NCBI GenBank assembly: GCA_000244995.1
Contig: CM001438.1
Span: 5,250,096-5,314,095, forward strand
DNA length: 64,000 nt
Origin: Burkholderiales bacterium JOSHI_001
GTDB lineage: Bacteria; Pseudomonadota; Gammaproteobacteria; Burkholderiales; Burkholderiaceae_C
Reading direction: 5' to 3'
Part shown: piece by piece, positions 1-64,000 of the stretch
Position numbering within the stretch: the stretch's first letter is position 1
How the letters are laid out: the number at the start of each line of letters is the position of its first letter
Translations under genes and position numbers: made by a program
Notes under the pieces: model-generated
Told to the model about the DNA's origin: nothing
The model's input: the letters and a program-made list of their open reading frames with translations, nothing else
Database searches by the model: none

Positions 1-2
1 TG

Positions 3-854
3 GCCAAGGGGCTGGACCCGGACACCGAGCTGTCCGCCGGCTGGCGCGAGGGCGCCTACCCGTACAAGAACCTGTTGTCGCGCAAGAACTATGAAATCCA
101 GAAGTACCGCCTGCAGGTGGAACTGCTGAAGCTGCAGGCCTGGGTGAAAGAAACCGGCGCGCGCGTGGTCGTCATCTTCGAAGGCCGCGACGCGGCCGGC
201 AAGGGTGGCACCATCAAGCGCTTCATGGAACACCTGAACCCGCGCGGCGCGCGCGTGGTGGCGCTGGAAAAGCCCAGCGAGGTGGAACGCGGCCAGTGGT
301 ACTTCCAGCGCTACATCAGCCACCTGCCCACCCGCGGCGAGATCGTGATGTTCGACCGCAGCTGGTACAACCGCTCGGGGGTGGAGCGGGTGATGGGCTT
401 TTGCACCGATCACGAATACGACGAGTTCCTGCGCCAGACCCCGGAGTTCGAGCGCCAGCTGGTGCGCTCGGGCGTGCACCTGTTCAAGTTCTGGTTCAGC
501 GTCAGCCGGGCCGAACAACGCCGCCGCTTCAAGGAACGCAAGGCCCACCCGCTGAAGCAGTGGAAGCTGTCACCCATTGACATGGCCAGCCTGGACAAGT
601 GGGACGACTACACCCGCGCCAAGGAGGCCATGTTCCTGCACTGCGACACGTCCGACTCGCCGTGGACCGTGATCAAGAGCGATTGCAAGAAGCGCGCGCG
701 CCTGAACGCGATGCGCTACCTGCTGCACCGCCTGCCCTACAGCAACAAGGACCTGGCCACCCTGGGCGCGGTGGACCCGCTGATCGTGGGCCGGCCGTCG
801 CTGGTGCCCGGGGTGCGCGGCGACGACCAACTGGCGCCATCCGGCGCCGGATGA
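3..854 (+). CDS. ppk2: Polyphosphate kinase 2 (PPK2), 5' truncated by window
   Basis: PPK2 enzymes move phosphate between polyphosphate and nucleotides in the cytoplasm. The reading frame is open to the left edge (codons run from base 3), so the true start lies outside the window and 283 residues are visible. The family signature WREGAYPYKN..SRKNYE stands at the start of the fragment, a Walker A loop GRDAAGKGG at about fragment residues 61-69, and the lid/Walker B motif FDRSWYNR near residue 118. The single-domain layout and the YPYKN lead-in fit class I PPK2, but nucleotide preference cannot be read from sequence. It ends 262 bases before ahcY and is separated from it by a strong hairpin, so I do not place the two in one operon. 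Confidence 0.93.
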   Translation, partial: AKGLDPDTELSAGWREGAYPYKNLLSRKNYEIQKYRLQVELLKLQAWVKETGARVVVIFEGRDAAGKGGTIKRFMEHLNPRGARVVALEKPSEVERGQWYFQRYISHLPTRGEIVMFDRSWYNRSGVERVMGFCTDHEYDEFLRQTPEFERQLVRSGVHLFKFWFSVSRAEQRRRFKERKAHPLKQWKLSPIDMASLDKWDDYTRAKEAMFLHCDTSDSPWTVIKSDCKKRARLNAMRYLLHRLPYSNKDLATLGAVDPLIVGRPSLVPGVRGDDQLAPSGAG

Positions 855-876
855 ACTGGCGCAAGCAGCCACTCGT

Positions 877-908
877 GTGAAAAGCGGCGGCATGGCCCCG
901 CTTTTCAC
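877..908 (+). terminator. Perfect 11-bp hairpin after ppk2
   Basis: GTGAAAAGCGG at 877-887 pairs perfectly with CCGCTTTTCAC at 898-908 across a 10-base loop. It begins 22 bases after the ppk2 stop and lies just before the ahcY promoter. There is no long run of T beyond the 3' arm (only the TTTT inside it), so it may be an imperfect intrinsic terminator or an RNA-stabilising stem. Its position argues for separating ppk2 from ahcY. Confidence 0.6.
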
Positions 909-944
909 CAAAACCCGCTCCGGCGCAGTGGCCGCGTACGCTGC

Positions 945-950
945 TAGAAT
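945..950 (+). promoter_or_regulatory. Probable -10 element of ahcY-metF promoter
   Basis: TAGAAT sits 10 bases before the riboswitch core, which would place the transcription start close to the first paired base of the aptamer. No convincing -35 hexamer is seen 16-18 bases upstream, so an activator or a weak -35 must be assumed. Confidence 0.45.
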
Positions 951-960
951 TTTCGAAGTT

Positions 961-1051
961 CCGAGGAGCGTTGCAAGGTCGTCCTGACCCCAGGCTCGGA
1001 GCCCTTCATTGCAACCGCGCTCACCCGCATCGAAGTCCATGCGTGGGTGAG
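961..1051 (+). promoter_or_regulatory. SAH riboswitch with apparent expression platform
   Basis: The leader carries the S-adenosylhomocysteine aptamer known from ahcY leaders of Proteobacteria. CCGAG (961-965) pairs with CTCGG (995-999). GAGCG (966-970) can pair with CGCTC (1018-1022), forming the diagnostic pseudoknot. The conserved GAGCGTTGCA and CCAGGCTCGG segments are intact. Directly overlapping the pseudoknot strand, CTCACCCGCAT (1020-1030) can instead pair with ATGC and GGGTGAG (1039-1051, two-base bulge), so the two structures are mutually exclusive. SAH binding is known to switch ahcY on in this class, which fits the aptamer blocking the downstream stem. Confidence 0.92.
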
Positions 1052-1116
1052 CTGGCGCAAGCCGCCTTTCCCCTTTTGGTGCCGCTGCGGGTTTCCTTAT
1101 CGACGGAGATCCCGAG

Positions 1117-2544
<1,428 letters not shown>

Positions 2545-2563
2545 TCGCGCAAAGGCCCGACCG

Positions 2564-3415
2564 ATGAGCACCCAGACCCCCCGTCTGCCGGTGCCGGTGA
2601 GCTTCGAGTTCTTTCCGCCCAACACCCCGGTGGGGGCGGAAAAACTCAAGACGGTGGTGCAGGACCTGGGCGCTCTGGCGCCCGAGTTCTTCAGCGTCAC
2701 CTACGGCGCCGGCGGCTCCACGCGCGACAAGACCCTGGCCACGGTGAAGGACATCGCCGTGGCCGGCTTCGAGGCCGCACCGCACCTGTCCTGCGTGGGT
2801 TCCACCCGCGAAGGCATTGCGGAAATTCTCGCCACCTACCGGGCGCAGAACATCCGCCGCCTGGTGGCGCTGCGCGGCGACCTGCCCAGTGGCACTGCGG
2901 TGGCGGGTGAATTCCGCTATGCCAGCGAGCTGGTGCAGTTCGTGCGCGAAACCCAAGGTGCCGACTGGCACATCGAGGTGGCGGCCTACCCCGAATACCA
3001 CCCCGAGCAGCGCTACGCCAAGCGCGACCTGCAGCACTTCGCGGCCAAGGTGAAGGCGGGTGCGAACTCGGCCATCACCCAGTTCTTCTTCAACCCCGAC
3101 GCCTACTTCCACTTCGTGGACGAGGTGCGCGCGCTGGGGGTGGACGTGCCCATCGTGCCGGGCATCATGCCCATCCACAACTTCGCGCGCATCGTGCAGT
3201 TCGCGGCGCGCGACGGCATCGAGATCCCGCGCTGGGTGCTGCTGAAGATGGAAGGCTACCTGGACGACACCGCGTCGATCCGCGCCTTCGGCGTGGACGT
3301 GGTGACGCGGCTGTGCGAGCGGCTGATCGCCGGCGGCGCGCCGTCGATCCACTTCTACACCCTGAACCAGAGCGGGCTGACGACGGAAATCTGCCAGCGC
3401 CTGATGGGCCGCTGA
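2564..3415 (+). CDS. metF: Methylenetetrahydrofolate reductase
   Basis: MetF is an FAD enzyme that reduces 5,10-methylene-THF to 5-methyl-THF, the methyl donor for homocysteine remethylation. The 283-residue product has the TIM-barrel family marks: SFEFFPP at the N-terminus, then TYGAGGSTRDKT, LVALRGDLP and TQFFFNPDAY, and its length matches single-domain bacterial MetF. It lies 19 bases after ahcY on the same strand, so it is probably under the same SAH riboswitch. Its stop is 11 bases from the stop of the convergent response-regulator gene. Confidence 0.97.
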   Translation: MSTQTPRLPVPVSFEFFPPNTPVGAEKLKTVVQDLGALAPEFFSVTYGAGGSTRDKTLATVKDIAVAGFEAAPHLSCVGSTREGIAEILATYRAQNIRRLVALRGDLPSGTAVAGEFRYASELVQFVRETQGADWHIEVAAYPEYHPEQRYAKRDLQHFAAKVKAGANSAITQFFFNPDAYFHFVDEVRALGVDVPIVPGIMPIHNFARIVQFAARDGIEIPRWVLLKMEGYLDDTASIRAFGVDVVTRLCERLIAGGAPSIHFYTLNQSGLTTEICQRLMGR

Positions 3416-3426
3416 AGCGCGCCGGG

Positions 3427-4074
3427 TCAGCCGGCGTTGCTGACCAGGCCTTCGCGGATGGCGTAGCGCGTGAGGCCCGCCACGTCGTGGATGCCCAGGC
3501 GGCGCATCAGTTCGGCGCGGTGGGTTTCCACCGTTTTCGGGCTGATGTGCAGCAGCTCGCCGATGCCGCGCGTGCTGTGGCCTTCGGCGATCATCTGCAG
3601 GATTTCGCGCTGGCGCGAACTCAGCTGGTCCAGCCCCGGCGTCACCGACGGGCGCTGCAGCGCCTGCACCAGGTGGCCCGACACCGACACGCTGACATAG
3701 GAACGGCCTTGCGCCGCTTCGCGCAGGGCCTGCGCCAGGTCGTCCACCGCGGCGTCCTTGATCACATAGCCCAGCGCGCCGGCGCGGATGGCCGCGGTGA
3801 CGTACTGCGCCGTGGTGTGCATGGACAGCATCACCACCTTGGTGCGCGGGCACTCCTGGCTCAGCCGCGCCGCGGTTTCAATGCCGTTCAACTGCGGCAT
3901 GGCAATGTCCAGCAGCGCCACGTCGGGGTCCAGCCGGCGTGCGGCTGCCAGCGCTTCGTGGCCGTTGCTGGCCTCGGCAATGACCTCGGCGTCGGGCATG
4001 GCGTCGATCAGGGCGCGCAGGCCCTGGCGCACCAGGGCATGGTCATCCGCCAGCAGAACTTTGGTCTTGTTCAT
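3427..4074 (-). CDS. NarL/FixJ-family response regulator
   Basis: This 215-residue protein has an N-terminal receiver domain (acidic pair D10-D11, phospho-acceptor D56 in LLDIAMP) and a C-terminal LuxR-type helix-turn-helix at about 148-210 (SSRQREILQMIAEG..ISPKTVETHR). I chose the ATG at 4074 because the receiver fold starts there (MNKTKVLLADD). The frame stays open 30 codons further upstream, but that stretch lies inside the kinase gene and has no domain character. The first 32 bases overlap the end of the kinase gene, so kinase and regulator are cotranscribed and probably translationally coupled. It should bind DNA as a phosphorylated dimer. Its target genes are not evident from the surroundings. 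Confidence 0.95.
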   Translation of the reverse strand: MNKTKVLLADDHALVRQGLRALIDAMPDAEVIAEASNGHEALAAARRLDPDVALLDIAMPQLNGIETAARLSQECPRTKVVMLSMHTTAQYVTAAIRAGALGYVIKDAAVDDLAQALREAAQGRSYVSVSVSGHLVQALQRPSVTPGLDQLSSRQREILQMIAEGHSTRGIGELLHISPKTVETHRAELMRRLGIHDVAGLTRYAIREGLVSNAG

Positions 4075-6439
4075 CGTGCTCTTGCAAGGGCAGCGCCACC
4101 ACGATGGTGGTGCCTTGGCCCGGGTGGGATTGGATCTCGAAGCGCCCGCCGAGTTGCTCGGCACGTTCGCGCATGCTCACCAGGCCGAGTGAGTGGCCGC
4201 GTTTCATGTTGGCCATGTCCTCGGCGTCGAAGCCCTGGCCGTTGTCGCGCACCTGCAGGTGCAGTGCGTCGCTGTCCAGCGCCAGCCACAACTCGATGCG
4301 GTCGGTGCCGCTGTGGCGCGCAGCATTGTTGATGGCTTCCTGGGCAATGCGAAAGCAGGCCAGTTCCACCAGGGGCGGCAGCGCACCGATGGCATCGTCC
4401 CCGGACAGGCTGAGCTCCAGGCCCAGGCGCTGCTGCTGGCGGTCACACAGCCACTGCAGCGCCGCGGCCAGGCCCAGGTCGTCCAGCACCGCGGGGTGCA
4501 GGTCCAGCGCGCGGCTGCGCACCTGCGCGATGAGCTGCTGCACCGTGGCCAGTGAATCCTGCAACCGCGCCAGTCGGGCCGCGGCCTCGCCGTCAGGGGC
4601 GCGGCTTTCCTGCTCGATCATCACCTGCAGGTTGATGCGCAGGGCGGCCAGCTGCTGACCCATCTCGTCGTGCAGTTCGCGCGCGATGGCGCGGCGCTCG
4701 CTGGACTGGCTTTCCAGCAGCGCACCGGCCAGGTAGTGCAGCTGCCGCTGGCGTTCGTCCAGCGCCAGGCGGTTGCGGCGGCGTTCGGTGGCGTCGGAGA
4801 AAAACACCGCCAGGCCGGCTTCGGACGGGAACATGCGCAGTTCCATCCACTGCCCCGGGCGCAGGGCCGCCACCTCGGCGCTGCGCGGCGTGCCCTGCTC
4901 CATGGCTTCGCGCAGCACCAGCTCGATCTCGCTGCCACGCAGGCTGGGCAGCACGTGCCACAGCGGCTGGCCGAGTTCGGTGTTCATGGTCACCGGGGCG
5001 TAGCGCCGGGCCAGGGCGTTGGCGAAGTTCACGTGCCAATCGGCGTCCACCACGATCACGCCTTCGTTCAGCGAGTTGGTCACCTGGTGCAGCCGGCCTT
5101 CGGCGGCGTCGCGCGCCTTGATCTGCTCGCCCAGCCGCGCCACCGTGGCCAGCAGCGATTCGTTCTGCTTGCGCATCACGTCGGCCGACACCGCCAAGCG
5201 TTGCGCCATGCGGTTGAAGGCCTGGCCCAGGCGGCCCAGCTCGGCGCGACGCGGCAGGTGCAGCGGTTCGGGCGTGGCGTCGATGGACAGTCGCTCGGCC
5301 GCGTTGGTGAAGCGGCCCACCTCGCGCGCCGACAGGCGCAGCACCGCCAGGCCCACCAGCAGGATGGCCAGCGTGAGCCCGCCGATCAGCGCGCCGGACG
5401 CGTGCGACGCAGCGTGCGCGCCGGGGCTCAGGTCAGGCTCGGGCCCGGCCTGCACCAGCCACCAGTCCAGGCCCAGGCGCGGCCGCAGGGACTGCGCCAC
5501 CAGCAGCATGCGGCTGCCGTCGTCGGCGTCATAGCTGGCGGCCACCAAAGGCACTTCCTGCGGGGCCCGCAGCCGCCCGGCCAGGGTGCGGAAGGAACGC
5601 GCCAGCAGCTCCGCCCCTTGCGGCAAGCCCGGCGCGGTGTGCGCGTAGGCCGTGCCGACCAGCGACAGGCCACCGCCCAGGGGTTCGGCCCCGGCGGGCG
5701 TGGGCAGGGAACTGGCCAGCGGCCGGCCGTCGGGCGTGACCAGGTAGGCCAGCCCCCAGGTCACCAGGTCGGCGCTGCGCAGGTGGGCTTCCAGCGCGGT
5801 CAGCGGCCCGCCCACGGCCAGCACCGCGCTCACACTGTCACCGGGCCCGCGCAGCGCCCGGGCCAGGGCCACCATGGGCTGGCCGCTGCCGGCCTTCATG
5901 TACACCGGCGACCAGGCGTCGGTGCGCCGGGCCGCCGCCGCCTGGTACCAGGGTTCGCGCAGTGGCGGCGCCGCCGGGTGGTCTTCCGCCAGCGGCTGGC
6001 TGCGGTCACCCGCATGGCGCGAGCGGTAGTGCAGGGTGCCGCCGGGTTGGGTGTCGTCGCTGCGGGTGATGACCACGTCGCCGCTGGCCAAGCGGCGCAG
6101 GCTCAGGAAGCGGCCATCGGCCAGCGCCAGATGCCATTCACTGTCGGGCAGGCGCGAGACCTCCACCAGCGGCCACAGCGCGTGTTCAGCCTGGTCGAGG
6201 TCGGCACCGGTCTGGATGGCCTGGGCCGCCTGCGCCAGGCCCTGCGGCCACTGGGTCATGAAGCCCTGCACGGACTCGTGCAGCCGGGCCAATTCCACCT
6301 GCGCCAGGCGGTCGCTCAGGCGGGTGATGGCGTCGTGCGCGGTGCGGTGCGACAGCCAGCCCACCACGCTGGCCAGCATCACCATCAGCAGCAGCAAGGG
6401 CAGCGTCGGACCGACGCGAACGGGCATGGGGGCCATCAT
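4043..6439 (-). CDS. Membrane sensor histidine kinase (NarX/UhpB-like, HisKA_3)
   Basis: A 798-residue sensor kinase paired with the overlapping NarL-type regulator. An N-terminal membrane segment (about 8-27) is followed by a long periplasmic region resembling double-Cache sensors, a second membrane segment near 345-365, a HAMP linker, and a PAS-like domain (EGVIVVDADWHVNFANALARRY). The HisKA_3 phospho-acceptor H590 lies in ARELHDEMGQQLAAL, and the ATPase has N-box NNAARHS and G-box DNGQGFD. The extracellular ligand cannot be inferred. The start MMAPMPVRVG is the first methionine in frame. A 47-codon membrane-protein gene lies 79 bases upstream on the same strand and may be cotranscribed. 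Confidence 0.94.
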   Translation of the reverse strand: MMAPMPVRVGPTLPLLLLMVMLASVVGWLSHRTAHDAITRLSDRLAQVELARLHESVQGFMTQWPQGLAQAAQAIQTGADLDQAEHALWPLVEVSRLPDSEWHLALADGRFLSLRRLASGDVVITRSDDTQPGGTLHYRSRHAGDRSQPLAEDHPAAPPLREPWYQAAAARRTDAWSPVYMKAGSGQPMVALARALRGPGDSVSAVLAVGGPLTALEAHLRSADLVTWGLAYLVTPDGRPLASSLPTPAGAEPLGGGLSLVGTAYAHTAPGLPQGAELLARSFRTLAGRLRAPQEVPLVAASYDADDGSRMLLVAQSLRPRLGLDWWLVQAGPEPDLSPGAHAASHASGALIGGLTLAILLVGLAVLRLSAREVGRFTNAAERLSIDATPEPLHLPRRAELGRLGQAFNRMAQRLAVSADVMRKQNESLLATVARLGEQIKARDAAEGRLHQVTNSLNEGVIVVDADWHVNFANALARRYAPVTMNTELGQPLWHVLPSLRGSEIELVLREAMEQGTPRSAEVAALRPGQWMELRMFPSEAGLAVFFSDATERRRNRLALDERQRQLHYLAGALLESQSSERRAIARELHDEMGQQLAALRINLQVMIEQESRAPDGEAAARLARLQDSLATVQQLIAQVRSRALDLHPAVLDDLGLAAALQWLCDRQQQRLGLELSLSGDDAIGALPPLVELACFRIAQEAINNAARHSGTDRIELWLALDSDALHLQVRDNGQGFDAEDMANMKRGHSLGLVSMRERAEQLGGRFEIQSHPGQGTTIVVALPLQEHDEQDQSSAGG

Positions 6440-6518
6440 CGAAGTCCGTCACGGCCGAAGCGGCCGGCATGAGCGGCCGATTGTGACCTTGCGCCGCACG
6501 CGCGCCGGGGCCCTGGGC

Positions 6519-6662
6519 CTACTTGCCTGGGGGGGCGACGGTGCCGGCGGCCGGCGCCGGGTCTTCGGAATGAGAGAGGGCTGCCAAGCCCAAGGCCACC
6601 AACAGCATGGCGATGAACAACACCAGGAAACGCAGAACCGGCAGCTTGATGTCCGTGGACAT
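6519..6662 (-). CDS. Small single-pass membrane protein (47 aa), function unknown
   Basis: A 47-codon reading frame starts MSTDIKLPVLRF, has one hydrophobic helix (about residues 8-30) and ends in a short polar Pro/Ala tail. The ATG at 6662 is preceded on the minus strand by an AGGGG ribosome-binding site, which is why I prefer it to the longer open frame. It is the gene immediately upstream of the sensor kinase in the same direction. I do not recognise the family. A role as an accessory of the kinase is possible, but nothing beyond position supports it. Confidence 0.55.
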   Translation of the reverse strand: MSTDIKLPVLRFLVLFIAMLLVALGLAALSHSEDPAPAAGTVAPPGK

Positions 6663-6736
6663 GTGACCCCTGAGCCGATCGCTGTGATTTGATTGTTGAA
6701 GGTTCCGCGCACCTGCCGCCTTGCAGCGCCAAGCCG

Positions 6737-6750
6737 CGGACCATGGTCCG
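6737..6750. repeat. 14-bp perfect palindrome upstream of the kinase cluster
   Basis: CGGACCATGGTCCG is a perfect 14-bp palindrome 75 bases before the start of the small membrane gene, inside the 225-base gap between it and nnrS. It could be an operator for a dimeric regulator of the small gene plus kinase/regulator unit. No second copy was noticed in the window. Confidence 0.35.
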
Positions 6751-6765
6751 TTCTGCGTTCCCGGA

Positions 6766-6780
6766 TGCCCCTCCGGGGCA
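6766..6780 (-). terminator. Short GC hairpin downstream of nnrS
   Basis: TGCCCC pairs with GGGGCA around a 3-base loop about 110 bases beyond the nnrS stop. It lacks a T tract, so it is a weak terminator candidate only. Confidence 0.25.
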
Positions 6781-6887
6781 GCCCAGCGCGAATTGTCACA
6801 GGCTGCCCTGCTCGGCCCCATCAGGCCCAGGTGGGTTAGGCCGCTAAGGAAAAGCCTGATCTCCGTGTTCGCGTGGACCGGCGCGCC

Positions 6888-8216
6888 TCAGCCGGCCTGG
6901 CCATCCGCCCGGGGCAAGCCGAACCAGCGGCCATGCCGCAGCGCCCAGGCGCCCACCGCGGCCAGCCAGAACTGCGCGGCCAGCAGGGTGAGCGGTGTGC
7001 TCAGCGCAGGCGGCACCAGCGCCGCGGTCACCCGCAGCAGCACGCCGGCTTGAAGGGCCCAGAACACCGCCCAGGCCCAGTTGTCCGCCACCAGGCTGCG
7101 CCCGCTGTGGCCACAGGCCACGCGCGTGGCCATCGCCACCAGCGTGCTGCCGAGGAAGCCCATGGTCAGCGCATGCAGGGGCGCCAGGCCCAGTGACAGC
7201 GTGCCGTCGCTGGCACTCATCAGCGCGTGTGACACACCGCCCAGCGTGAAGGCCACGCCCAGCCAGAAAAAGCCCATGTGCAGCATGGCCAGCAGGCGAA
7301 TCTTCAGGCTCTGCAACAGGCCCCAGCGCAGTGCCAGCCACAGCATCAGCGCGCCGGCCGGCAGTTCCAGCGCGGCGCGCAGCCCGGACAGCAGCACCGA
7401 AGACGGGCCGTCGTCGAACGCCTGCAAGGCCGCCAGCGGCGCCTGCACCGCCACCGCGCCCACCATCAGCCACAGCAGGACGCGTGGCCGCCAGGCGTCC
7501 TGCGCCGGCAGCGCCGCCGCTGAAAAGAACGGCAGCATGCGGTGCGTCACCGCCACGAAGACCGGCGCCAGACCGCCCCACAGCGCGAAGTGCAGGGCGG
7601 CCCGTGCCGCCGCGTCCTGGCCCAGGGCCACGCCCGCCGCGGCCGCCCACAGCGCCATTGCCGTGACGGCGCAGCCACCGGCGGCCAGCACCGCATGTTC
7701 GCGCTCGGCCACCCGGCTTTGCAGCACCAGCAACAGGAAGCGACCAGTGGCCAGCGCCAGGCCCACCGCCGCCGTGGCCAGGCCCAGTGCCGCCAGCGCC
7801 GCGGCCAGGTGAAAGCCGGGCAGCGCCAACAGCCAGCCCGCCGCCATCAGGCCCAGCGGCAAGGCCAGGTCGGCCGCCCGCTGCGCCGGCTGCTGCAACC
7901 AGCGCGGCCCGGCGGTGAACAGGAAGCCCACAAAAAAGAAGGGCATGAAGCCCAGGCCCATGACCAGGGCGTGGGCGGTGCCCGGCCGCACGTCCCAGGG
8001 CAGGGCCAGGCCGGCATGCCGGGCCAGCAGCGCCGCCGTCCACCACAGCGCGGCGGCGGCCAGCACCACCGCACCGGCGAAAAAGGCCACGCGATGCGGC
8101 GCCGCACCCAGGCGGCCGAAGGAGAAGGACTGCGCCCGCCGGGGCCCCCGCCGGCGCGTGAAGCTGCCCGACGGCAGACCCAGGGGCGAAGGGCTGTTGG
8201 GGTGGATGGGGTACAT
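6888..8216 (-). CDS. nnrS: NnrS family heme-copper membrane protein
   Basis: NnrS proteins are polytopic inner-membrane heme/copper proteins tied to nitric oxide and nitrosative stress tolerance in denitrifiers. The 442-residue product shows the family opening APHRVAFFAGA, then HALVMGLGFMPFFFVGFLFTAGPRWL and a later HALTMGFLGSTLVAMATRV, with about twelve hydrophobic helices. I start it at the ATG at 8216, which has a GAGGAGA ribosome-binding site; the frame is open 27 codons further but lacks one. An FNR/NNR-like half-palindrome box sits at the correct distance upstream, implying induction by low oxygen or NO. No nitrite or NO reductase gene is visible nearby. Confidence 0.93.
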   Translation of the reverse strand: MYPIHPNSPSPLGLPSGSFTRRRGPRRAQSFSFGRLGAAPHRVAFFAGAVVLAAAALWWTAALLARHAGLALPWDVRPGTAHALVMGLGFMPFFFVGFLFTAGPRWLQQPAQRAADLALPLGLMAAGWLLALPGFHLAAALAALGLATAAVGLALATGRFLLLVLQSRVAEREHAVLAAGGCAVTAMALWAAAAGVALGQDAAARAALHFALWGGLAPVFVAVTHRMLPFFSAAALPAQDAWRPRVLLWLMVGAVAVQAPLAALQAFDDGPSSVLLSGLRAALELPAGALMLWLALRWGLLQSLKIRLLAMLHMGFFWLGVAFTLGGVSHALMSASDGTLSLGLAPLHALTMGFLGSTLVAMATRVACGHSGRSLVADNWAWAVFWALQAGVLLRVTAALVPPALSTPLTLLAAQFWLAAVGAWALRHGRWFGLPRADGQAG

Positions 8217-8286
8217 CGCCGGTCTCCTCGGGTGTTGTTCACCGCCCCGCCCCGGGCCGCGGCACCGCAGAGGCGAAACGCCGAGG

Positions 8287-8328
8287 ATGCTAGGCAAGCG
8301 CCGGGCGCGGGGGCTTGACCTGGGTCAG
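8287..8328 (-). promoter_or_regulatory. FNR/NNR-type box and -10 of nnrS promoter
   Basis: TTGAC-CTGG-GTCAG (8315-8328) is a near-perfect inverted repeat of the CRP/FNR/Dnr type. A TAGCAT -10 element reads on the minus strand at 8292-8287. With that -10, the transcription start falls near 8280 and the box centre (8321.5) falls at exactly -41.5, the class II activator position. The resulting 5' leader to nnrS is about 64 bases. Confidence 0.6.
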
Positions 8329-8353
8329 GCCCCTTCAGGGTCCAGGCCCGGTG

Positions 8354-9151
8354 TCACCCGGGGGCGCGCGCCACCAGGCGCAGGCACTGGGCGGCGCTGC
8401 CAAAGGGCTGGCCCGCCGGGTCCAGCGCCTGCAAGTGCTCGAAGCCGGCCGCGCGCAGCAGGCCGCACAGCCCGTCCAGCGTGTGGATGCGGTAGGACGC
8501 GTGGCAGCAGTGAACCTGCGCGCCCTGCCGCAGCTCGTACTGCACGGCCATGCGGGGCTGGCCGGGCTGCCACTGGCGCCGGATGTCCACCTGCAGCTCG
8601 CCCACGCGGCCACTGGCCTGGGGCGCGAAGCGGGTGGCCAGCAGTTCGGCCAGCATCTGCACCTCCAGGGCGAAGCCGCCGCCGGGCCGCAGGGCTGAGC
8701 GCGCGGCGCGCAGGAACTGCGCATTGCCGGCATCGTCCAGGTAGCCGAAGCTGTCGCCCCAGCAGAACACCGCGTCGAAGGTTTCGCCGGCCGGGGGCTG
8801 GCACATGTCGCCTTCGATCCAGCGCACCGCCTGCCCCCGCGCGTCGGCCCGGGTGCGGGCCAGCGCCAGCAGGCCGGGCGAGATGTCCACCCCGGTGGCC
8901 CGGCAGCCCCGCGCCGCCAGTTCGATGGCCACCCGGCCTTCGCCGCAGGGCAGGTCCAGCACCCGCTGGCCGGGCTGCAGGCCCAGGTGGCGCACCAGGA
9001 AGTCGGCGTCGTCCAGCGCCTGCTGCACCGGCACGATGGCACGCCACAGGTCCAGCATGGGGCCGCTGAAGTGATGGCGCCACCACTGGTCGTCACGGTA
9101 GGGGGGGTCGGGATTCACCTGGCCATGATGCCCCCAAGCCGGCCAGGCCAT
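8354..9151 (-). CDS. Class I SAM-dependent methyltransferase
   Basis: A 265-residue cytoplasmic methyltransferase. The SAM-binding motif I VLDLPCGEGRVAIEL lies at about 64-78, the acidic residue after beta2 is in GVDISPG, and motif post-I resembles IEGDMCQPPAGETFDAVFCWGDSFGYL. The last part matches small-molecule methyltransferases with a DSFGY loop (Methyltransf_25/31 type). The substrate is not predictable. It stands alone, 137 bases upstream of nnrS on the same strand, and divergent from the flavodoxin gene. Its start is the first ATG in frame, and shorter starts are possible. Confidence 0.85.
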   Translation of the reverse strand: MAWPAWGHHGQVNPDPPYRDDQWWRHHFSGPMLDLWRAIVPVQQALDDADFLVRHLGLQPGQRVLDLPCGEGRVAIELAARGCRATGVDISPGLLALARTRADARGQAVRWIEGDMCQPPAGETFDAVFCWGDSFGYLDDAGNAQFLRAARSALRPGGGFALEVQMLAELLATRFAPQASGRVGELQVDIRRQWQPGQPRMAVQYELRQGAQVHCCHASYRIHTLDGLCGLLRAAGFEHLQALDPAGQPFGSAAQCLRLVARAPG

Positions 9152-9271
9152 CGAAGGCTTCGAACGGTCGCGTCAAACGCGGCGAACGGGTGAGGCGCCG
9201 GCGGGCCGCAGACTGCGCCTCAGCCAGGTGCCACGGGGGCGCCGCGCACACCACGTCACAGGAAGCACACC

Positions 9272-9826
9272 ATGAGCGACATCGTCATCGTCTATCACAG
9301 CGGCTACGGCCACACGGCCAAGGTCGCCGAGGCCGTGGCGTCCACCAGCGGCGCCAAGCTGCTGGCCATCAGCGCCGAAGGCGACCTGCCCGAAGGCGGC
9401 TGGGAAGCACTGGCCGCGGCCAAGATGGTGGTCTTCGGCTCGCCCACCTACATGGGCAGCGTGAGCTGGCAGTTCAAGAAGTTCGCCGACGCGTCCAGCA
9501 AGCCCTGGTTCACCCAGGTGTGGAAGGACAAGCTGGCTGCCGGCTTCACCAACTCGGCCACCATGAACGGCGACAAGCTGTCCACGCTGCACTACATGTT
9601 CACGCTGGCCATGCAGCACAGCATGGTGTGGGTCGGCAGCGGCATGATGCCCAACAACGCCAAGGCCAACACCCGCAACGACATCAACTACGTCGGTTCG
9701 TTCTCGGGCCTGATGACCGTGACACCCTCGGACGCCTCGGCCGACGAGATGGTGGCCGGCGACATCGCCACCGCCAAGAAGTTCGGCGAACGCCTGGACG
9801 AGACGGTCAAGCGCCTGGCACGCTGA
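9272..9826 (+). CDS. Flavodoxin family protein (WrbA-like FMN fold)
   Basis: This 184-residue protein has a flavodoxin-like fold. The FMN phosphate loop YHSGYGHTAKVAEAV is at the N-terminus, the middle FMN loop is GSPTYMGSVSWQFK, and the late GSFSGLMTV segment resembles the third FMN contact. Such proteins act as NAD(P)H:quinone oxidoreductases or FMN carriers in the cytoplasm. A GGAAG ribosome-binding site precedes the ATG at 9272. It runs divergently from the methyltransferase and is followed by a secreted CAP-domain gene 46 bases later, which may be cotranscribed. The exact substrate is open. Confidence 0.88.
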   Translation: MSDIVIVYHSGYGHTAKVAEAVASTSGAKLLAISAEGDLPEGGWEALAAAKMVVFGSPTYMGSVSWQFKKFADASSKPWFTQVWKDKLAAGFTNSATMNGDKLSTLHYMFTLAMQHSMVWVGSGMMPNNAKANTRNDINYVGSFSGLMTVTPSDASADEMVAGDIATAKKFGERLDETVKRLAR

Positions 9827-9872
9827 CCCGCCGGCTGCCGCCGCGCCTCACCGTGCGGCGGTATGCTGCGCC

Positions 9873-10382
9873 ATGCGTTTCGCTTGGCACTCCTTGCACC
9901 GCTTCGTTGCCCTGACGCTGGCCCTGGCGGCCGGCACCGCCCTGGCCAACGACTGCACCGCACCCTTCACCCCGGCGCAGGCTGAAGCCGCCCTGAACGC
10001 CTGGCGCGCCCGGGGCGCGCGCTGCGGACTGAAGAGCATGCCTGCCGCCGCACCGCTGAAATGGGACGCCCGCCTGGCGCAGGCCGCTCAGACCCAGGCC
10101 TTGGACATGGCCCGGCGGCGCCAGCTCACGCATGCGGGCAGCGATGGCGGCCACGCCAGCGACCGGCTGGCCCAGGCCGGCTACGAATGGGGCGCGGTGG
10201 CCGAAAACATCGCCCGCGGCCAGTCCGACCTGCCCGCGGTGATGGGTGCCTGGGCGCGCAGCGCGGGGCATTGCCGCAATGCCATGGAACCGAAGTTCCA
10301 GCACATGGGCCTGGCCTGCGTGCAAGCCGACGAGAAGGCTCCGCCCTTCTGGACCCTGGTGCTGGCCGCGCCCCTGCGCTGA
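9873..10382 (+). CDS. Secreted CAP-domain (SCP/PR-1) protein
   Basis: A 169-residue exported protein with a clear Sec signal peptide (about 1-25, ending TALA before NDC). The CAP domain follows: LKWDARLAQAAQTQALDMA, the histidine of LTHAGSDGGH, then WGAVAENIARG and the C-terminal CRNAMEPKFQHMGLAC. Four cysteines in the mature part (NDC, ARC, GHC, LAC) could form two disulfides in the periplasm. Bacterial CAP proteins are poorly understood, and roles in cell-wall or lipid binding are proposed for relatives. A GC hairpin (GCGGCG/CGCCGC) lies in the 26-base gap before the convergent receiver gene. Confidence 0.88.
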   Translation: MRFAWHSLHRFVALTLALAAGTALANDCTAPFTPAQAEAALNAWRARGARCGLKSMPAAAPLKWDARLAQAAQTQALDMARRRQLTHAGSDGGHASDRLAQAGYEWGAVAENIARGQSDLPAVMGAWARSAGHCRNAMEPKFQHMGLACVQADEKAPPFWTLVLAAPLR

Positions 10383-10408
10383 CGCGGCGAAGTGCGCCGC
10401 CGTGCAGG

Positions 10409-10864
10409 TCAGGCGCCGTTGGACGGCACCGCCAGGCGGTGCGCCGGGTCGGGCGTGCGACCGGTCAATGCGCGGCGCAGGCCGTCGTCCAGCACGCGGT
10501 GGTCGATGGGCTTGACCCAGTATTCGTAGGCGCCCAGGCTCATCGCCTTGATGATGTCCATGGTGAGCCGGTCGCCGGTGAGGATGGTGACACGCAGGCC
10601 GCGTTCGGCGATGTCCTCGCTGAGCAGGCGCACCACGTCCAGCCCGCCGATGTCGGGCAGGTGCATGTCCAGCAGCACGAAGTCGGGCCGTTCGCTGCGC
10701 ACCAGGCGCACACCTTCCAGGCCGGTGGCCGCGTGAAGCAGGCTCACCTTGCTGTGGCGGCGCATCAGGCCCTGGACAAACTGGAAGTTCACCAGCACGT
10801 CCTCGATGTACAGCACCTTGCCGCACAGCTCGCCTGCAGCGCCCGTCGAGGCGGGTTCTTCCAT
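10409..10864 (-). CDS. Stand-alone response-regulator receiver protein
   Basis: This 151-residue protein is a CheY-like receiver domain without an output domain. The acidic residues are in VLYIEDVLVN, the phospho-acceptor in FVLLDMHLPD, the switch threonine in TILTGDR and the conserved lysine in YWVKPI. A short tail follows (RTPDPAHRLAV). I start it at ATG 10864 rather than the longer open frame, because the extension is basic and low in structure. No kinase adjoins it, so its partner is elsewhere. It may act by protein-protein contact or as a phosphorelay intermediate. A sigma-70-like promoter is seen upstream. Confidence 0.88.
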   Translation of the reverse strand: MEEPASTGAAGELCGKVLYIEDVLVNFQFVQGLMRRHSKVSLLHAATGLEGVRLVRSERPDFVLLDMHLPDIGGLDVVRLLSEDIAERGLRVTILTGDRLTMDIIKAMSLGAYEYWVKPIDHRVLDDGLRRALTGRTPDPAHRLAVPSNGA

Positions 10865-10944
10865 GGGGGTTCTCAGATTGCTGGCCCGCCCACCCACCGC
10901 CACTGCGGCGGGCCGGTGCCGGGCCCATTCGCCGTCACCCGCAC

Positions 10945-10972
10945 AGCATAGGCATTACGCCTAGCGATGCAA
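10945..10972 (-). promoter_or_regulatory. Sigma-70-like promoter of the receiver gene
   Basis: Reading on the minus strand, TTGCAT (10972-10967) and TATGCT (10950-10945) are separated by 16 bases, about 80 bases before the receiver start codon. The spacer contains the inverted repeat TAGGC-ATTAC-GCCTA, which could be an operator. Confidence 0.45.
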
Positions 10973-11031
10973 GTGCAGAAATGTGCAGGAACAAATTATC
11001 GATTGCCGGCCGCGGGGTGGAAACACGCCTG

Positions 11032-11499
11032 TCACGCCGGCTTGACCACCGCGCGGGCGCGCCGCACCAGGCCTTCCAGGGCCAGCACGTAGCCGTCCAC
11101 CCCGAAACCCACCACGATGCCGGCCGCCGCGGGCGACAGGCAGGAGTGGTGGCGGAAGGGTTCGCGCGCGTGCACATTGGAGATGTGCACCTCCACCACC
11201 GGCAAGCCGCTGCCCTTGATGGCGTCGTGCAGGGCCACCGAAGTGTGGGTGTAGGCGCCTGCGTTGAACACCGCCCCCAGCAACTGGCCGGCGCGGTGCG
11301 CGGCGCCAGCCTCGTGGATCCAGTCCAGCAGCACGCCCTCGTGGTTGCTCTGGCGACAGTCCACCGTCACGCCCAGGCGGATGCCTGTGTCGCGGCACAG
11401 GGCCTCCACATCGGCCAGCGTGGTGGCGCCGTAGATGGCCGGCTCGCGGGTGCCCAGCAGGTTCAGGTTGGGACCGTTCAGGACGAGGATGGTGTTCAC
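11032..11499 (-). CDS. aroQ: Type II 3-dehydroquinate dehydratase
   Basis: AroQ performs the third shikimate-pathway step, dehydrating 3-dehydroquinate to 3-dehydroshikimate, as a dodecamer. The family motifs run in order: [14 protein letters not shown], the active-site tyrosine in AIYGATTL, the DCRQSNHEG loop, [12 protein letters not shown] and the substrate-binding [17 protein letters not shown]. With a GTG start at 11499 the product is 155 residues, close to the usual 145-150. A second in-frame GTG at 11529 would only add ten basic residues. It is monocistronic, or read together with the receiver gene downstream. Confidence 0.96.
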
Positions 11500-11581
11500 G
11501 GTGCGGCGGCGGAAGTTCGCAGGCCGCACAGTGTAGGCGCGCCGTCGGCCCGGGCACGCCCGGCCGGGGCTGGGCCCGCCG

Positions 11582-12025
11582 TCAGTGCAGCACCAGCACC
11601 GGCATCTTGCAGCGCGACAGCACGTTCTTGGTGTGCGAACCGAACAGCAATTCGCCGAATGCGCCGCGACCGTGCGTGACCATGACGATCATGTCGCAGC
11701 CCAGGCCTTGCGCCATGTCGACGATGGTGTTGTCCACGTTGTCGGTGCGCGAATGGCTGCCGCTGAAAGCCACGCCGGATTCCGAAGCGGACTTCTCGAA
11801 GCACTTGAGCACGTTCTGCGCATGGGCGTCGGTGCGCGCCATGTGCTCGTCGCTGGACTTGCTGTAGGCACTGGGGTGGGTGCCGACGGTGGGCAGCGGC
11901 AGTTCGGGTTCGGCCACGAAACCATGGATGGCCGCGCCCAGTTGCTTGGCCAGGTCCACACTGGCTTGCATGGCACGCTCGGACAGTTCGCTGCCATCGA
12001 CCGGAACGAAAAGCTTCTTGTACAT
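11582..12025 (-). CDS. Universal stress protein (UspA family)
   Basis: A single-domain Usp of 147 residues. It starts [19 protein letters not shown], with the typical acidic VDGS loop, and ends with [32 protein letters not shown]. The last part is the ATP-binding glycine cluster seen in the nucleotide-binding branch. Usps are cytoplasmic dimers induced in stress or stationary phase, and their mechanism is mostly unknown. AGGAGA precedes the ATG. It is separated from aroQ by 82 bases and follows a small membrane-protein gene on the same strand. Confidence 0.94.
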
Positions 12026-12094
12026 GGCGCATCTCCTGGATGCGCTGAACTTACGCCCCGGGCGCGCAGCCGCCGTTGACGGCCGTCAAGCGAA

Positions 12095-12289
12095 TCACTG
12101 CGAGGCGGCCGAGGCTGGCGCGGCAGGTGCGGCCGGCGCCGACGCCGCCGAAGCCGCGTCGTGCGAGGCGTGGGCGCCCGCGCCCACGTCGTGCTTCTCG
12201 CCGCCCATGTCCACGTCGCCGCCGGCCTTGTTCAGGATGAACAGCGCCACGGCGGCGAAGATGATGAACCCGATGACCAGTTTCAGCAT
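12095..12289 (-). CDS. Small membrane protein with Ala/Pro-rich tail (64 aa)
   Basis: A 64-codon frame from MLKLVIGFIIFAAVALFIL: one N-terminal transmembrane helix, a short acidic/histidine-bearing stretch (GGDVDMGGEKHDVGAGAHASHDA) and an Ala/Pro/Ser tail. The His/Asp content hints at metal binding, but this is weak. The longer open frame upstream has no hydrophobic or conserved character, so I start at 12289. It lies between a terminator hairpin behind the MFS gene and the universal stress gene. I do not recognise a named family. Confidence 0.6.
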   Translation of the reverse strand: MLKLVIGFIIFAAVALFILNKAGGDVDMGGEKHDVGAGAHASHDAASAASAPAAPAAPASAASQ

Positions 12290-12368
12290 GATGAAATTTC
12301 CAATGTGGGCCCGCGGCACTGTGCGCGAAGGCGCTGACCCCGGGCTTTCGATGTTGAGGCAAAAGGCA

Positions 12369-12390
12369 CAAGGCGGCCGAAGCCGCCTTG
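12369..12390 (-). terminator. Intrinsic terminator of the MFS gene
   Basis: On the minus strand CAAGGCGGC pairs perfectly with GCCGCCTTG around a TTCG tetraloop and is followed by TGCCTTTTGCC. It begins about 50 bases beyond the MFS stop codon. A nine-pair stem with a UUCG loop and a nearby T4 is a good intrinsic terminator. Confidence 0.75.
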
Positions 12391-12439
12391 CCGCAGGACG
12401 CGATGACAGGCTGCCGTGGCGAACCACGGCCGGCCGCTG

Positions 12440-14107
12440 TCAGTCTTGCGCGTAGATGTCCACGTCCTTGGTTTCCTTCACGAACAGCATGCCCACCACG
12501 AAGGTGATGCTGGCGATGATGATCGGGTACCACAGGCCGCTGTAGATGTTGCCCTGGGCGGCCACGATGGCGAAGGAGATGGCCGGCAGGAAGCCGCCGA
12601 ACCAGCCATTGCCGATGTGGTACGGCAGGCTCATGGACGTGTAGCGGATGCGGGTGGGGAACATCTCCACCAGCATGGCCGCGATGGGGCCGTAAACCAT
12701 GGTGACGTAGATCACCATGATGAACAGGATGACCACGATCATGATCCAGTTGCTGGAGCCGAAGGGAATGGGGTCGGCCTTGGCCGGGTAGCCGGCAGCG
12801 TTCAGGGCCTCGCGCACTTCCTTCTCGAAGCGGGCCTTGTCGTCCTTGGCGGTCGGGGCCTTGCCGTCGTAGGCGGCCACGGTCTTGTCGCCCACCTTCA
12901 CCACGGCGCCGCTGCCGGCCGGGCCGTCCACCTTGTCGTAGTTCACACCGCTGTTGGCCAGGAAGGTGCGCGACAGGTCGCAGGGGGTGAAGAACTTGGC
13001 CGTGCCGGTCAGGTTCAGGATCAGGTTGCAGTTGGCCGGGTCAGCCTGCACCGTCACCGGCGAGGTCTTGATGGCCTGCGCCAGCTTGGGGTTGGCGTAG
13101 GTGGTCAAGGCGTTGAACAGCGGGAAGTAGGTCAGCACCGCCAGCAGGCAGCCGGCCATGATGATGGGCTTGCGGCCGATCTTGTCCGACAGGGTGCCGA
13201 ACAGCAGGAAGAAGGGCGTGCCCAGGATCAGCGACACCGCGATCAGGATGTTGGCCGTGGGGCCGTCCACCTTCAGGAAGGACTGCAGGAAGAACAGCGC
13301 GTAGAACTGGCCCGTGTACCAGACCACGGCCTGGCCGGCGGTCAGGCCGATCAGCGCCAGGATCACGATCTTCAGGTTGGCCCACTGGCCGAAGGATTCG
13401 GTCAGCGGCGCCTTGGAGGTCTTGCCCTCGGATTTCATGCGGGCGAAGGCCGGCGACTCGTTCAGGCGCAGCCGGATCCACACCGACACGGCCAGCAGGA
13501 TGCCCGACACGGCGTAGGGAATGCGCCAGCCCCAGGCACTGAATTCCTTCTCGCCCAGCGACAGGCGGGTGCCCAGGATGACCATCAGCGCCAGCATCAG
13601 GCCGACGGTGGCGGTGGTCTGGATCCAGGAGGTGTAGGCACCGCGCTTGCCGTGCGGGGCGTGCTCGGCCACGTAGGTGGCGGCGCCGCCGTACTCACCG
13701 CCCAGCGCCAGGCCTTGCAGCAGGCGCAGCGAAATCAGCGTGATCGGCGCCGCGATGCCCCAGGAGGCGTAGTTGGGCAGGAAGGCCACCGCGAAGGTGG
13801 ACAAGCCCATGATCAGGATGGTGACCAGGAAGGTGTACTTGCGGCCCACCAGGTCGCCCAGGCGGCCGAACACCAGCGCACCAAAGGGGCGCACCGCGAA
13901 GCCGGCGGCGAAGGCCAGCAGGGTGAAGATATCGCGCGTGGCCGGGTCCAGCGCGGTGAAGAAGTTGGCCGCGATGATCGGTGCCATCACGCCGAACAGG
14001 TAGAAGTCGTACCACTCGAAGATGGTGCCCAATGACGAAGCAAAGATGACGGAGCTTTCCTCCTTCGTCATCGGCGCATCGGCCTTCCCAATAGCAGCTG
14101 TTGCCAT
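12440..14107 (-). CDS. MFS transporter, metabolite:H+ symporter (MHS/ProP-like) family
   Basis: A 555-residue inner-membrane secondary transporter with twelve predicted helices. MHS hallmarks are FASSLGTIFEWYDFYLFG in helix 1, the loop 2-3 motif FGRLGDLVGRKYTF, the RLLQGLALGGEYGGAATYVAEH motif in helix 4 and WGWRIPYAVSGI in helix 6. Relatives import dicarboxylates, betaines or other small acids with protons. Here the substrate is unknown. Unlike the usual 430-residue members, it carries about 100 extra, mostly hydrophilic residues (roughly 345-445) with two cysteines between late helices. AGGAGA precedes the ATG, and an intrinsic terminator follows, so it is monocistronic. Confidence 0.93.
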   Translation of the reverse strand: MATAAIGKADAPMTKEESSVIFASSLGTIFEWYDFYLFGVMAPIIAANFFTALDPATRDIFTLLAFAAGFAVRPFGALVFGRLGDLVGRKYTFLVTILIMGLSTFAVAFLPNYASWGIAAPITLISLRLLQGLALGGEYGGAATYVAEHAPHGKRGAYTSWIQTTATVGLMLALMVILGTRLSLGEKEFSAWGWRIPYAVSGILLAVSVWIRLRLNESPAFARMKSEGKTSKAPLTESFGQWANLKIVILALIGLTAGQAVVWYTGQFYALFFLQSFLKVDGPTANILIAVSLILGTPFFLLFGTLSDKIGRKPIIMAGCLLAVLTYFPLFNALTTYANPKLAQAIKTSPVTVQADPANCNLILNLTGTAKFFTPCDLSRTFLANSGVNYDKVDGPAGSGAVVKVGDKTVAAYDGKAPTAKDDKARFEKEVREALNAAGYPAKADPIPFGSSNWIMIVVILFIMVIYVTMVYGPIAAMLVEMFPTRIRYTSMSLPYHIGNGWFGGFLPAISFAIVAAQGNIYSGLWYPIIIASITFVVGMLFVKETKDVDIYAQD

Positions 14108-14259
14108 GTATTTGTCTCCTGATAGAAAGCGAGGCCCCGCCGGGTGGCGGAACGTGATTCCTACTTTCGAGACAGCCTCTGACCGAACTCTGACGCGATT
14201 CCAACATCAGCTTACAAACCAGGCACAAACCCGTAAGCTTCAGTTCAGATTGTGAAATT

Positions 14260-14871
14260 TTAAGGGTTGCACCGGGGGGGGACTTGCCCGGCCGCTTGTT
14301 CGAGGTGTTCGCGCAGCATGGGCAAGGCGTCGAAGCCCCAGAAGGGCATGCCGTGTGCCAGCACCGTGGGAACGCCGAACAGGCCGCGCGACAGGGCGTC
14401 GTCGGTGTGCTGGCGCAACTCGGCCTTCACCTCGGCGCTGTCCGGGTCTCGCTGGGGAGCGATGGTGGCCTTCAGGGCCGCCATCGCGGCGGGTTCGTTG
14501 GGGTCGGCACCGCCACGGCACCAGGCGTGGCGGAACACCGCGTCCACCACCCGCCGGTTGGGCAGGCCACCGGCCGGCGCACTGGCCAGGGCCAGGCGCA
14601 GCAGGGCCAGCGGGTTGTAAGGGTGCGGGCGGGGCAGGTCGAGCTGCACGCCGTGACGCCGCGCCAGCCATTCCACCTGGCGGTAGGTCCATTCGCGCTT
14701 CGGGCCGATTTCGGCCGGCCCCTTGTGGGCGTGGGCCTTCAGCAAACCGGCGAACAGCACCGGCCGGTATCGCACGCTGTAGTTCAGGCCCTGAAGTTCC
14801 TGCGGCAGGCGCTCGAACGCCAGCCAGGCGTAGGGCGACACGGGGTCGAACCAGAATTCCAGATCCGTCAT
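14260..14871 (-). CDS. DsbA-family 2-hydroxychromene-2-carboxylate isomerase-like protein
   Basis: This 203-residue thioredoxin-fold protein is of the HCCA isomerase/kappa-GST branch. It opens LEFWFDPVSPYAWLAFERL, where SPYAW replaces the CxxC of true DsbA, and ends with the family motif GLFGVPTVLAHGMPFWGFDALPML. Authentic relatives isomerise 2-hydroxychromene-2-carboxylate with glutathione in naphthalene degradation. No aromatic pathway is nearby, so the true substrate is unknown. It is the last gene of the liu operon, and its ATG overlaps the stop of the DUF1289 gene by four bases. Confidence 0.88.
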   Translation of the reverse strand: MTDLEFWFDPVSPYAWLAFERLPQELQGLNYSVRYRPVLFAGLLKAHAHKGPAEIGPKREWTYRQVEWLARRHGVQLDLPRPHPYNPLALLRLALASAPAGGLPNRRVVDAVFRHAWCRGGADPNEPAAMAALKATIAPQRDPDSAEVKAELRQHTDDALSRGLFGVPTVLAHGMPFWGFDALPMLREHLEQAAGQVPPRCNP

Positions 14872-15089
14872 GGCGTCGCCTCGCCGAACTGGCGGCGCTC
14901 CCACTGTTCGCGCCGCGCCGGCAGCGCGGCCCAGACCTGGCGCTTGGCTGCGTCGTCCAGTCGGCTCCAGGCCACGATCTCGTCGATGCTGCGCAGGCAG
15001 CCCTCGCACCAGCCGCTGGCGTCGTCCATGCGGCAGATGTTGATGCACGGAGACGGCACCGGTGTCTCCAGCGGGGCCGGATTCGTCAT
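14868..15089 (-). CDS. DUF1289 small cysteine-rich protein (73 aa)
   Basis: A 73-residue DUF1289 protein. The cysteine pattern SPCINICRMD..GWCEGCLRSIDEIVAWSRLDD is typical of this widespread family of probable Fe-S or zinc proteins. Its function is not established. Its start overlaps the YbaK stop by four bases (ATGA) and its stop overlaps the isomerase start in the same way, so it is translationally coupled on both sides within the liu operon. Confidence 0.9.
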   Translation of the reverse strand: MTNPAPLETPVPSPCINICRMDDASGWCEGCLRSIDEIVAWSRLDDAAKRQVWAALPARREQWERRQFGEATP

Positions 15090-15589
15090 GTCGGCGCCTG
15101 CACCACGTCGGCCACAGGCGCGCCCCCGGTCAATCGCGGCAGGTCCGCCGGCGCCAGCGGAAACACGCCGTTGGGGTGGCCGGCGGCAGCCCAGATGACA
15201 TCGAAGCGCGACAGGTCGGCGTCGATCAGCGTGACCGGGGGGTTCACATGCGCCAGCGGCGCCACGCCGCCAATGACGAAGCCGGTGCGTTCCCGCACGA
15301 AGTCGGCGTCGGCGCGGCCGATGGGGCCCACCAGCGCGGCCACCTTCTTTTCGTCCACCCGGCGGTCGCCCGAGGCCACCACCAGCACGGCCACGTTGTC
15401 GCTGCGGCGCTTGAAGATCACGCTCTTGGCGATCTGCCCCACGCCCACGCCCAGCGCGTCGGCCGCCTCCTGCGAGGTGCGCGCGGCCACGGCCAGCCAC
15501 AAAGGCGAGTGCGGGTGGCCGGCCTCGGCCAGCGCCTGGGCCACGCGCTGGAAGCCCTGGGGGCGGGCTGACAACCCGTCGGCGGCCAT
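15086..15589 (-). CDS. YbaK/EbsC-family aminoacyl-tRNA deacylase
   Basis: This 167-residue protein has the YbaK/ProX fold. Recognisable parts are TSQEAADALGVGVGQIAKSVIFK, then the VLVVASGDRRVDEKKVA lysine motif and a late TGFVIGGVAPLAHV. Relatives remove mischarged amino acids from tRNA in trans (Cys-tRNA-Pro, Ala-tRNA-Pro and others). Which one this edits is not visible. The gene starts one base inside the HMG-CoA lyase stop and overlaps DUF1289, so it is embedded in the leucine operon although it has no catabolic role. Confidence 0.9.
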   Translation of the reverse strand: MAADGLSARPQGFQRVAQALAEAGHPHSPLWLAVAARTSQEAADALGVGVGQIAKSVIFKRRSDNVAVLVVASGDRRVDEKKVAALVGPIGRADADFVRERTGFVIGGVAPLAHVNPPVTLIDADLSRFDVIWAAAGHPNGVFPLAPADLPRLTGGAPVADVVQAPT

Positions 15590-16512
15590 CAGGCGGGTGC
15601 CTCGGCGGCGCTGGCGCGCTTGGCCAGCAAGGCCCTGCCCACGCGGGACGCCAGTGGGCGGCCCAGGGCCTGGCTGATCTGGGTCGCGGCGTCCACCAAC
15701 TTGTCAATGTCCACGCCGGTTTCGATGCCCAGGCCATTCAGCATGAACAACACATCTTCGGTGGCCACGTTGCCGGTGGCGCCCTTGGCGTAGGGGCAGC
15801 CGCCCAGGCCGCCGACGCTGGTGTCGAACACGTGCACGCCCAGTTCCAGGCTGGCATACACGTTCGCCAGGGCCTGGCCGTAGGTGTCGTGGAAATGGCA
15901 GCTCACCGCGTGCAGCGGGTAGTGCTTCAGCGCGCGTTCCAAGGCGCGTTGCACGGTGGCGGGCGTGCCCACGCCGATGGTGTCGGCCACCCCCACGTGC
16001 TGCACGCCGATGTCTTTCATGCCCCGCACCACGCGTTCCACCTCATCCGGGCTGACCTCGCCCTGGTAGGGGCAACCCACCGCGCAGGAGATCGCGCCGC
16101 GCACGAACAGGCCGGCCTCGCGCGCGGCGGCCACCACGGGGCGGAAGCGCTCGATGCTTTCGTCGATGCTGCAGTTGATGTTGCGACGGGAAAAGGCTTC
16201 GCTGGCCGCGCCGAACACCACCACCTCGTCGGGCTTGGTCGGGATGGCCGCGTTCAGGCCTTGCAGGTTGGGCACCAGCACCGAGTGGCGCACGCCCGCC
16301 GGGCGGTGGATGGCGGCCATCACCTGCGCGTTGTCGGCCATCTGCGGCACCCACTTCGGGCTGACGAAGCTGGTGACTTCAATCTCTTTCAGCCCAGCAG
16401 CCTGCAGCGCGTGCACCAGGGCCACCTTGTGCTCGGCGGCGATGGCCTGCTTTTCATTTTGCAGGCCGTCGCGCGGGCCCACGTCCACCAGGGTGACTTT
16501 GGATGGCAGCAT
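15589..16512 (-). CDS. liuE: Hydroxymethylglutaryl-CoA lyase
   Basis: Last step of leucine degradation: HMG-CoA is cleaved to acetoacetate and acetyl-CoA. The 307-residue TIM-barrel enzyme starts TLVDVGPRDGLQNEK (substrate and metal residues), has CHFHDTYGQALANV with the metal-binding histidines, and carries the HMGL signature GGLGGCPYAKGATGN with its reactive cysteine. Length and motifs are complete. It lies 11 bases after the biotin-carboxylase gene and overlaps ybaK by one base in the same operon. Confidence 0.97.
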   Translation of the reverse strand: MLPSKVTLVDVGPRDGLQNEKQAIAAEHKVALVHALQAAGLKEIEVTSFVSPKWVPQMADNAQVMAAIHRPAGVRHSVLVPNLQGLNAAIPTKPDEVVVFGAASEAFSRRNINCSIDESIERFRPVVAAAREAGLFVRGAISCAVGCPYQGEVSPDEVERVVRGMKDIGVQHVGVADTIGVGTPATVQRALERALKHYPLHAVSCHFHDTYGQALANVYASLELGVHVFDTSVGGLGGCPYAKGATGNVATEDVLFMLNGLGIETGVDIDKLVDAATQISQALGRPLASRVGRALLAKRASAAEAPA

Positions 16513-16523
16513 GGTGCGGGATG

Positions 16524-18527
16524 CTATTCGAGTCTGAGCAACTCGCCGCCTTCGGCCACCTGATCCCCCACCGCGTACAGCAGTTCGGCCACCACGCCTT
16601 CGCGCGGCGCGGTGAGCGTGTGCTCCATCTTCATGGCTTCCATCACCGCCACCGCCTGGCCCTTGACCACGCGCTCGCCGGCCGCCGCCAGGTAGGCCAC
16701 CACCTTGCCCGGCATGGGCGCGGCCAGGCGCCCTTCGGCCGCGGCGTCGCCGGCATGGGCCAGCTTGTCCACTTCCTGCACCTGGGCGCTGCCCTCGGGC
16801 GCAAAGAGCGTGACGCGTTCGCCCTGCACGTACACCTGCAGGCGCAGGCGGCGCGGGCCCAGCGTGACGTCGTGGTCGTCGGCGCCGAGTGAGCGGGCGC
16901 TGAAGGGCCAGGTCTGCTCGCCGATCTTCAGCAGTTGCGCCCCGTCGTGCAGGCGCTGCAGCGCCACCGCGTGGTGCTCACCCGCATGCGCGATGTCGAA
17001 CCAGCGGCTTTGCACGCCGTGCAGGCGCCAACCGTCGCGCCGCGACCAGGGGTCGGCCCCTTCGGTGGCGTTTTCCGCCGCCACCGCATGCGCCACGACG
17101 CCGGCCGCGGCCACCTCCACCGGCAGCGGCGGCTGGTCAAACAACGCGGCGCGCTCACGTTCGATCAAGGCGGTGTCCAGGTCGGCGGTCGCAAACGCGG
17201 TGCTTTGCACCACGCGGCGCAGGAAGGCCACGTTGGTGTGCAGGCCCACGATGTGGGTGGCGGCCAGCGCGTCGGCCAGCCGGGCCAGGGCCTGCTCGCG
17301 CGTGTCGCCCCAGACGATGAGCTTGCCGATCATGCTGTCGTAAAACGGGCTGATGGCGTCGCCCTCGCGCACACCGGCGTCGATGCGCACGAAAGGCGCG
17401 GCGTTGGCACGCTGGAAGGCCACCGCGCCGGCCGGCGTGCGGTACACGTCCAGCCGGCCGGTGGCGGGCAGGAAGCCGGCGTCGGGGTTTTCGGCGCACA
17501 GCCGGGCTTCGATAGCGTGGCCGTGGATGCGCAATTCGTCCTGCGCCTTGGGCAGCGGCTCGCCCGCGGCCACGCGCAGTTGCCATTCCACCAGGTCCAG
17601 CCCGGTGATGGCCTCGGTGACCGGGTGCTCCACCTGCAGCCGGGTGTTCATTTCCATGAAGTAGAAGCTCAGGTCGCCGTCGGCGGTGGGCTCGGCGATG
17701 AACTCCACCGTGCCCGCGCCCACGTAGCCCACGGCCTGGGCCGCGGCCACCGCGGCGGCACCCATCTCGGCGCGGCGCGCGGCGCTGATGCCCGGCGCGG
17801 GCGCTTCTTCCAGCACCTTCTGGTGGCGGCGCTGCACCGAACAGTCGCGCTCGAACAGGTGCACGCAGCGGCCGTGGCCATCGGCGAAGACCTGGATCTC
17901 GATGTGGCGAGGGCGCGTGACATAGCGTTCCACCAGCACATGCGCATCACCGAAGCTGGCCTGGGCTTCGCGCTGGCAGCCGGCCAAGGCAGCGGCGAAG
18001 TCTTCCGGCCGGTCCACGCGCCGCATGCCCTTGCCGCCACCGCCGGCGCTGGCCTTGATCAGCACCGGGTAGCCGATGCGCGCGGCTTCTTTCGCCAGGA
18101 AGGCCGGCTCGTTGTTGTCGCCGTGGTAGCCGGGCACCAGGGGCACGCCGGCTTTTTCCATCAGGGCCTTGGCGGCGCTCTTGCTGCCCATGGCCGCGAT
18201 GGCGCTGGCCGGTGGGCCGATGAACACCAGGCCGGCTTGGGCGCAGGCGGTGGCGAAGTCTTCGTTTTCCGACAGGAAGCCGTAGCCGGGGTGGATGGCC
18301 TGGGCGCCGGTCGCCTTCGCCGCATCGATGATGCGCTGCCACTGCAGGTAACTGTCCTTCGGGCTGCTGCCGCCGATGGGCACCGCTTGGTCACAGGCGG
18401 CCACGTGGGCGGCGTTGGCGTCGGCCTCGGAATACACCGCCACGCTGCGCACGCCCAGGCGGCGCGCGGTGGCGGCCACGCGGCAGGCGATCTCCCCGCG
18501 GTTGGCGATCAGTATCTTCTTGAACAT
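16524..18527 (-). CDS. liuD: Methylcrotonoyl-CoA carboxylase biotin-containing (alpha) subunit
   Basis: This 667-residue subunit carboxylates its own biotin with bicarbonate and ATP, for transfer to 3-methylcrotonyl-CoA by the beta subunit. The biotin carboxylase domain starts FKKILIANRGEIACRV, has the ATP glycine loop KASAGGGGKGMR and the active-site EMNTRLQVEHPVTE. The C-terminal biotinyl domain carries EAMKMEHTL with the biotinylated K633. I start at ATG 18527, where the conserved fold begins; the longer open frame overlaps DUF4126. Context with liuA/B/C and HMG-CoA lyase settles the substrate against acetyl- or propionyl-CoA. Confidence 0.97.
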   Translation of the reverse strand: MFKKILIANRGEIACRVAATARRLGVRSVAVYSEADANAAHVAACDQAVPIGGSSPKDSYLQWQRIIDAAKATGAQAIHPGYGFLSENEDFATACAQAGLVFIGPPASAIAAMGSKSAAKALMEKAGVPLVPGYHGDNNEPAFLAKEAARIGYPVLIKASAGGGGKGMRRVDRPEDFAAALAGCQREAQASFGDAHVLVERYVTRPRHIEIQVFADGHGRCVHLFERDCSVQRRHQKVLEEAPAPGISAARRAEMGAAAVAAAQAVGYVGAGTVEFIAEPTADGDLSFYFMEMNTRLQVEHPVTEAITGLDLVEWQLRVAAGEPLPKAQDELRIHGHAIEARLCAENPDAGFLPATGRLDVYRTPAGAVAFQRANAAPFVRIDAGVREGDAISPFYDSMIGKLIVWGDTREQALARLADALAATHIVGLHTNVAFLRRVVQSTAFATADLDTALIERERAALFDQPPLPVEVAAAGVVAHAVAAENATEGADPWSRRDGWRLHGVQSRWFDIAHAGEHHAVALQRLHDGAQLLKIGEQTWPFSARSLGADDHDVTLGPRRLRLQVYVQGERVTLFAPEGSAQVQEVDKLAHAGDAAAEGRLAAPMPGKVVAYLAAAGERVVKGQAVAVMEAMKMEHTLTAPREGVVAELLYAVGDQVAEGGELLRLE

Positions 18528-19153
18528 CAGGTCGTCCTTGCGCTTGTCGGCGCGATCCAGCCCAGCACCTTGCGCAGCAGCGCGCGCAGGAACTTGAACA
18601 GCACGATGGTGACGGCCACCATCAGCACCAGCGCCACGGCCAGCGCGATGAAGAACCACACCGGGTGTTCCCAGCTCAGCCACAGCATGGCCGGCACCGC
18701 CGCGTCACCGGCCAGCGACAGCGCGATGTTGGAAAAGGGCTCGGGCGAGGTGTTCACCGCCGCCCGCGTGGTGGCCTTGGCCACGTGCGAGGTGGCGGCC
18801 AGGGTGCCGCCCATCAGGGCGGCCACCGTGGCCCAGGTGGCCTGGTCGCCGCCAAACACCCCCGCCGCCAGTGCGGCGCCGGCGGGAATGCGCACCAGGG
18901 TGTGCAGGGTGTCCCACACCGAATCCAGGCCCGGGATCTTGTCGGCGAAGAACTCCACCGCCAGCATCAGGCCCGACGCCCCCATCACGATGGGGTTCTG
19001 CAGCAACTTCAGGCCGTCGGGCAGCGGCACCCAGCCCATGAAACCCGCCAAGCCGGTGAGGAACACCACGGCGTACAGGCGCAAGCCACTGGCCCAGCCC
19101 AGCGCAGCGGCCACCGCCATCAACTGCGTGGTGTCGAAGTTCAGGTGTTCCAC
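18527..19153 (-). CDS. DUF4126 membrane protein
   Basis: A 208-residue protein with about five hydrophobic helices. The DUF4126 pattern is clear: AAALGWASGLRLYAVVFLTGLAGF, FADKIPGLDSVWDTLHTLVRIPAGA and ATSHVAKATTRAAVNTSPEPFSN. The function of the family is unknown. It is inserted between the methylglutaconyl-CoA hydratase gene (13-base overlap) and liuD (one-base overlap), so it is made together with the leucine enzymes. Transport or membrane association of the pathway is conceivable but unsupported. Confidence 0.92.
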   Translation of the reverse strand: MEHLNFDTTQLMAVAAALGWASGLRLYAVVFLTGLAGFMGWVPLPDGLKLLQNPIVMGASGLMLAVEFFADKIPGLDSVWDTLHTLVRIPAGAALAAGVFGGDQATWATVAALMGGTLAATSHVAKATTRAAVNTSPEPFSNIALSLAGDAAVPAMLWLSWEHPVWFFIALAVALVLMVAVTIVLFKFLRALLRKVLGWIAPTSARTT

Positions 19154-19926
19154 GAGGGGCTCCGTTTCTGCAGGAAGGACGCCACGCCCTCCTTGCCTTC
19201 TGCGCTGGCGCGGATGTCGGCGATGCGGCGGGCGGTGTCATCACGCAAGGACACGCTGATCGGTTGACCCCCCAGGTCCTGCACCAGGCGCTTGCAGGCC
19301 TTCACCGCCATCGGGCCGTTGGCCACCAGGGCGGCGACGATCTCGTCCACCTTCGCATCCAGCGCCTCGGCCGCCACGCACTCGTGCACGAAGCCGATGC
19401 GGTGGGCTTCAGGCGCCGACATTCTTTCCGCGGTGAGGAACCAGCGCCGCGCGGCCTGCTCGCTCATGGCCTTCAGCACATAGGGGCCGATGGTGGCGGG
19501 CAGCAGGCCCAGCTTGGCTTCGCTCAAACAGAAGTTCACGCCGTCGGCGGCCACCAGCACGTCGCACACCGCGGCCAGGCCCACGCCGCCGGCATAACAG
19601 TCGCCGTGGATGCGGCCCAGCACCGGCAGCGGGCAGCTGTACACCGTCCACAGCATGTCGGCCAGCTTCTGGGCGTCGGCGCGGTTCTCGTCCCACGAGT
19701 AGCCGGCCATGGCGCGCATCCAGTTCAGGTCGGCCCCGGCGCAGAAGGCCTTGCCGTGGCCGCCCAGCACGACGGCGCGCAGCGACGCGTCGGCGCCCAG
19801 TTCGGTGAAGGCCTGGGTCAGCTCGGCGATGACATGGTCGTTGAAGGCATTGCGCACGTCCGGCCGGTTCAGCATGACGCGCGCCACGGGGCCGTGGCGC
19901 TGGATGTCCAGGGTGCTGTCGCTCAC
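19141..19926 (-). CDS. liuC: Methylglutaconyl-CoA hydratase (enoyl-CoA hydratase family)
   Basis: This 261-residue crotonase-fold enzyme is expected to hydrate 3-methylglutaconyl-CoA to HMG-CoA. The CoA-pocket motif AFCAGADLNWM and the oxyanion segment GDCYAGGVGLAAVCDVLVAA are typical, and the acidic residue in SEAKLGLLPATIGPYVL corresponds to one catalytic glutamate. Enoyl-CoA hydratases are hard to separate by sequence alone, and the assignment rests on lying between liuB and liuD. It overlaps the alpha/beta hydrolase stop by four bases and DUF4126 by 13. Confidence 0.93.
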   Translation of the reverse strand: MSDSTLDIQRHGPVARVMLNRPDVRNAFNDHVIAELTQAFTELGADASLRAVVLGGHGKAFCAGADLNWMRAMAGYSWDENRADAQKLADMLWTVYSCPLPVLGRIHGDCYAGGVGLAAVCDVLVAADGVNFCLSEAKLGLLPATIGPYVLKAMSEQAARRWFLTAERMSAPEAHRIGFVHECVAAEALDAKVDEIVAALVANGPMAVKACKRLVQDLGGQPISVSLRDDTARRIADIRASAEGKEGVASFLQKRSPSWNT

Positions 19927-20792
19927 GGGGCCTCCTTCAGGGCGAAGCCCTGCTGGTTCAGGAATTCCACCACCAAGGGCCGCCAGACAGCCGGCGCGGC
20001 GGTGAACAGCGAATGGCCATCTTCACCGTTGGGTGGGAACTGCATGAAGCGGCCGTTGCCGCCGGCCTTCTGGAAGGCGTCGAACCATTCGCGCGGGTGC
20101 TTCGGCCCCATGAACAGGTCGTTCTCGGTGTAGACCCACAGCGTGGGCAGTTTCGCGGTCTTGCCGTAGGTGGCGAACATCTGCTCCAGGCGCGCCGGTG
20201 AACAGGGCCGGCCCGGCTGCGTCTTGGGGTTGCCGCCACCGCCACCCGCGAAGTTGATGCCCGCCAGCACGCCGGCCGGCGGGTCGGCCAGGAGGGTGAT
20301 GGTGGTGGCACCGCCGAAGCTCTGGCCCACCACCACGCTGCGGTCGGGCAGCACATCGGGCCGCTTCAGCATGAAGGCCAGCGCCTGGCGCACCTGCTGC
20401 GCGGCCGCGGCGTAGGCCGGCGGGTAGGCCTTGCGGTCGCAGGCGCCGGTGTCTTCCAGGTCCGGCCCGGCGGACACGCCGTAGCCCACGCGCGTGGGCA
20501 GGGCGACCGTGAAGCCGTTCTTCGCGAACCAGCGTGAATTGTCGGTGTAGCGCGCGCGGCCGAAATTGGCGCGGTCCACCGCCTCGGCCGCGCGACCGTG
20601 GTTCAGCAGCAGCAGGGGCCGCGGCGCGGGCGTCTGGTCGTCGAAGAAAACCGTCAGCTTGATGGCCTGCTCGGTCACCTTGCCATAGCCGTCGATCACC
20701 GCCACCGGCAGGTCGAACTGCTCTTCCACCAGCTTGGCCTGTGCAACGGCTGACAACAGCGCGGCACCCAGCAGGGTCCATGCAAGACGCAT
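19923..20792 (-). CDS. Exported alpha/beta hydrolase (dienelactone hydrolase-like)
   Basis: A 289-residue protein with a signal peptide (MRLAWTLLGAALLSAVAQA) and an alpha/beta-hydrolase domain. LLLLNHGR supplies the oxyanion region, GQSFGG is the nucleophile elbow, and ENDLFMGP and DGHSLF give the likely acid and histidine. Substrates of such periplasmic hydrolases range from esters to dienelactones and are not predictable. It sits 18 bases after liuB and overlaps liuC by four bases, so it is cotranscribed with cytoplasmic enzymes whose substrates it cannot meet. That makes its role in leucine breakdown doubtful. Confidence 0.88.
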   Translation of the reverse strand: MRLAWTLLGAALLSAVAQAKLVEEQFDLPVAVIDGYGKVTEQAIKLTVFFDDQTPAPRPLLLLNHGRAAEAVDRANFGRARYTDNSRWFAKNGFTVALPTRVGYGVSAGPDLEDTGACDRKAYPPAYAAAAQQVRQALAFMLKRPDVLPDRSVVVGQSFGGATTITLLADPPAGVLAGINFAGGGGGNPKTQPGRPCSPARLEQMFATYGKTAKLPTLWVYTENDLFMGPKHPREWFDAFQKAGGNGRFMQFPPNGEDGHSLFTAAPAVWRPLVVEFLNQQGFALKEAP

Positions 20793-20810
20793 CGGATGAC
20801 TCCTTGAGCC

Positions 20811-22433
20811 TTACATCCGGAACACGCCGAAGCGCGTGTCCGGGATCGGCGCGTTCAAACTGGCCGACAAGCCCAGTGCCAGCACGCGGCGGGTGTCCAT
20901 GGGGTCGATGACGCCATCGTCCCACAGGCGGGCGCTGGCGTAGTAGGGGTGGCCCTGGCGTTCGTACTGGTCGCGCAGCGGCGCCTTGAAGGCGGCTTCT
21001 TCTTCCGCACTCCATTGCCCGCCCTTGGCTTCGATGCCGTCGCGCCGCACCGTGGCCAGCACGCTGGCGGCCTGCTCGCCGCCCATCACGCTGATGCGCG
21101 CGTTCGGCCACATCCACAGGAAGCGCGGGCTGTAGGCACGGCCGCACATGCCGTAGTTGCCGGCGCCGAAGCTGCCGCCGATGATGACCGTGAACTTGGG
21201 CACCGCCGCGCAGGCCACCGCCGTCACCATCTTGGCGCCGGCGCGTGCGATGCCTTCGTTTTCCACCTTGCGCCCGACCATGAAGCCGGTGATGTTCTGC
21301 AGGAACACCAGGGGCACCTTGCGCTGGCAGCACAGCTCGATGAAGTGCGCGCCCTTGTTGGCAGATTCGGCAAACAGGATGCCGTTGTTGGCCACGATGC
21401 CCACCGGCATGCCTTCGATGTGCGCGAAGCCGCAGACCAGGGTGGCGCCGTAGCGGGGCTTGAATTCGTGGAACTCGCTGGCGTCCACCACGCGGGCGAT
21501 GATTTCGCGCACGTCGAAGGGCTTGCGGGAATCGGTGGGGATGACGGCGTGCAACTCGGCCGGGTCGAACTTCGGCGCGCGCGCAGTCTGCAGTTGCAGC
21601 GGCTGGGGCTTGGGCCGGTTCAGCGCCGCCACCGCCTGGCGCGCCAGGGCCAGCGCATGCAGGTCGTTCTCGGCCAGGTGGTCGGCCACGCCCGACAGGC
21701 GCGTGTGCACGTCGCCGCCGCCCAGGTCTTCCGCCGTCACCACTTCACCGGTGGCGGCCTTCACCAGCGGCGGGCCGCCCAGGAAAATGGTGCCCTGGTT
21801 CTTGACGATGATGGTTTCGTCGCTCATGGCCGGCACGTAGGCGCCGCCCGCGGTGCAGCTGCCCATCACCACCGCGATCTGGGCGATGCCGGCGGCACTC
21901 ATGTTGGCCTGGTTGAAGAAGATGCGGCCGAAATGGTCGCGGTCGGGGAAGACCTCGTCCTGGTTGGGCAGGTTGGCGCCGCCGGAGTCCACCAGGTAGA
22001 TGCAGGGCAGGTGGTTCTGCGCCGCGATCTCCTGCGCGCGCAGGTGCTTCTTCACCGTCAGCGGGTAGTAGGTGCCGCCCTTGACCGTGGCGTCGTTGCA
22101 GACGATGACGCACTCGATGCCGGCCACGCGGCCGATGCCGGCGATGAGGCCCGCGGCGGGCGCCGAGTCGCTGCCGTCCTTGTCCTTGTAGACCTCCATC
22201 GCGGCCAGCGGTGCGATTTCCAGGAAGGGCGTGTCCGGGTCCAGCAGCCGCTCCACCCGCTCGCGCGGCAACAGCTTGCCGCGCGCCAGGTGCTTGGCCC
22301 GTGCGCCTTCGTCACCCCCCAGCGCAATGCGCGCCAGCTTGGCGTTCAGGTCGTCCACCAGCGCGCGCATGGCGGCGGCGCTGGCCTGGGCGTCCGCGCT
22401 GCGGGGGTTGAGTTTGCTTTGCAACGCAGGCAT
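20811..22433 (-). CDS. liuB: Methylcrotonoyl-CoA carboxylase beta (carboxyltransferase) subunit
   Basis: This 540-residue subunit transfers carboxylate from biotin to 3-methylcrotonyl-CoA. The product has the family start [42 protein letters not shown], the acyl-CoA pocket [19 protein letters not shown], and the second domain with [20 protein letters not shown] and [18 protein letters not shown]. It starts at ATG 22433, overlapping the liuA stop by one base; the longer open frame is inside liuA. It pairs with the alpha subunit encoded four genes later. Confidence 0.97.
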
Positions 22434-23605
22434 CAGCAGGTCTCCGAGAACAACTCGCGGCCGATCAGCATGCGGCGGATTTCGCTGGTGCCGGCGCCAA
22501 TCTCGTACAGCTTGGCGTCGCGCCACAGGCGACCCACCGGGTAGTCGTTCGTGTAGCCCACGCCGCCCAGGGCCTGGATGGCTTCGCCCGCCATCCAGGT
22601 GGCCTTCTCGGCGGTGTAGAGGATGACGCCGGCCGCGTCCTTGCGCAGCGTGCGGGCATGGTCGCCGCGGTCGCAGGCCTGTGCCACCGCGTAGGCATAG
22701 GCGCGGCAGGCCTGGAAGGTGGAGTACATGTCGGCCAGCTTGCCCTGCATGAGCTGGAATTCACCGATGGCCTGGCCGAACTGCTGGCGTTCGTGCAGGT
22801 AGGGCACCACCGCATCCAGGCACGCCGCCATGATGCCCAGCGGCCCGCCGGACAGCACCACGCGTTCATAGTCCAGCCCGCTCATCAGCACCTTGGCGCC
22901 GTTGCCTTCGCCGCCCAGGATGTTCTCTTCGGGCACCTCGCAGTTCTCGAAGAACAGCGGGAAGGTGTTGCTGCCGCGCATGCCCAGCTTGTCCAGGTGG
23001 CTGCCATGGGAAAAGCCCTTGAAGCCCTTCTCGATGATGAAGGCCGTCATGCCGCGCGCGCCCATGTTCGGCTCGGTCTTGGCATAGACCACCAGGGTGT
23101 CGGCGTCGCCGCCGTTGGTGATCCACATCTTGCTGCCGTTCAGCACATAGCGGTCGCCCTTCTTCTCGGCCTTGAGCTTCATGCTCACCACGTCGGAACC
23201 GGCGTTGGGCTCGCTCATGGCCAGGGCGCCCACATGTTCACCGCTCACCAGCTTGGGCAGGTACTTCTTCTTCTGGGCTTCGGTGCCATTGCGGTGGATC
23301 TGGTTCACGCACAGGTTGCTGTGCGCCCCGTAGGACAGGCCCACCGACGCGCTGGCGCGGCTGATTTCCTCCATCGCCACCATGTGCGCCACATAACCCA
23401 TGGGCGTGCCGCCGTATTCCTCGGCCACGGTCAGGCCCAGCACGCCCAGGTGGCCGAATTCGCGCCACAGGTCGGCGGGGAATTCGTTCGCGCGGTCGAT
23501 GTCGGCGGCGCGCGGTGCGATCTGCTCCTGCGCGAAGCTGCGCACGGCGTCGCGCAGCGCAGCGACGTCGTCGCCCAGGGGAAAGCTGAAGGTGGACTCG
23601 AACAT
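22433..23605 (-). CDS. liuA: Isovaleryl-CoA dehydrogenase
   Basis: First gene of the leucine operon: an FAD acyl-CoA dehydrogenase turning isovaleryl-CoA into 3-methylcrotonyl-CoA and passing electrons to ETF. The 390-residue product carries [14 protein letters not shown] and [17 protein letters not shown] (FAD region). The glutamate in [15 protein letters not shown] is at the position of the IVD-type catalytic base on helix G. The C-terminus is [33 protein letters not shown]. The ATG at 23605 has a GGAGA ribosome-binding site. A palindromic operator lies 30-44 bases upstream. Confidence 0.97.
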
Positions 23606-23634
23606 GGGTGTCTCCGGGCGCTGCCGCGCCAAAG

Positions 23635-23649
23635 TTGAGCGTTGCTCAA
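23635..23649. promoter_or_regulatory. Operator O1, 15-bp palindrome ahead of liuA
   Basis: TTGAGCGTTGCTCAA is an inverted repeat with six-base arms (TTGAGC/GCTCAA). It lies about 10-24 bases downstream of the inferred liuA transcription start and shares the TTGAG/CTCAA arms with a second copy next to the TetR start codon. It is the likely binding site of the divergent TetR repressor. Confidence 0.75.
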
Positions 23650-23665
23650 TTCATTCTGGTCTGGA

Positions 23666-23694
23666 AGATTATCAGCGGCCAGCTTGCCTGGCAA
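23666..23694 (-). promoter_or_regulatory. Sigma-70-like promoter of the liu operon
   Basis: On the minus strand TTGCCA (23694-23689) is followed after 17 bases by TAATCT (23671-23666), placing the transcription start near 23659 and operator O1 just downstream. The -35 overlaps the small palindrome TTGCCTGGCAA (23684-23694), whose other arm can serve as -35 for the divergent TetR gene. Confidence 0.6.
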
Positions 23695-23701
23695 GACATT
23701 G

Positions 23702-23716
23702 TTGAGTCATACTCAA
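23702..23716. promoter_or_regulatory. Operator O2, 15-bp palindrome at the TetR start
   Basis: TTGAGTCATACTCAA, with five-base arms, ends three bases before the TetR ATG and is 67 bp centre-to-centre from O1. It covers the plausible TetR -10 (CATACT, 23708-23713), so binding would repress the regulator's own gene. Confidence 0.75.
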
Positions 23717-23719
23717 TTC

Positions 23720-24490
23720 ATGCCCGTCAGCACCCATCGCCCACGCCAGCCCAGCCCGCGCCGCCGCGCCCCGGCCGCCCCCCCGCCGCGGCGCGCGCCG
23801 GCCAGCGCCAAGTCGGCCCAGCGCGTGGCCGACATCGTGCGCGTGGGGCGCGAGGTGCTGTCCGAGAAGGGTTATGAACGCGCCACCACCACCGAGATCG
23901 CCGCCCGCCTGGGCGTCAGCGAAGCCACGGTGTTCACCTATTTCCGCGGCAAGCGCGAGCTGTGCGCGCGCGTGGTCGCCGACTGGTACGACGAGATCAT
24001 CGCGGCCATTGAAGCCGGCCTGCCGCGGAACCAGCCCGTGCGCGAGCAACTGGCCTTCATCGTCCACACCCACCTGCGCCTGTTCCTGACCCACGGCATG
24101 GGCCTGTGTGCGCTGGTGCTGTCCGAAGGCCGGGCCAAGGGCCAGGACCTGGGCGAAACCCTGCTGCCGCTGCAGCGCCGCTACACCGCGCCGCTGATGG
24201 ACCTGTTGGCGCGCGGCCAGGCCAGCGGCGAGGTGCGCACGGACATGCCGCTGCGCCTGCTGCGCCCGCTGGTGTTCGGGCCGATGGAACACATCCTGTG
24301 GGAAGCGGTGGCCACCGGCCGGCCGATCGACATCGACAGCACGGCCGCAGCCTTGTCCCAGTTGCTGTGGGCGGCCCTGGCGCCACCGCAGGCCGAGCTG
24401 GCGGCGCTGCAACGCTTCCACCAGCAGGTGCTGCAGGCCGCGGCGCAGGTGGGCGCGCCCAGCCACGCACAGCCCGGTGGGGCCGCTTGA
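23720..24490 (+). CDS. TetR-family regulator, probable repressor of the liu operon
   Basis: A 256-residue TetR-type regulator. After a basic Pro/Ala-rich extension (about 1-35) comes the helix-turn-helix RVGREVLSEKGYERATTTEIAARLGVSEATVFTYFRGKRELC. The C-terminal ligand domain is variable. TetR proteins repress as dimers and release DNA on ligand binding. Divergent orientation to liuA and two matching palindromes make the liu operon the likely target. It may correspond to the TetR-type LiuQ proposed for betaproteobacteria by comparative genomics, though I recall that from literature and could not check it. The ATG at 23720 lies where the promoter predicts the transcription start, so the message may be leaderless. 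Confidence 0.9.
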   Translation: MPVSTHRPRQPSPRRRAPAAPPPRRAPASAKSAQRVADIVRVGREVLSEKGYERATTTEIAARLGVSEATVFTYFRGKRELCARVVADWYDEIIAAIEAGLPRNQPVREQLAFIVHTHLRLFLTHGMGLCALVLSEGRAKGQDLGETLLPLQRRYTAPLMDLLARGQASGEVRTDMPLRLLRPLVFGPMEHILWEAVATGRPIDIDSTAAALSQLLWAALAPPQAELAALQRFHQQVLQAAAQVGAPSHAQPGGAA

Positions 24491-24543
24491 GGCCCTGCGC
24501 CACAGGGCGTAACAGTGTCAGCGCCTTGGCGGGGTGCTGGTGT

Positions 24544-25791
24544 ATGGTGCCGCTCATGCGTGGTCTGAGCTTCATCCGCCAGGGGCTGGGCGCCATCAGC
24601 TTGGGCCTGCTGTGGGGCTGTGCCAGCGCGCCGCCCGGCAACCTTTCCGCCCCGCCTGTGGTGGACGCGCGACCGCAGGCCCCGCCCGCCCCGGGGCCGA
24701 CCGGCCCCGCCGCGCCGCCGCAAGCCGAACTGCCGCGCCCCGCGCCCTCCACCACGCCCGCCCCCACCGAGCGCGAACTGCTGCAACGCCCCGACCCCGA
24801 ACCGCGCGTGGAGCCGGTGCGCCCGGGCGGGCCGAACAAGCCCTATGAAGTCAGCGGCGAAAGCTTCCAGCCCCAACTGGGCGACATGAAGGTGCAGGAG
24901 AAGGGCCTGGCGTCCTGGTACGGCCGCCCCTTCCATGGCCGCAAGACGGCCAGCGGCGAGGTCTATGACATGTACGCCATGACCGCGGCGCACAAGACCC
25001 TGCCCATCCCCAGCTATGTGCGGGTGCGCAACCCGTCCAACGGGCGCGAAATCATCGTGCGCATCAACGACCGCGGCCCCTTCGTGGCCGGGCGCATCGT
25101 GGACCTGAGCTACGCCGCCGCGGTGAAGCTGGGCACCACGCGCGGCGTGGCGCCGGTGGAGCTGGAACGCATCACGCACGACGAGATCCTGGCCGGCCGC
25201 TGGCGCCGCGAAGGCGCGCCCACCGTGGTGGCCGTGGCCGCCAACGAGCGCGATCTGGCTGCCGCCAAGCCGGCCTCGCCCGCGGTCCATCCGCGCGGGT
25301 CCGCCGCCAACCGTTCGCCGCGCACCAGTGCCGCGCCCGCCACGGTGGTCCCAGCCGCCCCACCCGAAGCCGCCGTGACCGCTCCGGTGTCCATGCCGAC
25401 GGTGGACGCGCAGGCCCTGCCGCCCAGCGACGGCCCGGTGCTGGTGGCCGCCGTGCCGCTGCCGCCACCGCCCGCCGAGGCAGCCACGCCGTCCGGCCCG
25501 GCTACGCCGGCCAACACGCCGCCGTCGCGGCCCCAACCGGCCTTCACCACCGCCGCGCGCGGGTTCTGGGTGCAGTTGGGCGCCTTCACACACAGCGATG
25601 GCGCGGCCACCTTCCGCCGCCGCGTGGAGCAGCAGGCGCTGTGGCTGGCCCCGCTGCTGGCGGTGTTCAACGACGCCGGACTGCACCGCCTGCAAGCCGG
25701 CCCCTACCCCAGCCGTCACGACGCCCACAGCGCCGCCGACCGGCTGCGCCAGGCCCTGTCGCTGAGCCCCTTGGTGCTGGAACGCAAGTAG
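24544..25791 (+). CDS. rlpA: RlpA-like septal lipoprotein with SPOR domain
   Basis: RlpA proteins are outer-membrane lipoproteins that cleave glycan strands lacking stem peptides at division sites. This 415-residue product has a lipoprotein signal with lipobox LLWGC, a long Pro/Ala linker and the double-psi beta-barrel RlpA domain: GLASWYGRPFHGRKTASGE, MTAAHKTLPIPSYVRVRN and VRINDRGPFVAGRIVDLS. A second Pro-rich linker and a C-terminal SPOR domain follow (FWVQLGAF, then the LHRLQAGPYPSR repeat). ATG 24544 is preferred because GGGGTG stands seven bases before it; ATG 24556 would remove four residues. It is unrelated to the island that starts 124 bases downstream. Confidence 0.93.
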   Translation: MVPLMRGLSFIRQGLGAISLGLLWGCASAPPGNLSAPPVVDARPQAPPAPGPTGPAAPPQAELPRPAPSTTPAPTERELLQRPDPEPRVEPVRPGGPNKPYEVSGESFQPQLGDMKVQEKGLASWYGRPFHGRKTASGEVYDMYAMTAAHKTLPIPSYVRVRNPSNGREIIVRINDRGPFVAGRIVDLSYAAAVKLGTTRGVAPVELERITHDEILAGRWRREGAPTVVAVAANERDLAAAKPASPAVHPRGSAANRSPRTSAAPATVVPAAPPEAAVTAPVSMPTVDAQALPPSDGPVLVAAVPLPPPPAEAATPSGPATPANTPPSRPQPAFTTAARGFWVQLGAFTHSDGAATFRRRVEQQALWLAPLLAVFNDAGLHRLQAGPYPSRHDAHSAADRLRQALSLSPLVLERK

Positions 25792-25915
25792 GCGCCGCCT
25801 GGCTTGACCTGGGGACGCCTTTCCCACGAACTAGGTCTGAGACGACACCGGCACGAAGGCCTAGCATCGCGGCTGCCGCCATGCGGCGCCCCACCAACTG
25901 CTGCAAGGATTCGCC

Positions 25916-26830
25916 ATGCCGTCCACCAAGAAGACCGTCCCGGCCAAGGGCCTGGGCTTGCACCTGGGACTGAACGCCGTCAGCGCCGCCCACTACGGCG
26001 GCTGGAGCGGCGAGCTGAACGCCTGCGAGAACGACGCCAACGACATGGCTGCGCTGGCCAAGGGCCAGGGCATGAAGCCCACGGTGCTGCTCACCAAGAA
26101 GTGCACCCGCGCCAACTTCCTGGCCGCCATGCGCTCGGCCGCCAAGGCGCTGGTCAAGGGCGACTTCTTCTTCCTCACCTACTCCGGCCATGGCGGCCAG
26201 GTGCCCGACGTCACCGGCGAAGAAGCCGACAAGAAGGACGAAACCTGGTGCCTGTACGACGGCCAGCTGATCGACGACGAGTTGTACCTGGAGCTGGGCC
26301 GCTTTGCCGCCGGCGTGCGCATCGTGGTGCTGTCCGACAGCTGCCACTCCGGCACGGTCACGCGCGAAGGCCCGCCCGACACCAGCGCCGCGCCCGCCGA
26401 CGCGCGCAGCAAGATGATGCCGCTGGACATCGGCCGGCGCACCTACGGCCAGCACCAGGCCTTCTACGACAAGCTGCAGAAGGACGTGGTGGCCCAGTCG
26501 GCCAAGCTGGGCGCGGTGGACCCCGACGCCGCGCTCGCGGCCATCGCCCACACCGCCACCAGCGGACGCATCACCACCATCGCCAGCGTCTTCAAGCCCA
26601 GCGTGGTGCTCATCTCCGGCTGCCAGGACAACCAGACGTCCATGGACGGCCCGCACAACGGCGCCTTCACCGGCCGGCTGCTGAAGGTGTGGAACCACGC
26701 CGCCTACAAGGGCAACTACCCGCACTTCCACGCCACCATCCGCGCCGGCATGCCGGCCAGCCAGTCGCCCAACCTGTTCACGCTGGGACCGGTGGCCACG
26801 CTGCTGGCGCAGCAGCCGTTCAAGCTGTAG
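25916..26830 (+). CDS. Caspase-family (metacaspase-like) peptidase
   Basis: This 304-residue protein has a p20 caspase fold. The first strand region [16 protein letters not shown] is followed by [16 protein letters not shown], the catalytic histidine H92 in LTYSGHGGQ and the catalytic cysteine C143 in [10 protein letters not shown], both intact. The acidic DDELYLELG segment and a late [13 protein letters not shown] strand complete the domain, with no fused regulatory domain or signal peptide. Prokaryotic metacaspases cleave after Arg/Lys and often serve as suicide effectors. AAGGA precedes the ATG. It is the first gene of the island and is followed after 43 bases by a nucleotide-sensing protein. 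Confidence 0.92.
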
Positions 26831-26873
26831 GCCGCGGCGCCCGGCCACCGCCAGCCCAGGGACCCCGTCGGCC

Positions 26874-27866
26874 ATGGCCCGCCACGACACCCTGAAGCTG
26901 CTGGTGGCCGGTACGCTGAACCCGCCCAGCACCGACCCCGACGCGCTGCGCGCCTTCGGCGCCGCGCTGGCGCATGAAGTGATCCAGTGCGGCCACACCT
27001 TGATGGGCGGCTGCATGAACGCCTTCGACACCGTGGTGGCCGAAGCCGCGCACCGCGCACTGGCGCGCCACGGCGCGGCCCCGGCCGCCGACGGCCTGCC
27101 GCGGCTGCGCAGCTTCGTGCTGGGCGGGCAGCAGCCGGCGCACGCCTTCGGCAGTGTGGTGCGCAGCCGGCTGAACAACTGGCAGTTGGACAAGGACGCG
27201 CTGCTGGTGCCCGAACAGGTGGCCCAGGCCGACGCGGTGGTGTTGTGCGGCGGCGGCGACGGCACCCTGGTGGCGGCCAACTGGGCCCGCATTGCCGGCA
27301 AGCCGCTGCTGCCGCTGGCGGCCTTCGGCGGGGCGGCCGAGCGGCTGTACCTGCGCGAGCTGGAAGGCTTCGCCCACCCCTATATCCCGGCCAGCCGCTA
27401 TGAAGTGCTGGGCCGCCTGGCCGCGCAACCCGCCTCCCTGGCCGCGGACGTGGTGCAGCTGGCCGAAGCGCTGGCGCTGCCACGCGAGGTGGCGGTGCTG
27501 ATGTCCTACGCCGACGACGCGGGCCTGGAAGCCAGCTTCAGCGCCGTGCGCCAGGCCTGCCACCAACTGGGCTTCCGTGCTGACCGGGTGGACCACGGCA
27601 ACACCTTGGGCCGCATCGTGCCGGCCATCATGCACCGCATCGAACACTGCGCCTTCGTGGTCTGCGACCTCACCGGCCTGCGGCCCAATGTCTTCTATGA
27701 ACTGGGCTTTGCCACCGGCCTGCACAAGCGCGTGGTGCAGATCGCGCGCGAAGGCACGGAACTGCCCTTCGACGTGCACGACCACCCCACCCTGTTCTAC
27801 CGCGACGCCGAAGCGCTGAAGCGCGAACTGGGCGAGCGCATCGCACTGGTGGCGCAACGCGGCTGA
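26874..27866 (+). CDS. SLOG-type sensor fused to deoxyribosyltransferase/TIR-like domain
   Basis: This 330-residue cytoplasmic protein appears to have two Rossmann-like halves. The N-terminal part has LLVAGTLNPPS, GHTLMGGCMNAFDTVVAEAA and VVLCGGGDGTLVAANWA (about 120-136), the pattern of SLOG/LOG nucleotide-binding domains. The C-terminal part has AVLMSYADDAG, FRADRVDH and CDLTGLRPNVFYELGFATGL (264-283) with the conserved E276, as in nucleoside 2-deoxyribosyltransferase-like and TIR-like enzymes that act on nucleotides or NAD. It may sense a nucleotide signal and process it. The assignment is by motif only. It lies between the caspase gene and a second SLOG-like gene. Confidence 0.75.
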   Translation: MARHDTLKLLVAGTLNPPSTDPDALRAFGAALAHEVIQCGHTLMGGCMNAFDTVVAEAAHRALARHGAAPAADGLPRLRSFVLGGQQPAHAFGSVVRSRLNNWQLDKDALLVPEQVAQADAVVLCGGGDGTLVAANWARIAGKPLLPLAAFGGAAERLYLRELEGFAHPYIPASRYEVLGRLAAQPASLAADVVQLAEALALPREVAVLMSYADDAGLEASFSAVRQACHQLGFRADRVDHGNTLGRIVPAIMHRIEHCAFVVCDLTGLRPNVFYELGFATGLHKRVVQIAREGTELPFDVHDHPTLFYRDAEALKRELGERIALVAQRG

Positions 27867-27923
27867 GCGGCGCCGCCGGGCCCGACCGGGCAAGCCGGGC
27901 TTGACATTCGCCTGCCTTGCGGC

Positions 27924-28568
27924 ATGGTGCCCGTCATGCCTGCCGCCCCTCCTCTGCCACCTGGCAACCAGCCCCTGCGCCCGCGCCAGGTGCTGCTGTT
28001 TTCCGGCCACCTGATGGACGCCCCCGACCGCGCCGTGCCACGCTTCCCCCCGGCGATGGAAGCCGCGGCGCGGCAGGCCATCGACGCCGAACTGGACCGC
28101 CTGGGTGCAGGCCCGGCCGACCTGGCGCGGGCGCAGGCCGCTGCCGGTGGCGACCTGCTGTTCCTGCAAGCCTGCCAGCGCCGCGGCCTTCAGGTGCAGG
28201 TGCTGCTGCCGTTTGACGAAGCCCGCTTCCTGGACGAATCGGTGCGCGGTGCAGCCTTTAACCGCGAGCAGGGCGACTGGGTCGGTCGCTACCAGGCCGT
28301 TCGCCAGCGCTTGACCAGCCCGCCGCGCCTGATGCCCGATGAACTGGGGCCGCTGCCAACCGGCGCCGATGCCTTCGAGCAATGCAACCTGTGGCTGCTG
28401 AACACCGCGCTGGCAGCGGGCGCGGACCGGCTGAACTTCATCTGCCTGTGGAACGGCGGCGGCGGCGACGGCCCCGGCGGCACCGCGCACATGGTGAACG
28501 AAGTGAAGCGCCGCGGCGGCAGCGTTTGCTGGATCGACACGCGGCGGCTGGGCACGGCGCCTGGCTAG
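27924..28568 (+). CDS. SLOG-like Rossmannoid protein
   Basis: A 214-residue protein with the marks of a family seen beside TIR, caspase and TPR genes in conflict loci. VLLFSGHLMDAP is the first strand and loop, GGDLLFLQACQRRGLQVQVLLPF the nucleotide-binding-type helix and strand, then FEQCNLWLLNTALAAG and a terminal GGGGDGPGGTAHMVNEVKRR loop. I regard it as SLOG-like and have no name for it. Starts at 27924 and 27936 are both possible. A perfect TTGACA -35 hexamer at 27901-27906 would place transcription near 27936, so an internal, possibly leaderless promoter cannot be excluded. Confidence 0.7.
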   Translation: MVPVMPAAPPLPPGNQPLRPRQVLLFSGHLMDAPDRAVPRFPPAMEAAARQAIDAELDRLGAGPADLARAQAAAGGDLLFLQACQRRGLQVQVLLPFDEARFLDESVRGAAFNREQGDWVGRYQAVRQRLTSPPRLMPDELGPLPTGADAFEQCNLWLLNTALAAGADRLNFICLWNGGGGDGPGGTAHMVNEVKRRGGSVCWIDTRRLGTAPG

Positions 28569-28652
28569 GGATGGCCCGCCCCGGCCTGCGTGCTACCTTC
28601 GCCCGACCTACCGCCGCCGGCGTCCCCGCCCAACAAGAAGACGAACCCGCCC

Positions 28653-29996
28653 ATGCCGATGCCCACCGTCGTCCAGACCCGGCCCCCTGGGACCGTGCGG
28701 CATGTCTTCATTTCGTATTCGCGCGACGACGTGCAGCCCGGCGGGGACCTGCCGGGCCTGTTCGCGCAGGCGCTGCGCGACCTGGCAAGCAAGCGCCCCG
28801 AACTGGGCCTGGCCGACGAGCGCATCTTCTTTGACCGCCACCGGCTCATGCCCGGCGACGTCTGGGGCGAAGCCATCCTGCAGGCGGTGGAGCGTTCGCA
28901 GCTGTTCGTGCTGCTGGTCAGTGCGTCCTCGCTGAAGTCAACGGTCTGCATGCAGAAGGAACTGGCCGTGGCGGCGGGCCGTGGCATCCCCATCGTGCCG
29001 CTGCTGCTGGAGGACTGCGAATGGGCCGGCTTCGCGGTGCCCGGCGACGCCCGCGGCCGCAAGCTGGGTGATTTCGACGCCCAGCCGAAGAATTCGCAAG
29101 GCCGCCTGCAGCCGGTGCGCACCTGCGCCGACCCGGCCGCCGTGCTGGCCCAGACGGTGGCCGCCATCGGTGAACGGCTGCAGCGCGACGCGCTGGACTT
29201 GGGGCCGGCCCCGGGCACGCCGCCCCGGCCCATGGTGTCGCCGCTGCTGGCCTACCACTGCAACGAAGAAAAGATCGAACGCCAGTTCGACCGCGGCCTG
29301 ATGCGCTGGGACAGCCAGGCCCTGCTGGTGCTGGCGCGCGGGCGCTTCGACGACAACGTGCCCAGCTTCTGGGACCGCCTGCGGCTGAAGAACCTGAGCG
29401 ACATCGTGGACGAACGCGAAGTCCAGTTGCTGCCCGAACGCCCCTTGAAGTGGCCAGCGGTGCTGGTGGACGGCAAGCCGGGCAACCCGGCCGACGTGGC
29501 GCTGGACGTGGCGGCAGCACTGTCGGACGCGCTGACCGGCAAGCGCTTCAAGCTCAGGGACAGCGCCGGCCTGGCGGCGTGGTTGCAGGCGCAAAGTGGC
29601 GTGACGCCGCTGATCGCCGTGCCCAAGGTGGAGCCGGCCGCGGCGCTGCAGGCCGGCCTGGTGGCGCTGCTGGACCTGATCGAAGCCACCCCGCCCGACA
29701 CCCCGCTGGACCGCCTGGTGCTGGCTTTCTCGGTCGAAGACCCGCAGTTGCTGGAAGGCCCCGGCGTCTTCAAGCCGGAGGACCTGCAGCGCTGGCAGCG
29801 CACCCAGGTGCTGGCGCTGAACCCGCTGGAGCCGCTGACCCGCGAGGACGTGCGCAAGTGGTGGACCGAACAGTCGGTGCAGGACCACTGCGCCCTGGAC
29901 GACCAGGCCCTGCTGGCGCGCGTGTTCACCGACACCGACACGCTGCGCCTGCGCCACTTCGACGAACGTGTTCGCCCGCTGCTGGGCCTGGGCTGA
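28653..29996 (+). CDS. TIR-domain protein with STAND-like C-terminal region
   Basis: A 447-residue protein. Residues about 15-140 form a TIR domain: VFISYSRDD, IFFDRHRLMPGDVWGEAI, LFVLLVSASSL and CMQKELAVAAGRGIPIVPLLLED. E103 in the CMQKEL motif is at the position of the NADase glutamate, though the usual Trp before Cys is Val. The remainder (about 190-447) lacks a P-loop but runs like a degenerate STAND NTPase (EEKIERQFDRGL, WDRLRLKNLSDI), compatible with the inactive STAND domains described in MoxR-linked conflict systems. ATG 28653 is preferred to the GTG at 28590. MoxR follows after 30 bases. Confidence 0.82.
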   Translation: MPMPTVVQTRPPGTVRHVFISYSRDDVQPGGDLPGLFAQALRDLASKRPELGLADERIFFDRHRLMPGDVWGEAILQAVERSQLFVLLVSASSLKSTVCMQKELAVAAGRGIPIVPLLLEDCEWAGFAVPGDARGRKLGDFDAQPKNSQGRLQPVRTCADPAAVLAQTVAAIGERLQRDALDLGPAPGTPPRPMVSPLLAYHCNEEKIERQFDRGLMRWDSQALLVLARGRFDDNVPSFWDRLRLKNLSDIVDEREVQLLPERPLKWPAVLVDGKPGNPADVALDVAAALSDALTGKRFKLRDSAGLAAWLQAQSGVTPLIAVPKVEPAAALQAGLVALLDLIEATPPDTPLDRLVLAFSVEDPQLLEGPGVFKPEDLQRWQRTQVLALNPLEPLTREDVRKWWTEQSVQDHCALDDQALLARVFTDTDTLRLRHFDERVRPLLGLG

Positions 29997-30026
29997 CGCC
30001 CCACGAATCCAAAGGGAGATGCCTCC

Positions 30027-30995
30027 ATGAGCTTCCATGCCTTTCGCGGCCACGGCCCCCTGCAGCGCCCCGAGGGCGCGCCGCCCATCGACCCGCTGCG
30101 CGACCCCGGCGGCTACCGCGCCGGCGAAGGGCTGGCGAATGCGGTGAACGTGGCGCTGGCCTTGCGCATGCCGCTGCTGGTGACCGGCGAGCCCGGCACC
30201 GGCAAGACGCAACTGGCCTACCGGCTGGCCGCCGAGCTGGGCCTGGGCGAGGTGCTGCGCTTCGACACCAAGTCCTCCAGCGTGGCGCACGAACTGTTCT
30301 ACCAGTTCGACAGCATCCGCCAGTTCGCACAGTCGCAGCTGCATGCCACCGCCGGGCGCGAACTGCCGCCGGCGCGCGAGTTCCTGCGCCTGTCGGCCCT
30401 GGGCCTGGCGATCGTGCGCACCCATGCGCCGGACCTGGTGCGCGACCGCCTGGGCGCCAGCCACGCGCATGAACAGCCGCAGCGGTCGCTGGTGCTGATC
30501 GACGAGATCGACAAGGCGCCGCGCGACTTCCCGAACGACCTGCTCAACCAGATCGAGAACCTGGAATTCGCGCTGCCCGAACTGGGTCAGCACTGGCGCG
30601 CCAGCCCCGCACTGGCGCCGGTGGTGGTGATCAGCAGCAATTCGGAAAAACAACTGCCGGAGCCCTTCCTGCGGCGCTGCGTGTACCACCACATCGAGTT
30701 CCCCAAGGACCACGAAGAACTGCAGGAAATTCTCGGCGCCCGGCTGCAGAAGCTGCCGCTGAAGGGCCTGGGCTTCGACCAGGCCCTGGCGCTGTTCTTC
30801 AAGGTGCGCGGCGACGGCGGCTTCGAGAAAAAGCCCTCCACGTCCGAACTGCTGGACTGGCTGCGCGTGCTGGCCGCCGCCGGCCTGGACGCCGCCCGGC
30901 CACTGGCCGACCAGAAGGACCTGGTGCTGTCCACGCTGGGCAGCCTGCTGAAAACCCGGGCCGACCTGGAACGCGGCCCGTCGCTGCTGAACTGA
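30027..30995 (+). CDS. MoxR-type AAA+ ATPase
   Basis: This 322-residue ATPase has Walker A GEPGTGKTQ with K60, Walker B SLVLIDEIDKA with D159 and E160, sensor 1 VVISSNSEK, an arginine-finger region LPEPFLRRCVYHHIEFP and a lid domain. DKAPRDFPNDLLNQIENLEF is typical of MoxR. MoxR ATPases remodel or activate partners that usually carry vWA or membrane domains. The gene lies 31 bases before a large membrane protein that I take to be that partner, and 30 bases after the TIR gene, consistent with one operon. GGGAGA precedes the ATG. Confidence 0.93.
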   Translation: MSFHAFRGHGPLQRPEGAPPIDPLRDPGGYRAGEGLANAVNVALALRMPLLVTGEPGTGKTQLAYRLAAELGLGEVLRFDTKSSSVAHELFYQFDSIRQFAQSQLHATAGRELPPAREFLRLSALGLAIVRTHAPDLVRDRLGASHAHEQPQRSLVLIDEIDKAPRDFPNDLLNQIENLEFALPELGQHWRASPALAPVVVISSNSEKQLPEPFLRRCVYHHIEFPKDHEELQEILGARLQKLPLKGLGFDQALALFFKVRGDGGFEKKPSTSELLDWLRVLAAAGLDAARPLADQKDLVLSTLGSLLKTRADLERGPSLLN

Positions 30996-31026
30996 CACCC
31001 CGCTCGCCACCCGCCCGCGCACCGGC

Positions 31027-34000
31027 ATGGCCACCGACGCCACGATGACGCACGGCCCGGCCCTGGACGCCTGGCTGGCGCACCTGGACGCCGAAGGCTT
31101 TGCCATCGGCCTGCGCGAACGCCTGGTGGTGCAGCGGCTGATGCTGCAACTGGCGGCGCAGGGCGAACTGCCCACCGACCTGCGCGCCATGCTGGCGCTG
31201 GCCATGCCGCTGCTTTGCACCCGGCCCGAACAGCAGCGGCGCTACCAGGACCTGCTGGCCAACTTCCAGTTGCGCAGCGGTGAAGAAGCTTCCACCAGCA
31301 CAGCCGCCCTGCCGCCGGCCGCGCGCAAGGCGCAGCGCCGCAACCGCCTGTGGCTGGCGCTGGGGGTGACACTGGCGCTGGTCCTGCTGGTGTCGCTGGG
31401 GCATTTCATCGTGAAGTCGCTGCGCGAACAGGCGCTGACGCAGGAACCCCCGCAGACACCCGCCGCATCGCAGGCGGCGCCGGCATCGGCGCCACGCGCA
31501 GAGTCGCCAGCCGACGATGGCCTGCAGGTCTTCGTACCGTCGGACTACCTGGCCGTGACCATGCCCGACGAAAGCGGCTGGCGCCAGCCGCTGCAGTGGC
31601 TGTTGGTGACCGTGGGCACCTTCGCTTCGGTGCTGCTGGTGGGGCAGCTTTGGGCGCGGCGCCAGCGCCAGCTTTACCTGCAGGGCGTGCGCAGCGACGA
31701 AGACGTGCGCGAACACCTGCTGCGCGACGCCAACCCGGTGCGCGTGGGCCCCAGCCCCAGCACCGCGCGGGCGGTGGCGCGCGGCCTGCGCCAGCGCGTG
31801 GAAGGCGACGCGCTGGCGCTGGACGTGGCCGCCACGTTGCGCGCCAGTGTGCGCGCCGGTGGCGCGCTGGCGCCGCGCTGGCGCGCCCTGCAGCGCACGC
31901 CCGAGTACCTGGTGCTGGTGGAACAGCGCCACGCCAGCGACCACCACAGCGCCTACGTGCACGCCCTGCTGGACGCGCTGGCCGATGCCGGCGTGGCGCT
32001 GGACACCTGGCACTTTGACGGCACACCCGCGCTGGGCTGCTGGCCCGCGGCGCTGGAATTCGGCAGCGACGCGGCCATCAGCCGGCGCGTGGGCGTGGGC
32101 GAACTGCTGACCCGCCACACCGGCCACCGCCTGCTGGTGTTTGGCCCGGTGCAGGCCCTGCTGGACCCTTTGAAGGGCAGCCCGCAACGCTGGACCACCA
32201 GCCTCAGCCTGCTGCCGCAGCGTGTTTGGTTCACGCCGCTGCCGCTGCAGGCCTGGGGCAATGCCGAGGCCCAGGCCGACGCTTTGGGCTTCCTGCTGCT
32301 GCCGCAGCAGGTGCCGGCGCTGGACACCCTGGCCGGCTGGTTGGCCTCGCAACGGCTGGAACTGGCGGTGCAGGCCGACTGGCCGCTGTCCTACCCGGCG
32401 CTGCTGCGCGACAACACCGCCGCCTGGGCCGCGCGCGAAGCCCCACCCGACGCCGCCACGCTGGCCGAACTGCTGTTCCAGCTGCGCACCGCGCTGGGCC
32501 CGCAACGCATGCGCTGGCTGTGGGCCTGCGCGGTGTTTCCGGCGCTGTCGCCACCGCTCACCCTGGCGCTGGGGCGCGAGCTCATCCCCGACGACCCGCG
32601 TGCGCTGGCGCTGGGCGCAAGCGCACTGGCGGCCCTGCCCTGGTTCCGCTACGGCCGCCTGCCCGACTGGCTGCGCGAGGCGCTGCTGGACGAGATGGCC
32701 ACCCAGGACCCGGCGCTGCAGCAGCAACTGCGCCCCTTCATCGAACGCCGGCTGGACGGCGCCCTGCTGGACGGCAACGCGCCGGTGCTGGCGCGTGTGG
32801 CCACGCCGCAGCGCGTGGCCGCCTGGCTGCAGCGCGGCCGCGGCCTGGCGCGCGACCTGGTGATGGTGCGCTTCCTGGAAGAAGACAGCGGCTCGCGCCT
32901 GCTGCAGCGCCTGCCCGAAGGCCTGCGACGGCGCCTGTTCAAGAACGGCCTGCCAGCGCTGGGCCTGCGCCTGGGCGTGTTGGCCTGGGCCTTGGCAGCG
33001 GCCAGCGTGGCGCTGGCCATCAGCTGGGGCAGCGTGTGGCCGCTGGCCCTGCCACCGCTGTTGGCCTTCATGGCAGCCCTGCGCGCCACGCGGCGTTGGG
33101 CCCAGGGGCACAGCCCGGCATGGCAGGCCCGGTGGTTTGTGCAGGGCCGACCGGCCGAGGGCCTGCGCTGGGGGGGGCGGCTGCTGCTGGGCCTGTCGGC
33201 CCTGCTGGCCACCAGCGTCTCGCTGGGCCTCATGTTCATGCTGCTGGGCTACATCCTCACCGAACGCGAAACGCTGACGGCCACGTCGTTCCCGCTGCCA
33301 CCAGCGTCCAACACCGGCGACAGCTTGTCGGTGGAAGCCCTGGCCTTCGCCCCCGATGGCCAAAGCCTGAATCTGCGGGTCAGTGGCAATGGCCATTTGC
33401 GCTTGGACTTGCGCACCGGAGCGTGGCTGCCCGCGGCGGGGTCACCGCCTGAAAAGGAAGCCGTGACCACCCTGCTGGCCAAGCAGGGCCATGTGCGGGT
33501 GGTGCTGGACGCCGAGCAGGTGCTGCGCCTGAGCGCGCTGGGCAGCGACGGACGTTGGCGCACCCTTGGCGACGAACCCCATGGCCAGCGCGCCCAGGCG
33601 GTGGCGCTGGCGCCCGACGAAAGCCGCCTGGCCCTGGCCCAAGGCGCGACGATCTTTGTGTACGGCAGCAATCTGGAATCCAGCAAGCCCATCCACCTGG
33701 CCTTGCTGGACTGCGAAGGCGCGCGCACGGTGAGCCCGGCGCTGCGGGAGATGGCGACCGGGGCCCGCGCATGGACCTCGCGCCTGGTGGCCGTGGCCTA
33801 CACGCCCGAAGCCTTCGACCGCCTGCATGGCCGCGCCGCCCGCGCCGCACCGCGCACCATCACCTGGGGCGACCGCCAGGGCGTGGCTGAACTGCCCGAA
33901 GCCGTCCAATTGGTTCAACGCTGGGCGCAGGGCGAGTGGCCCGACGTGCGCTGGACCATCCGCGCCGTGGTGAACCCCAACGCCGACCCGGTGATCGCGG

Positions 34001-34773
34001 TGGGTGCCTGCCTGAACCCACCCCCTGCCAACACCCCGGTCCAGACCGACAACACCGGGGCCTTGCTGGCGGGCGTGGCCCGGATGTTCGACGCCAATGC
34101 CGACACCCGCGTGCAGGCCACCCAGGCCCTGGAGGCCGACAGCGCCAACCTGTCGGAGGTGGTGCCACTGGCCGTGGACCAGGCGCTGAAGACGCTGGAA
34201 ACCGCGGGCGCCAAGGTGGACAACACGGTCGCGTCGGGCGTGATCAACACCCTGGTGCTGCTGCAGGCAGCCAGCCCCGAGACCTTGCGCGCCAACGGCC
34301 CGCCCATTGCCGACCTGCTGGAACGCGCCGCGGCCCTGGGCCCGGTGAGCGCCGGCCGCGCCAAGGCCGTGGCGGCGCGCGTGGCCCAGGCCGCCAAGCT
34401 GCGGCCCCAGGTGTTCATTCAGTATGCGGGCACGGCCCAAAGGCCCTTGGCCCTGGCCCTGCAACGCAAGCTGCAAGGCCTGAAGTACGACGTGCCCGGT
34501 ATTGAAGACGTGAGCGGCAAGGCCACGCTGCCGCAGCGGCCGGAAGTGCGCAGCCTGGGCGCCAGCGACCGATTGCTGTCCACCGAGGTCAGCGTGGAAA
34601 GCGCCCTCGTGATGGAGCAGACGCCGGCCTACGTGTCCCTGCCCCAGCGCGTGGACAACGACCGCTACGAGCTGTGGCTGGACGCCGACGCATGTGTGGG
34701 CCGCAAGGTGCCGGCCTGCTACAGCACCGCCGCCGGCAACAAGTCCCGCAGCGCGGGGACATCGAAGTTCTGA
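31027..34773 (+). CDS. Large multi-pass membrane protein, putative MoxR partner
   Basis: A 1248-residue protein of no family I can name. Hydrophobic helices lie near 107-130, 197-216, 645-685 (probably two) and 719-743. The cytoplasmic-looking block from about 290 (YLVLVEQRHASDHHSAYVHALLDAL) to 375 (HRLLVFGPVQALLD) alternates strand and helix like the vWA-type partners of MoxR, but a canonical MIDAS (DxSxS) is not visible. Residues about 750-900 look beta-rich (AFAPDGQSLNLRVSGNGHLRL), about 1020-1125 helical and repeat-like. The C-terminus has IQYAG..RKLQGLKYDVPGIEDV, a motif seen in small alpha/beta domains. No clear ribosome-binding site precedes ATG 31027; ATG 31045 is an alternative. Confidence 0.72.
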   Translation: MATDATMTHGPALDAWLAHLDAEGFAIGLRERLVVQRLMLQLAAQGELPTDLRAMLALAMPLLCTRPEQQRRYQDLLANFQLRSGEEASTSTAALPPAARKAQRRNRLWLALGVTLALVLLVSLGHFIVKSLREQALTQEPPQTPAASQAAPASAPRAESPADDGLQVFVPSDYLAVTMPDESGWRQPLQWLLVTVGTFASVLLVGQLWARRQRQLYLQGVRSDEDVREHLLRDANPVRVGPSPSTARAVARGLRQRVEGDALALDVAATLRASVRAGGALAPRWRALQRTPEYLVLVEQRHASDHHSAYVHALLDALADAGVALDTWHFDGTPALGCWPAALEFGSDAAISRRVGVGELLTRHTGHRLLVFGPVQALLDPLKGSPQRWTTSLSLLPQRVWFTPLPLQAWGNAEAQADALGFLLLPQQVPALDTLAGWLASQRLELAVQADWPLSYPALLRDNTAAWAAREAPPDAATLAELLFQLRTALGPQRMRWLWACAVFPALSPPLTLALGRELIPDDPRALALGASALAALPWFRYGRLPDWLREALLDEMATQDPALQQQLRPFIERRLDGALLDGNAPVLARVATPQRVAAWLQRGRGLARDLVMVRFLEEDSGSRLLQRLPEGLRRRLFKNGLPALGLRLGVLAWALAAASVALAISWGSVWPLALPPLLAFMAALRATRRWAQGHSPAWQARWFVQGRPAEGLRWGGRLLLGLSALLATSVSLGLMFMLLGYILTERETLTATSFPLPPASNTGDSLSVEALAFAPDGQSLNLRVSGNGHLRLDLRTGAWLPAAGSPPEKEAVTTLLAKQGHVRVVLDAEQVLRLSALGSDGRWRTLGDEPHGQRAQAVALAPDESRLALAQGATIFVYGSNLESSKPIHLALLDCEGARTVSPALREMATGARAWTSRLVAVAYTPEAFDRLHGRAARAAPRTITWGDRQGVAELPEAVQLVQRWAQGEWPDVRWTIRAVVNPNADPVIAVGACLNPPPANTPVQTDNTGALLAGVARMFDANADTRVQATQALEADSANLSEVVPLAVDQALKTLETAGAKVDNTVASGVINTLVLLQAASPETLRANGPPIADLLERAAALGPVSAGRAKAVAARVAQAAKLRPQVFIQYAGTAQRPLALALQRKLQGLKYDVPGIEDVSGKATLPQRPEVRSLGASDRLLSTEVSVESALVMEQTPAYVSLPQRVDNDRYELWLDADACVGRKVPACYSTAAGNKSRSAGTSKF

Positions 34774-34894
34774 CCCGGCATCCCTAGCCCAACGGCCGGC
34801 AGCCCTTGCCCACCGGGCCCCTCTGCGGCGATGCTCCACCACCGCGCCCGGCCCGCCGACCGCGCGCCCACCACACGCCCTCAGGAGAGCCGCC

Positions 34895-37800
34895 ATGGCC
34901 GCCAGCCCCATCACCTTCGTCGTCCCCGGCCAGCGCCTGGACAACGCCACGCGCGACGGTGCCGGCGCGGCCCTGCCGCCACCGCTGGGCCTGCCGGGCA
35001 CGCTGGGGGCGTCCATCAAGCTGGGCGCGCAGCGCGCCGGTGGCCAGCCGCACCGGCTGACCGCCAGGCCCGGGCAGGACGTGGTGGTGCTGCACCTGGC
35101 CGGCGGGCCGTCGCTGGTGCTGCACCCGGAAAGCGCACGCGACCTGCTGCTGGCCCAGCAGCCGCGTGTCAAGCGCGCCGCCGGCCAGCCCGCGCCCGAC
35201 ACCGTGGACGTGGACCCGCAGCTGCGCTGGAACGACGGCCGCAGCCCCCAGGGCAGCGCCGACCGCAGCGCCACCCGCGGCTGGTTGGGCGACGTGCTGC
35301 TGGCCGGGCTGGACGTGGTGATCGACCCGCTGAAGGGCAAGGCCCAGGACTATGTGGCCGGCCAGTTGGTCAGGCACATGGACGCGCAGGTGGACGAAGG
35401 CCTGTACGCGCTGCAGCCGCAAGTGCTGGGTTCCTTGAAGGGCGGCGCGCGGCTGGACAGGCTGCCGCCCGAATGCGCGGGCCAGGCCTCGCTGGTGTTC
35501 ATCCACGGCACCTTCTCCACCACCCAAAGCGGCTTCGGCAAGCTGTGGACCCAGCACCCGCAGCGCGTGCGCGCGCTGTTCCAGCACTACAACAACCGCG
35601 TCTTCGCACTGGACCACCGCACGCTGGGCGCCAACCCGATTGAAAACGCGCTGACCCTGGCGCGCGGTTGCCCCAAGGGCGCACGCCTGCACCTGGTGAC
35701 GCACTCACGCGGCGGCCTGGTGGCCGAAGCGCTGGCGCGCGCCGGTGGATTGGCCCAGGCCGCCAAAGTCGATCCCGCCGACCTGGCGCTGTTTGACGCT
35801 GAACCGCGCGCCCAGGCGGCGCTGAAGGAGCTGGTGGCGTTGATGGGCAAAGGCCCGGGCGGGCGCGACATCCGGGTGGAGCGCATCGTGCGCGTGGCCT
35901 GCCCGGCGCGTGGCACGCTGCTGGCCAGCCAGCGCCTGGACGCCTGGCTGTCGGTGTTCAAGTGGGCGATGGACCTGGCCAACCTGCCGGTGCTGCCCGA
36001 GATGATGGACTTCCTGGCCGGCGTGGCGCAGCGGCGCGAAGACCCCAGCAAGATCCCCGGCGTGGCCGCCATGGTGCCCGACAGCCCGCTGGTGCGCTGG
36101 CTGCATGCGGTGGACGAACCCGTGCCGGGCAAGCTGTTCGTGGTGGCCGGCGACCTGCAGGCCGACAGCGTGGGCTCCTGGGTCAAGACCCTGCTGTCCG
36201 ACGCCTTCTACCGCACCGACCACGACCTGGTCGTCAACACCTCCAGCATGTACGGCGGCGCGCCGCGCGCGGCCGGCGCCGGCTTCGTGCTGGACCAGGG
36301 TGGCAAGGTCAACCACTTCAACTACTTCGCCAACGAACGCACCGCCGCCGCGGTGGTGTCGGGCCTGACGCAGGACACGCCGGACGACTACCGCAGCATC
36401 GGCCCCTTGTCCTGGGCCGGTGAATCGGCCAGCGGCGAACGCGCCGCCCGCCGCGCCGTGCGCGCCCAGCGTGGTGAAGACAGCGCACCGGGTTCGCGCC
36501 CGGCCGTCTTCATGCTGCCGGGCATCCTGGGCAGCCACCTGGCGCGCAACGGCAAGCGCATCTGGTTGAGCTGGCGCCTCATCAACGGGCTGAAGCAGCT
36601 GGAATACCCCGAAGCCGCCGACGTGACCATCGCCGCCGACGGCGCCATCGGCATGATCTACGAAGACCTGATGGACCACCTGGGCGCCAGCCACGAGGTC
36701 ATCGAGTTCAGCTACGACTGGCGCCGCCCGGTGGAGCAGGAAGCGCGGCGCCTGGGCGCGGCGGTGGAACAGGCCCTGGCCGCGCGCGAACGCAGCGGCC
36801 AGCCGGTGCGGCTGCTGGCGCACTCCATGGGCGGGCTGGTGGCGCGCACCATGCAGCTGGAATGCCCCAAGGTCTGGGACCGCATGATGGCCCACGCCGG
36901 CGCGCGGCTGCTGATGCTGGGCACGCCCAACGGCGGCTCCTGGGCGCCCATGCAATGCCTGTCGGGCGACGACAGCTTCGGCAACACCCTGGTGGCCTTT
37001 GGCGCCCCCTTCCAGGACCGCAGTGCGCGCCAGATGATGGCCCAGTTCCCCGGCTTCCTGCAATTGCAGGCCGGGCTGGTGAACGACCCGCGCGGCCTGG
37101 ACCAATCGGAAACCTGGAAAAAGCTGGCCGAAGAAGACCTGCGACGTGTGCGCGAACACAACTGGTGGCACAGCGACGAGCGCCAGGAATCGGCCTTCGA
37201 GTGGGGTGTGCCCGCCCAGGAGGTGCTGAACCAGGCGGTGGCCCTGCGCAAGAAGCTCGACGCCCAGCGCGACACCACGCTGGCCAAGTACAAGGGCAAG
37301 CTGGCCCTGGTGGTGGGCCGCGCCAAGTTCACCCCCGACGGCTTCGAGGTGGGCGACGAAGGCCTGGTGTACCTGAACACGCCCGAATCCGGCGACGGCC
37401 GCGTGCCCCTGCCCAGTGCGCTGCTGCCCCAGGTGCCCACCTGGCAGCTGGAGTGCGACCACGGCAAGCTGCCCGACGAGAAGAGCGCCTTCGACGCCTA
37501 CCTGGAACTGCTGACCACCGGCAGCACCAACCAACTGCCCACGCTGGGCACGGCGGCGGCCAACCGCGGCGGCGCCGCGGTGCAGGCCAGCGGCAGCGGC
37601 ACCGCCGCCACCGCCGCGGTGCTGCGCAGCCGGCCCTCGCGCCAGCGCCAGGGCGACGCCCAGCCCGGCGACCGCGACCCGCTGCGCGACGCCGTGGCCC
37701 TGGACGCCTGGGGGCCCGCGCCGGCCAGCCTGCTGGCCATCAGCGTGCGCAATGGCGACCTGAAGTTCGTGCGCCTGCCCCTGCTCGTGGGCCACTACCG

Positions 37801-40645
37801 CTCGGCGGTGCTCACCGGCACCGAGTACGTGGTGGACTGCCAGATCGGCGGCACCATGAGCGCGTCGCTGTTGATGGGGCAGTACCCGGACGAGCCCGGC
37901 ACGCACCAGGTCTTCACCAATGTCACCGTCAATGCCGACAACCCCTGGCAGATGCCGCGGCCCGAAGCCGTGGTGGTGGTGGGCCTGGGCGCTGAAGGTG
38001 AACTGCGGCCGGCCAAGCTGTCCTACAGCGTGAAGTGCGCGGTGCTGGCCCAGGCCCAGCGCCTGGTGGAGCGGATCGAAGGCGCGCCGCTGCAGTTCGA
38101 AGTGGCCGCCACCCTGCTGGGCAGCGGCGGCGTGGGCATCAACCCAGGCCAGTCGGCCCAACAGGTGGCCATGGGCGTGCGCGAGGCCGACCTGGCCATC
38201 GCCAAGATCAACCGGCGGCTGGAGCAGCAGGCCCTGGAGCGTGGCGCCGCCGCCGGCCCGGGGTACAAGGAACTGCGGCTGTGGCCGCGGGTGGCGCGGC
38301 TGCACCTGGTGGAGCTGTTCCTGGACCGCGCCACCGAAGCCTGGCGGGCGCTGAAGTCGCTGAACGAAGCCATGCCGGGGCAGTTCGCGCTGGCCGACCG
38401 GGTGGACAGCGACACCGGCGCCCTGCGCCGGCCGCTGGACGGCGGCTACCGTGGCACCGGCTACGACCTGATCAGCGCGTTGGCCACCGGGCCGGTGGGC
38501 AACGAGCAGATCCTCTACACCGCCGACACCAAGCGCGCCCGCAGCGAGGTGCGCGCCCAGTCTACCCAGGCCGCGCTGGTGCGCGAGCTGGTGGCCAGCG
38601 CGTCCAACCACGCCAAGGACGACACCGCCATCGGCCACACCCTGTTCCAGCTGCTGGTGCCGCTGGAGCTGGAGCCCTACCTGGGCAGCAGCAGCGAAAT
38701 GCTGCTGGAGCTGAACCCCGGCACCGCCGGCATCCCCTGGGAACTGCTGGACACCGAAACCGGTCGCGTCAGCCAGGGCGACCTGCGACCCTGGGCGGTG
38801 CGCAGCAAGCTGCTGCGCAAGCTGCGGCTGGACAACTTCCGCCCCAACGTGCTGGACGCCGGCACCGACGCCGCCGCCCTGGTGATTGGCGAACCCGACT
38901 GCGACGCCACCAAGTACCCGCCGCTGCCCGGCGCCCGCAGCGAGGCCCAGGCCGTGGCGCAGCGCCTGGCCGGCCCCGGCGGGCTGGCGCCGGACAAGGT
39001 GAACGCGATCATCCGCAGCGACGACGAAGGCGCCGTTGGCCCCAGCGCGCGCGAGGTCATCGGCGCGCTGCTGCAGCGGCCCTGGCGCATCGTGCACATC
39101 GCCGGCCACGGCGAAGCCGCCACCGCCACCAACCCGGGCGGTGTGGTGCTGACCAATGGCACCTTCCTGGGCCCGCGCGAAATCCGCAACCTGCGCGTGG
39201 TGCCTGAGCTGGTGTTCGTGAACTGCTGCCACCTGGCGCGCCGGCCCAATTCACAGCTGCTGACCGCCGGCTTCGAGACGGGCGAGTCCAACCCAGCGCA
39301 GTTCGCCGGCACGGTGGCCGAAGAGCTGATACGCGCCGGCGTGCGTTGCGTGGTGGCCGCCGGCTGGGCGGTGGACGACGCGGCCGCCGCCGCCTTTGCC
39401 GACACGCTGTACCGCCTGCTGCTCAGTGGGGCGCGATTCATCGACGCGGTGGGCGCTGCGCGCGACGCCGCACAGCGCCTGGGCGGCAACACCTGGGCCG
39501 CCTACCAGTGTTATGGCGACCCCGAATGGACCTTGCGCGCCGGCGGCGCCCGGCGCGCACCGCGCTCGATGGAGCGTGAATTCGACGGCGTGGCCTCGCC
39601 GGTGTCCTTGACCCTGGCGCTGGAAACCTTGGTCTGGCAAAGCAAGTTCCAGGGCGCCGCCTCGGCCGGGCAGCTGGAACGCATCCGCCACCTGGAAGCG
39701 CGCTTCGGCCCGGTGTGGGGCGGCATGGGCGCGGTGGCCGAAGCCTTTGCGCTGGCCTACGACGCCGCGGGCGACCGCGCCAGCGCCATCGAACGCTACG
39801 AACAGGCCACCACCGCCAGCGACGGCAGCGCGTCCATCAAGGCCGGCGAACAGCTGGCCAACCTGCAGGTGCGCCAGGCCTGGGCCGGCGTTCAGCACCT
39901 GGCCGTGCCGCGCACCGCCGCGAAGGCGGGCGCCGGCAAGGCCCAGCCCGCACGGCGGCGTGGCGCCACGGCGGCCAGCGCGGCGGCGGCACCGGCCACG
40001 GCGGCATCACCGGCCTGGGCGCGCGCCCAGCGCCAGATCGCCAAGGCGCTGGAGCTGCTGCGCATGCTGATCGACTTCCAGCCCACGCTGGAACGCCACA
40101 TGCTGCGTGCGTCCGCCCACAAGCGCCTGGCGATGATGGCGCAGGCCCGCGGCGACGACCCGGCCTGGGACGCCAGCCTCGCCGACATGGCCAAGGCCTG
40201 CGAACAGGCCCTGAAGGCCGGCCGCGATGCCGGCCAGGCCGGCGAGCTGCACTACCCCTTGAGCAACCTGCTGGCCGCTGACGTGGCGCGCCACGCCGGC
40301 CAGCCCGGCTGGGCCGGCCCCGACAGCACGCTGGTGAGCCAGTTGCGCCAGGCGCTGAGCCAGCGCGCCAGCGAAAACCCCGACTTCTGGAGCGTGGTGG
40401 GCCTGACCGAGCTGCGGCTGAAACTGGCCATGGCCGAGTGCAAGGTGCGCGTCGACGCGCTGGCCCTGGGCACGGAATACGCCAACCTGAACGAACGCGT
40501 GCCATCGCCAGGCCACTGGAGCTCGGTGGCCGACCAGATGGCCTTCCTGCTGCCGGGCTACCTGCAACGCGTGTCCGACCCCGACGAGCGGGCCGCGGCG
40601 CAGCGCCTGTGGGACCAGGTGAAGACCTACGCCAAGGGGCGTTGA
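34895..40645 (+). CDS. Double alpha/beta-hydrolase, CHAT protease and TPR fusion (1916 aa)
   Basis: A 1916-residue protein starting at an ATG with a strong AGGAGAG site. First hydrolase: LVFIHGTFSTTQSGFG near 200 and nucleophile S271 in VTHSRGGLVAEA. Second, LCAT/PGAP1-like hydrolase: VFMLPGILGSHLARNGKRIW near 535 and S644 in LLAHSMGGLVART, with LGTPNGGSW behind. A beta-rich middle part follows. The CHAT caspase-like domain has ELNPGTAGIPWELLDTETG, H1405 in HIAGHGE and the cysteine pair C1444-C1445 in VFVNCCH (C1445 is the better match to the catalytic residue). The last 400 residues are helical, TPR-like. No signal peptide is seen. It combines two potential lipases with a protease in one chain. 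Confidence 0.88.
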   Translation: MAASPITFVVPGQRLDNATRDGAGAALPPPLGLPGTLGASIKLGAQRAGGQPHRLTARPGQDVVVLHLAGGPSLVLHPESARDLLLAQQPRVKRAAGQPAPDTVDVDPQLRWNDGRSPQGSADRSATRGWLGDVLLAGLDVVIDPLKGKAQDYVAGQLVRHMDAQVDEGLYALQPQVLGSLKGGARLDRLPPECAGQASLVFIHGTFSTTQSGFGKLWTQHPQRVRALFQHYNNRVFALDHRTLGANPIENALTLARGCPKGARLHLVTHSRGGLVAEALARAGGLAQAAKVDPADLALFDAEPRAQAALKELVALMGKGPGGRDIRVERIVRVACPARGTLLASQRLDAWLSVFKWAMDLANLPVLPEMMDFLAGVAQRREDPSKIPGVAAMVPDSPLVRWLHAVDEPVPGKLFVVAGDLQADSVGSWVKTLLSDAFYRTDHDLVVNTSSMYGGAPRAAGAGFVLDQGGKVNHFNYFANERTAAAVVSGLTQDTPDDYRSIGPLSWAGESASGERAARRAVRAQRGEDSAPGSRPAVFMLPGILGSHLARNGKRIWLSWRLINGLKQLEYPEAADVTIAADGAIGMIYEDLMDHLGASHEVIEFSYDWRRPVEQEARRLGAAVEQALAARERSGQPVRLLAHSMGGLVARTMQLECPKVWDRMMAHAGARLLMLGTPNGGSWAPMQCLSGDDSFGNTLVAFGAPFQDRSARQMMAQFPGFLQLQAGLVNDPRGLDQSETWKKLAEEDLRRVREHNWWHSDERQESAFEWGVPAQEVLNQAVALRKKLDAQRDTTLAKYKGKLALVVGRAKFTPDGFEVGDEGLVYLNTPESGDGRVPLPSALLPQVPTWQLECDHGKLPDEKSAFDAYLELLTTGSTNQLPTLGTAAANRGGAAVQASGSGTAATAAVLRSRPSRQRQGDAQPGDRDPLRDAVALDAWGPAPASLLAISVRNGDLKFVRLPLLVGHYRSAVLTGTEYVVDCQIGGTMSASLLMGQYPDEPGTHQVFTNVTVNADNPWQMPRPEAVVVVGLGAEGELRPAKLSYSVKCAVLAQAQRLVERIEGAPLQFEVAATLLGSGGVGINPGQSAQQVAMGVREADLAIAKINRRLEQQALERGAAAGPGYKELRLWPRVARLHLVELFLDRATEAWRALKSLNEAMPGQFALADRVDSDTGALRRPLDGGYRGTGYDLISALATGPVGNEQILYTADTKRARSEVRAQSTQAALVRELVASASNHAKDDTAIGHTLFQLLVPLELEPYLGSSSEMLLELNPGTAGIPWELLDTETGRVSQGDLRPWAVRSKLLRKLRLDNFRPNVLDAGTDAAALVIGEPDCDATKYPPLPGARSEAQAVAQRLAGPGGLAPDKVNAIIRSDDEGAVGPSAREVIGALLQRPWRIVHIAGHGEAATATNPGGVVLTNGTFLGPREIRNLRVVPELVFVNCCHLARRPNSQLLTAGFETGESNPAQFAGTVAEELIRAGVRCVVAAGWAVDDAAAAAFADTLYRLLLSGARFIDAVGAARDAAQRLGGNTWAAYQCYGDPEWTLRAGGARRAPRSMEREFDGVASPVSLTLALETLVWQSKFQGAASAGQLERIRHLEARFGPVWGGMGAVAEAFALAYDAAGDRASAIERYEQATTASDGSASIKAGEQLANLQVRQAWAGVQHLAVPRTAAKAGAGKAQPARRRGATAASAAAAPATAASPAWARAQRQIAKALELLRMLIDFQPTLERHMLRASAHKRLAMMAQARGDDPAWDASLADMAKACEQALKAGRDAGQAGELHYPLSNLLAADVARHAGQPGWAGPDSTLVSQLRQALSQRASENPDFWSVVGLTELRLKLAMAECKVRVDALALGTEYANLNERVPSPGHWSSVADQMAFLLPGYLQRVSDPDERAAAQRLWDQVKTYAKGR

Positions 40646-40855
40646 GCGCCACTGTGTGCGCCAGCGCACGCAGCGGCCCCTGCATTACGGGGGGCGGCTT
40701 GCTCATGCGCAAGCTTTCCGTGCGCCGTCACTTAAATGGCCCTTGAACGGCGGGGGCTCGGGCCTACTGTCTTGTTGGGAGGCCGGCAATTCTGACCGGC
40801 TGCCCCGCGCCGGCCCTGCTGGCGCGCATCGGCCAGGTGCCGAGGAGTAAATGAC

Positions 40856-42727
40856 ATGACATCCACATCGTCCTCGAATCGCCGGACGGCCCGCCCTTTG
40901 CGCAGCGCGCTGGCATTGTGTGCACTGGCAGCCGCCCCCTGGGCCGCATCAGCGCAGGTACAGCCCGACTGGGTGCGTCCGCTGGGCGGCAGTTGGGGCG
41001 CCATGGTCGCCGTGGACGTCAACAACAACGCCTACGTGGCCGGCACCGACGTGTCATCGGCCATGACCCTCAGCAAGGTGGGGCCGGGCGGCAACCTGTT
41101 GTGGCAGAGCCGCTTCGACCACCCGGGGCTGTATGAACGCGCTGGCTGGGTGGCGCTGGACCGGGTCGGCAACCCGATCATCGTCGGCGCCCTGGTGGAC
41201 ACCAGCCAGAACCCCAACGGCCTGGTGGTGCAGAAGCTCAGCCCGGCCGGCACCGTGCTGTGGCAGGACGTGATCCCCGGCTACGGCGGCACCGCGGTGC
41301 GCGTGGCCAGCGACAGCGCGAACAACACCTTCGTGCTGGGCCGCGTGTGGACCACCAACGCCAGCGGCAACACCACCTACGACATGGTCACGGTGAAGTA
41401 CTCGGCCAGCGGCACACGCGAATGGGTTCGCCCCTTCGGCGTCAGCAGCACGTCCATCGAATCGCCCGGTGCGATGGTGGTGAACGCGCAGGGCCAGATC
41501 ATCGTCACCGGCGGCACCGGCGGGCAGATGCTGATCGTGGCCTACGACAGCGCCGGCAACACCCTGTTTTCCAAGGGCGTGCCGGCCAACACCGCGGGCC
41601 TGGACATCGCGCTCGGGCCCAACGGTGAGTTCTACGTGGTGGGCGGCACCTGGAGCACCACCGCGGGCCAGACCTTCCTGGTGGTCAAGCACGACAGCGC
41701 CTTCAACGAACAATGGCGCAAGACCTACGCCGTGGGCCACTACGCGCAGCGCGCGGTGGTGGACAGCACCGGCAACCTCATCGCCACCGGCATCGCCGGC
41801 AACTACTTCAACTGGTCCACGGTGAAGATTTCTCCCGACGGCGACATCGTCTGGCAGCGCAGCTACGACCAGCACGGCTACAACGACGAGATTCCGTTCA
41901 GCATGGTGCTGGGCCCGGACAACGCGGTCACCATCACTGGCCAGGGCGGCCCGGCGCCCTACGACCGGCTGGGCAACCTGAGCTACCTGTCCACCGTCAC
42001 GCTGCGCTACGCCGCCGACGGCACGCAGACCTGGTCGGCCAGCACCGAGCAGACCGTGCGCGGCCTGGGTGCAGCCCTGGGCCAGGACGGCAGCGTGTTC
42101 GTGGTCGGTGAATCGCCGCAGCTGCTGCTGCACTACGCACCGCCCGCAGCGGGCAACGCACAACCCGTGGCCCTGGCGCGCGCCACCAGCGCCACCAGCG
42201 GTGCCAGCGGCCTGGCCGTCTCCTTCTCGGCCGAAGGCTCCTACGACCCCGACGGCGAACTGGCCAGCCTGACCTGGAGCTTCGGCGACGGCAGCATGGC
42301 CCGCGGCGCCAGCGTGACCCACACCTTCTACGGCAACGCGGCCTACCCCGTGGTGCTCACCGCCACCGACAAGGCCGGCGCGGCCACACTGGCCTCGCCG
42401 ATCACGGTGAATGTGGGTCAGTCCAGCGGCGGCGGCACCGCCACCGGGCCCACGCCCACGTCGCTGTCGCTGTCCAGCAGCCGGGTGACCGGCGGCATGC
42501 CCGTGACGGCCACGGTCAAGGTGTCGGGCAGCGCCGGCACCACGGTCGCGCTGTCCAGCAGCAACCCCGCGGTGGCCAGCGTGCCGGCCAGCGTGGTGAT
42601 CCCGGCCGGCGCCACCAGCGCCAGCTTCACGGTGACCACGGCCGACATCAACACCAGCACCAGCGTGACGCTGCGGGCCAAGGCCAATGGCGTGAGCACC
42701 AGCGCCAGCCTGAGCGTGCGGCGCTGA
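40856..42727 (+). CDS. Secreted beta-propeller and PKD-domain protein
   Basis: This 623-residue protein has a Sec signal peptide ending AASA before QVQPDW. Residues about 40-430 contain repeated units of the SBBP/beta-propeller type (VALDRVGNPIIVGAL, VKYSASGTREWVRPFG, VKHDSAFNEQWRKTYA). A PKD domain follows at about 445-520 (FSAEGSYDPDGELASLTWSFGDG), then an Ig-like segment rich in Ser/Thr (SLSLSSSRVTGGMPVTATVKV). Such proteins are extracellular or surface-bound with unknown ligands. GAGGAG precedes the ATG. A 210-base gap separates it from the CHAT gene, so it may have its own promoter and need not belong to the island. Confidence 0.85.
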   Translation: MTSTSSSNRRTARPLRSALALCALAAAPWAASAQVQPDWVRPLGGSWGAMVAVDVNNNAYVAGTDVSSAMTLSKVGPGGNLLWQSRFDHPGLYERAGWVALDRVGNPIIVGALVDTSQNPNGLVVQKLSPAGTVLWQDVIPGYGGTAVRVASDSANNTFVLGRVWTTNASGNTTYDMVTVKYSASGTREWVRPFGVSSTSIESPGAMVVNAQGQIIVTGGTGGQMLIVAYDSAGNTLFSKGVPANTAGLDIALGPNGEFYVVGGTWSTTAGQTFLVVKHDSAFNEQWRKTYAVGHYAQRAVVDSTGNLIATGIAGNYFNWSTVKISPDGDIVWQRSYDQHGYNDEIPFSMVLGPDNAVTITGQGGPAPYDRLGNLSYLSTVTLRYAADGTQTWSASTEQTVRGLGAALGQDGSVFVVGESPQLLLHYAPPAAGNAQPVALARATSATSGASGLAVSFSAEGSYDPDGELASLTWSFGDGSMARGASVTHTFYGNAAYPVVLTATDKAGAATLASPITVNVGQSSGGGTATGPTPTSLSLSSSRVTGGMPVTATVKVSGSAGTTVALSSSNPAVASVPASVVIPAGATSASFTVTTADINTSTSVTLRAKANGVSTSASLSVRR

Positions 42728-42758
42728 AGTCCCGGCGCCCTGTCGTGCCGCAGCCGCA

Positions 42759-42778
42759 GCCGCAGCCGCGGCTGCGGC
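42759..42778 (+). repeat. 20-bp perfect palindrome at end of CAGCCG repeats
   Basis: About three CAGCCG-type units (from 42748) run into a perfect 20-base palindrome of GC-rich arms (GCCGCAGCCG and its complement), 31 bases after the PKD gene stop. It can fold into an 8-bp stem with a four-base loop. No T tract follows, so it may be a weak terminator or a stabilising 3' stem. Confidence 0.45.
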
Positions 42779-43009
42779 CAGCGACAAAGCGCCCACAACC
42801 GTCAATACGCCACGGGCGCGGGCAGGTGCCCGCGTCATCACCATGGTCATGCACTTATGGTGGCGGCCCCTGCTCACCCGCACGCCGATTCGCCTGCTGA
42901 AACGGCTGCATGACAGGGCGGGCCAACGGCCGGCATGAGCGCATGGGGCGCGGTGCTGCGCGCCGCGGGCCCTGGACGCCGAGCCGTCCACGCGGGTTGA
43001 GGGCTGCTG

Positions 43010-44830
43010 ATGAGCATGGTGCCGTTTCTGTGGATGTTCGACGCGTACGAACTGCCCGACGTGGACACCCGCAGCTTCACCGACTGGAAGCAGGCCTGGG
43101 CCGTGATGGACCGCCTGCGCGAGCTGCCGCCGCGCCCCAACGTGCGGCGCCAGCGCCTGGCCACCTTGCTGGTGCGCCAGTTCCCTGAGGGGCACGAACC
43201 GCCGATGTGGGAAGAAGGCGCCCCCGATCCTGCCTACGCCTACCAGACCGCCGTCTGGTCGCCCTACCCGGACCTGAACCAGGTGGAAACCGTGATGCCG
43301 GCGGTGGTGAGCAACGCGCGCGAACTGATGCTGGACCTGTGCGACGACGTCAGCCAGGTCTACCTGCCGGCGCGTGGCTTGCCGCTGCCCAAGGACGACG
43401 GCCTGACCTACCTGCGCACCCTGCTGCACAGCGACGCCCGCCGGCCCTGGGCCGACGCCGCGGCGCTGCGCCAGGCGGTGGCGGACGGGCTGGCCCGTGT
43501 GCTCGGCCCGGCGGGTTTCACCCAGGACCCGGACACGCCGCCAGGCGCGGATGGCCCCGAGCTGTGCTTCAAGCGCACCGTGCCCGACGGGCGGCAGACC
43601 GTGCGCGCCAGCTTCCTCGGCCCCCCCAAGGCCGAACGCTGCGTGCTGACACTGCAGCACCGGCGGCCGACGCCGGGCGTGTTCGGCGCCCTGACCGAAG
43701 CCGCGCTGCCCATCGACAAGACCCTGAGCGAACTGCGCGTGCAGCACGAACCGGCCTGGCGCGACGAGCGCACCGGCCTGGGCTTCATCGACCTGGTCAT
43801 GACCCGGTTCTGGCTGGAATGGCTGCTGGAAGACCTGGCGCAGTGGGGCCTGCCCTTGCTGCAGGGCGCCGCAGGTGGCCCGGCCGCCCCGGCATCCAAG
43901 CCGGAACCGGAACCGGAACTGACCCTGGAGCCGATGGCCGGCCGCGACAACACCGCGGCGGCCCCTGCGCCCGCCGCAGCCCGCACAGCCGCCCCGGACA
44001 TGGCCGTGCTGCGCCGCCGCGCCGACGCGGGCGACGTTCAGGCGCTGCAAGACCTGGCCGACGCGTACTACACCGGTGAACACGTGCCGCAGGACTTCGA
44101 CGCCGCCGCCGCCGCGCTGACGCGGGCTGCCGAACTGGGCTTGCCCAGCGCCATGTTCAACCTGGGGGTGTGCTTCAGGAACGGCCAGGGTCGCCCGCAA
44201 GACGCGGACAAGGCCTGGCAATGGTTCTGCCGCGCCGCCGACCTGGGGCACGGGCAGGCCATCTTCGTGCTGGCCCAGGCCTACCGCCGCGGCCTGGGCG
44301 TGCCGCAGGACGTGGCCGCGTCCAACGCGCTGATGGTGCTGGCCCAGGCCCGCGGCGTGGCCGAGGCCATCCCGCACGGCGTCGTGGCCGGCGCCGGCCC
44401 CTGGGCCGACCTGGCCAAGCAGATGATGGAGCCGGGCCAAATCACGCGCGTGTTGAAGGCACGCCATGCCCCCGCGCGCAGCCCAGGCCGCGCGGTGGGC
44501 GCGGCGGCCCGCGCGCCGGCCCCGGCCCCTGCCGGCCACCCGAAGGACGGGTTCGGCCTGCTGCTGGCCGGCCTGGGCCTGTGCGGCGTGTTTTCATTGT
44601 TCCTGCTGAAGGCCCTGCCCACGTCGGTGGCCTTGAGCCTGCAGTCCTGGCTGCTGATTGCCGGCGCCTTCGGCGTCTTCCGCTTGTCCGGGCGCCTGGG
44701 CCACGGCAGCGTGGCGCGTGTCGTGCTGGCGCTGCTGGCCCTGGTGCCGCTGCTGGGCGCGCTGGTGTGCGGCCTGCAGGTGTGGCGGACCGTCAAGCGC
44801 CGGCCCGCGGCCTCGGCCGGCGACGACTGA
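43010..44830 (+). CDS. Sel1-repeat protein with C-terminal membrane helices
   Basis: This 606-residue protein has three parts. The first 290 residues (MSMVPFLWMFDAYELPDVDTR, VYLPARGLPLPKDDGLTYL) belong to no family I recognise. Sel1-like repeats follow at about 325-450 (ADAGDVQALQDLADAYYTGEHVPQDFD, AELGLPSAMFNLGVCFRNGQG, ADLGHGQAIFVLAQAYRRGLGVPQD). After a Pro/Ala linker come three hydrophobic helices at about 515-595. Sel1 repeats mediate protein contacts, so this may be a membrane scaffold. GAGGG precedes the ATG. It follows the PKD gene by 282 bases, and its link to the conflict island is only positional. Confidence 0.8.
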   Translation: MSMVPFLWMFDAYELPDVDTRSFTDWKQAWAVMDRLRELPPRPNVRRQRLATLLVRQFPEGHEPPMWEEGAPDPAYAYQTAVWSPYPDLNQVETVMPAVVSNARELMLDLCDDVSQVYLPARGLPLPKDDGLTYLRTLLHSDARRPWADAAALRQAVADGLARVLGPAGFTQDPDTPPGADGPELCFKRTVPDGRQTVRASFLGPPKAERCVLTLQHRRPTPGVFGALTEAALPIDKTLSELRVQHEPAWRDERTGLGFIDLVMTRFWLEWLLEDLAQWGLPLLQGAAGGPAAPASKPEPEPELTLEPMAGRDNTAAAPAPAAARTAAPDMAVLRRRADAGDVQALQDLADAYYTGEHVPQDFDAAAAALTRAAELGLPSAMFNLGVCFRNGQGRPQDADKAWQWFCRAADLGHGQAIFVLAQAYRRGLGVPQDVAASNALMVLAQARGVAEAIPHGVVAGAGPWADLAKQMMEPGQITRVLKARHAPARSPGRAVGAAARAPAPAPAGHPKDGFGLLLAGLGLCGVFSLFLLKALPTSVALSLQSWLLIAGAFGVFRLSGRLGHGSVARVVLALLALVPLLGALVCGLQVWRTVKRRPAASAGDD

Positions 44831-44909
44831 CCGCCCCGGGTGCCACGGCGGAAGCGCTTGTTATCCTGGCGCCACCCGCTTCCCATGGCGCCCCTGCCGC
44901 GCCCGGCGC

Positions 44910-45764
44910 ATGACCGCTTCCCCTTCGCCAGACGACGCCGTGGCCCGCAGCCTGGCCGCGCTGCGCGCGCGAAGCGGACGCGCGCGGGGCCCGCGCCTGG
45001 CCGTGCTGCTGGGCACCGGCTGGCAGGGCCTGGCCGAGCGCCTGCACACGCCGCTGGCCTGGGGCTACGACGAACTGCCGGCCTTCCCTGCGCTGAATGT
45101 GCAAGGCCACGCCGCACAGCTGCTGTGGGGCCGCTTGGACGGCCCGCAGGGCCCCGACCTGATGCTGCTGTGCGGACGCCAACATGCCTACGAACACGGC
45201 AACGTGGCCGCGATGAAGGGGGCCATCCACACCCTGGCGGCCTGGGGCGTGCAGGTGCTGGTGCAGACCAATGCCGCCGGCAGCCTGGACCCCGCCATGC
45301 GCCCCGGTGCGCTGATGCTGGCCAGCGACCACCTGAACCTGGTGCAGGCCAGCCCACTGCTGCACGAAAGCGGCACCCGCCGCTTCGTGGACCTGCGCGA
45401 GGCCTACTGCGCGCGCCTGCGCCAGCGCGCCCGCGCCGCGGTGCCCGCGCTGCACGAAGGTGTGTACGCCTGGGTGCTGGGGCCGCAGTTCGAGACCCCG
45501 GCGGAGATCCGCATGCTGCAGCGCCTGGGCGCGCAGGCCGTGGGCATGAGCACGGTGCCCGAAACCATCCTGGCGCGCCACGCGGGCTTGCGGGTGCTGG
45601 CCCTGAGCCTCATCACCAACATGGGCTGCGGCCTGGACGGCCCCACGGCCGCGCCGCTGAGCCATGAGCACACCCTGGCCGCCGCCCAACGCGACGGCCA
45701 GGCCGCGGTGCAGGCCCTGGTGCAGGTGCTGAAGGCGCTGGCGGATGACGATGCCGGCGCCTGA
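44910..45764 (+). CDS. Purine nucleoside phosphorylase (trimeric PNP family)
   Basis: A 284-residue PNP/MTAP-family phosphorylase that splits purine nucleosides with phosphate in salvage. The phosphate-binding LAVLLGTGWQGLA, GRQHAYEHGN, TNAAGSLDPAMRPGALMLASDHLNL, GPQFETPAEIRMLQRLGAQAVGMSTVPE and the base-binding asparagine in SLITNMGCGL are all present. Start at ATG 44910 matches the family N-terminus; no strong ribosome-binding site is seen. The stop is only six bases from that of the convergent cytochrome gene. Confidence 0.93.
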   Translation: MTASPSPDDAVARSLAALRARSGRARGPRLAVLLGTGWQGLAERLHTPLAWGYDELPAFPALNVQGHAAQLLWGRLDGPQGPDLMLLCGRQHAYEHGNVAAMKGAIHTLAAWGVQVLVQTNAAGSLDPAMRPGALMLASDHLNLVQASPLLHESGTRRFVDLREAYCARLRQRARAAVPALHEGVYAWVLGPQFETPAEIRMLQRLGAQAVGMSTVPETILARHAGLRVLALSLITNMGCGLDGPTAAPLSHEHTLAAAQRDGQAAVQALVQVLKALADDDAGA

Positions 45765-45770
45765 GCCGCA

Positions 45771-46142
45771 TCAGGGCGGCGCTTGCCGGCCCAGGAACAT
45801 CAGGTAGGCCACCAGTTCCCAGATCTGCTCGGGGCTGTAGGCATTGCCCCAGGGCGGCATCACATCGCTGCCACCACGCCGGCCTTCGGTGATGGTCTGG
45901 AAGGCCAGGGCCGGCGTCAGGTCGGTGTTGCCCTTGAAGGCAGGGGCGCGCCCACCCGTGCCTTCCTTGCCATGGCAGTAGGCGGCGCAGGTGCGGCCGA
46001 AGCGCTGCCGGCCGGCTTCGATGCGCGCTGCGTCGTCCAGCGCAAACGGCGCAGGCGCGGGATCGGCGGCGGCGGCGGCGGCCGCCGCCGCGGCCAGTGC
46101 CGCCGCCGCCCAGCGACGAAAGCCCCATGCTGCGACGGCCAT
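45771..46142 (-). CDS. Class I cytochrome c with CX3CH heme motif
   Basis: A 123-residue periplasmic cytochrome. The N-terminus is a signal peptide with a long alanine run encoded by GCN repeats. The heme-binding site reads C52-A-A-Y-C56-H57, that is CX3CH rather than CXXCH, followed by GKEGTGGRAPAFKG and a likely axial methionine in SDVMPPWGN; IWELVAYLMFL is the last helix. The gene begins four bases after the PQQ dehydrogenase stop, so it is probably the electron acceptor of that enzyme. The additional residue between the cysteines is read directly from TGC GCC GCC TAC TGC CAT. Confidence 0.9.
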   Translation of the reverse strand: MAVAAWGFRRWAAAALAAAAAAAAAADPAPAPFALDDAARIEAGRQRFGRTCAAYCHGKEGTGGRAPAFKGNTDLTPALAFQTITEGRRGGSDVMPPWGNAYSPEQIWELVAYLMFLGRQAPP

Positions 46143-46146
46143 CGCC

Positions 46147-47811
46147 TCAGTCCACCGTGAAGACCATCAGCGCCGACCCACCGGGCAGGTCGCGGATCTG
46201 CGGGAAGGCGCCGGTCAGGAAGCCCGGCGCGTGCGAACCCAGGCCGGTGGGGATGGCGATGTACTGCCGGCCGTTCACCGCGTAGCTGACCGGGCCACCG
46301 CGTGCGCCCGAACCGGCATTGAAACGCCACAGTTCCTTGCCGTTGTTGGCGTCGAAGGCGTACAGCACGCCGCGCATGTCGCCGGTGAACACCAGGCCGC
46401 CACCGGTGGCCAGCACCGAACTGAGCGGCGGCATCTCGAAGCGCACCTTCCAGGCCTGCTTGCCGGTGAGGGGGTCGAAGGCGCCCAGCCAGCCATCGGC
46501 CTTCTTGCCCGGCGGGTCGGTCAGCTGGATGTCCGCCAGGCCCAGCGCCAGCCCCCCGATGCCGGCCACCGGCTCCTGCTTGGCGCTGGAGACGTGGTTG
46601 CACACCTCCATGCCCTGCGAATACCAGAGCCTGGTGCCCGGGTGGTAGGCACCATGGTTCCAGCTGCGCGCACCCAGCAGGTTGGGGCAGTGCAACTTGG
46701 TCTTGCCGGTCTCGGGAAACACCGGGTCGATGGGCAGGCCGGTCTTCGGGTCCACGCCCTTGGACCAGTTCATGTTCTCGGTGTACTGCCAGGCATTGCG
46801 CATGGCCCCGTTGTCCTTGTCCATCACATAGACGAAGCCGTTCTTGTTCAGGTGCGCCATCACGGTCTTGCCCTGGCCGTCGGGCACCAGCAGGGCTTCG
46901 TAGGCGGAGTCGAAGTCCCAGGTGTCGTTGGGCACCTCCTGGCGGTGCCACTTCACCCGGCCGGTCTGCGGTGCCAGCGCCAGCACGGTGGCGGTGTACA
47001 GGTTGTCGCCCATGCGGTCGTCGCGGTTGAAGTCCGGCGACGCGTTGCTGGTGCCGATGTAGATGGTGTCGGTGCTGGGGTCGTAGGTGCCGGGCAGCCA
47101 GGCCGAGCCGCCGCCCTTCTTGCGGCTGTCGCCGGGCCAGCTCTTGGGGTCGTCGCGCGGGATCTCGAAGGTCCAGGCCCGGTCGCCGGTGTCGGCGTTC
47201 ACCGCGAAGATCTTGCCGACGATGGGCTGGTCGCCGCCGGTGGTGCCGCCGAACAGGATGTTGCCCGCCAGCTGCGGCGGGGACGAGAACAGCGCGCCGT
47301 ATTCGGCCTTCATGTTGGTGAGCTGGGTGCTCCAGACCTGCTTGCCGGTCTTCTGGTCCAGCGCGATGAAGCGCCCATCCAGCGAGCCGATGAACACCTT
47401 GCCGCGGCCCACGGTGACGCCGCGGCTGGCCGAGCCGTAGAACACCTCCTTCACGATCGGGTCCAGCTTGGGCGTGTAGCGCCAGATCACCTCGCCGGTG
47501 GCGGCGTTGAGCGCGAACACGTTGTTGTCGGCAGCGATGGAGTACATCACCCCGTCGATGACGATGGGCGTGGCCTGCAGGCCGTGGGTGATGGCGCCCG
47601 GCTGGTGCACCCAGGCCACGCGCAGCTTCTTCACGTTGTCCTTGTTGATCTGGTCCAGCGGGCTGAAGCGCCAGGCGTTGTGGCTGCGGTGGTACTGCGG
47701 CCAGTTGTTCGGGTCGTCGAAGCCGGGGCCTGTGGCGGCCGTGGCGGCCGCCGAAAAACCCCAGGCCGCCAGCACCTGGGCGGCGCGGCGAAGGCAAACA
47801 AGTCCTGTCAT
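46147..47811 (-). CDS. Divergent PQQ-dependent alcohol dehydrogenase (quinoprotein)
   Basis: A 554-residue periplasmic quinoprotein with a signal peptide (MTGLVCLRRAAQVLAAWGFSAAATA) and an eight-bladed propeller with W-docking repeats such as LDQKTGKQVW and ANNGKELWRF. GTSNASPDFN gives the metal-binding Asn; the catalytic Asp is D299 in TWDFDSAYE. D301, two residues on, matches the extra Asp of lanthanide-dependent enzymes. The vicinal CysCys of methanol and ethanol dehydrogenases is missing (YGSASRG instead), and the metal Glu region reads GGDQPIVG. No heme domain is fused. ATG 47811 has GAGGAG upstream. The substrate is unknown; proximity to aco genes suggests a diol or acetoin-related alcohol. 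Confidence 0.92.
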   Translation of the reverse strand: MTGLVCLRRAAQVLAAWGFSAAATAATGPGFDDPNNWPQYHRSHNAWRFSPLDQINKDNVKKLRVAWVHQPGAITHGLQATPIVIDGVMYSIAADNNVFALNAATGEVIWRYTPKLDPIVKEVFYGSASRGVTVGRGKVFIGSLDGRFIALDQKTGKQVWSTQLTNMKAEYGALFSSPPQLAGNILFGGTTGGDQPIVGKIFAVNADTGDRAWTFEIPRDDPKSWPGDSRKKGGGSAWLPGTYDPSTDTIYIGTSNASPDFNRDDRMGDNLYTATVLALAPQTGRVKWHRQEVPNDTWDFDSAYEALLVPDGQGKTVMAHLNKNGFVYVMDKDNGAMRNAWQYTENMNWSKGVDPKTGLPIDPVFPETGKTKLHCPNLLGARSWNHGAYHPGTRLWYSQGMEVCNHVSSAKQEPVAGIGGLALGLADIQLTDPPGKKADGWLGAFDPLTGKQAWKVRFEMPPLSSVLATGGGLVFTGDMRGVLYAFDANNGKELWRFNAGSGARGGPVSYAVNGRQYIAIPTGLGSHAPGFLTGAFPQIRDLPGGSALMVFTVD

Positions 47812-47929
47812 GGCAAAGGTCTCCTCGTGTGTTGGCACCCTGGTTGTGTCGTATAGGCAAACAGACAAACCGACCCGGCCGGCGCGTCATGGCGGCGCCG
47901 GTTCCCGGGGGTCCCCCCACAAAGAAAAC

Positions 47930-48238
47930 TCAGGTGCTGAGCTTGCGCCCCAGCCTTTCTTCGATCTTGGCGGTCTTGCCCTTCAGCCGCCCGGCCGGGC
48001 CGGCGCGGTAGTCCACCTTGATCTGCACGCCCACGCGCGGGTACTGCGACGACAGCAGCTCGAAGCAGCGCGTCACCACGCCCATCACCTCGGGCCATTC
48101 GCCTTCCAGGATGGTGCCCATGGGCGTCAGCTGGTAGGGCAAGCCGCTCTGGTCGATGAGGTCGATCACCGGCGCCACGTAGGCGCTGTAGCTTTCGCCC
48201 TGCCCTGCCGGGGCGATCGCAAATTCAAGCAAGACCAT
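47930..48238 (-). CDS. MTH1187/YqgV-family thiamine-binding-type protein
   Basis: This 102-residue protein opens MVLLEFAIAPAGQGESYSAYV and continues PYQLTPMGTILEGEWPEVMGVVTRCFE, the pattern of the MTH1187/YkoF-like family, whose members bind thiamine or related ligands as small ferredoxin-like dimers. A thiamine role fits its location behind genes for a thiamine-diphosphate enzyme (acoA/acoB), but ligand binding is not shown. GGAGA precedes the ATG. It starts 26 bases after the lipoate ligase. A 7-bp GC stem (47879-47901) lies between it and the PQQ dehydrogenase gene. Confidence 0.85.
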   Translation of the reverse strand: MVLLEFAIAPAGQGESYSAYVAPVIDLIDQSGLPYQLTPMGTILEGEWPEVMGVVTRCFELLSSQYPRVGVQIKVDYRAGPAGRLKGKTAKIEERLGRKLST

Positions 48239-48264
48239 GTTCGGCTCTCCTGTGGTTCCAAGCG

Positions 48265-49041
48265 TCAGGCCGCCAGCAGGTCCCGCGGCGGCACGATGTG
48301 GGCGAATTCTTCGGCCAGGGCTTGTTCCAGCCTCTCGTCCAGGTCCGTCGGTGGCGTGGCCCCGCCGTGTGCCTGCGTCCAGGCCTGGGCCACGCTGGTG
48401 ACGGCCGCTTCGCGGTAACGGCGCCCGCTGCCCAGCGCCGCCTCGAAGGCGTTGCAGGCCTGGGTCAGCGCCACCGGGTCGGCCCGCACCAGCATCAGCG
48501 CATGGGCCAGCACCGTGGGCTGGCCGTTCACGCGCCGCCAGGCCTGTGCGGTGCCCACCAGTTTGGTGGGGCCTTCGGGGCCGGCCACCGCCAGGTTGAA
48601 GCGGCCATCGCAGAAGGAACCCGGCACCTCGGCCGCGTGGGCGGCGATGCCCAGCCGCGCGAAGGCCGCGGCCAGGCCGGCACACATTCCGCGGTACACC
48701 GCATCGGTGCCATGGGGCTGTGCCTGGGCCGTGCGCCACACCAGCGACAGGTTCAAGACCCCCGGCCCCTGCGGCACCAGGCCGCCGCCGCTGGCGCGCA
48801 CCTGCACCGGCCAGCCGTGCAAGGCGGCTTGCGCACAGGCGTTCGCAAAACCCGCTTCACGTTCATGGCTGCGCGGCACCACCAGGCCGGAACTGCCGCG
48901 CCACAGGTGCGCCACCGCACGGCCGCTGTCGGCCGCCCGCGCCAGCCATTCGGCTTCCTGGGCCATGCCGTCGGCCAGGGGCTGGCGGTGGCGGCTCAGG
49001 AAGCCGAAGACCGGCAGCGAAGCATCACCCGCGTCGGCCAT
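48265..49041 (-). CDS. Lipoate-protein ligase family protein
   Basis: A 258-residue protein with the BPL/LplA/LipB fold. LVVPRSHEREAGFANACAQAA, VQVRASGGGLVPQGPGVLNLSLVW (the RRxGGGxVxHdxGnl-like motif), GRFNLAVAGPEGPTKLVGTAQAW with the invariant lysine, and VLAHALMLVRADP are seen. It should attach lipoate to the lipoyl domain of AcoC, whose gene it overlaps by one base (TGATG), as in other aco clusters with a dedicated lipoylation gene. The C-terminus lacks the separate accessory domain of E. coli LplA. Confidence 0.88.
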   Translation of the reverse strand: MADAGDASLPVFGFLSRHRQPLADGMAQEAEWLARAADSGRAVAHLWRGSSGLVVPRSHEREAGFANACAQAALHGWPVQVRASGGGLVPQGPGVLNLSLVWRTAQAQPHGTDAVYRGMCAGLAAAFARLGIAAHAAEVPGSFCDGRFNLAVAGPEGPTKLVGTAQAWRRVNGQPTVLAHALMLVRADPVALTQACNAFEAALGSGRRYREAAVTSVAQAWTQAHGGATPPTDLDERLEQALAEEFAHIVPPRDLLAA

Positions 49042-50183
49042 CAGCCCTCGGCCAGGTGGCCCTGGAGATGCGCCTTGAGCAGCGTGTTGAACTCGCTGGC
49101 CTTTTCCATCATGGTCATGTGACCGGCGCCGTCCATCACCTGCACCTTCGCACCGGCCGGGGCGGCTTGCGCGTGCGCGGCCGGTATCACCTGGTCGGCC
49201 GCACCGGTCACCACCAGCACGGCATGGCGCTGGGTGTTCAGGTCGCGCGCCGGCTGCCCGGCCTGCTGGCCCTGACCCTGGGCACCGAACAGCGCGTCAC
49301 CCAGTTCGGTGAGCAGCGCCTCCACACCGTCCAGGCGCTTGTACTTCAGCACGTCGTCGATGAGCTGGCGGTTCACCAGCGCGGGGTCGGCGAACAGCTG
49401 TTCCAGCACGGGCTTCAGGTCGCGCCGCGACTGCGACTGCACGAAGCCGCGGGTGTAGCCCACGTTGATCTCGGGCCCCAGCCCGGCCGAGTTCACCAGC
49501 GTGATGCTGGCCACCCGCTGCGGCGCGGCCTGCGCCAGCGTGGCCGCGATGGCGCCGCCCATGGAATGGCCCACCGCGTGCACCCGGTCCACGCCCAGGC
49601 TGTCCAGGAAGTTGCCGACGAACTGGGCCAGGGCGGCGAGCGAGGTGCCGGGCAGCTTGGCGTCGCTCTGGCCGTGGCCGGGCAGGTCCAGCGCGATCAC
49701 CGGATGGTGTTCGGCCACCGCGTCCAGGTTGAACAGCCAGTTGCCCAGGTCACCGCCGAAGCCGTGGATGAAGAGCACCGGCACGCCTTCTTCCGGCCCG
49801 CGCCGTGCATGCCGCACGCGGATGCCGTCCACGGTGCTGAAGACGAAGGCTTCACCGGCCTCGTCCTCGCCTTCGGCCGCGGCCGGCACCACGTAGCCGG
49901 CGATGAAGGCGTCGATGTCCGCGTCGGCCACCTCGGGCGGCGCCAGCACCGCCAGCAGGGCCTTCACCGGCAGGGTCTCGCCTTCCTGCGCCACGCGGCG
50001 GCGCAGCAGGCCGGCATCGCCCGCTTCGTAGGTGTTGGAGATCTTGTCGGTCTCGATGTCCACGATGGGCTGGCCCACCGAGATGGTGCTGCCTTCTTCC
50101 ACCAGCCAGGCCGTGACCGTGCCCTGGCGCATCTCCAGCCCCCACTTGGGCATGACAACAGGCGTGATGCCGGCAGCAGCCAT
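49041..50183 (-). CDS. acoC: Acetoin dehydrogenase E2 (dihydrolipoyl acetyltransferase)
   Basis: This 380-residue subunit has an N-terminal lipoyl domain (VMPKWGLEMRQGTVTAWLVEEG, lipoyl lysine in DIETDKISNTYEA). After a linker comes an alpha/beta-hydrolase-type catalytic domain (VLFIHGFGGDLGNWLFNL, nucleophile elbow VGHSMGGAIAATLA, GAADQVIPAAHA, DGAGHMTMMEK). This layout is typical of AcoC and differs from the CAT domain of pyruvate dehydrogenase E2. It receives the acetyl group from AcoAB and passes it to CoA. Coupled by a one-base overlap with acoB upstream and the lipoate ligase downstream. Confidence 0.96.
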   Translation of the reverse strand: MAAAGITPVVMPKWGLEMRQGTVTAWLVEEGSTISVGQPIVDIETDKISNTYEAGDAGLLRRRVAQEGETLPVKALLAVLAPPEVADADIDAFIAGYVVPAAAEGEDEAGEAFVFSTVDGIRVRHARRGPEEGVPVLFIHGFGGDLGNWLFNLDAVAEHHPVIALDLPGHGQSDAKLPGTSLAALAQFVGNFLDSLGVDRVHAVGHSMGGAIAATLAQAAPQRVASITLVNSAGLGPEINVGYTRGFVQSQSRRDLKPVLEQLFADPALVNRQLIDDVLKYKRLDGVEALLTELGDALFGAQGQGQQAGQPARDLNTQRHAVLVVTGAADQVIPAAHAQAAPAGAKVQVMDGAGHMTMMEKASEFNTLLKAHLQGHLAEG

Positions 50184-51199
50184 CAGTTGCGCCCCCCGGC
50201 CATGGTGCGCTTCACGGCCGCGCTGATCTGCGCCGCGCTCGGGATGTAGGCGTCTTCCAGCACCGGCGTGAAGGGCACCGGCGCGTGCGGCGCGCTGACC
50301 ATCTCGATCGGGCCCTTCAGGGCGGCGAAGGCCCGCTGCGCCACTTGCGCGGAGATGTCGCAGGCGATGTTGCAGCGCGGGTTGGCTTCGTCCACACACA
50401 CCAGGCGGCCGGTCTTGGTGACGCTTTCCAGCACGGTGTCGATGTCCAGCGGGCTCAAGGTGCGCAGGTCCACCACCTCGCAGTCGATGCCGTCCTTGGC
50501 CAGGGCCGCGGCGGCTTCCAGCGAACGGTGCACCATCAGCCCGTAGGTGACGATGGACACCGTCTTGCCTTCGCGCACCACGTTGGCTTCACCGAAGGGG
50601 ATGGCGTAGCTGTTCTCGGGCACCTCGCCTTCCAGGCCGTACAGGTTTTTGTGCTCCAGGAAGATGACCGGGTCGTTGTCGCGGATGCTCTGGATCAGCA
50701 GGCCCTTGGTGTCGTAGGGGCTGCTGGGGCACACCACCTTCAGGCCCGGGATGTGGGTGAACAGCGGCGTGAGCATCTGGCTGTGCTGCGCGGCGGCGCG
50801 GAAACCCGCACCGCACATGGCGCGGATGACCACCGGCGTTTCGGCCTTGCCGCCGAACATGTACTTGAACTTCGCCGCCTGGTTGAAGATCTGGTCGAAG
50901 CACACGCCCATGAAATCGACAAACATCAGCTCGGCCACCGGCCGCATGCCGCAGGCCGCCGCGCCGATGGCCGCGCCGATGTAGGCGGACTCGCTCAGCG
51001 GCGTGTCCAGCAGCCGGTCGCCATGTTTGGCGTACAGGCCCTTGGTGACGCCCAGCACCCCGCCCCAGGCGTCGCGTTCTCCGTCTCCCCCCGCACCCCC
51101 AACAATGTCCTCACCCAAACAGATCACCGAGGGGTCGCGGGCCATTTCCTGGTCCAGCGCCTCGTTGATGGCTTGCTTCATGCTGATCTTGCGTGCCAT
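50183..51199 (-). CDS. acoB: Acetoin dehydrogenase E1 beta subunit
   Basis: This 338-residue subunit pairs with AcoA to form the thiamine-diphosphate E1 that cleaves acetoin into acetaldehyde and an acetyl group. Family marks are MKQAINEALDQEMARDPSVICLGEDI, DTPLSESAYIGAAIGAAACGMRPVAELMFVDF, GAGFRAAAQHSQML, VVCPSSPYDTKGLL and VDEANPRCNIACDISA. Start at ATG 51199 with a GGAGA site; 18 bases separate it from acoA. The AcoB-type reading rests on the full aco context, since E1 beta subunits of pyruvate and branched-chain complexes are similar. Confidence 0.95.
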   Translation of the reverse strand: MARKISMKQAINEALDQEMARDPSVICLGEDIVGGAGGDGERDAWGGVLGVTKGLYAKHGDRLLDTPLSESAYIGAAIGAAACGMRPVAELMFVDFMGVCFDQIFNQAAKFKYMFGGKAETPVVIRAMCGAGFRAAAQHSQMLTPLFTHIPGLKVVCPSSPYDTKGLLIQSIRDNDPVIFLEHKNLYGLEGEVPENSYAIPFGEANVVREGKTVSIVTYGLMVHRSLEAAAALAKDGIDCEVVDLRTLSPLDIDTVLESVTKTGRLVCVDEANPRCNIACDISAQVAQRAFAALKGPIEMVSAPHAPVPFTPVLEDAYIPSAAQISAAVKRTMAGGRN

Positions 51200-51217
51200 T
51201 TGAATGTCTCCTCGGTC

Positions 51218-52210
51218 TCAATACTTGACGTACACATCGGTGGTCAGCGCGGCCAGGCTGGGCGCAGGCGCCGCCTTGGCTTCGGTGACCGCACGCTCGA
51301 TCAGGCCCAGCACCTCGTGGTCGATGGCCGTGAGCTCGGCCTGTGTCAACACGCCGGCGCCCAGGACAGCGGCCGAGAACTTCTTCAGGCAGTCCTTGTT
51401 GGCGCGGTTGTCTTCGTTCTCGCCGGGCGCGCGGTAGGTCTGCGCGTCGCCTTCGAAGTGGCCGTGGAAACGCACCATCTTGCATTCCAGCAAGGACGGC
51501 CCGCCGCCTTCACGCGCGCGTTTGATGATCTCGCCCGCGGCTTCGTACACCGCGAAGAAGTCGGTGCCGTCCACGGTGACGCCGGGCAGGCCGAAGCCGG
51601 CGGCGCGGTCCACGTAGCTGTCCACCGCCACGCCGTAGTCGCGGCTGGTGCTTTCGGCGTAGCCGTTGTTCTCCACCACGAAGATGACCGGCAGGTTCCA
51701 CACCGCCGCCAGGTTCAGGCTTTCCAGGAAGGTGCCCTGGTTGCTGGCGCCGTCGCCCACGAAACTGAGCGCCACATCGCTCTTGCCGCCCTTGGCCCGG
51801 TATTTGGCGGCCAGGCCCGCGCCGCAGGCCAGCGGCGCGCCGGCACCCAGGATGCCGTTGGCGCCCATCATCCCTTTGCTCAGGTCGGCGATGTGCATCG
51901 AGCCGCCCTTGCCTTCGCAACTGCCGCCCACCTTGCCGTAGATCTCCTTCATCATCGCCAGCGGGTCCACGCCCTTGGCGATGCAGTGGCCGTGGCCGCG
52001 GTGGGTGCTGGCGATGCGGTCGCCATCGCCCAGGTGCATCATGATGCCGGTGCCCGCGGCCTCTTCGCCCGCGTACAGGTGCACGAAGCCGGGGATGTCG
52101 CCGCGCGCGAAGTCCACGTGCAGGCGCTCCTCGAATTCACGAATCGTGCGCATGGTGCGGTAGGCCGAAAGCAGCTGGGCCTTGTCCAGTGGGAACGGGT
52201 TGCTGGCCAT
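51218..52210 (-). CDS. acoA: Acetoin dehydrogenase E1 alpha subunit
   Basis: A 330-residue ThDP-binding subunit. YRTMRTIREFEERLHVDFARGDIPGF, STHRGHGHCIAKG, GKGGSMH and the ThDP motif FVGDGASNQGTFLESLNLAAVWNLPVIFVVENN are clear, and the phosphorylation-loop type segment MVRFHGHFEGDAQTYR follows. The ATG at 52210 is preceded by GGAGA; the long open frame upstream is the shadow of acoX. It is the second gene of the aco operon, 38 bases after acoX. Confidence 0.96.
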   Translation of the reverse strand: MASNPFPLDKAQLLSAYRTMRTIREFEERLHVDFARGDIPGFVHLYAGEEAAGTGIMMHLGDGDRIASTHRGHGHCIAKGVDPLAMMKEIYGKVGGSCEGKGGSMHIADLSKGMMGANGILGAGAPLACGAGLAAKYRAKGGKSDVALSFVGDGASNQGTFLESLNLAAVWNLPVIFVVENNGYAESTSRDYGVAVDSYVDRAAGFGLPGVTVDGTDFFAVYEAAGEIIKRAREGGGPSLLECKMVRFHGHFEGDAQTYRAPGENEDNRANKDCLKKFSAAVLGAGVLTQAELTAIDHEVLGLIERAVTEAKAAPAPSLAALTTDVYVKY

Positions 52211-52248
52211 GGGGCGGGTCTCCTGTTGTTGACAAAAAGCGGCTGCCT

Positions 52249-53334
52249 TCAGGCGGCCGTCACGGGGGTGCGAAGCAGCCCCTGCGTTGCAGCGATGTGC
52301 ATGCAGCGGGCCACGTCCACGGTGAAGAAAGCGTTCTCGCGCAGCGTGGCGGTGACGCGTTCGCCGGGCTCGAAGCCCAGTTCGCGTTCCCCGTCCAGCG
52401 CCACGGTGCCGGCGTCCTGGGCGATGAGCAGGGGCTCGTCGGCCACCATGCGCTGCCAGCGTGCGATGGGCACGGGCCGCACCAGGCCGGGCGCGATGGG
52501 GGCGTTCAGGTTCAGCAGCGCGTGCCGGGCGTCGTGCGCCATCTCCACCGCCAGGCCGCCGGGCTGTGTGCGGTCCACCGGCTCCAGCAGGCCGCCGATG
52601 GCCGACAGGCCGATGCACTGCGGGTCGGCGAAGGCCAGGTAGGCGGCCTGCAGGGCCTCGGGCTTCCACAGCGCGCGCGCGCCGATGAAGCGGTCGCTGG
52701 TGATGACGGCGTCCACGATGGCGATGTCCAGCAGTTCGCGCTGCGGCGAGGCCACGCTCACCTCGATCAGCTTGTTGCCGGCCAGCGCCTGCGCCGCAGG
52801 GATGCGCCCGCTGGCGTACAGGCCCACCGCCATGCCGGTGATGGTGGGCTCGCGCATTTCGGGGAAGGCGTTGTTGGTGCCGGTGGACAGGCCCGCCACC
52901 GGGATGCGCGAGCCGCAGCGCAGCAGTTCGCGCACCACCGCGCGGTGGGTGCCGTCGCCACCCAGCACCACGATGACGGCCACGCCCGCTTCCACCATGC
53001 GGCGCGTGGCCTCGAAGGTGTCGTCCACGGTGGACGTGGGCTCGAAGTCCAGGTAGTCCAGCTGGGGGTAGCGCGCGGCGTGCTCGCCGCGGTTCACCTG
53101 GCCGCGTTCACGCTGCAGGGTGCGTTCCAGCAGGGCGCGGATGCCGCCGCGGTCGGGCATCATCAGCGTGCGCGCCACGCCGCAGGAACCGGCGGCGGCC
53201 AGCATGCGCAACACGATGTTGACGCGGTCGCTGGTCTGCAGGTTGCCGGCATTGGCCACCACGCGGCGGATGTCGCGCGCCGACACCGGGTTGGCGACCA
53301 CGCCGATCAGGGGTGAAGGGACGGATGCACTCAT
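52249..53334 (-). CDS. acoX: AcoX, NAD kinase-like protein of the acetoin cluster
   Basis: This 361-residue protein belongs to the ATP-NAD kinase/AcoX family. LIGVVANPVSARDIRRVVANAG opens the fold, VVLGGDGTHRAVVREL is the kinase GGDGT motif and GLSTGTNNAFPEM the second diphosphate-binding loop. AcoX accompanies acoABC in many Proteobacteria, but its biochemical role is unsettled. The ATG at 53334 gives the usual N-terminus, but it lies only three bases beyond the start predicted by the sigma-54 promoter. A GTG at 53301 is an alternative, though it has no ribosome-binding site. It is the first gene of the aco operon. Confidence 0.92.
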   Translation of the reverse strand: MSASVPSPLIGVVANPVSARDIRRVVANAGNLQTSDRVNIVLRMLAAAGSCGVARTLMMPDRGGIRALLERTLQRERGQVNRGEHAARYPQLDYLDFEPTSTVDDTFEATRRMVEAGVAVIVVLGGDGTHRAVVRELLRCGSRIPVAGLSTGTNNAFPEMREPTITGMAVGLYASGRIPAAQALAGNKLIEVSVASPQRELLDIAIVDAVITSDRFIGARALWKPEALQAAYLAFADPQCIGLSAIGGLLEPVDRTQPGGLAVEMAHDARHALLNLNAPIAPGLVRPVPIARWQRMVADEPLLIAQDAGTVALDGERELGFEPGERVTATLRENAFFTVDVARCMHIAATQGLLRTPVTAA

Positions 53335-53348
53335 CGGCCCCTGTATGC

Positions 53349-53363
53349 GCAACCGGCGTGCCA
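53349..53363 (-). promoter_or_regulatory. Sigma-54 (-24/-12) promoter of the aco operon
   Basis: On the minus strand TGGCAC-GCCGG-TTGC matches the sigma-54 consensus TGGCAC-N5-TTGC in all ten fixed positions. It directly precedes acoX and would start transcription near 53337. The nearby acoR gene encodes the expected enhancer-binding activator. Confidence 0.85.
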
Positions 53364-53446
53364 AGGCCCAGAGTGCGCTGCAGCATGGGACACACCACCG
53401 GGCGTGGTGCGGGCACCAGGGCGCGCCCTCTGGCGCGCTGCAGCAA

Positions 53447-53486
53447 TGTCACCCAGTGACAGGTGTCACAGCCTCAGGCTGTGACA
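53447..53486. promoter_or_regulatory. Array of TGTCAC/GTGACA inverted repeats (probable AcoR UAS)
   Basis: Alternating TGTCAC and GTGACA units stand at 53447-53452, 53456-53461, 53464-53469 and 53481-53486. They form a 6+3+6 palindrome (53447-53461), an abutting 6+2+6 one (53456-53469) and a 10+3+10 one (53464-53486, arms TGTCACAGCC/GGCTGTGACA, spacer TCA). They lie roughly 110-150 bases before the predicted aco transcription start, the normal place of an enhancer for a sigma-54 activator. Confidence 0.75.
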
Positions 53487-53531
53487 TCCGCCACGGCTGC
53501 GGCACCCCAAGAGGCGGCACCGCCGCCGGTG

Positions 53532-53675
53532 TCAGGCGTGGTCCAGGGCGTTGGGCGTGGACAGGCCCAGGGCCAGCAGGCCAATGAGCAGCAGGCCCAG
53601 CGGGTAGGTGGCGTCAACGGGCCAGGCCAGCATGGCCAAGGCCAGGGGCAGCAGCGCTTGCGGAATTAGTTTCAA
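53532..53675 (-). CDS. Small hydrophobic protein (47 aa), TTG start
   Basis: A 47-codon frame starting at TTG 53675, immediately behind an excellent AGGAGA ribosome-binding site. The product (LKLIPQALLPLALAMLAWPVD, then YPLGLLLIGLLALGL) is almost entirely hydrophobic with two potential helices and an ANALDHA-like polar end. The signal for a real start is the ribosome-binding site, since no ATG is present. Upstream, in the same direction, lies the DUF2946 gene. The function is unknown. Confidence 0.5.
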   Translation of the reverse strand: MKLIPQALLPLALAMLAWPVDATYPLGLLLIGLLALGLSTPNALDHA

Positions 53676-53748
53676 GGCGTTCTCCTGAGGGGACAGCAGC
53701 CGGGCGCAGGGGGCGGCACAGCGACCTCGGGCCACGGGGACCGGGGGT

Positions 53749-54138
53749 TCAGGAGATCGAGGGCGGTGCGCGTGGTCGGGCGCGCCAGCGGTCCCGGGGA
53801 TGGAGCTCGGGCTGGGCCCAGGCTGCGGCAGGGCCGGCGTCCGCCAGGGCCAGCAGGGCCAGCGCCACGGGTGCCAGCGGCAGCCCATCCGGCAGGTCGC
53901 GGTCCAGCGAACACAGCGGGCAATGCGCCAGCAGGCGCTGCCAGGTGTCACTGTCTGCCGGGGTGGGCCGGGCCGCAGCGCCAGCCTGGCCCGCCGTGGC
54001 ACAGCCCTGGGCCCAGGGCTGGGACTCACCGCGCGCGTGGGCCATGCCACGCGACAGTGTGGGCACCAGTGCAGCCGCCAGCAGCAGGGTGAAGACCACC
54101 CGCGCCCATGCCTGTCGCCGCATCGTTGCCGCCGTCAT
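53749..54138 (-). CDS. DUF2946-like exported protein
   Basis: This 129-residue protein has an N-terminal hydrophobic segment (RRQAWARVVFTLLLAAALVPTLSRGMA), a short loop, the motif LAHCPLCSLDRDLPDG and a second hydrophobic stretch (PLAPVALALLALADAG). The HCPxC core between two hydrophobic parts is what defines DUF2946, a family often found near copper-handling genes. It lies 174 bases downstream of a copper-storage-type gene on the same strand. M1 is placed at ATG 54138, but ATG 54123 is also possible. Confidence 0.68.
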   Translation of the reverse strand: MTAATMRRQAWARVVFTLLLAAALVPTLSRGMAHARGESQPWAQGCATAGQAGAAARPTPADSDTWQRLLAHCPLCSLDRDLPDGLPLAPVALALLALADAGPAAAWAQPELHPRDRWRARPRAPPSIS

Positions 54139-54312
54139 GGGCGCCAGTCTAGGGCCCGTGCCGAGGCCGCGGCTGCGACCGAACGCCACGCGGCGACGTA
54201 TCCACGCGGCCGGTCCAGGCCTCGTGCCGGGGTGATGCGTCCATGAATTCAGCCCTGGGTGCCACCACCGCGCCCGCAGCGCGGCGGAACGGCGCAAGCC
54301 GCAAACCCAGGT

Positions 54313-54768
54313 TCAGGCGGCGACCTTGCGGCAGTCGTCGGCGCAGGCCTTGCACGCGTCGGCGCAGTCCTTGCACTGCGAGTGCTTCTTCTCGTGCTTG
54401 CGGCATTCCTTCTCGCAAGCCAGGCAAGTGTCGATGGCCACCTTGGCCAGCGCCGGCAGGCGCGGCGCGTCCTGGGCCGCCAGCGAACGCAGCGCGGTGC
54501 AGACCGCGATCAGTTCATTCACCGACTTGGCGCATTCGGCCATGTCCTTTTCGCCTTCGGCCAGCACGATGTGGCAATGCGCCAGGCAGGTTTCGCCGGT
54601 CATCACGCAGTGCGCGGCCGACTGCATGACGGCGTCGTACTTGCCGCCGCCGGCCGGGTGGTGGTGGGCATGGGCGTCAGCGGCCTTGGGCTTGGGTTTG
54701 GACTGCGCCAGGGCGCCGAAGGCGGCGGTGGCCGCTGCTGCGGCGGTCATGAGGGCTCGGCGTTGCAT
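54313..54768 (-). CDS. Csp-like four-helix cysteine-rich (copper storage) protein
   Basis: This 151-residue protein starts MQRRALMTAAAAATAAFGALA, an RR-containing Tat-like signal. A His-rich linker (DAHAHHHPAGGG) is followed by a four-helix bundle with regularly spaced cysteines: HCVMTGETCLAHCHIVL, MAECAKSV, IDTCLACEKECRKHEKKHSQCKDCADACKACADDCRK. The pattern matches the copper storage proteins (Csp), which load many Cu(I) ions into the bundle core. It would act in the periplasm. CAAGGAG precedes the ATG; the longer open frame overlaps nothing useful. It sits between acoR and acoX but has no evident link to acetoin. Confidence 0.85.
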   Translation of the reverse strand: MQRRALMTAAAAATAAFGALAQSKPKPKAADAHAHHHPAGGGKYDAVMQSAAHCVMTGETCLAHCHIVLAEGEKDMAECAKSVNELIAVCTALRSLAAQDAPRLPALAKVAIDTCLACEKECRKHEKKHSQCKDCADACKACADDCRKVAA

Positions 54769-54843
54769 GGGGGCTCCTTGAGGTGCGATAAAAAAATCGA
54801 CCCGCATTCTCTCGCGACGCCGGGCGCACCGCCCTGTGCCAGA

Positions 54844-56832
54844 TCAGCCCGGCGGGATGTCCTGCACCCGCAACGGGGACTGCAAGCCCCAGCGCTTCAT
54901 GCGGCGGTACAGGGTCATGCGGGCCAGTCCCAGTTGGCGCGCCACCACGCTCACATTCCAGTGCGCCGCGCGCAAATACTGCAGCAGCAGCAGGGCTTCG
55001 GCCGGCAGGGCGGTGTCTCCACCCGCGACCGGGCCACCGGGATGGTGCAGCGCGGCGCGGGCCGCGGCCACCAGTTCATCGGGCAGGTCGGCGGCGCGGA
55101 TGTAGCCGCCGCTGCACACCGCGCGCGCCACTTCCAGCGCATTGGCCATCTCGCGCAGGTTGCCGGGCCAGTGCCAGGCCTTCAGCCAGTCCATGGCGTC
55201 GGGCGCCACCGCGGGGGCGGGCGTGCCGCCGGCCTGCAGCAGGCGGTCCACCAGCCAGGGCAGGTCGCTGCGTTCACGCAGGGCGGGCAGGTGGAAATGG
55301 GCGCCGTTCAGGCGGTAGTACAGGTCGTCGCGGAACTGGCCGGCACGCACCTGCGCTTCCAGGTCGCGGTGGGTGGCAGAGATGACGCGCAGGTTCACCG
55401 GCACCGGCCGCGCCGCGCCCACGGGCAGCACTTCGCGCTCGGCCAGCACGCGCAGCAGCCGGGCCTGGGCCGACGGGGGCATGTCCCCGATCTCGTCCAG
55501 GAACAGGGTGCCGCCGTCGGCTTCCATGATGAGGCCACGCTTGCCGCGCGCCAACGCCCCGGTGAAGCTGCCGGCGGTGTGGCCGAACAGCTCGCTTTCG
55601 ATCAGGCCTTCGGGAATGGCGGCGCAGTTCACCGCGACGAAGGGCTTGTGCTGGCGCGCGCTGGCTTCGTGCAGGGCCTTGGCAAAGTACTCCTTGCCGG
55701 TGCCGGTTTCGCCGGTGATCAGCAGGCTGACCGGCGAATGCACCAGGCGCGCCGCGCGCTCCACCTGGCGCTGCAGGCGGGCGTCGCCGCCGCACAGCCG
55801 GGCCAGGGCGGGCGGCAGCGCTTGCGGCTGCGCGGTGACAGGCGTGCCGGCCCAGCGCGTGGGCGGCGGCGTGGCGCTGGCGAACAGCAGCCGGCCGCTG
55901 CCGGCCAGCGTGAGCGCGCGCTGCTCCTGGGGCTGGCTGTGCACGAAACGGCCCAGGTCGCTGAAGCGGGCGGTGAACAGGCGTTCGAAGGGCTGGCCGA
56001 TCAGCGGCAGGCCGGCCCCGGCGCCATCGGCCTGCAGCAGCAACTGCGCACGGCGGTTGTGGCCGATGATGCGCCCGGCCGCGTCCAGCGCCAGCAGGTA
56101 CTCGGGGTTCACGTCCAGGAACTCGGGCGAGGGGTTGAGCTTCACCACCCAGTCGTTGCGGAACCAGCGCAGGAAGTTGGCGTTTTCCACGTGGTGCGCA
56201 TACACCTTCACCAGCTGCAGCGCCAGGTGCTGGCTGCTCTTGGCCTGGGGCGATGTCAGCGCCGAGATGTCCAGGATGGCGTTCATGCGCCCCAGCGGGT
56301 CGTACACCGGCGCGGCGGTGCAGGTCAGCGGGATGTGGGTGGCGTCGAAGTGGTCGTCCTGGTGCACGGTGAGCGCGCAGCCGGTGGCGATGGCGGTGCC
56401 CACGCCGCAGGTGCCGGCATGCTGTTCGCTCCAGTCGGCGCCCAGGTACAGGCCGGCACGGCGCAGGCTGCTGTCCAGCTGCAGGTCGCCGATGAAATCC
56501 ACCGTCACCCCGCGCTCGTCGGTCAGCAGCACGCAGTAGCCCATGCCGGCCACCTGCTGGTACAGGGTTTCCAGGCCATGGCGGGCGATGTGCAGGAACT
56601 CGTCGATGCGCTCACGGTGTTCGCGCAGGCGCTGCGCCGGCAGGATGACCGCCGGCTGCATGCGCGTGGGGTCCAGCCGGTGCTGGTGCACGCAGCGGGC
56701 CCAGGAGTCGTGGATCAGCGCGTCCGGGGTGTGCAGCGCCGCCATCTCCGGCGTGAGGGCCTGGCCGTGCCCGGCCAGCTGCATCACGGCGTGGATGTGG
56801 TCGCGCTGGCGCTCATGTTGCTGCAAGCCCAT
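54844..56832 (-). CDS. acoR: Sigma-54-dependent acetoin catabolism activator AcoR
   Basis: A 662-residue bacterial enhancer-binding protein. The N-terminal sensor (about 50-200, IHDSWARCVHQHRLDPTRM, GAF-like segment with GTCGVGTAIATG) and a PAS-like part (YLLALDAAGRIIGHNRRAQ) precede the AAA+ domain with GETGTGKEYFAKALH (Walker A), ESELFGHTAGSFTGA (a GAFTGA variant with Ser) and GGTLFLDEIGDMP (Walker B). The C-terminal Fis-type helix-turn-helix is VVARQLGLARMTLYRRMKRWG. AcoR activates sigma-54 promoters in response to acetoin. The aco operon with its -24/-12 promoter lies 1.5 kb away in the same orientation. It starts at ATG 56832 with GGAGA. Confidence 0.94.
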   Translation of the reverse strand: MGLQQHERQRDHIHAVMQLAGHGQALTPEMAALHTPDALIHDSWARCVHQHRLDPTRMQPAVILPAQRLREHRERIDEFLHIARHGLETLYQQVAGMGYCVLLTDERGVTVDFIGDLQLDSSLRRAGLYLGADWSEQHAGTCGVGTAIATGCALTVHQDDHFDATHIPLTCTAAPVYDPLGRMNAILDISALTSPQAKSSQHLALQLVKVYAHHVENANFLRWFRNDWVVKLNPSPEFLDVNPEYLLALDAAGRIIGHNRRAQLLLQADGAGAGLPLIGQPFERLFTARFSDLGRFVHSQPQEQRALTLAGSGRLLFASATPPPTRWAGTPVTAQPQALPPALARLCGGDARLQRQVERAARLVHSPVSLLITGETGTGKEYFAKALHEASARQHKPFVAVNCAAIPEGLIESELFGHTAGSFTGALARGKRGLIMEADGGTLFLDEIGDMPPSAQARLLRVLAEREVLPVGAARPVPVNLRVISATHRDLEAQVRAGQFRDDLYYRLNGAHFHLPALRERSDLPWLVDRLLQAGGTPAPAVAPDAMDWLKAWHWPGNLREMANALEVARAVCSGGYIRAADLPDELVAAARAALHHPGGPVAGGDTALPAEALLLLQYLRAAHWNVSVVARQLGLARMTLYRRMKRWGLQSPLRVQDIPPG

Positions 56833-56957
56833 GCCGGTGTCTCCTGCTGCCCCCGGCGGCCGACCGCGTCTGGCGCACGGCCTGATGCTGCTTGGGGGAA
56901 GGGCAATGTACACGTGGCCGCGGCGCGCCGCCAGCGCAGCGACCCGGGCGGCCACGC

Positions 56958-57641
56958 TCAGGCGGCCAGCGCCGCCTTCATGGCGCCGATGACGGCGCGG
57001 TAATCCTTCTGCCCGAAGATGGCGCTGCCGGCCACGAAGGTGTCGGCACCGGCGTCGGCCACGGCGCGGATGTTGTCGGCCTTGATGCCGCCGTCCACTT
57101 CCAGGCGGATGGGCCTGCCGCTGGCGTCGATCATGCGGCGCAGCTTCTCCACCTTGCGCAAGGCACTCGGGATGAAGCTCTGCCCGCCGAAGCCGGGGTT
57201 CACGCTCATCACCAGCACCAGGTCCACCTTGTCCATCACCCACTCCAGCGCGTCCACCGGGCTGGCGGGGTTGAAGACCAGGCCGGCCTGGCAGCCGGCG
57301 GCCTTGATCAATTGCAGGGTGCGGTCCACGTGGGTGCTGGCGTCGGGGTGGAAGCTGATGACATCGGCCCCGGCCTGGGCGAAGGCGGCGGCCAGCGCGT
57401 CCACCGGCTGCACCATCAGGTGCACGTCGATGGGCACGCGGCTGCCGTCGGGCTTCACCGCATGCTTTCGGATGGCTTCGCACACCATGGGCCCGAAGGT
57501 CAGGTTGGGCACGTAGTGGTTGTCCATCACGTCGAAATGGATCCAGTCGGCGCCGGCGGCGATGACGTCGCGCACCTCCTCGCCCAGGCGGGACAGGTCG
57601 GCGGACAGGAGCGAAGGGGCGATGCAGGGGGTTGCGGTCAT
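56958..57641 (-). CDS. rpe: Ribulose-phosphate 3-epimerase
   Basis: This 227-residue TIM-barrel enzyme interconverts ribulose 5-phosphate and xylulose 5-phosphate (pentose-phosphate or Calvin cycle). [17 protein letters not shown], the metal-binding [26 protein letters not shown]-type [24 protein letters not shown] and the phosphate loop [28 protein letters not shown] are all complete. ATG 57641 gives the standard N-terminus. It is divergent from apaG across 82 bases containing a 13-bp inverted repeat, and followed by acoR after 125 bases. Confidence 0.97.
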
Positions 57642-57668
57642 GCCGTGGCGAGCTTTATCAGGGGTGAG

Positions 57669-57720
57669 GGCCATTCTAGGAAGGCGGCGGCGCGGCGCGG
57701 GACCGGCTCCTAGAATGGCC
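57669..57720. promoter_or_regulatory. Symmetric divergent promoter region of rpe and apaG
   Basis: GGCCATTCTAGGA (57669-57681) and TCCTAGAATGGCC (57708-57720) form a perfect 13-bp inverted repeat with a 26-base spacer. Each arm contains a TAGAAT -10 hexamer pointing outward: 57678-57673 towards rpe and 57711-57716 towards apaG. For apaG the predicted start falls at about its ATG, suggesting a leaderless message. Confidence 0.55.
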
Positions 57721-57723
57721 CGC

Positions 57724-58098
57724 ATGGCCCGACCCGAAATGAAGTGCAAAGTGGTGGTGCGCCCGCTGCCCGAGCAGACCGACACCGCCCGCGAGCAGTA
57801 CGCCTACGCGTACACCATCACCATCACCAACAGCGGCGACACGCCCGCGCAGTTGGTGGCTCGGCAGTGGCACATCGTGGACCATCGCGGCACCGAACAA
57901 GAGGTGCGCGGCCTGGGCGTGGTGGGCCACCAGCCGCTGCTCAAGCCCGGCGAGAGTTTTGAATACACCAGCTGGGCGCAAATCGCCACGCCGCAGGGGT
58001 CGATGAGCGGGCGCTACTTCTGCATCACCGAAGACGCGCACTGGTTCGAAGCGCCGGTGGAAGAGTTCGCGCTGGCCGATACCAGCGCCCTGCACTGA
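57724..58098 (+). CDS. apaG: ApaG protein
   Basis: ApaG is a 124-residue fibronectin-III-like beta-sandwich protein whose cellular role is not settled (linked to cobalt and magnesium effects in enterobacteria). The product shows [49 protein letters not shown] and [12 protein letters not shown], and its length equals the family norm when started at ATG 57724. ATG 57715, three codons earlier, lies inside the proposed -10 hexamer and is therefore less likely. Confidence 0.96.
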
Positions 58099-58104
58099 AG
58101 CGTC

Positions 58105-58239
58105 TCAGCGTTCGTCTTCGGGCGGCGGCACGCGCTCGCCGCGCGAGCGCCCGGCGAACATGGTCCACCACACGATGAAGATCAACAGGCACCCGGCGCC
58201 CAGCGCTTCCAGCAACATCACCCACATGGCCGCCAGCAT
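58105..58239 (-). CDS. Small single-helix membrane protein (44 aa) overlapping mltA start
   Basis: A 44-codon frame reads MLAAMWVMLLEALGAGC, one membrane helix to about residue 28, then a charged tail RSRGERVPPPEDER. The clean helix-plus-charged-tail layout looks like a real small protein. Its start (58239, or 58227 at Met5) overlaps the 5' end of the divergent mltA gene by 2-14 bases, which is unusual. It converges with apaG (six-base gap). Function unknown, and it could be a chance frame. Confidence 0.45.
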   Translation of the reverse strand: MLAAMWVMLLEALGAGCLLIFIVWWTMFAGRSRGERVPPPEDER

Positions 58240-59362
58240 ACCCGCGCGCGCGTTGACGCTGGCGTTGGCTGCCGCGGCCCTGCTGGCCGCCTGCGGCACA
58301 CCCCCGCCACCCGCCCCGGGCCCGGCCGCACCGGCGGCCAGCGCACCGGCCAGCAGCACCCAAGACCTGATGCGTCCGCGCGCGCGTTGGGCCCGCGCCG
58401 ACTGGGGCGACCTGCCCGGCTGGGACGCCGACCGCGCCCGCGAACTGTGGCCGGCCCTGGCCGCCGGCTGCGCCAGGCCGGCCGAGGGCTGGGCCGTGGC
58501 CTGCCAGCGCCTGCTGGCCAGCCCGCCGGCCAGCGACGAGCAGGCGCGCGAACTGCTGCAGCGCCACCTGCAACCCTTCCGTGTGGAAGCCCTGGACGGC
58601 AGCGTGCAGGGCCTGGCCACTGGCTACTTCGAACCCCTGGTGCAGGCCATGCGCCTGCCGCGCTACGGCTTTCAGGCGCCGCTGCACCGCGCGCCGCCCG
58701 ACCTGGGCACCCGCAAGCCCTACTGGACGCGCCAGCAACTGGACACCCTGCCCGAGGCCAAGGCCAGCCTGCGCGGCCACGAGATCGCCTTCCTGGCCGA
58801 CCCCATGGACGTGCTGCTGCTGCAGGTGCAGGGTTCGGGCCGGCTGCGCGTGACCGAGCCCGACGGCAAGGAGCGCAACACCCGCGTGGCCTACGCCGGC
58901 CACAACGACCAGCCCTACCGTTCGGTGGGCCGCTGGCTGATCGAGAACGGCGAGCTGAAACCCGACGAGGCGTCCTGGCCCGGCATCCGCGACTGGGCGC
59001 GGCGCAACCCGGGCAAGGTGAACAGCCTGCTGTGGAGCAACCCGCGCGTGGTGTTCTTCCGCGAGGAAGCCCTGCTCGACGACAACGTGGGGCCGCGCGG
59101 CGCGCAGGGCGTGCCGCTCACACCGCAGCGCAGCGTGGCGGTGGACCCGCAGGCCGTGCCCTACGGCACGCCGCTGTGGATAGACACCACCGAACCCCTG
59201 GGCAGCGCCCCCTTGCGCCGCCTGGTGATGGCGCAGGACACCGGCAGCGCCATCCAGGGCGCGGTGCGGGTGGACTATTTCTGGGGCTGGGGCTGGCAGG
59301 CCGAGCAGTCGGCCGGGCGCATGAAACAGGCGCTGAAGGTGTGGGCGCTGTGGCCGAAGTGA
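58226..59362 (+). CDS. mltA: Membrane-bound lytic murein transglycosylase A
   Basis: A 378-residue outer-membrane lipoprotein that cleaves the glycan strands of peptidoglycan to 1,6-anhydromuropeptides. The signal ends with lipobox LLAAC. The MltA domain contains ATGYFEPLVQAMRLP, FLADPMDVLLLQVQGSGRL, VAYAGHNDQPYRSVGRWLIENGEL, then VDPQAVPYGTPLWIDT and the 3D-domain end MAQDTGSAIQGAVRVDYFWG carrying the catalytic Asp. ATG 58226 gives a proper basic n-region; the open frame extends 22 codons upstream without signal character. Confidence 0.95.
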   Translation: MAASIPARALTLALAAAALLAACGTPPPPAPGPAAPAASAPASSTQDLMRPRARWARADWGDLPGWDADRARELWPALAAGCARPAEGWAVACQRLLASPPASDEQARELLQRHLQPFRVEALDGSVQGLATGYFEPLVQAMRLPRYGFQAPLHRAPPDLGTRKPYWTRQQLDTLPEAKASLRGHEIAFLADPMDVLLLQVQGSGRLRVTEPDGKERNTRVAYAGHNDQPYRSVGRWLIENGELKPDEASWPGIRDWARRNPGKVNSLLWSNPRVVFFREEALLDDNVGPRGAQGVPLTPQRSVAVDPQAVPYGTPLWIDTTEPLGSAPLRRLVMAQDTGSAIQGAVRVDYFWGWGWQAEQSAGRMKQALKVWALWPK

Positions 59363-59387
59363 ACCGAGGCGCGCCCAGGGCGGCGCG

Positions 59388-60503
59388 TCAGCCGATCTCC
59401 ACCCGGTCGCGCCCGCCCTGCTTGGCGCGGTACAGCGCACGGTCGGCGCGGTCGATGGCGCTGTCCTGCGACTCGCCGTCGCCGCACTCCACCAGGCCGG
59501 CGGAATAACTCACCGCCAGGCCCGGGGCCAGCGACTCGAAGCCACCGGCGCGCACCACCGCCTGCAGACGCGCCAGCAGCTGGCCCGCGCCCACCAGCGG
59601 CGTGCCGGGCATCAGCAGCAGGAATTCCTCGCCGCCCCAGCGCGCCAGCGCATCGGCCGGGCGCAGCTGCTCGCCCAGCAGCCGCGAAAAGCGCTTGAGC
59701 ACCTCGTCGCCCACGCTGTGGCCATGGTTGTCGTTGATGCGCTTGAACAGGTCGATGTCCAGCAGCGCCACGCACAGCGGGCCCTGGCCGCGTTCGAGGC
59801 GCGGTTGCTCGCGGCCGAGCAGTTCCACCATGGCGCGGCGGTTCAGCAGGCCGGTCAGCGCGTCGCGCGTGGCCAGTTCGCGGTTCAGTGCCAGGGCCTC
59901 CTGCAGTTCGGCCTTCTGCTGCGACAGCCGCGCGCGCAGCTTGCCCAGCCGCACCGCCAGCGTGGCGGTGGCGCCCATGACGATGATGGCGAAGACGAAA
60001 TGGATCAGCTCCACCCGCGGGTCGTAGCGGCCGTTGGAATAGAAGGCGCGCCAGGCCATCACGCTGGACAGGCAGATGAAGCCGAAGCCGGCCAGGCGCC
60101 AGGCCACCTGGGGCCGCAGCCCGAACATGCCGAACAGGATGACCAGGATCATGATGCCCATCACCGCGCCGCGCGCCGGCCCGGTGATGGCGTAGCTCCA
60201 GCTCACCGACACCAGCGCGAACACCGAACCGGGTACGGTGAGCGACGGGTCGGCCTTCACGCGCTCGCTCCAGCCGCTGCGCACCAGCACAAAGAACAGC
60301 GTGGCCCCGCACAGGTTGAAGGCGGTGAGCGCGTTGGATTCGGCCGCGTCCATCAGCCCCAGCAGCACCTCGGCGTGCTGGAACAGCGCGAACAGAAAAT
60401 AGACCACCCACATGATCAGCAACATGCTGCTGCGCATGCGAAGCCGCGGCTCCCCGCCCAGCAACAGGTCGGGCAGCAGGGGTGGCGTGAGAACGGCGGA
60501 CAT
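59388..60503 (-). CDS. Membrane-bound diguanylate cyclase (GGDEF)
   Basis: A 371-residue protein with about six hydrophobic helices (residues 25-195), a short coiled coil (LGKLRARLSQQKAELQEALALNREL) and a C-terminal GGDEF domain. The domain starts DALTGLLNRRAM, has DIDLFKRINDNHGHSVGDEVL and the catalytic WGGEEFLLL. An RPAD inhibitory I-site lies five residues before it, so product feedback is expected. It should make cyclic di-GMP from two GTP, controlling motility or biofilm. It converges with mltA after 25 bases. Confidence 0.95.
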   Translation of the reverse strand: MSAVLTPPLLPDLLLGGEPRLRMRSSMLLIMWVVYFLFALFQHAEVLLGLMDAAESNALTAFNLCGATLFFVLVRSGWSERVKADPSLTVPGSVFALVSVSWSYAITGPARGAVMGIMILVILFGMFGLRPQVAWRLAGFGFICLSSVMAWRAFYSNGRYDPRVELIHFVFAIIVMGATATLAVRLGKLRARLSQQKAELQEALALNRELATRDALTGLLNRRAMVELLGREQPRLERGQGPLCVALLDIDLFKRINDNHGHSVGDEVLKRFSRLLGEQLRPADALARWGGEEFLLLMPGTPLVGAGQLLARLQAVVRAGGFESLAPGLAVSYSAGLVECGDGESQDSAIDRADRALYRAKQGGRDRVEIG

Positions 60504-60545
60504 CGCTCTGGTATCGGCCGGCCCGCCGCCGGACTTGAGGACCGG

Positions 60546-61442
60546 TCAGCCCCGGCCGCGCAGCGCCTGCCGAAGGTGCGGCCACAGCAGGTTCAAGGCC
60601 AGGCCGGCCAGCACCAGCGCCGCGGCCGCCAGCTTCCAGGCCGGCAGCGGCTCCCCCAGCCACCACGCGGCGCTGCCCATGCCGAACACCGGCACCAGCA
60701 GGGCCCAGGGCGACACCGTGGCCGCCGGGTGCCGGGCCAGCAACCAGCCCCAGGCGGCGTAGCCGAACAGGGTGTTGCCCAGCGCCTGCCAGGCCACCGC
60801 CGCCCATTCAAAGGCACCAGCGTGCTGCAGCCCCAGGCCGATGGCCGCCGGACCGTCCACCACCAGCGCCAGCGCGGCCAGCGGGGGCACCGCAAAGGCA
60901 CTGCTCCACACCACGTAGGCCAGCATGTTCACGCCCACGGCGCGGCGTGCCACCAGGTTGCCGCAGGCCCAGTGGAAGGCACCCAGCAGCACCAGGCCCA
61001 GGCCCAGGGGCGTGGTGTGGCCGTCGGTGTGGGCGCCGATCACGCCCAGGCCGGCAGCGGCCAGTGCCAGCGCCAGCCACTGGAAGCGCGCCAGGCGCTC
61101 ACCCGCGCGCCACATGGCCAGCCCGATGGTGAAAAACACCTGGGTCTGGATCACCAGCGATGCCAGCCCCGGGGTGATGTGCCCCCGCATGGCGATGAAC
61201 AGCAGCGCGAACTGGCCCACGCCGATCAGCACGCCGTACAGCGCCAGTTCGGTCCACGGCAGCGCCGGGCGCGGGATCAGCAAGGCCGCCGGCAGGAAGG
61301 CCAGGATGTAGCGCAGCGTGGCCAGGGTCAGCGGCGGCAGCACCAGCAGCGCTTCGCGGATGACCACGAAGTTGGTGCCCCACACCGCCACCACGGCCAA
61401 CGCCAGCAGCGCATGGTGCCAGGGCAGGTGGGGCTGGGTCAT
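60546..61442 (-). CDS. EamA/DMT-family transporter
   Basis: This 298-residue inner-membrane protein has ten hydrophobic helices in two EamA repeats. Repeat one opens ALLALAVVAVWGTNFVVIREAL with PLTLATLRYILAFLPAALL. Repeat two contains LVLLGAFHWACGNLVARRA and ends GEPLPAWKLAAAALVLAGLALNLL. Members export amino acids and other metabolites, and the substrate is not predictable. ATG 61442 is chosen because the first helix starts eight residues later. It runs divergently from the acyltransferase gene across 75 bases. Confidence 0.9.
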   Translation of the reverse strand: MTQPHLPWHHALLALAVVAVWGTNFVVIREALLVLPPLTLATLRYILAFLPAALLIPRPALPWTELALYGVLIGVGQFALLFIAMRGHITPGLASLVIQTQVFFTIGLAMWRAGERLARFQWLALALAAAGLGVIGAHTDGHTTPLGLGLVLLGAFHWACGNLVARRAVGVNMLAYVVWSSAFAVPPLAALALVVDGPAAIGLGLQHAGAFEWAAVAWQALGNTLFGYAAWGWLLARHPAATVSPWALLVPVFGMGSAAWWLGEPLPAWKLAAAALVLAGLALNLLWPHLRQALRGRG

Positions 61443-61517
61443 CGGGGCGCGCAGCATACCCGGGGCGGTGGCGCGCACGGCTTGCACCACAATCCAGCGC
61501 TGCCCCGCGTCCCGCCC

Positions 61518-62108
61518 ATGCACCGCACCCTTTTCAGCACCCCGGTGGTGAACCAACTCCTGAGGGGCGGTTCGCGCGTGTTGTTGCGCGCCACCGGCTG
61601 GCAGGTGGAAGGCGCCCTGCCACCGCAAGCCGCCCGCGCGGTGCTCATCGCCGCCCCGCACACCAGCAACTGGGACCTGCCCTACACGCTGATGATCGGC
61701 CTGGTGTTGGGCCTGAACCTGTACTGGATGGGCAAGGCCAGCCTGTTCCGCCCACCCTTCGGTGGGCTGATGCGCTGGCTGGGCGGGCTGCCGGTGGACC
61801 GCAGCAAGAGCAACAACACCGTGGCCGCCGCCGCCCTGGCGCTGACGCAGGCCGACGGGCCGTTGCAGCTGGTGGTGTCGCCTGAAGGCACACGCGGCCG
61901 GGTGCGGCAGTGGAAGACCGGCTTCTATTTCATTGCGCTGGAGGCCCGGGTCCCCATCGTGCTGGCCTTCGTGGACTACGGGCGCAAGGTCGGTGGCCTG
62001 GGCCCGCTGTTCACGCCCAGCGGCGATGTGGAACGCGACATGGCCGAGATCAAGCGCTTTTACGCCGGGGTGCAGGGCAAGAACGCCCACCTGTTCGACG
62101 CGGAATGA
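61518..62108 (+). CDS. 1-acyl-sn-glycerol-3-phosphate acyltransferase family protein
   Basis: A 196-residue PlsC-like acyltransferase. The HX4D box is HTSNWD, followed by LGLNLYWMGKASLFRPPFGGLMRWLGGLPVDR. The EGTR box is VVSPEGTRGRVRQWKTGFY, and a late VPIVLAFVDY is also typical. Short members of this branch acylate lysophosphatidic acid or other lysolipids at the inner membrane. The AraC-type gene downstream overlaps its stop by four bases (ATGA), so the two are cotranscribed. Confidence 0.9.
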   Translation: MHRTLFSTPVVNQLLRGGSRVLLRATGWQVEGALPPQAARAVLIAAPHTSNWDLPYTLMIGLVLGLNLYWMGKASLFRPPFGGLMRWLGGLPVDRSKSNNTVAAAALALTQADGPLQLVVSPEGTRGRVRQWKTGFYFIALEARVPIVLAFVDYGRKVGGLGPLFTPSGDVERDMAEIKRFYAGVQGKNAHLFDAE

Positions 62109-63244
62109 ACCCGGAATCCCTGCTGAGCCTGCTGAGCCTGCTGGACCCTGCGCTTCGCGGCGCATTGTTGGCGCTTCTGTTGTTATTGGCAGCCAATCTG
62201 CTTCGATTTGCCCACCGCGCGCCACTTGAACAAACGGGCCTGGCGCTGACCTTCGGGCTCAGCGTGCAGGTGCTGGCGTCCGCGCCGGCGGTGGAACTGG
62301 GCCCGCTGGCATGGTGGCGGGCACCCCTGGTCGGCGTTTCCATGGGCAATTCGGTGTTGTTCTGGCTTTTTGCCCGCACCTTGTGTGACGATGACTTCCG
62401 TATCGAGCCGCGCCACCGGGCCGCGTGGGCCGCGGTGGTGGCCGCCGGCACCCTGAACCTGGCATTGATGGTGCCCTGGTGTGCCGCGGGCGGACCCGGC
62501 TGGGCCTCGGCCATCAGCCAGACGGTGTTCGGCCTGCCCCTGGTGTTCGGCCTGCTGGCGGTGCGGGTGGCGGCCCGCCATTGGCGCGACGATTTGGTGG
62601 AGCGCCGCCGCTGGCTGCGTGCCTTCATTGTGGTGGGCGGCTGCGCTTACACCTTGGGCATGCTGCTGGCGCGGCGCAGCACCGCCGACGGCCGGCTGAC
62701 CCCCAGCCTGGCGGCCGTGGACGCGGCGGCCCTGCTGTTCATCGTGGCCGCGGCCGCCTGGATGCAGTTGCGACCCACGCGCGGCGACCTGGTCGCCCCG
62801 CTGGCCACCGCTGAATCTCCAGAACAGTCAGCACCCACTGACATACAAGGGATGGATGCCGAGGCGCCCACCGCCGCCCTGCCCGACCCGGCCGAGGACG
62901 CCCTGGCCGTGGCACTGGCCCACGCCATGGGCCCAGGGCGCGCGTACAAGGACCCCGAGCTCTCGCTGGCTGCCCTGGCGGCCAAGCTGAGCGTGCCTGA
63001 ATACAGGCTGCGCCGCTTGATCAACCGCCGGCTGGGCCATCGCAACTTCAACGCCTTTCTCAATGGCTTCCGGCTGGCCGAAGCCCAGGCCGCGCTGGCC
63101 AACCCGCAACAGGCCCACCTGCCGGTGCTGAGCATCGCACTGGAAGCCGGCTTCGGCTCGATCGGCCCCTTCAACCGCGCCTTCAAGGCCACCACCGGCC
63201 TGACGCCGACCGAGTTCCGGCGCCAGAACCTGGCCGATTCCTGA
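62105..63244 (+). CDS. AraC-family regulator with N-terminal membrane domain
   Basis: This 379-residue protein has about seven hydrophobic helices in residues 10-225, a polar linker (about 230-275), and a C-terminal AraC/XylS DNA-binding domain: LSLAALAAKLSVPEYRLRRLINRRLGHRNFNAFLNGFRLAEA and the second helix-turn-helix ending SIALEAGFGSIGPFNRAFKATTGLTPTEFR. Membrane-anchored AraC regulators are known and respond to envelope or extracellular cues. The next gene, a secreted hydrolase 109 bases away, is a natural target. It is translationally coupled to the acyltransferase gene. Confidence 0.93.
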   Translation: MNPESLLSLLSLLDPALRGALLALLLLLAANLLRFAHRAPLEQTGLALTFGLSVQVLASAPAVELGPLAWWRAPLVGVSMGNSVLFWLFARTLCDDDFRIEPRHRAAWAAVVAAGTLNLALMVPWCAAGGPGWASAISQTVFGLPLVFGLLAVRVAARHWRDDLVERRRWLRAFIVVGGCAYTLGMLLARRSTADGRLTPSLAAVDAAALLFIVAAAAWMQLRPTRGDLVAPLATAESPEQSAPTDIQGMDAEAPTAALPDPAEDALAVALAHAMGPGRAYKDPELSLAALAAKLSVPEYRLRRLINRRLGHRNFNAFLNGFRLAEAQAALANPQQAHLPVLSIALEAGFGSIGPFNRAFKATTGLTPTEFRRQNLADS

Positions 63245-63353
63245 AATCGGCCCGGCGCGATTCCGGAATGGCCGTCTTTCGGCCAGACGCGGCGGCCGGC
63301 GGCCCCGAAAGTCACTTCACCGCGGGGCCTGTCCCGCGATGGAGGACCTGGAC

Positions 63354-64000
63354 ATGGAACAAGCGAACCCCTTCCGCCGTCTGGCCAAGGCGCTGGCGGG
63401 CCTGTGCACCGGCCTGGTGCTGGCCGTGGCCCCGCCCGCCGGGGCCGCCGACACACCCAAGCTGGGCATCACCGTGCTGCCCGCGCAGGGCGAGGACGAA
63501 CCGGTGACCCTGTATTACCCCAGCAGCAGCCCGGCCGCGCCGGTGCAGCATGGCTTCTACCGCCTGAACGCCGCCCCCGACGGTGCGCCGCTGCGCGGCA
63601 ACGGCCACCTGGTGTTGATTTCCCATGGCACCGGCGGCAGCGGCATGGTGCACACCGACCTGGCGCGCACCCTGGTGGCCGCCGGCTTCACCGTGGCCAC
63701 GCCGCTGCACCGCGGCGACAACTGGCGCGACCACCGGGTGGGCACCTTTGACAGCCCCAAGATCCGGCCGCAGGAGGTGTCACGCGCCATCGACGCCGTG
63801 GCGCGGGACCCCCGCTTCAGCCCACTGCTGGACTTCCAGCGCGTGGGCGTCTACGGCATGAGCGCTGGCGGCTTCACCGCCCTGACCCTGGCCGGCGGGC
63901 GCTGGTCGCCACAGCAGTTCGTGAAACACTGCGACGCGAACCTGGCCGAGGACTGGCACTTCTGCACCGGCGTGTTCACCGCGTTGAATGGCGGCTGGCT
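63354..64000 (+). CDS. Secreted alpha/beta hydrolase (PAF-acetylhydrolase/dienelactone-like), 3' truncated by window
   Basis: At least 215 residues are visible before the window ends. A signal peptide (MEQANPFRRLAKALAGLCTGLVLAV..AGA) precedes an alpha/beta-hydrolase domain of the kind annotated as predicted dienelactone hydrolase. LGITVLPAQGEDEPVTLYYPS opens the mature part, LVLISHGTGGSGMVHTDLARTLVAAGF gives the oxyanion loop, and VGVYGMSAGGFTAL holds the serine nucleophile. ATG 63354 is preferred over 63339 because GGAGG lies eight bases before it. It follows the membrane AraC regulator on the same strand. The acid and histidine of the triad are outside the window. Confidence 0.9.
   Translation, partial: MEQANPFRRLAKALAGLCTGLVLAVAPPAGAADTPKLGITVLPAQGEDEPVTLYYPSSSPAAPVQHGFYRLNAAPDGAPLRGNGHLVLISHGTGGSGMVHTDLARTLVAAGFTVATPLHRGDNWRDHRVGTFDSPKIRPQEVSRAIDAVARDPRFSPLLDFQRVGVYGMSAGGFTALTLAGGRWSPQQFVKHCDANLAEDWHFCTGVFTALNGGW

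Follow-up and report, generated by a model that had tools for sequence, protein, structure and literature searches.

The window in this study was a stretch of 64,000 nucleotides from contig CM001438.1 of Burkholderiales bacterium JOSHI_001. It contains a row of seven genes on the same strand, which runs from a caspase gene starting at position 25916 to the gene of P0001 with gaps of 21–121 bases between the genes (Table 1). P0001 is a 1916-aa open reading frame that starts with ATG. The caspase and TIR genes of the row are separated by two genes. The bpMoxR match of the MoxR-type gene was 20.9 bits, which was below the cut-off of 27. A PADLOC search of the window listed a single match for P0001 at E ≤ 0.01, a weak one to SAVED_CHAT. 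The 214-aa protein of the row possibly has a nucleotide-handling fold, which is a guess by eye. The product of the next gene downstream of P0001 (40856–42727) has a PKD domain and its start is signal-like; this gene is probably unrelated.

Table 1. Genes of the row and parts of P0001, with their positions in the window.
Feature	Details	Position	Strand	Evidence
Caspase-family (Peptidase_C14) gene	Head of the row; SGHGG and DSCHSG	25916..26830	+	Pfam, motifs
SLOG/Nuc_deoxyrib_tr-like gene	Cap17-like N part and Nuc_deoxyrib_tr below cut-off; PADLOC "Effector", TIR	26874..27866	+	
214-aa gene	No Pfam match; relatives in 11/80 related loci, 9 within 4 kb	27924..28568	+	
TIR-domain gene		28590..29996	+	Pfam, PADLOC
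MoxR-type AAA+ ATPase gene	AAA families above cut-off, bpMoxR and MadB below	30027..30995	+	
1248-aa gene	Hydrophobic (membrane-like) stretches; vWA/propeller by eye	31027..34773	+	No Pfam match at E ≤ 0.1
P0001, whole gene	DUF7379 hydrolase – LCAT/PLA2-like hydrolase – macro/M17-N-like – CHAT – TPR-S-like	34895..40645	+	Pfam, models, fold search
Hydrolase 1 (DUF7379)	Residues ~196–490; S271, D444 (or D420), H474	35480..36364	+	Pfam, conservation
Hydrolase 2 (LCAT/lysosomal phospholipase A2-like)	Residues ~532–880; S644, D834, H856	36488..37534	+	Pfam, fold, profile, conservation
Variable linker between hydrolase 2 and macro-like domain	Residues 881–945; RSRPSR, candidate protease/docking site	37535..37729	+	
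Macro/leucine-aminopeptidase N-terminal (M17-N)-like domain	Residues ~946–1163	37730..38383	+	Fold search of model
CHAT caspase-like protease domain	Residues 1245–1542; H1405, C1445	38627..39520	+	Pfam, fold, conservation
TPR tail, TPR-S-like	Residues ~1569–1916	39599..40642	+	Pfam (sub-cut-off), model, fold

The sequence-only reading of this gene had proposed that P0001 combines two hydrolase sites with a CHAT site and a TPR tail, all of which were conserved in the family alignment described below. The two nucleophiles, S271 in THSRGG and S644 in AHSMGGL, were confirmed to be in separate hydrolases that match Pfam DUF7379 and LCAT, respectively. An incomplete Ser-Asp-His triad, which had been named as an observation that would speak against this reading, was found in neither hydrolase, as both triads are complete at the sequence level. 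The DUF7379 (PF24096) match of hydrolase 1 was 111.2 bits against a cut-off of 33 (E 7.9e-32), with its best stretch at residues 200–285. The assignment of hydrolase 1 rests on this match, the motif order and conservation, and the whole-region fold comparison barely probes its fold. The LCAT (PF02450) match of hydrolase 2 was 30.3 bits against a cut-off of 21 (E 3.4e-7, residues 565–698). Moreover, comparison of the hydrolase 2 profile with PDB returned the lysosomal phospholipase A2/LCAT family at E 1.9e-8, and the hydrolase 2 model resembled lysosomal phospholipase A2 with a Foldseek E of 8.9e-10 and a Z of 26.2 over 295 residues at 3.0 Å. The phospholipase effector Tle4 also resembled hydrolase 2 (Z 23.4). 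A DWR motif was conserved in the P0001 family (78/79 at each position), and we take this motif of hydrolase 2 to recall the YDWR of the lysosomal phospholipase A2/LCAT family.

The suggestion that the hydrolase was duplicated was not borne out. Alignment of the two profiles with hhalign covered 87 columns around the nucleophile, with an identity of 18%. Although the hhalign probability was 90.5, the global alignment paired the acid and His regions poorly, and duplication of one hydrolase was rejected. Judged from their sequences, the two hydrolases of P0001 are members of distantly related families that have been fused, rather than copies of each other.

H1405 (HIAGHG) and C1445 (VNCCH) were both within the CHAT domain as predicted, given that the Pfam CHAT (PF12770) match spans residues 1245–1542, with 95.8 bits against a cut-off of 24 (E 4e-27). 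The CHAT part of the model resembled separases and the TPR-CHAT of Craspase (Z ~16–21). A macro/M17-N-like domain that had been overlooked was found by fold search of the C-half model (Z ~16–17.7), and Pfam M17_N was found in the paralog P0002 and 4 of 50 family C-halves. The TPR-S (PF20308) match of the tail was 18.4 bits, below the cut-off of 27.6, and covered residues 1710–1794. The best fold match of the tail was the central regulatory region of ASK1 (Z 19.6, 268 residues, 3.7 Å), a score that is inflated by helical repeats. The AlphaFold2 model of residues 40–905 was built from 61 sequences with a mean pLDDT of 82.6 and that of residues 925–1916 from 63 sequences with a mean pLDDT of 87.7. 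The relatives included were 60 of 63 (all except L072, L081 and L088) and 62 of 65 (all except L021, L072 and L081), respectively. Structure prediction, which had been recommended for defining the domain limits, gave matches for hydrolase 2, the macro-like domain, the CHAT domain and the TPR tail; hydrolase 1 was not separately resolved. The highest 19-residue hydropathy average of P0001 was 1.34. Thus, no membrane helix is evident in P0001, and neither is a hydrophobic export signal. Based on the conserved sites, the proposed combination of hydrolase and protease activities in a single chain is likely, and the fold predicted for hydrolase 2 is of the phospholipase type.

One scan of genome contigs identified 132 relatives of P0001, and the analysis continued with the best 80. 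These 80 were from beta-, gamma- and alphaproteobacteria, Desulfuromonadales and other deltaproteobacteria, Nitrospirota, Acidobacteria and one Verrucomicrobium. Together with P0001 and P0002 they formed an alignment of 82 rows. Conservation was counted in 81 rows, leaving out L081, whose frame is wrong and which is still among the 82 aligned sequences and the 80 loci of the neighbor counts. For L021, whose sequence is divided between two frames, the alignment contains only the second part. The patterns used for the scan, CYGDPEW and DHD[LF]VV[NH]T, favor D442/D444 and the end of CHAT by selection. D444 is inside one of these patterns, whereas S271, D420, H474, S644, D834, H856, H1405 and C1445 are outside them. 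Among the readable positions, those of hydrolase 1 were invariant (S271 in 76/76, D420 in 77/77, D444 in 77/77 and H474 in 77/77). In hydrolase 2, S644 was conserved in 77/78, D834 in 80/80 and H856 in 80/80, and in CHAT, H1405 was conserved in 81/81 and C1445 in 80/80. All eight active-site positions were intact in 74 of the 75 fully readable members, and the exception was a Cys at the position of S644. This substitution is in L062, in which the motif reads AHCMGG, and the protein is perhaps a thiol hydrolase.

Pfam matches at E ≤ 0.01 were tallied in 50 rows of the model alignment for each half, the window protein included. DUF7379 and LCAT were each found in 50/50 N-halves, CHAT in 50/50 C-halves and TPR-S in 47/50 C-halves, with a best E of 2.8e-14. 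Thus, these domains travel together. The median identities to P0001 were 0.45 and 0.37 for the two hydrolases, 0.42 for CHAT, 0.31 for the macro-like domain, 0.25 for the TPR tail and 0.21–0.22 for the linkers. By these sequence identities no other named domain diverges as much as the TPR tail, which would suit a sensor.

The linker after hydrolase 2 was partly of low confidence in the AlphaFold2 models. Only R891 (79/80) and P914 (80/80) were near-invariant in it, and both could still be functional. The motif R[ST]R[PS][ST]R was found in the linker of 17 of 81 members and at no other place in these proteins. Metacaspase-type enzymes with DSCHSG usually cleave on the C-terminal side of basic residues. 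Thus, RSRPSR is a candidate for cleavage by the caspase or by CHAT within one clade. Motifs of this type were present in 9 of 25 members with a caspase and in 8 of 56 without one found nearby, a count that includes the window, whose own caspase belongs to the same row of genes and is 8 kb upstream. A cleavage site common to the whole family was not identified in the linker alignment; the RSRPSR-type motif was limited to those 17 members.

Relatives of P0001 were also found on plasmids. Fifteen plasmid records matched by tblastn, of which 7 covered 65–78% of the query and the other 8 covered only 10–37%; in none of the 15 did a single site cover 80% of the query. Among the 7, one relative adjoins genes for a methyltransferase, a restriction subunit S, Fic and a recombinase, and another, from Paracoccus, is among genes for sugar metabolism and transport.

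Nine CHAT matches, including P0001, were found in the genome of JOSHI_001 itself. P0002 (2033 aa; L015, C1 3636000–3655000) was 33% identical to P0001 in the alignment and has the same layout, although TPR-S was not among the Pfam matches listed for it. Its gene is situated between a SIR2-CHAT gene and a NACHT gene whose product has an NNH1 domain, and an Amidase_2-LysM gene follows farther out. P0003 (967 aa; C1 5448900–5451800, L014:2901–5804) contains CHAT ahead of DUF7379, an order unlike that of P0001, and a part that weakly resembles WD40. In pairwise alignment, P0003 keeps THSSGG but has another residue at the position of H1405 and a gap at that of C1445. Thus, of the two sites in P0003, that of the hydrolase has persisted longer than that of the protease. 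The gene of P0003 comes after that of an 881-aa protein without a Pfam match. The search with P0003 of 40 related genomes, its own included, matched 7, of which 5 had a matching frame of 1828–2059 aa, and full-length P0003 was found only in its own genome.

Similar to P0001, its relatives are often associated with genes of a few recurrent types. Within 4 kb of the family gene, caspase genes were found at 24 of the 80 loci, TIR genes at 22, M15 peptidase genes at 10, genes of the 214-aa family at 9, Amidase_2 genes at 4 and patatin genes at 3. At least one of these six types was present at 45 loci and none at 35, with some contigs too short to judge (67 have 1 kb upstream and 70 have 1 kb downstream). 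Loci at which a type was found only beyond 4 kb numbered 3 for TIR, 2 for the 214-aa family and 0 for caspase, M15, Amidase_2 and patatin. The binomial P values for this near/far comparison, which ignore shared descent, were 1.3e-8 for caspase, 2.3e-5 for TIR, 5.2e-4 for M15, 0.02 for the 214-aa family and 0.05 for Amidase_2. The counts of TIR (24 or 22) and M15 (13 or 10) varied with the seeds, and the lower figures are used here. An initial count of patatin at 19 loci was inflated, as one seed probably also caught TIR sequence, and was replaced by the recount of 3. The TIR protein of the window had one weak tblastn match (L088) and none by profile, and the 22 TIR loci came from other seeds. 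Among 82 hand-picked neighbor proteins, Pfam identified Peptidase_C14 in 19, TIR_2 in 11, Peptidase_M15_3 in 5, Amidase_2 in 4, PG_binding_1 in 3 and Patatin in 3.

The caspase genes (24/24) and M15 peptidase genes (10/10) were all on the same strand as the family gene. The caspase genes were all upstream by one count and in 22 of 24 loci by another, in which two family frames probably start too early, and the M15 peptidase genes were downstream in 10 loci. TIR genes were also within 4 kb at 5 of the 24 caspase loci. By eye, no signal peptide was seen at the start of the M15 and amidase proteins, and many phage endolysins likewise lack one. At 9 of the 80 loci (L055, L056, L062, L064, L065, L071, L074, L075, and L078), the caspase, the lipase/CHAT protein and the M15 peptidase form a trio on one strand. 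Homologs of MoxR and the 1248-aa protein were found in the available flanks of none of the 80 related loci, which ruled out these two genes as core partners of the family. The architecture of P0001 is real, conserved and widespread, and its surroundings are defense-like in about half of the loci. Its neighbors suggest a programmed-death or defense role for the P0001 family.

On balance, we lean toward P0001 being a cytosolic and normally latent phospholipase-type death effector of a defense-type locus, which would be gated by protease, triggered through its TPRs and break membranes. For such an effector we infer the following course. The TPR tail would sense an infection signal, perhaps a partner protein or a nucleotide produced by the neighboring gene of TIR or SLOG type, and this sensing would free the CHAT protease. 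CHAT or the linked caspase would then lift the block on the hydrolases, with a cut in the linker that follows hydrolase 2 as one possible means. The freed hydrolases would attack the membrane phospholipids from inside, and the cell would die before the phage matures. At loci with a linked peptidoglycan hydrolase, the membrane damage would give this enzyme access to the wall, and lysis would be completed. In favor of this reading are the intact active sites, the joint occurrence of the domains, the fold matches of hydrolase 2 and CHAT, the caspase, TIR, M15 and Amidase_2 genes close by, the hydropathy of P0001, the surroundings of P0002 and of one plasmid relative, and the precedent of protease-activated pro-nucleases. 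Against it count the 35 loci with none of the six neighbor types, the surroundings of the Paracoccus relative, the MoxR, 1248-aa and TIR searches of the available flanks, the sub-cut-off TPR-S match of P0001, the restriction of the RSRPSR-type motif to 17 members and the weak PADLOC result. A wider proposal, which we put forward tentatively and consider rather doubtful, is that the family is a widespread and undescribed single-chain phospholipase weapon in which the TPR tail sets off CHAT, which with the aid of a linked caspase unlocks two different lipases, and that together with linked cytoplasmic wall hydrolases it forms a self-lysis cascade of the holin-endolysin kind, in which the phospholipase takes the place of the holin.

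Other roles of P0001 would fit parts of these results. The CHAT domain might itself be the executioner that cuts other proteins of the cell, with hydrolases that are accessory, for instance in membrane tethering or deacylation of targets, and with no self-processing. In line with such a role, CHAT was matched in every member scanned, and the TPR-CHAT of Craspase acts on a separate substrate. However, both hydrolase sites were conserved as well as that of CHAT, and P0003 retains the serine motif of DUF7379 but not the aligned His and Cys of CHAT, which renders this role unlikely. We regard it as similarly unlikely that P0001 acts as effector within a ternary conflict system of the MoxR-vWA type (Kaur et al. 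2020), in which the MoxR and 1248-aa genes would be a threshold switch. The closely spaced row from caspase to P0001 would agree with such a system, and the pairing of caspase with alpha/beta-hydrolase has been reported in VMAP systems (PMC7159879). Given the absence of MoxR and 1248-aa homologs from the available flanks of the other family loci and the sub-cut-off bpMoxR match, however, the switch would be at most a local add-on.

P0001 might be a housekeeping enzyme of lipid or membrane remodeling, with a protease for its turnover, if the conserved active sites and the ordinary neighbors at some loci were taken by themselves. The patchy distribution seen in the P0003 search, the relatives on plasmids and the recurrent links to caspase and TIR genes argue against it, and make a housekeeping function highly improbable. 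The least probable role is that of an antibacterial effector that is secreted or delivered by a T6SS, as Tle phospholipases are. The resemblance of hydrolase 2 to Tle4 and the Pfam Tle3 matches in 2 of 50 N-halves (E ≤ 0.01) would agree with delivery; however, P0001 is without a hydrophobic signal segment, and the linked caspase, TIR and NACHT genes fit an intracellular role. No T6SS family was among the matches listed, which cover 25 of the 55 neighbor Pfam families and for this reason make a weaker argument. Thus, a latent intracellular effector gated by protease is the role that we prefer for P0001. If so, the P0001 family is a candidate lipase case of protease-gated death effectors, with both partners in one chain and 132 relatives, and signaling by TIR and caspase would be joined to the destruction of membrane and wall in one pathway.

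The single domains of P0001 are of kinds already known. In the literature searched, no paper on DUF7379 and no description of the hydrolase-hydrolase-CHAT-TPR combination were found. The combination may have been described earlier in work on TPR-S, on which Burroughs and Aravind reportedly published a paper in 2020. Similar to P0001, the Craspase TPR-CHAT (Csx29) of type III-E CRISPR possesses a CHAT protease and TPRs (fold Z 17–19, Foldseek E 4.9e-5). Different from P0001, in which two hydrolases are fused and the TPR tail follows CHAT, the protease of Craspase is a separate protein that is partnered with gRAMP/Cas7-11. SAVED-CHAT is a sensor-gated protease whose CHAT resembles that of P0001 (Z 19.2 but at an rmsd of 12.1, with the weak PADLOC match), whereas P0001 has hydrolases and no SAVED domain among its Pfam matches. 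Hydrolase 2 shares its fold and Ser-Asp-His with lysosomal phospholipase A2/LCAT; unlike that enzyme, it belongs to a bacterial chain of five domains, in which no export signal is evident. In type IV Thoeris, the caspase is activated by N7-cADPR. Similar to type IV Thoeris, in which TIR signals to a caspase-like protease, the window has TIR and caspase genes in one row, which here are non-adjacent, and the available part of the type IV Thoeris description includes no lipase-CHAT protein (PMC12847820).

The VMAP and other MoxR-vWA ternary systems, for which the pairing of caspase with alpha/beta-hydrolase is reported, share with the window a MoxR gene, a caspase and an alpha/beta-hydrolase (PMC7159879), whereas the other loci of the P0001 family have no MoxR or 1248-aa gene in their available flanks. 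The available part of that paper contained no word starting with "chat" or "lipase", in a word-start search that does not cover words of the phospholipase type (PMC7159879). In earlier work on death effectors, an alpha/beta-hydrolase is named as a membrane-lipid effector among those of bDLD3 (PMC8195603), the death effectors of CARD-NLR systems include phospholipases, and proteolytic activation is reported for gasdermins in bacteria (PMC13236601). The idea of a death enzyme gated by protease is shared with the nuclease-protease pairs and canu. Protease-activated pro-nucleases act in phage defense, and other classes of enzymes may be gated by proteases too, as was suggested for the nuclease case (PMC12799240). 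In those systems a nuclease is combined with a trypsin or caspase (PMC12799240), whereas in P0001 phospholipase-like domains and CHAT are combined in one chain.
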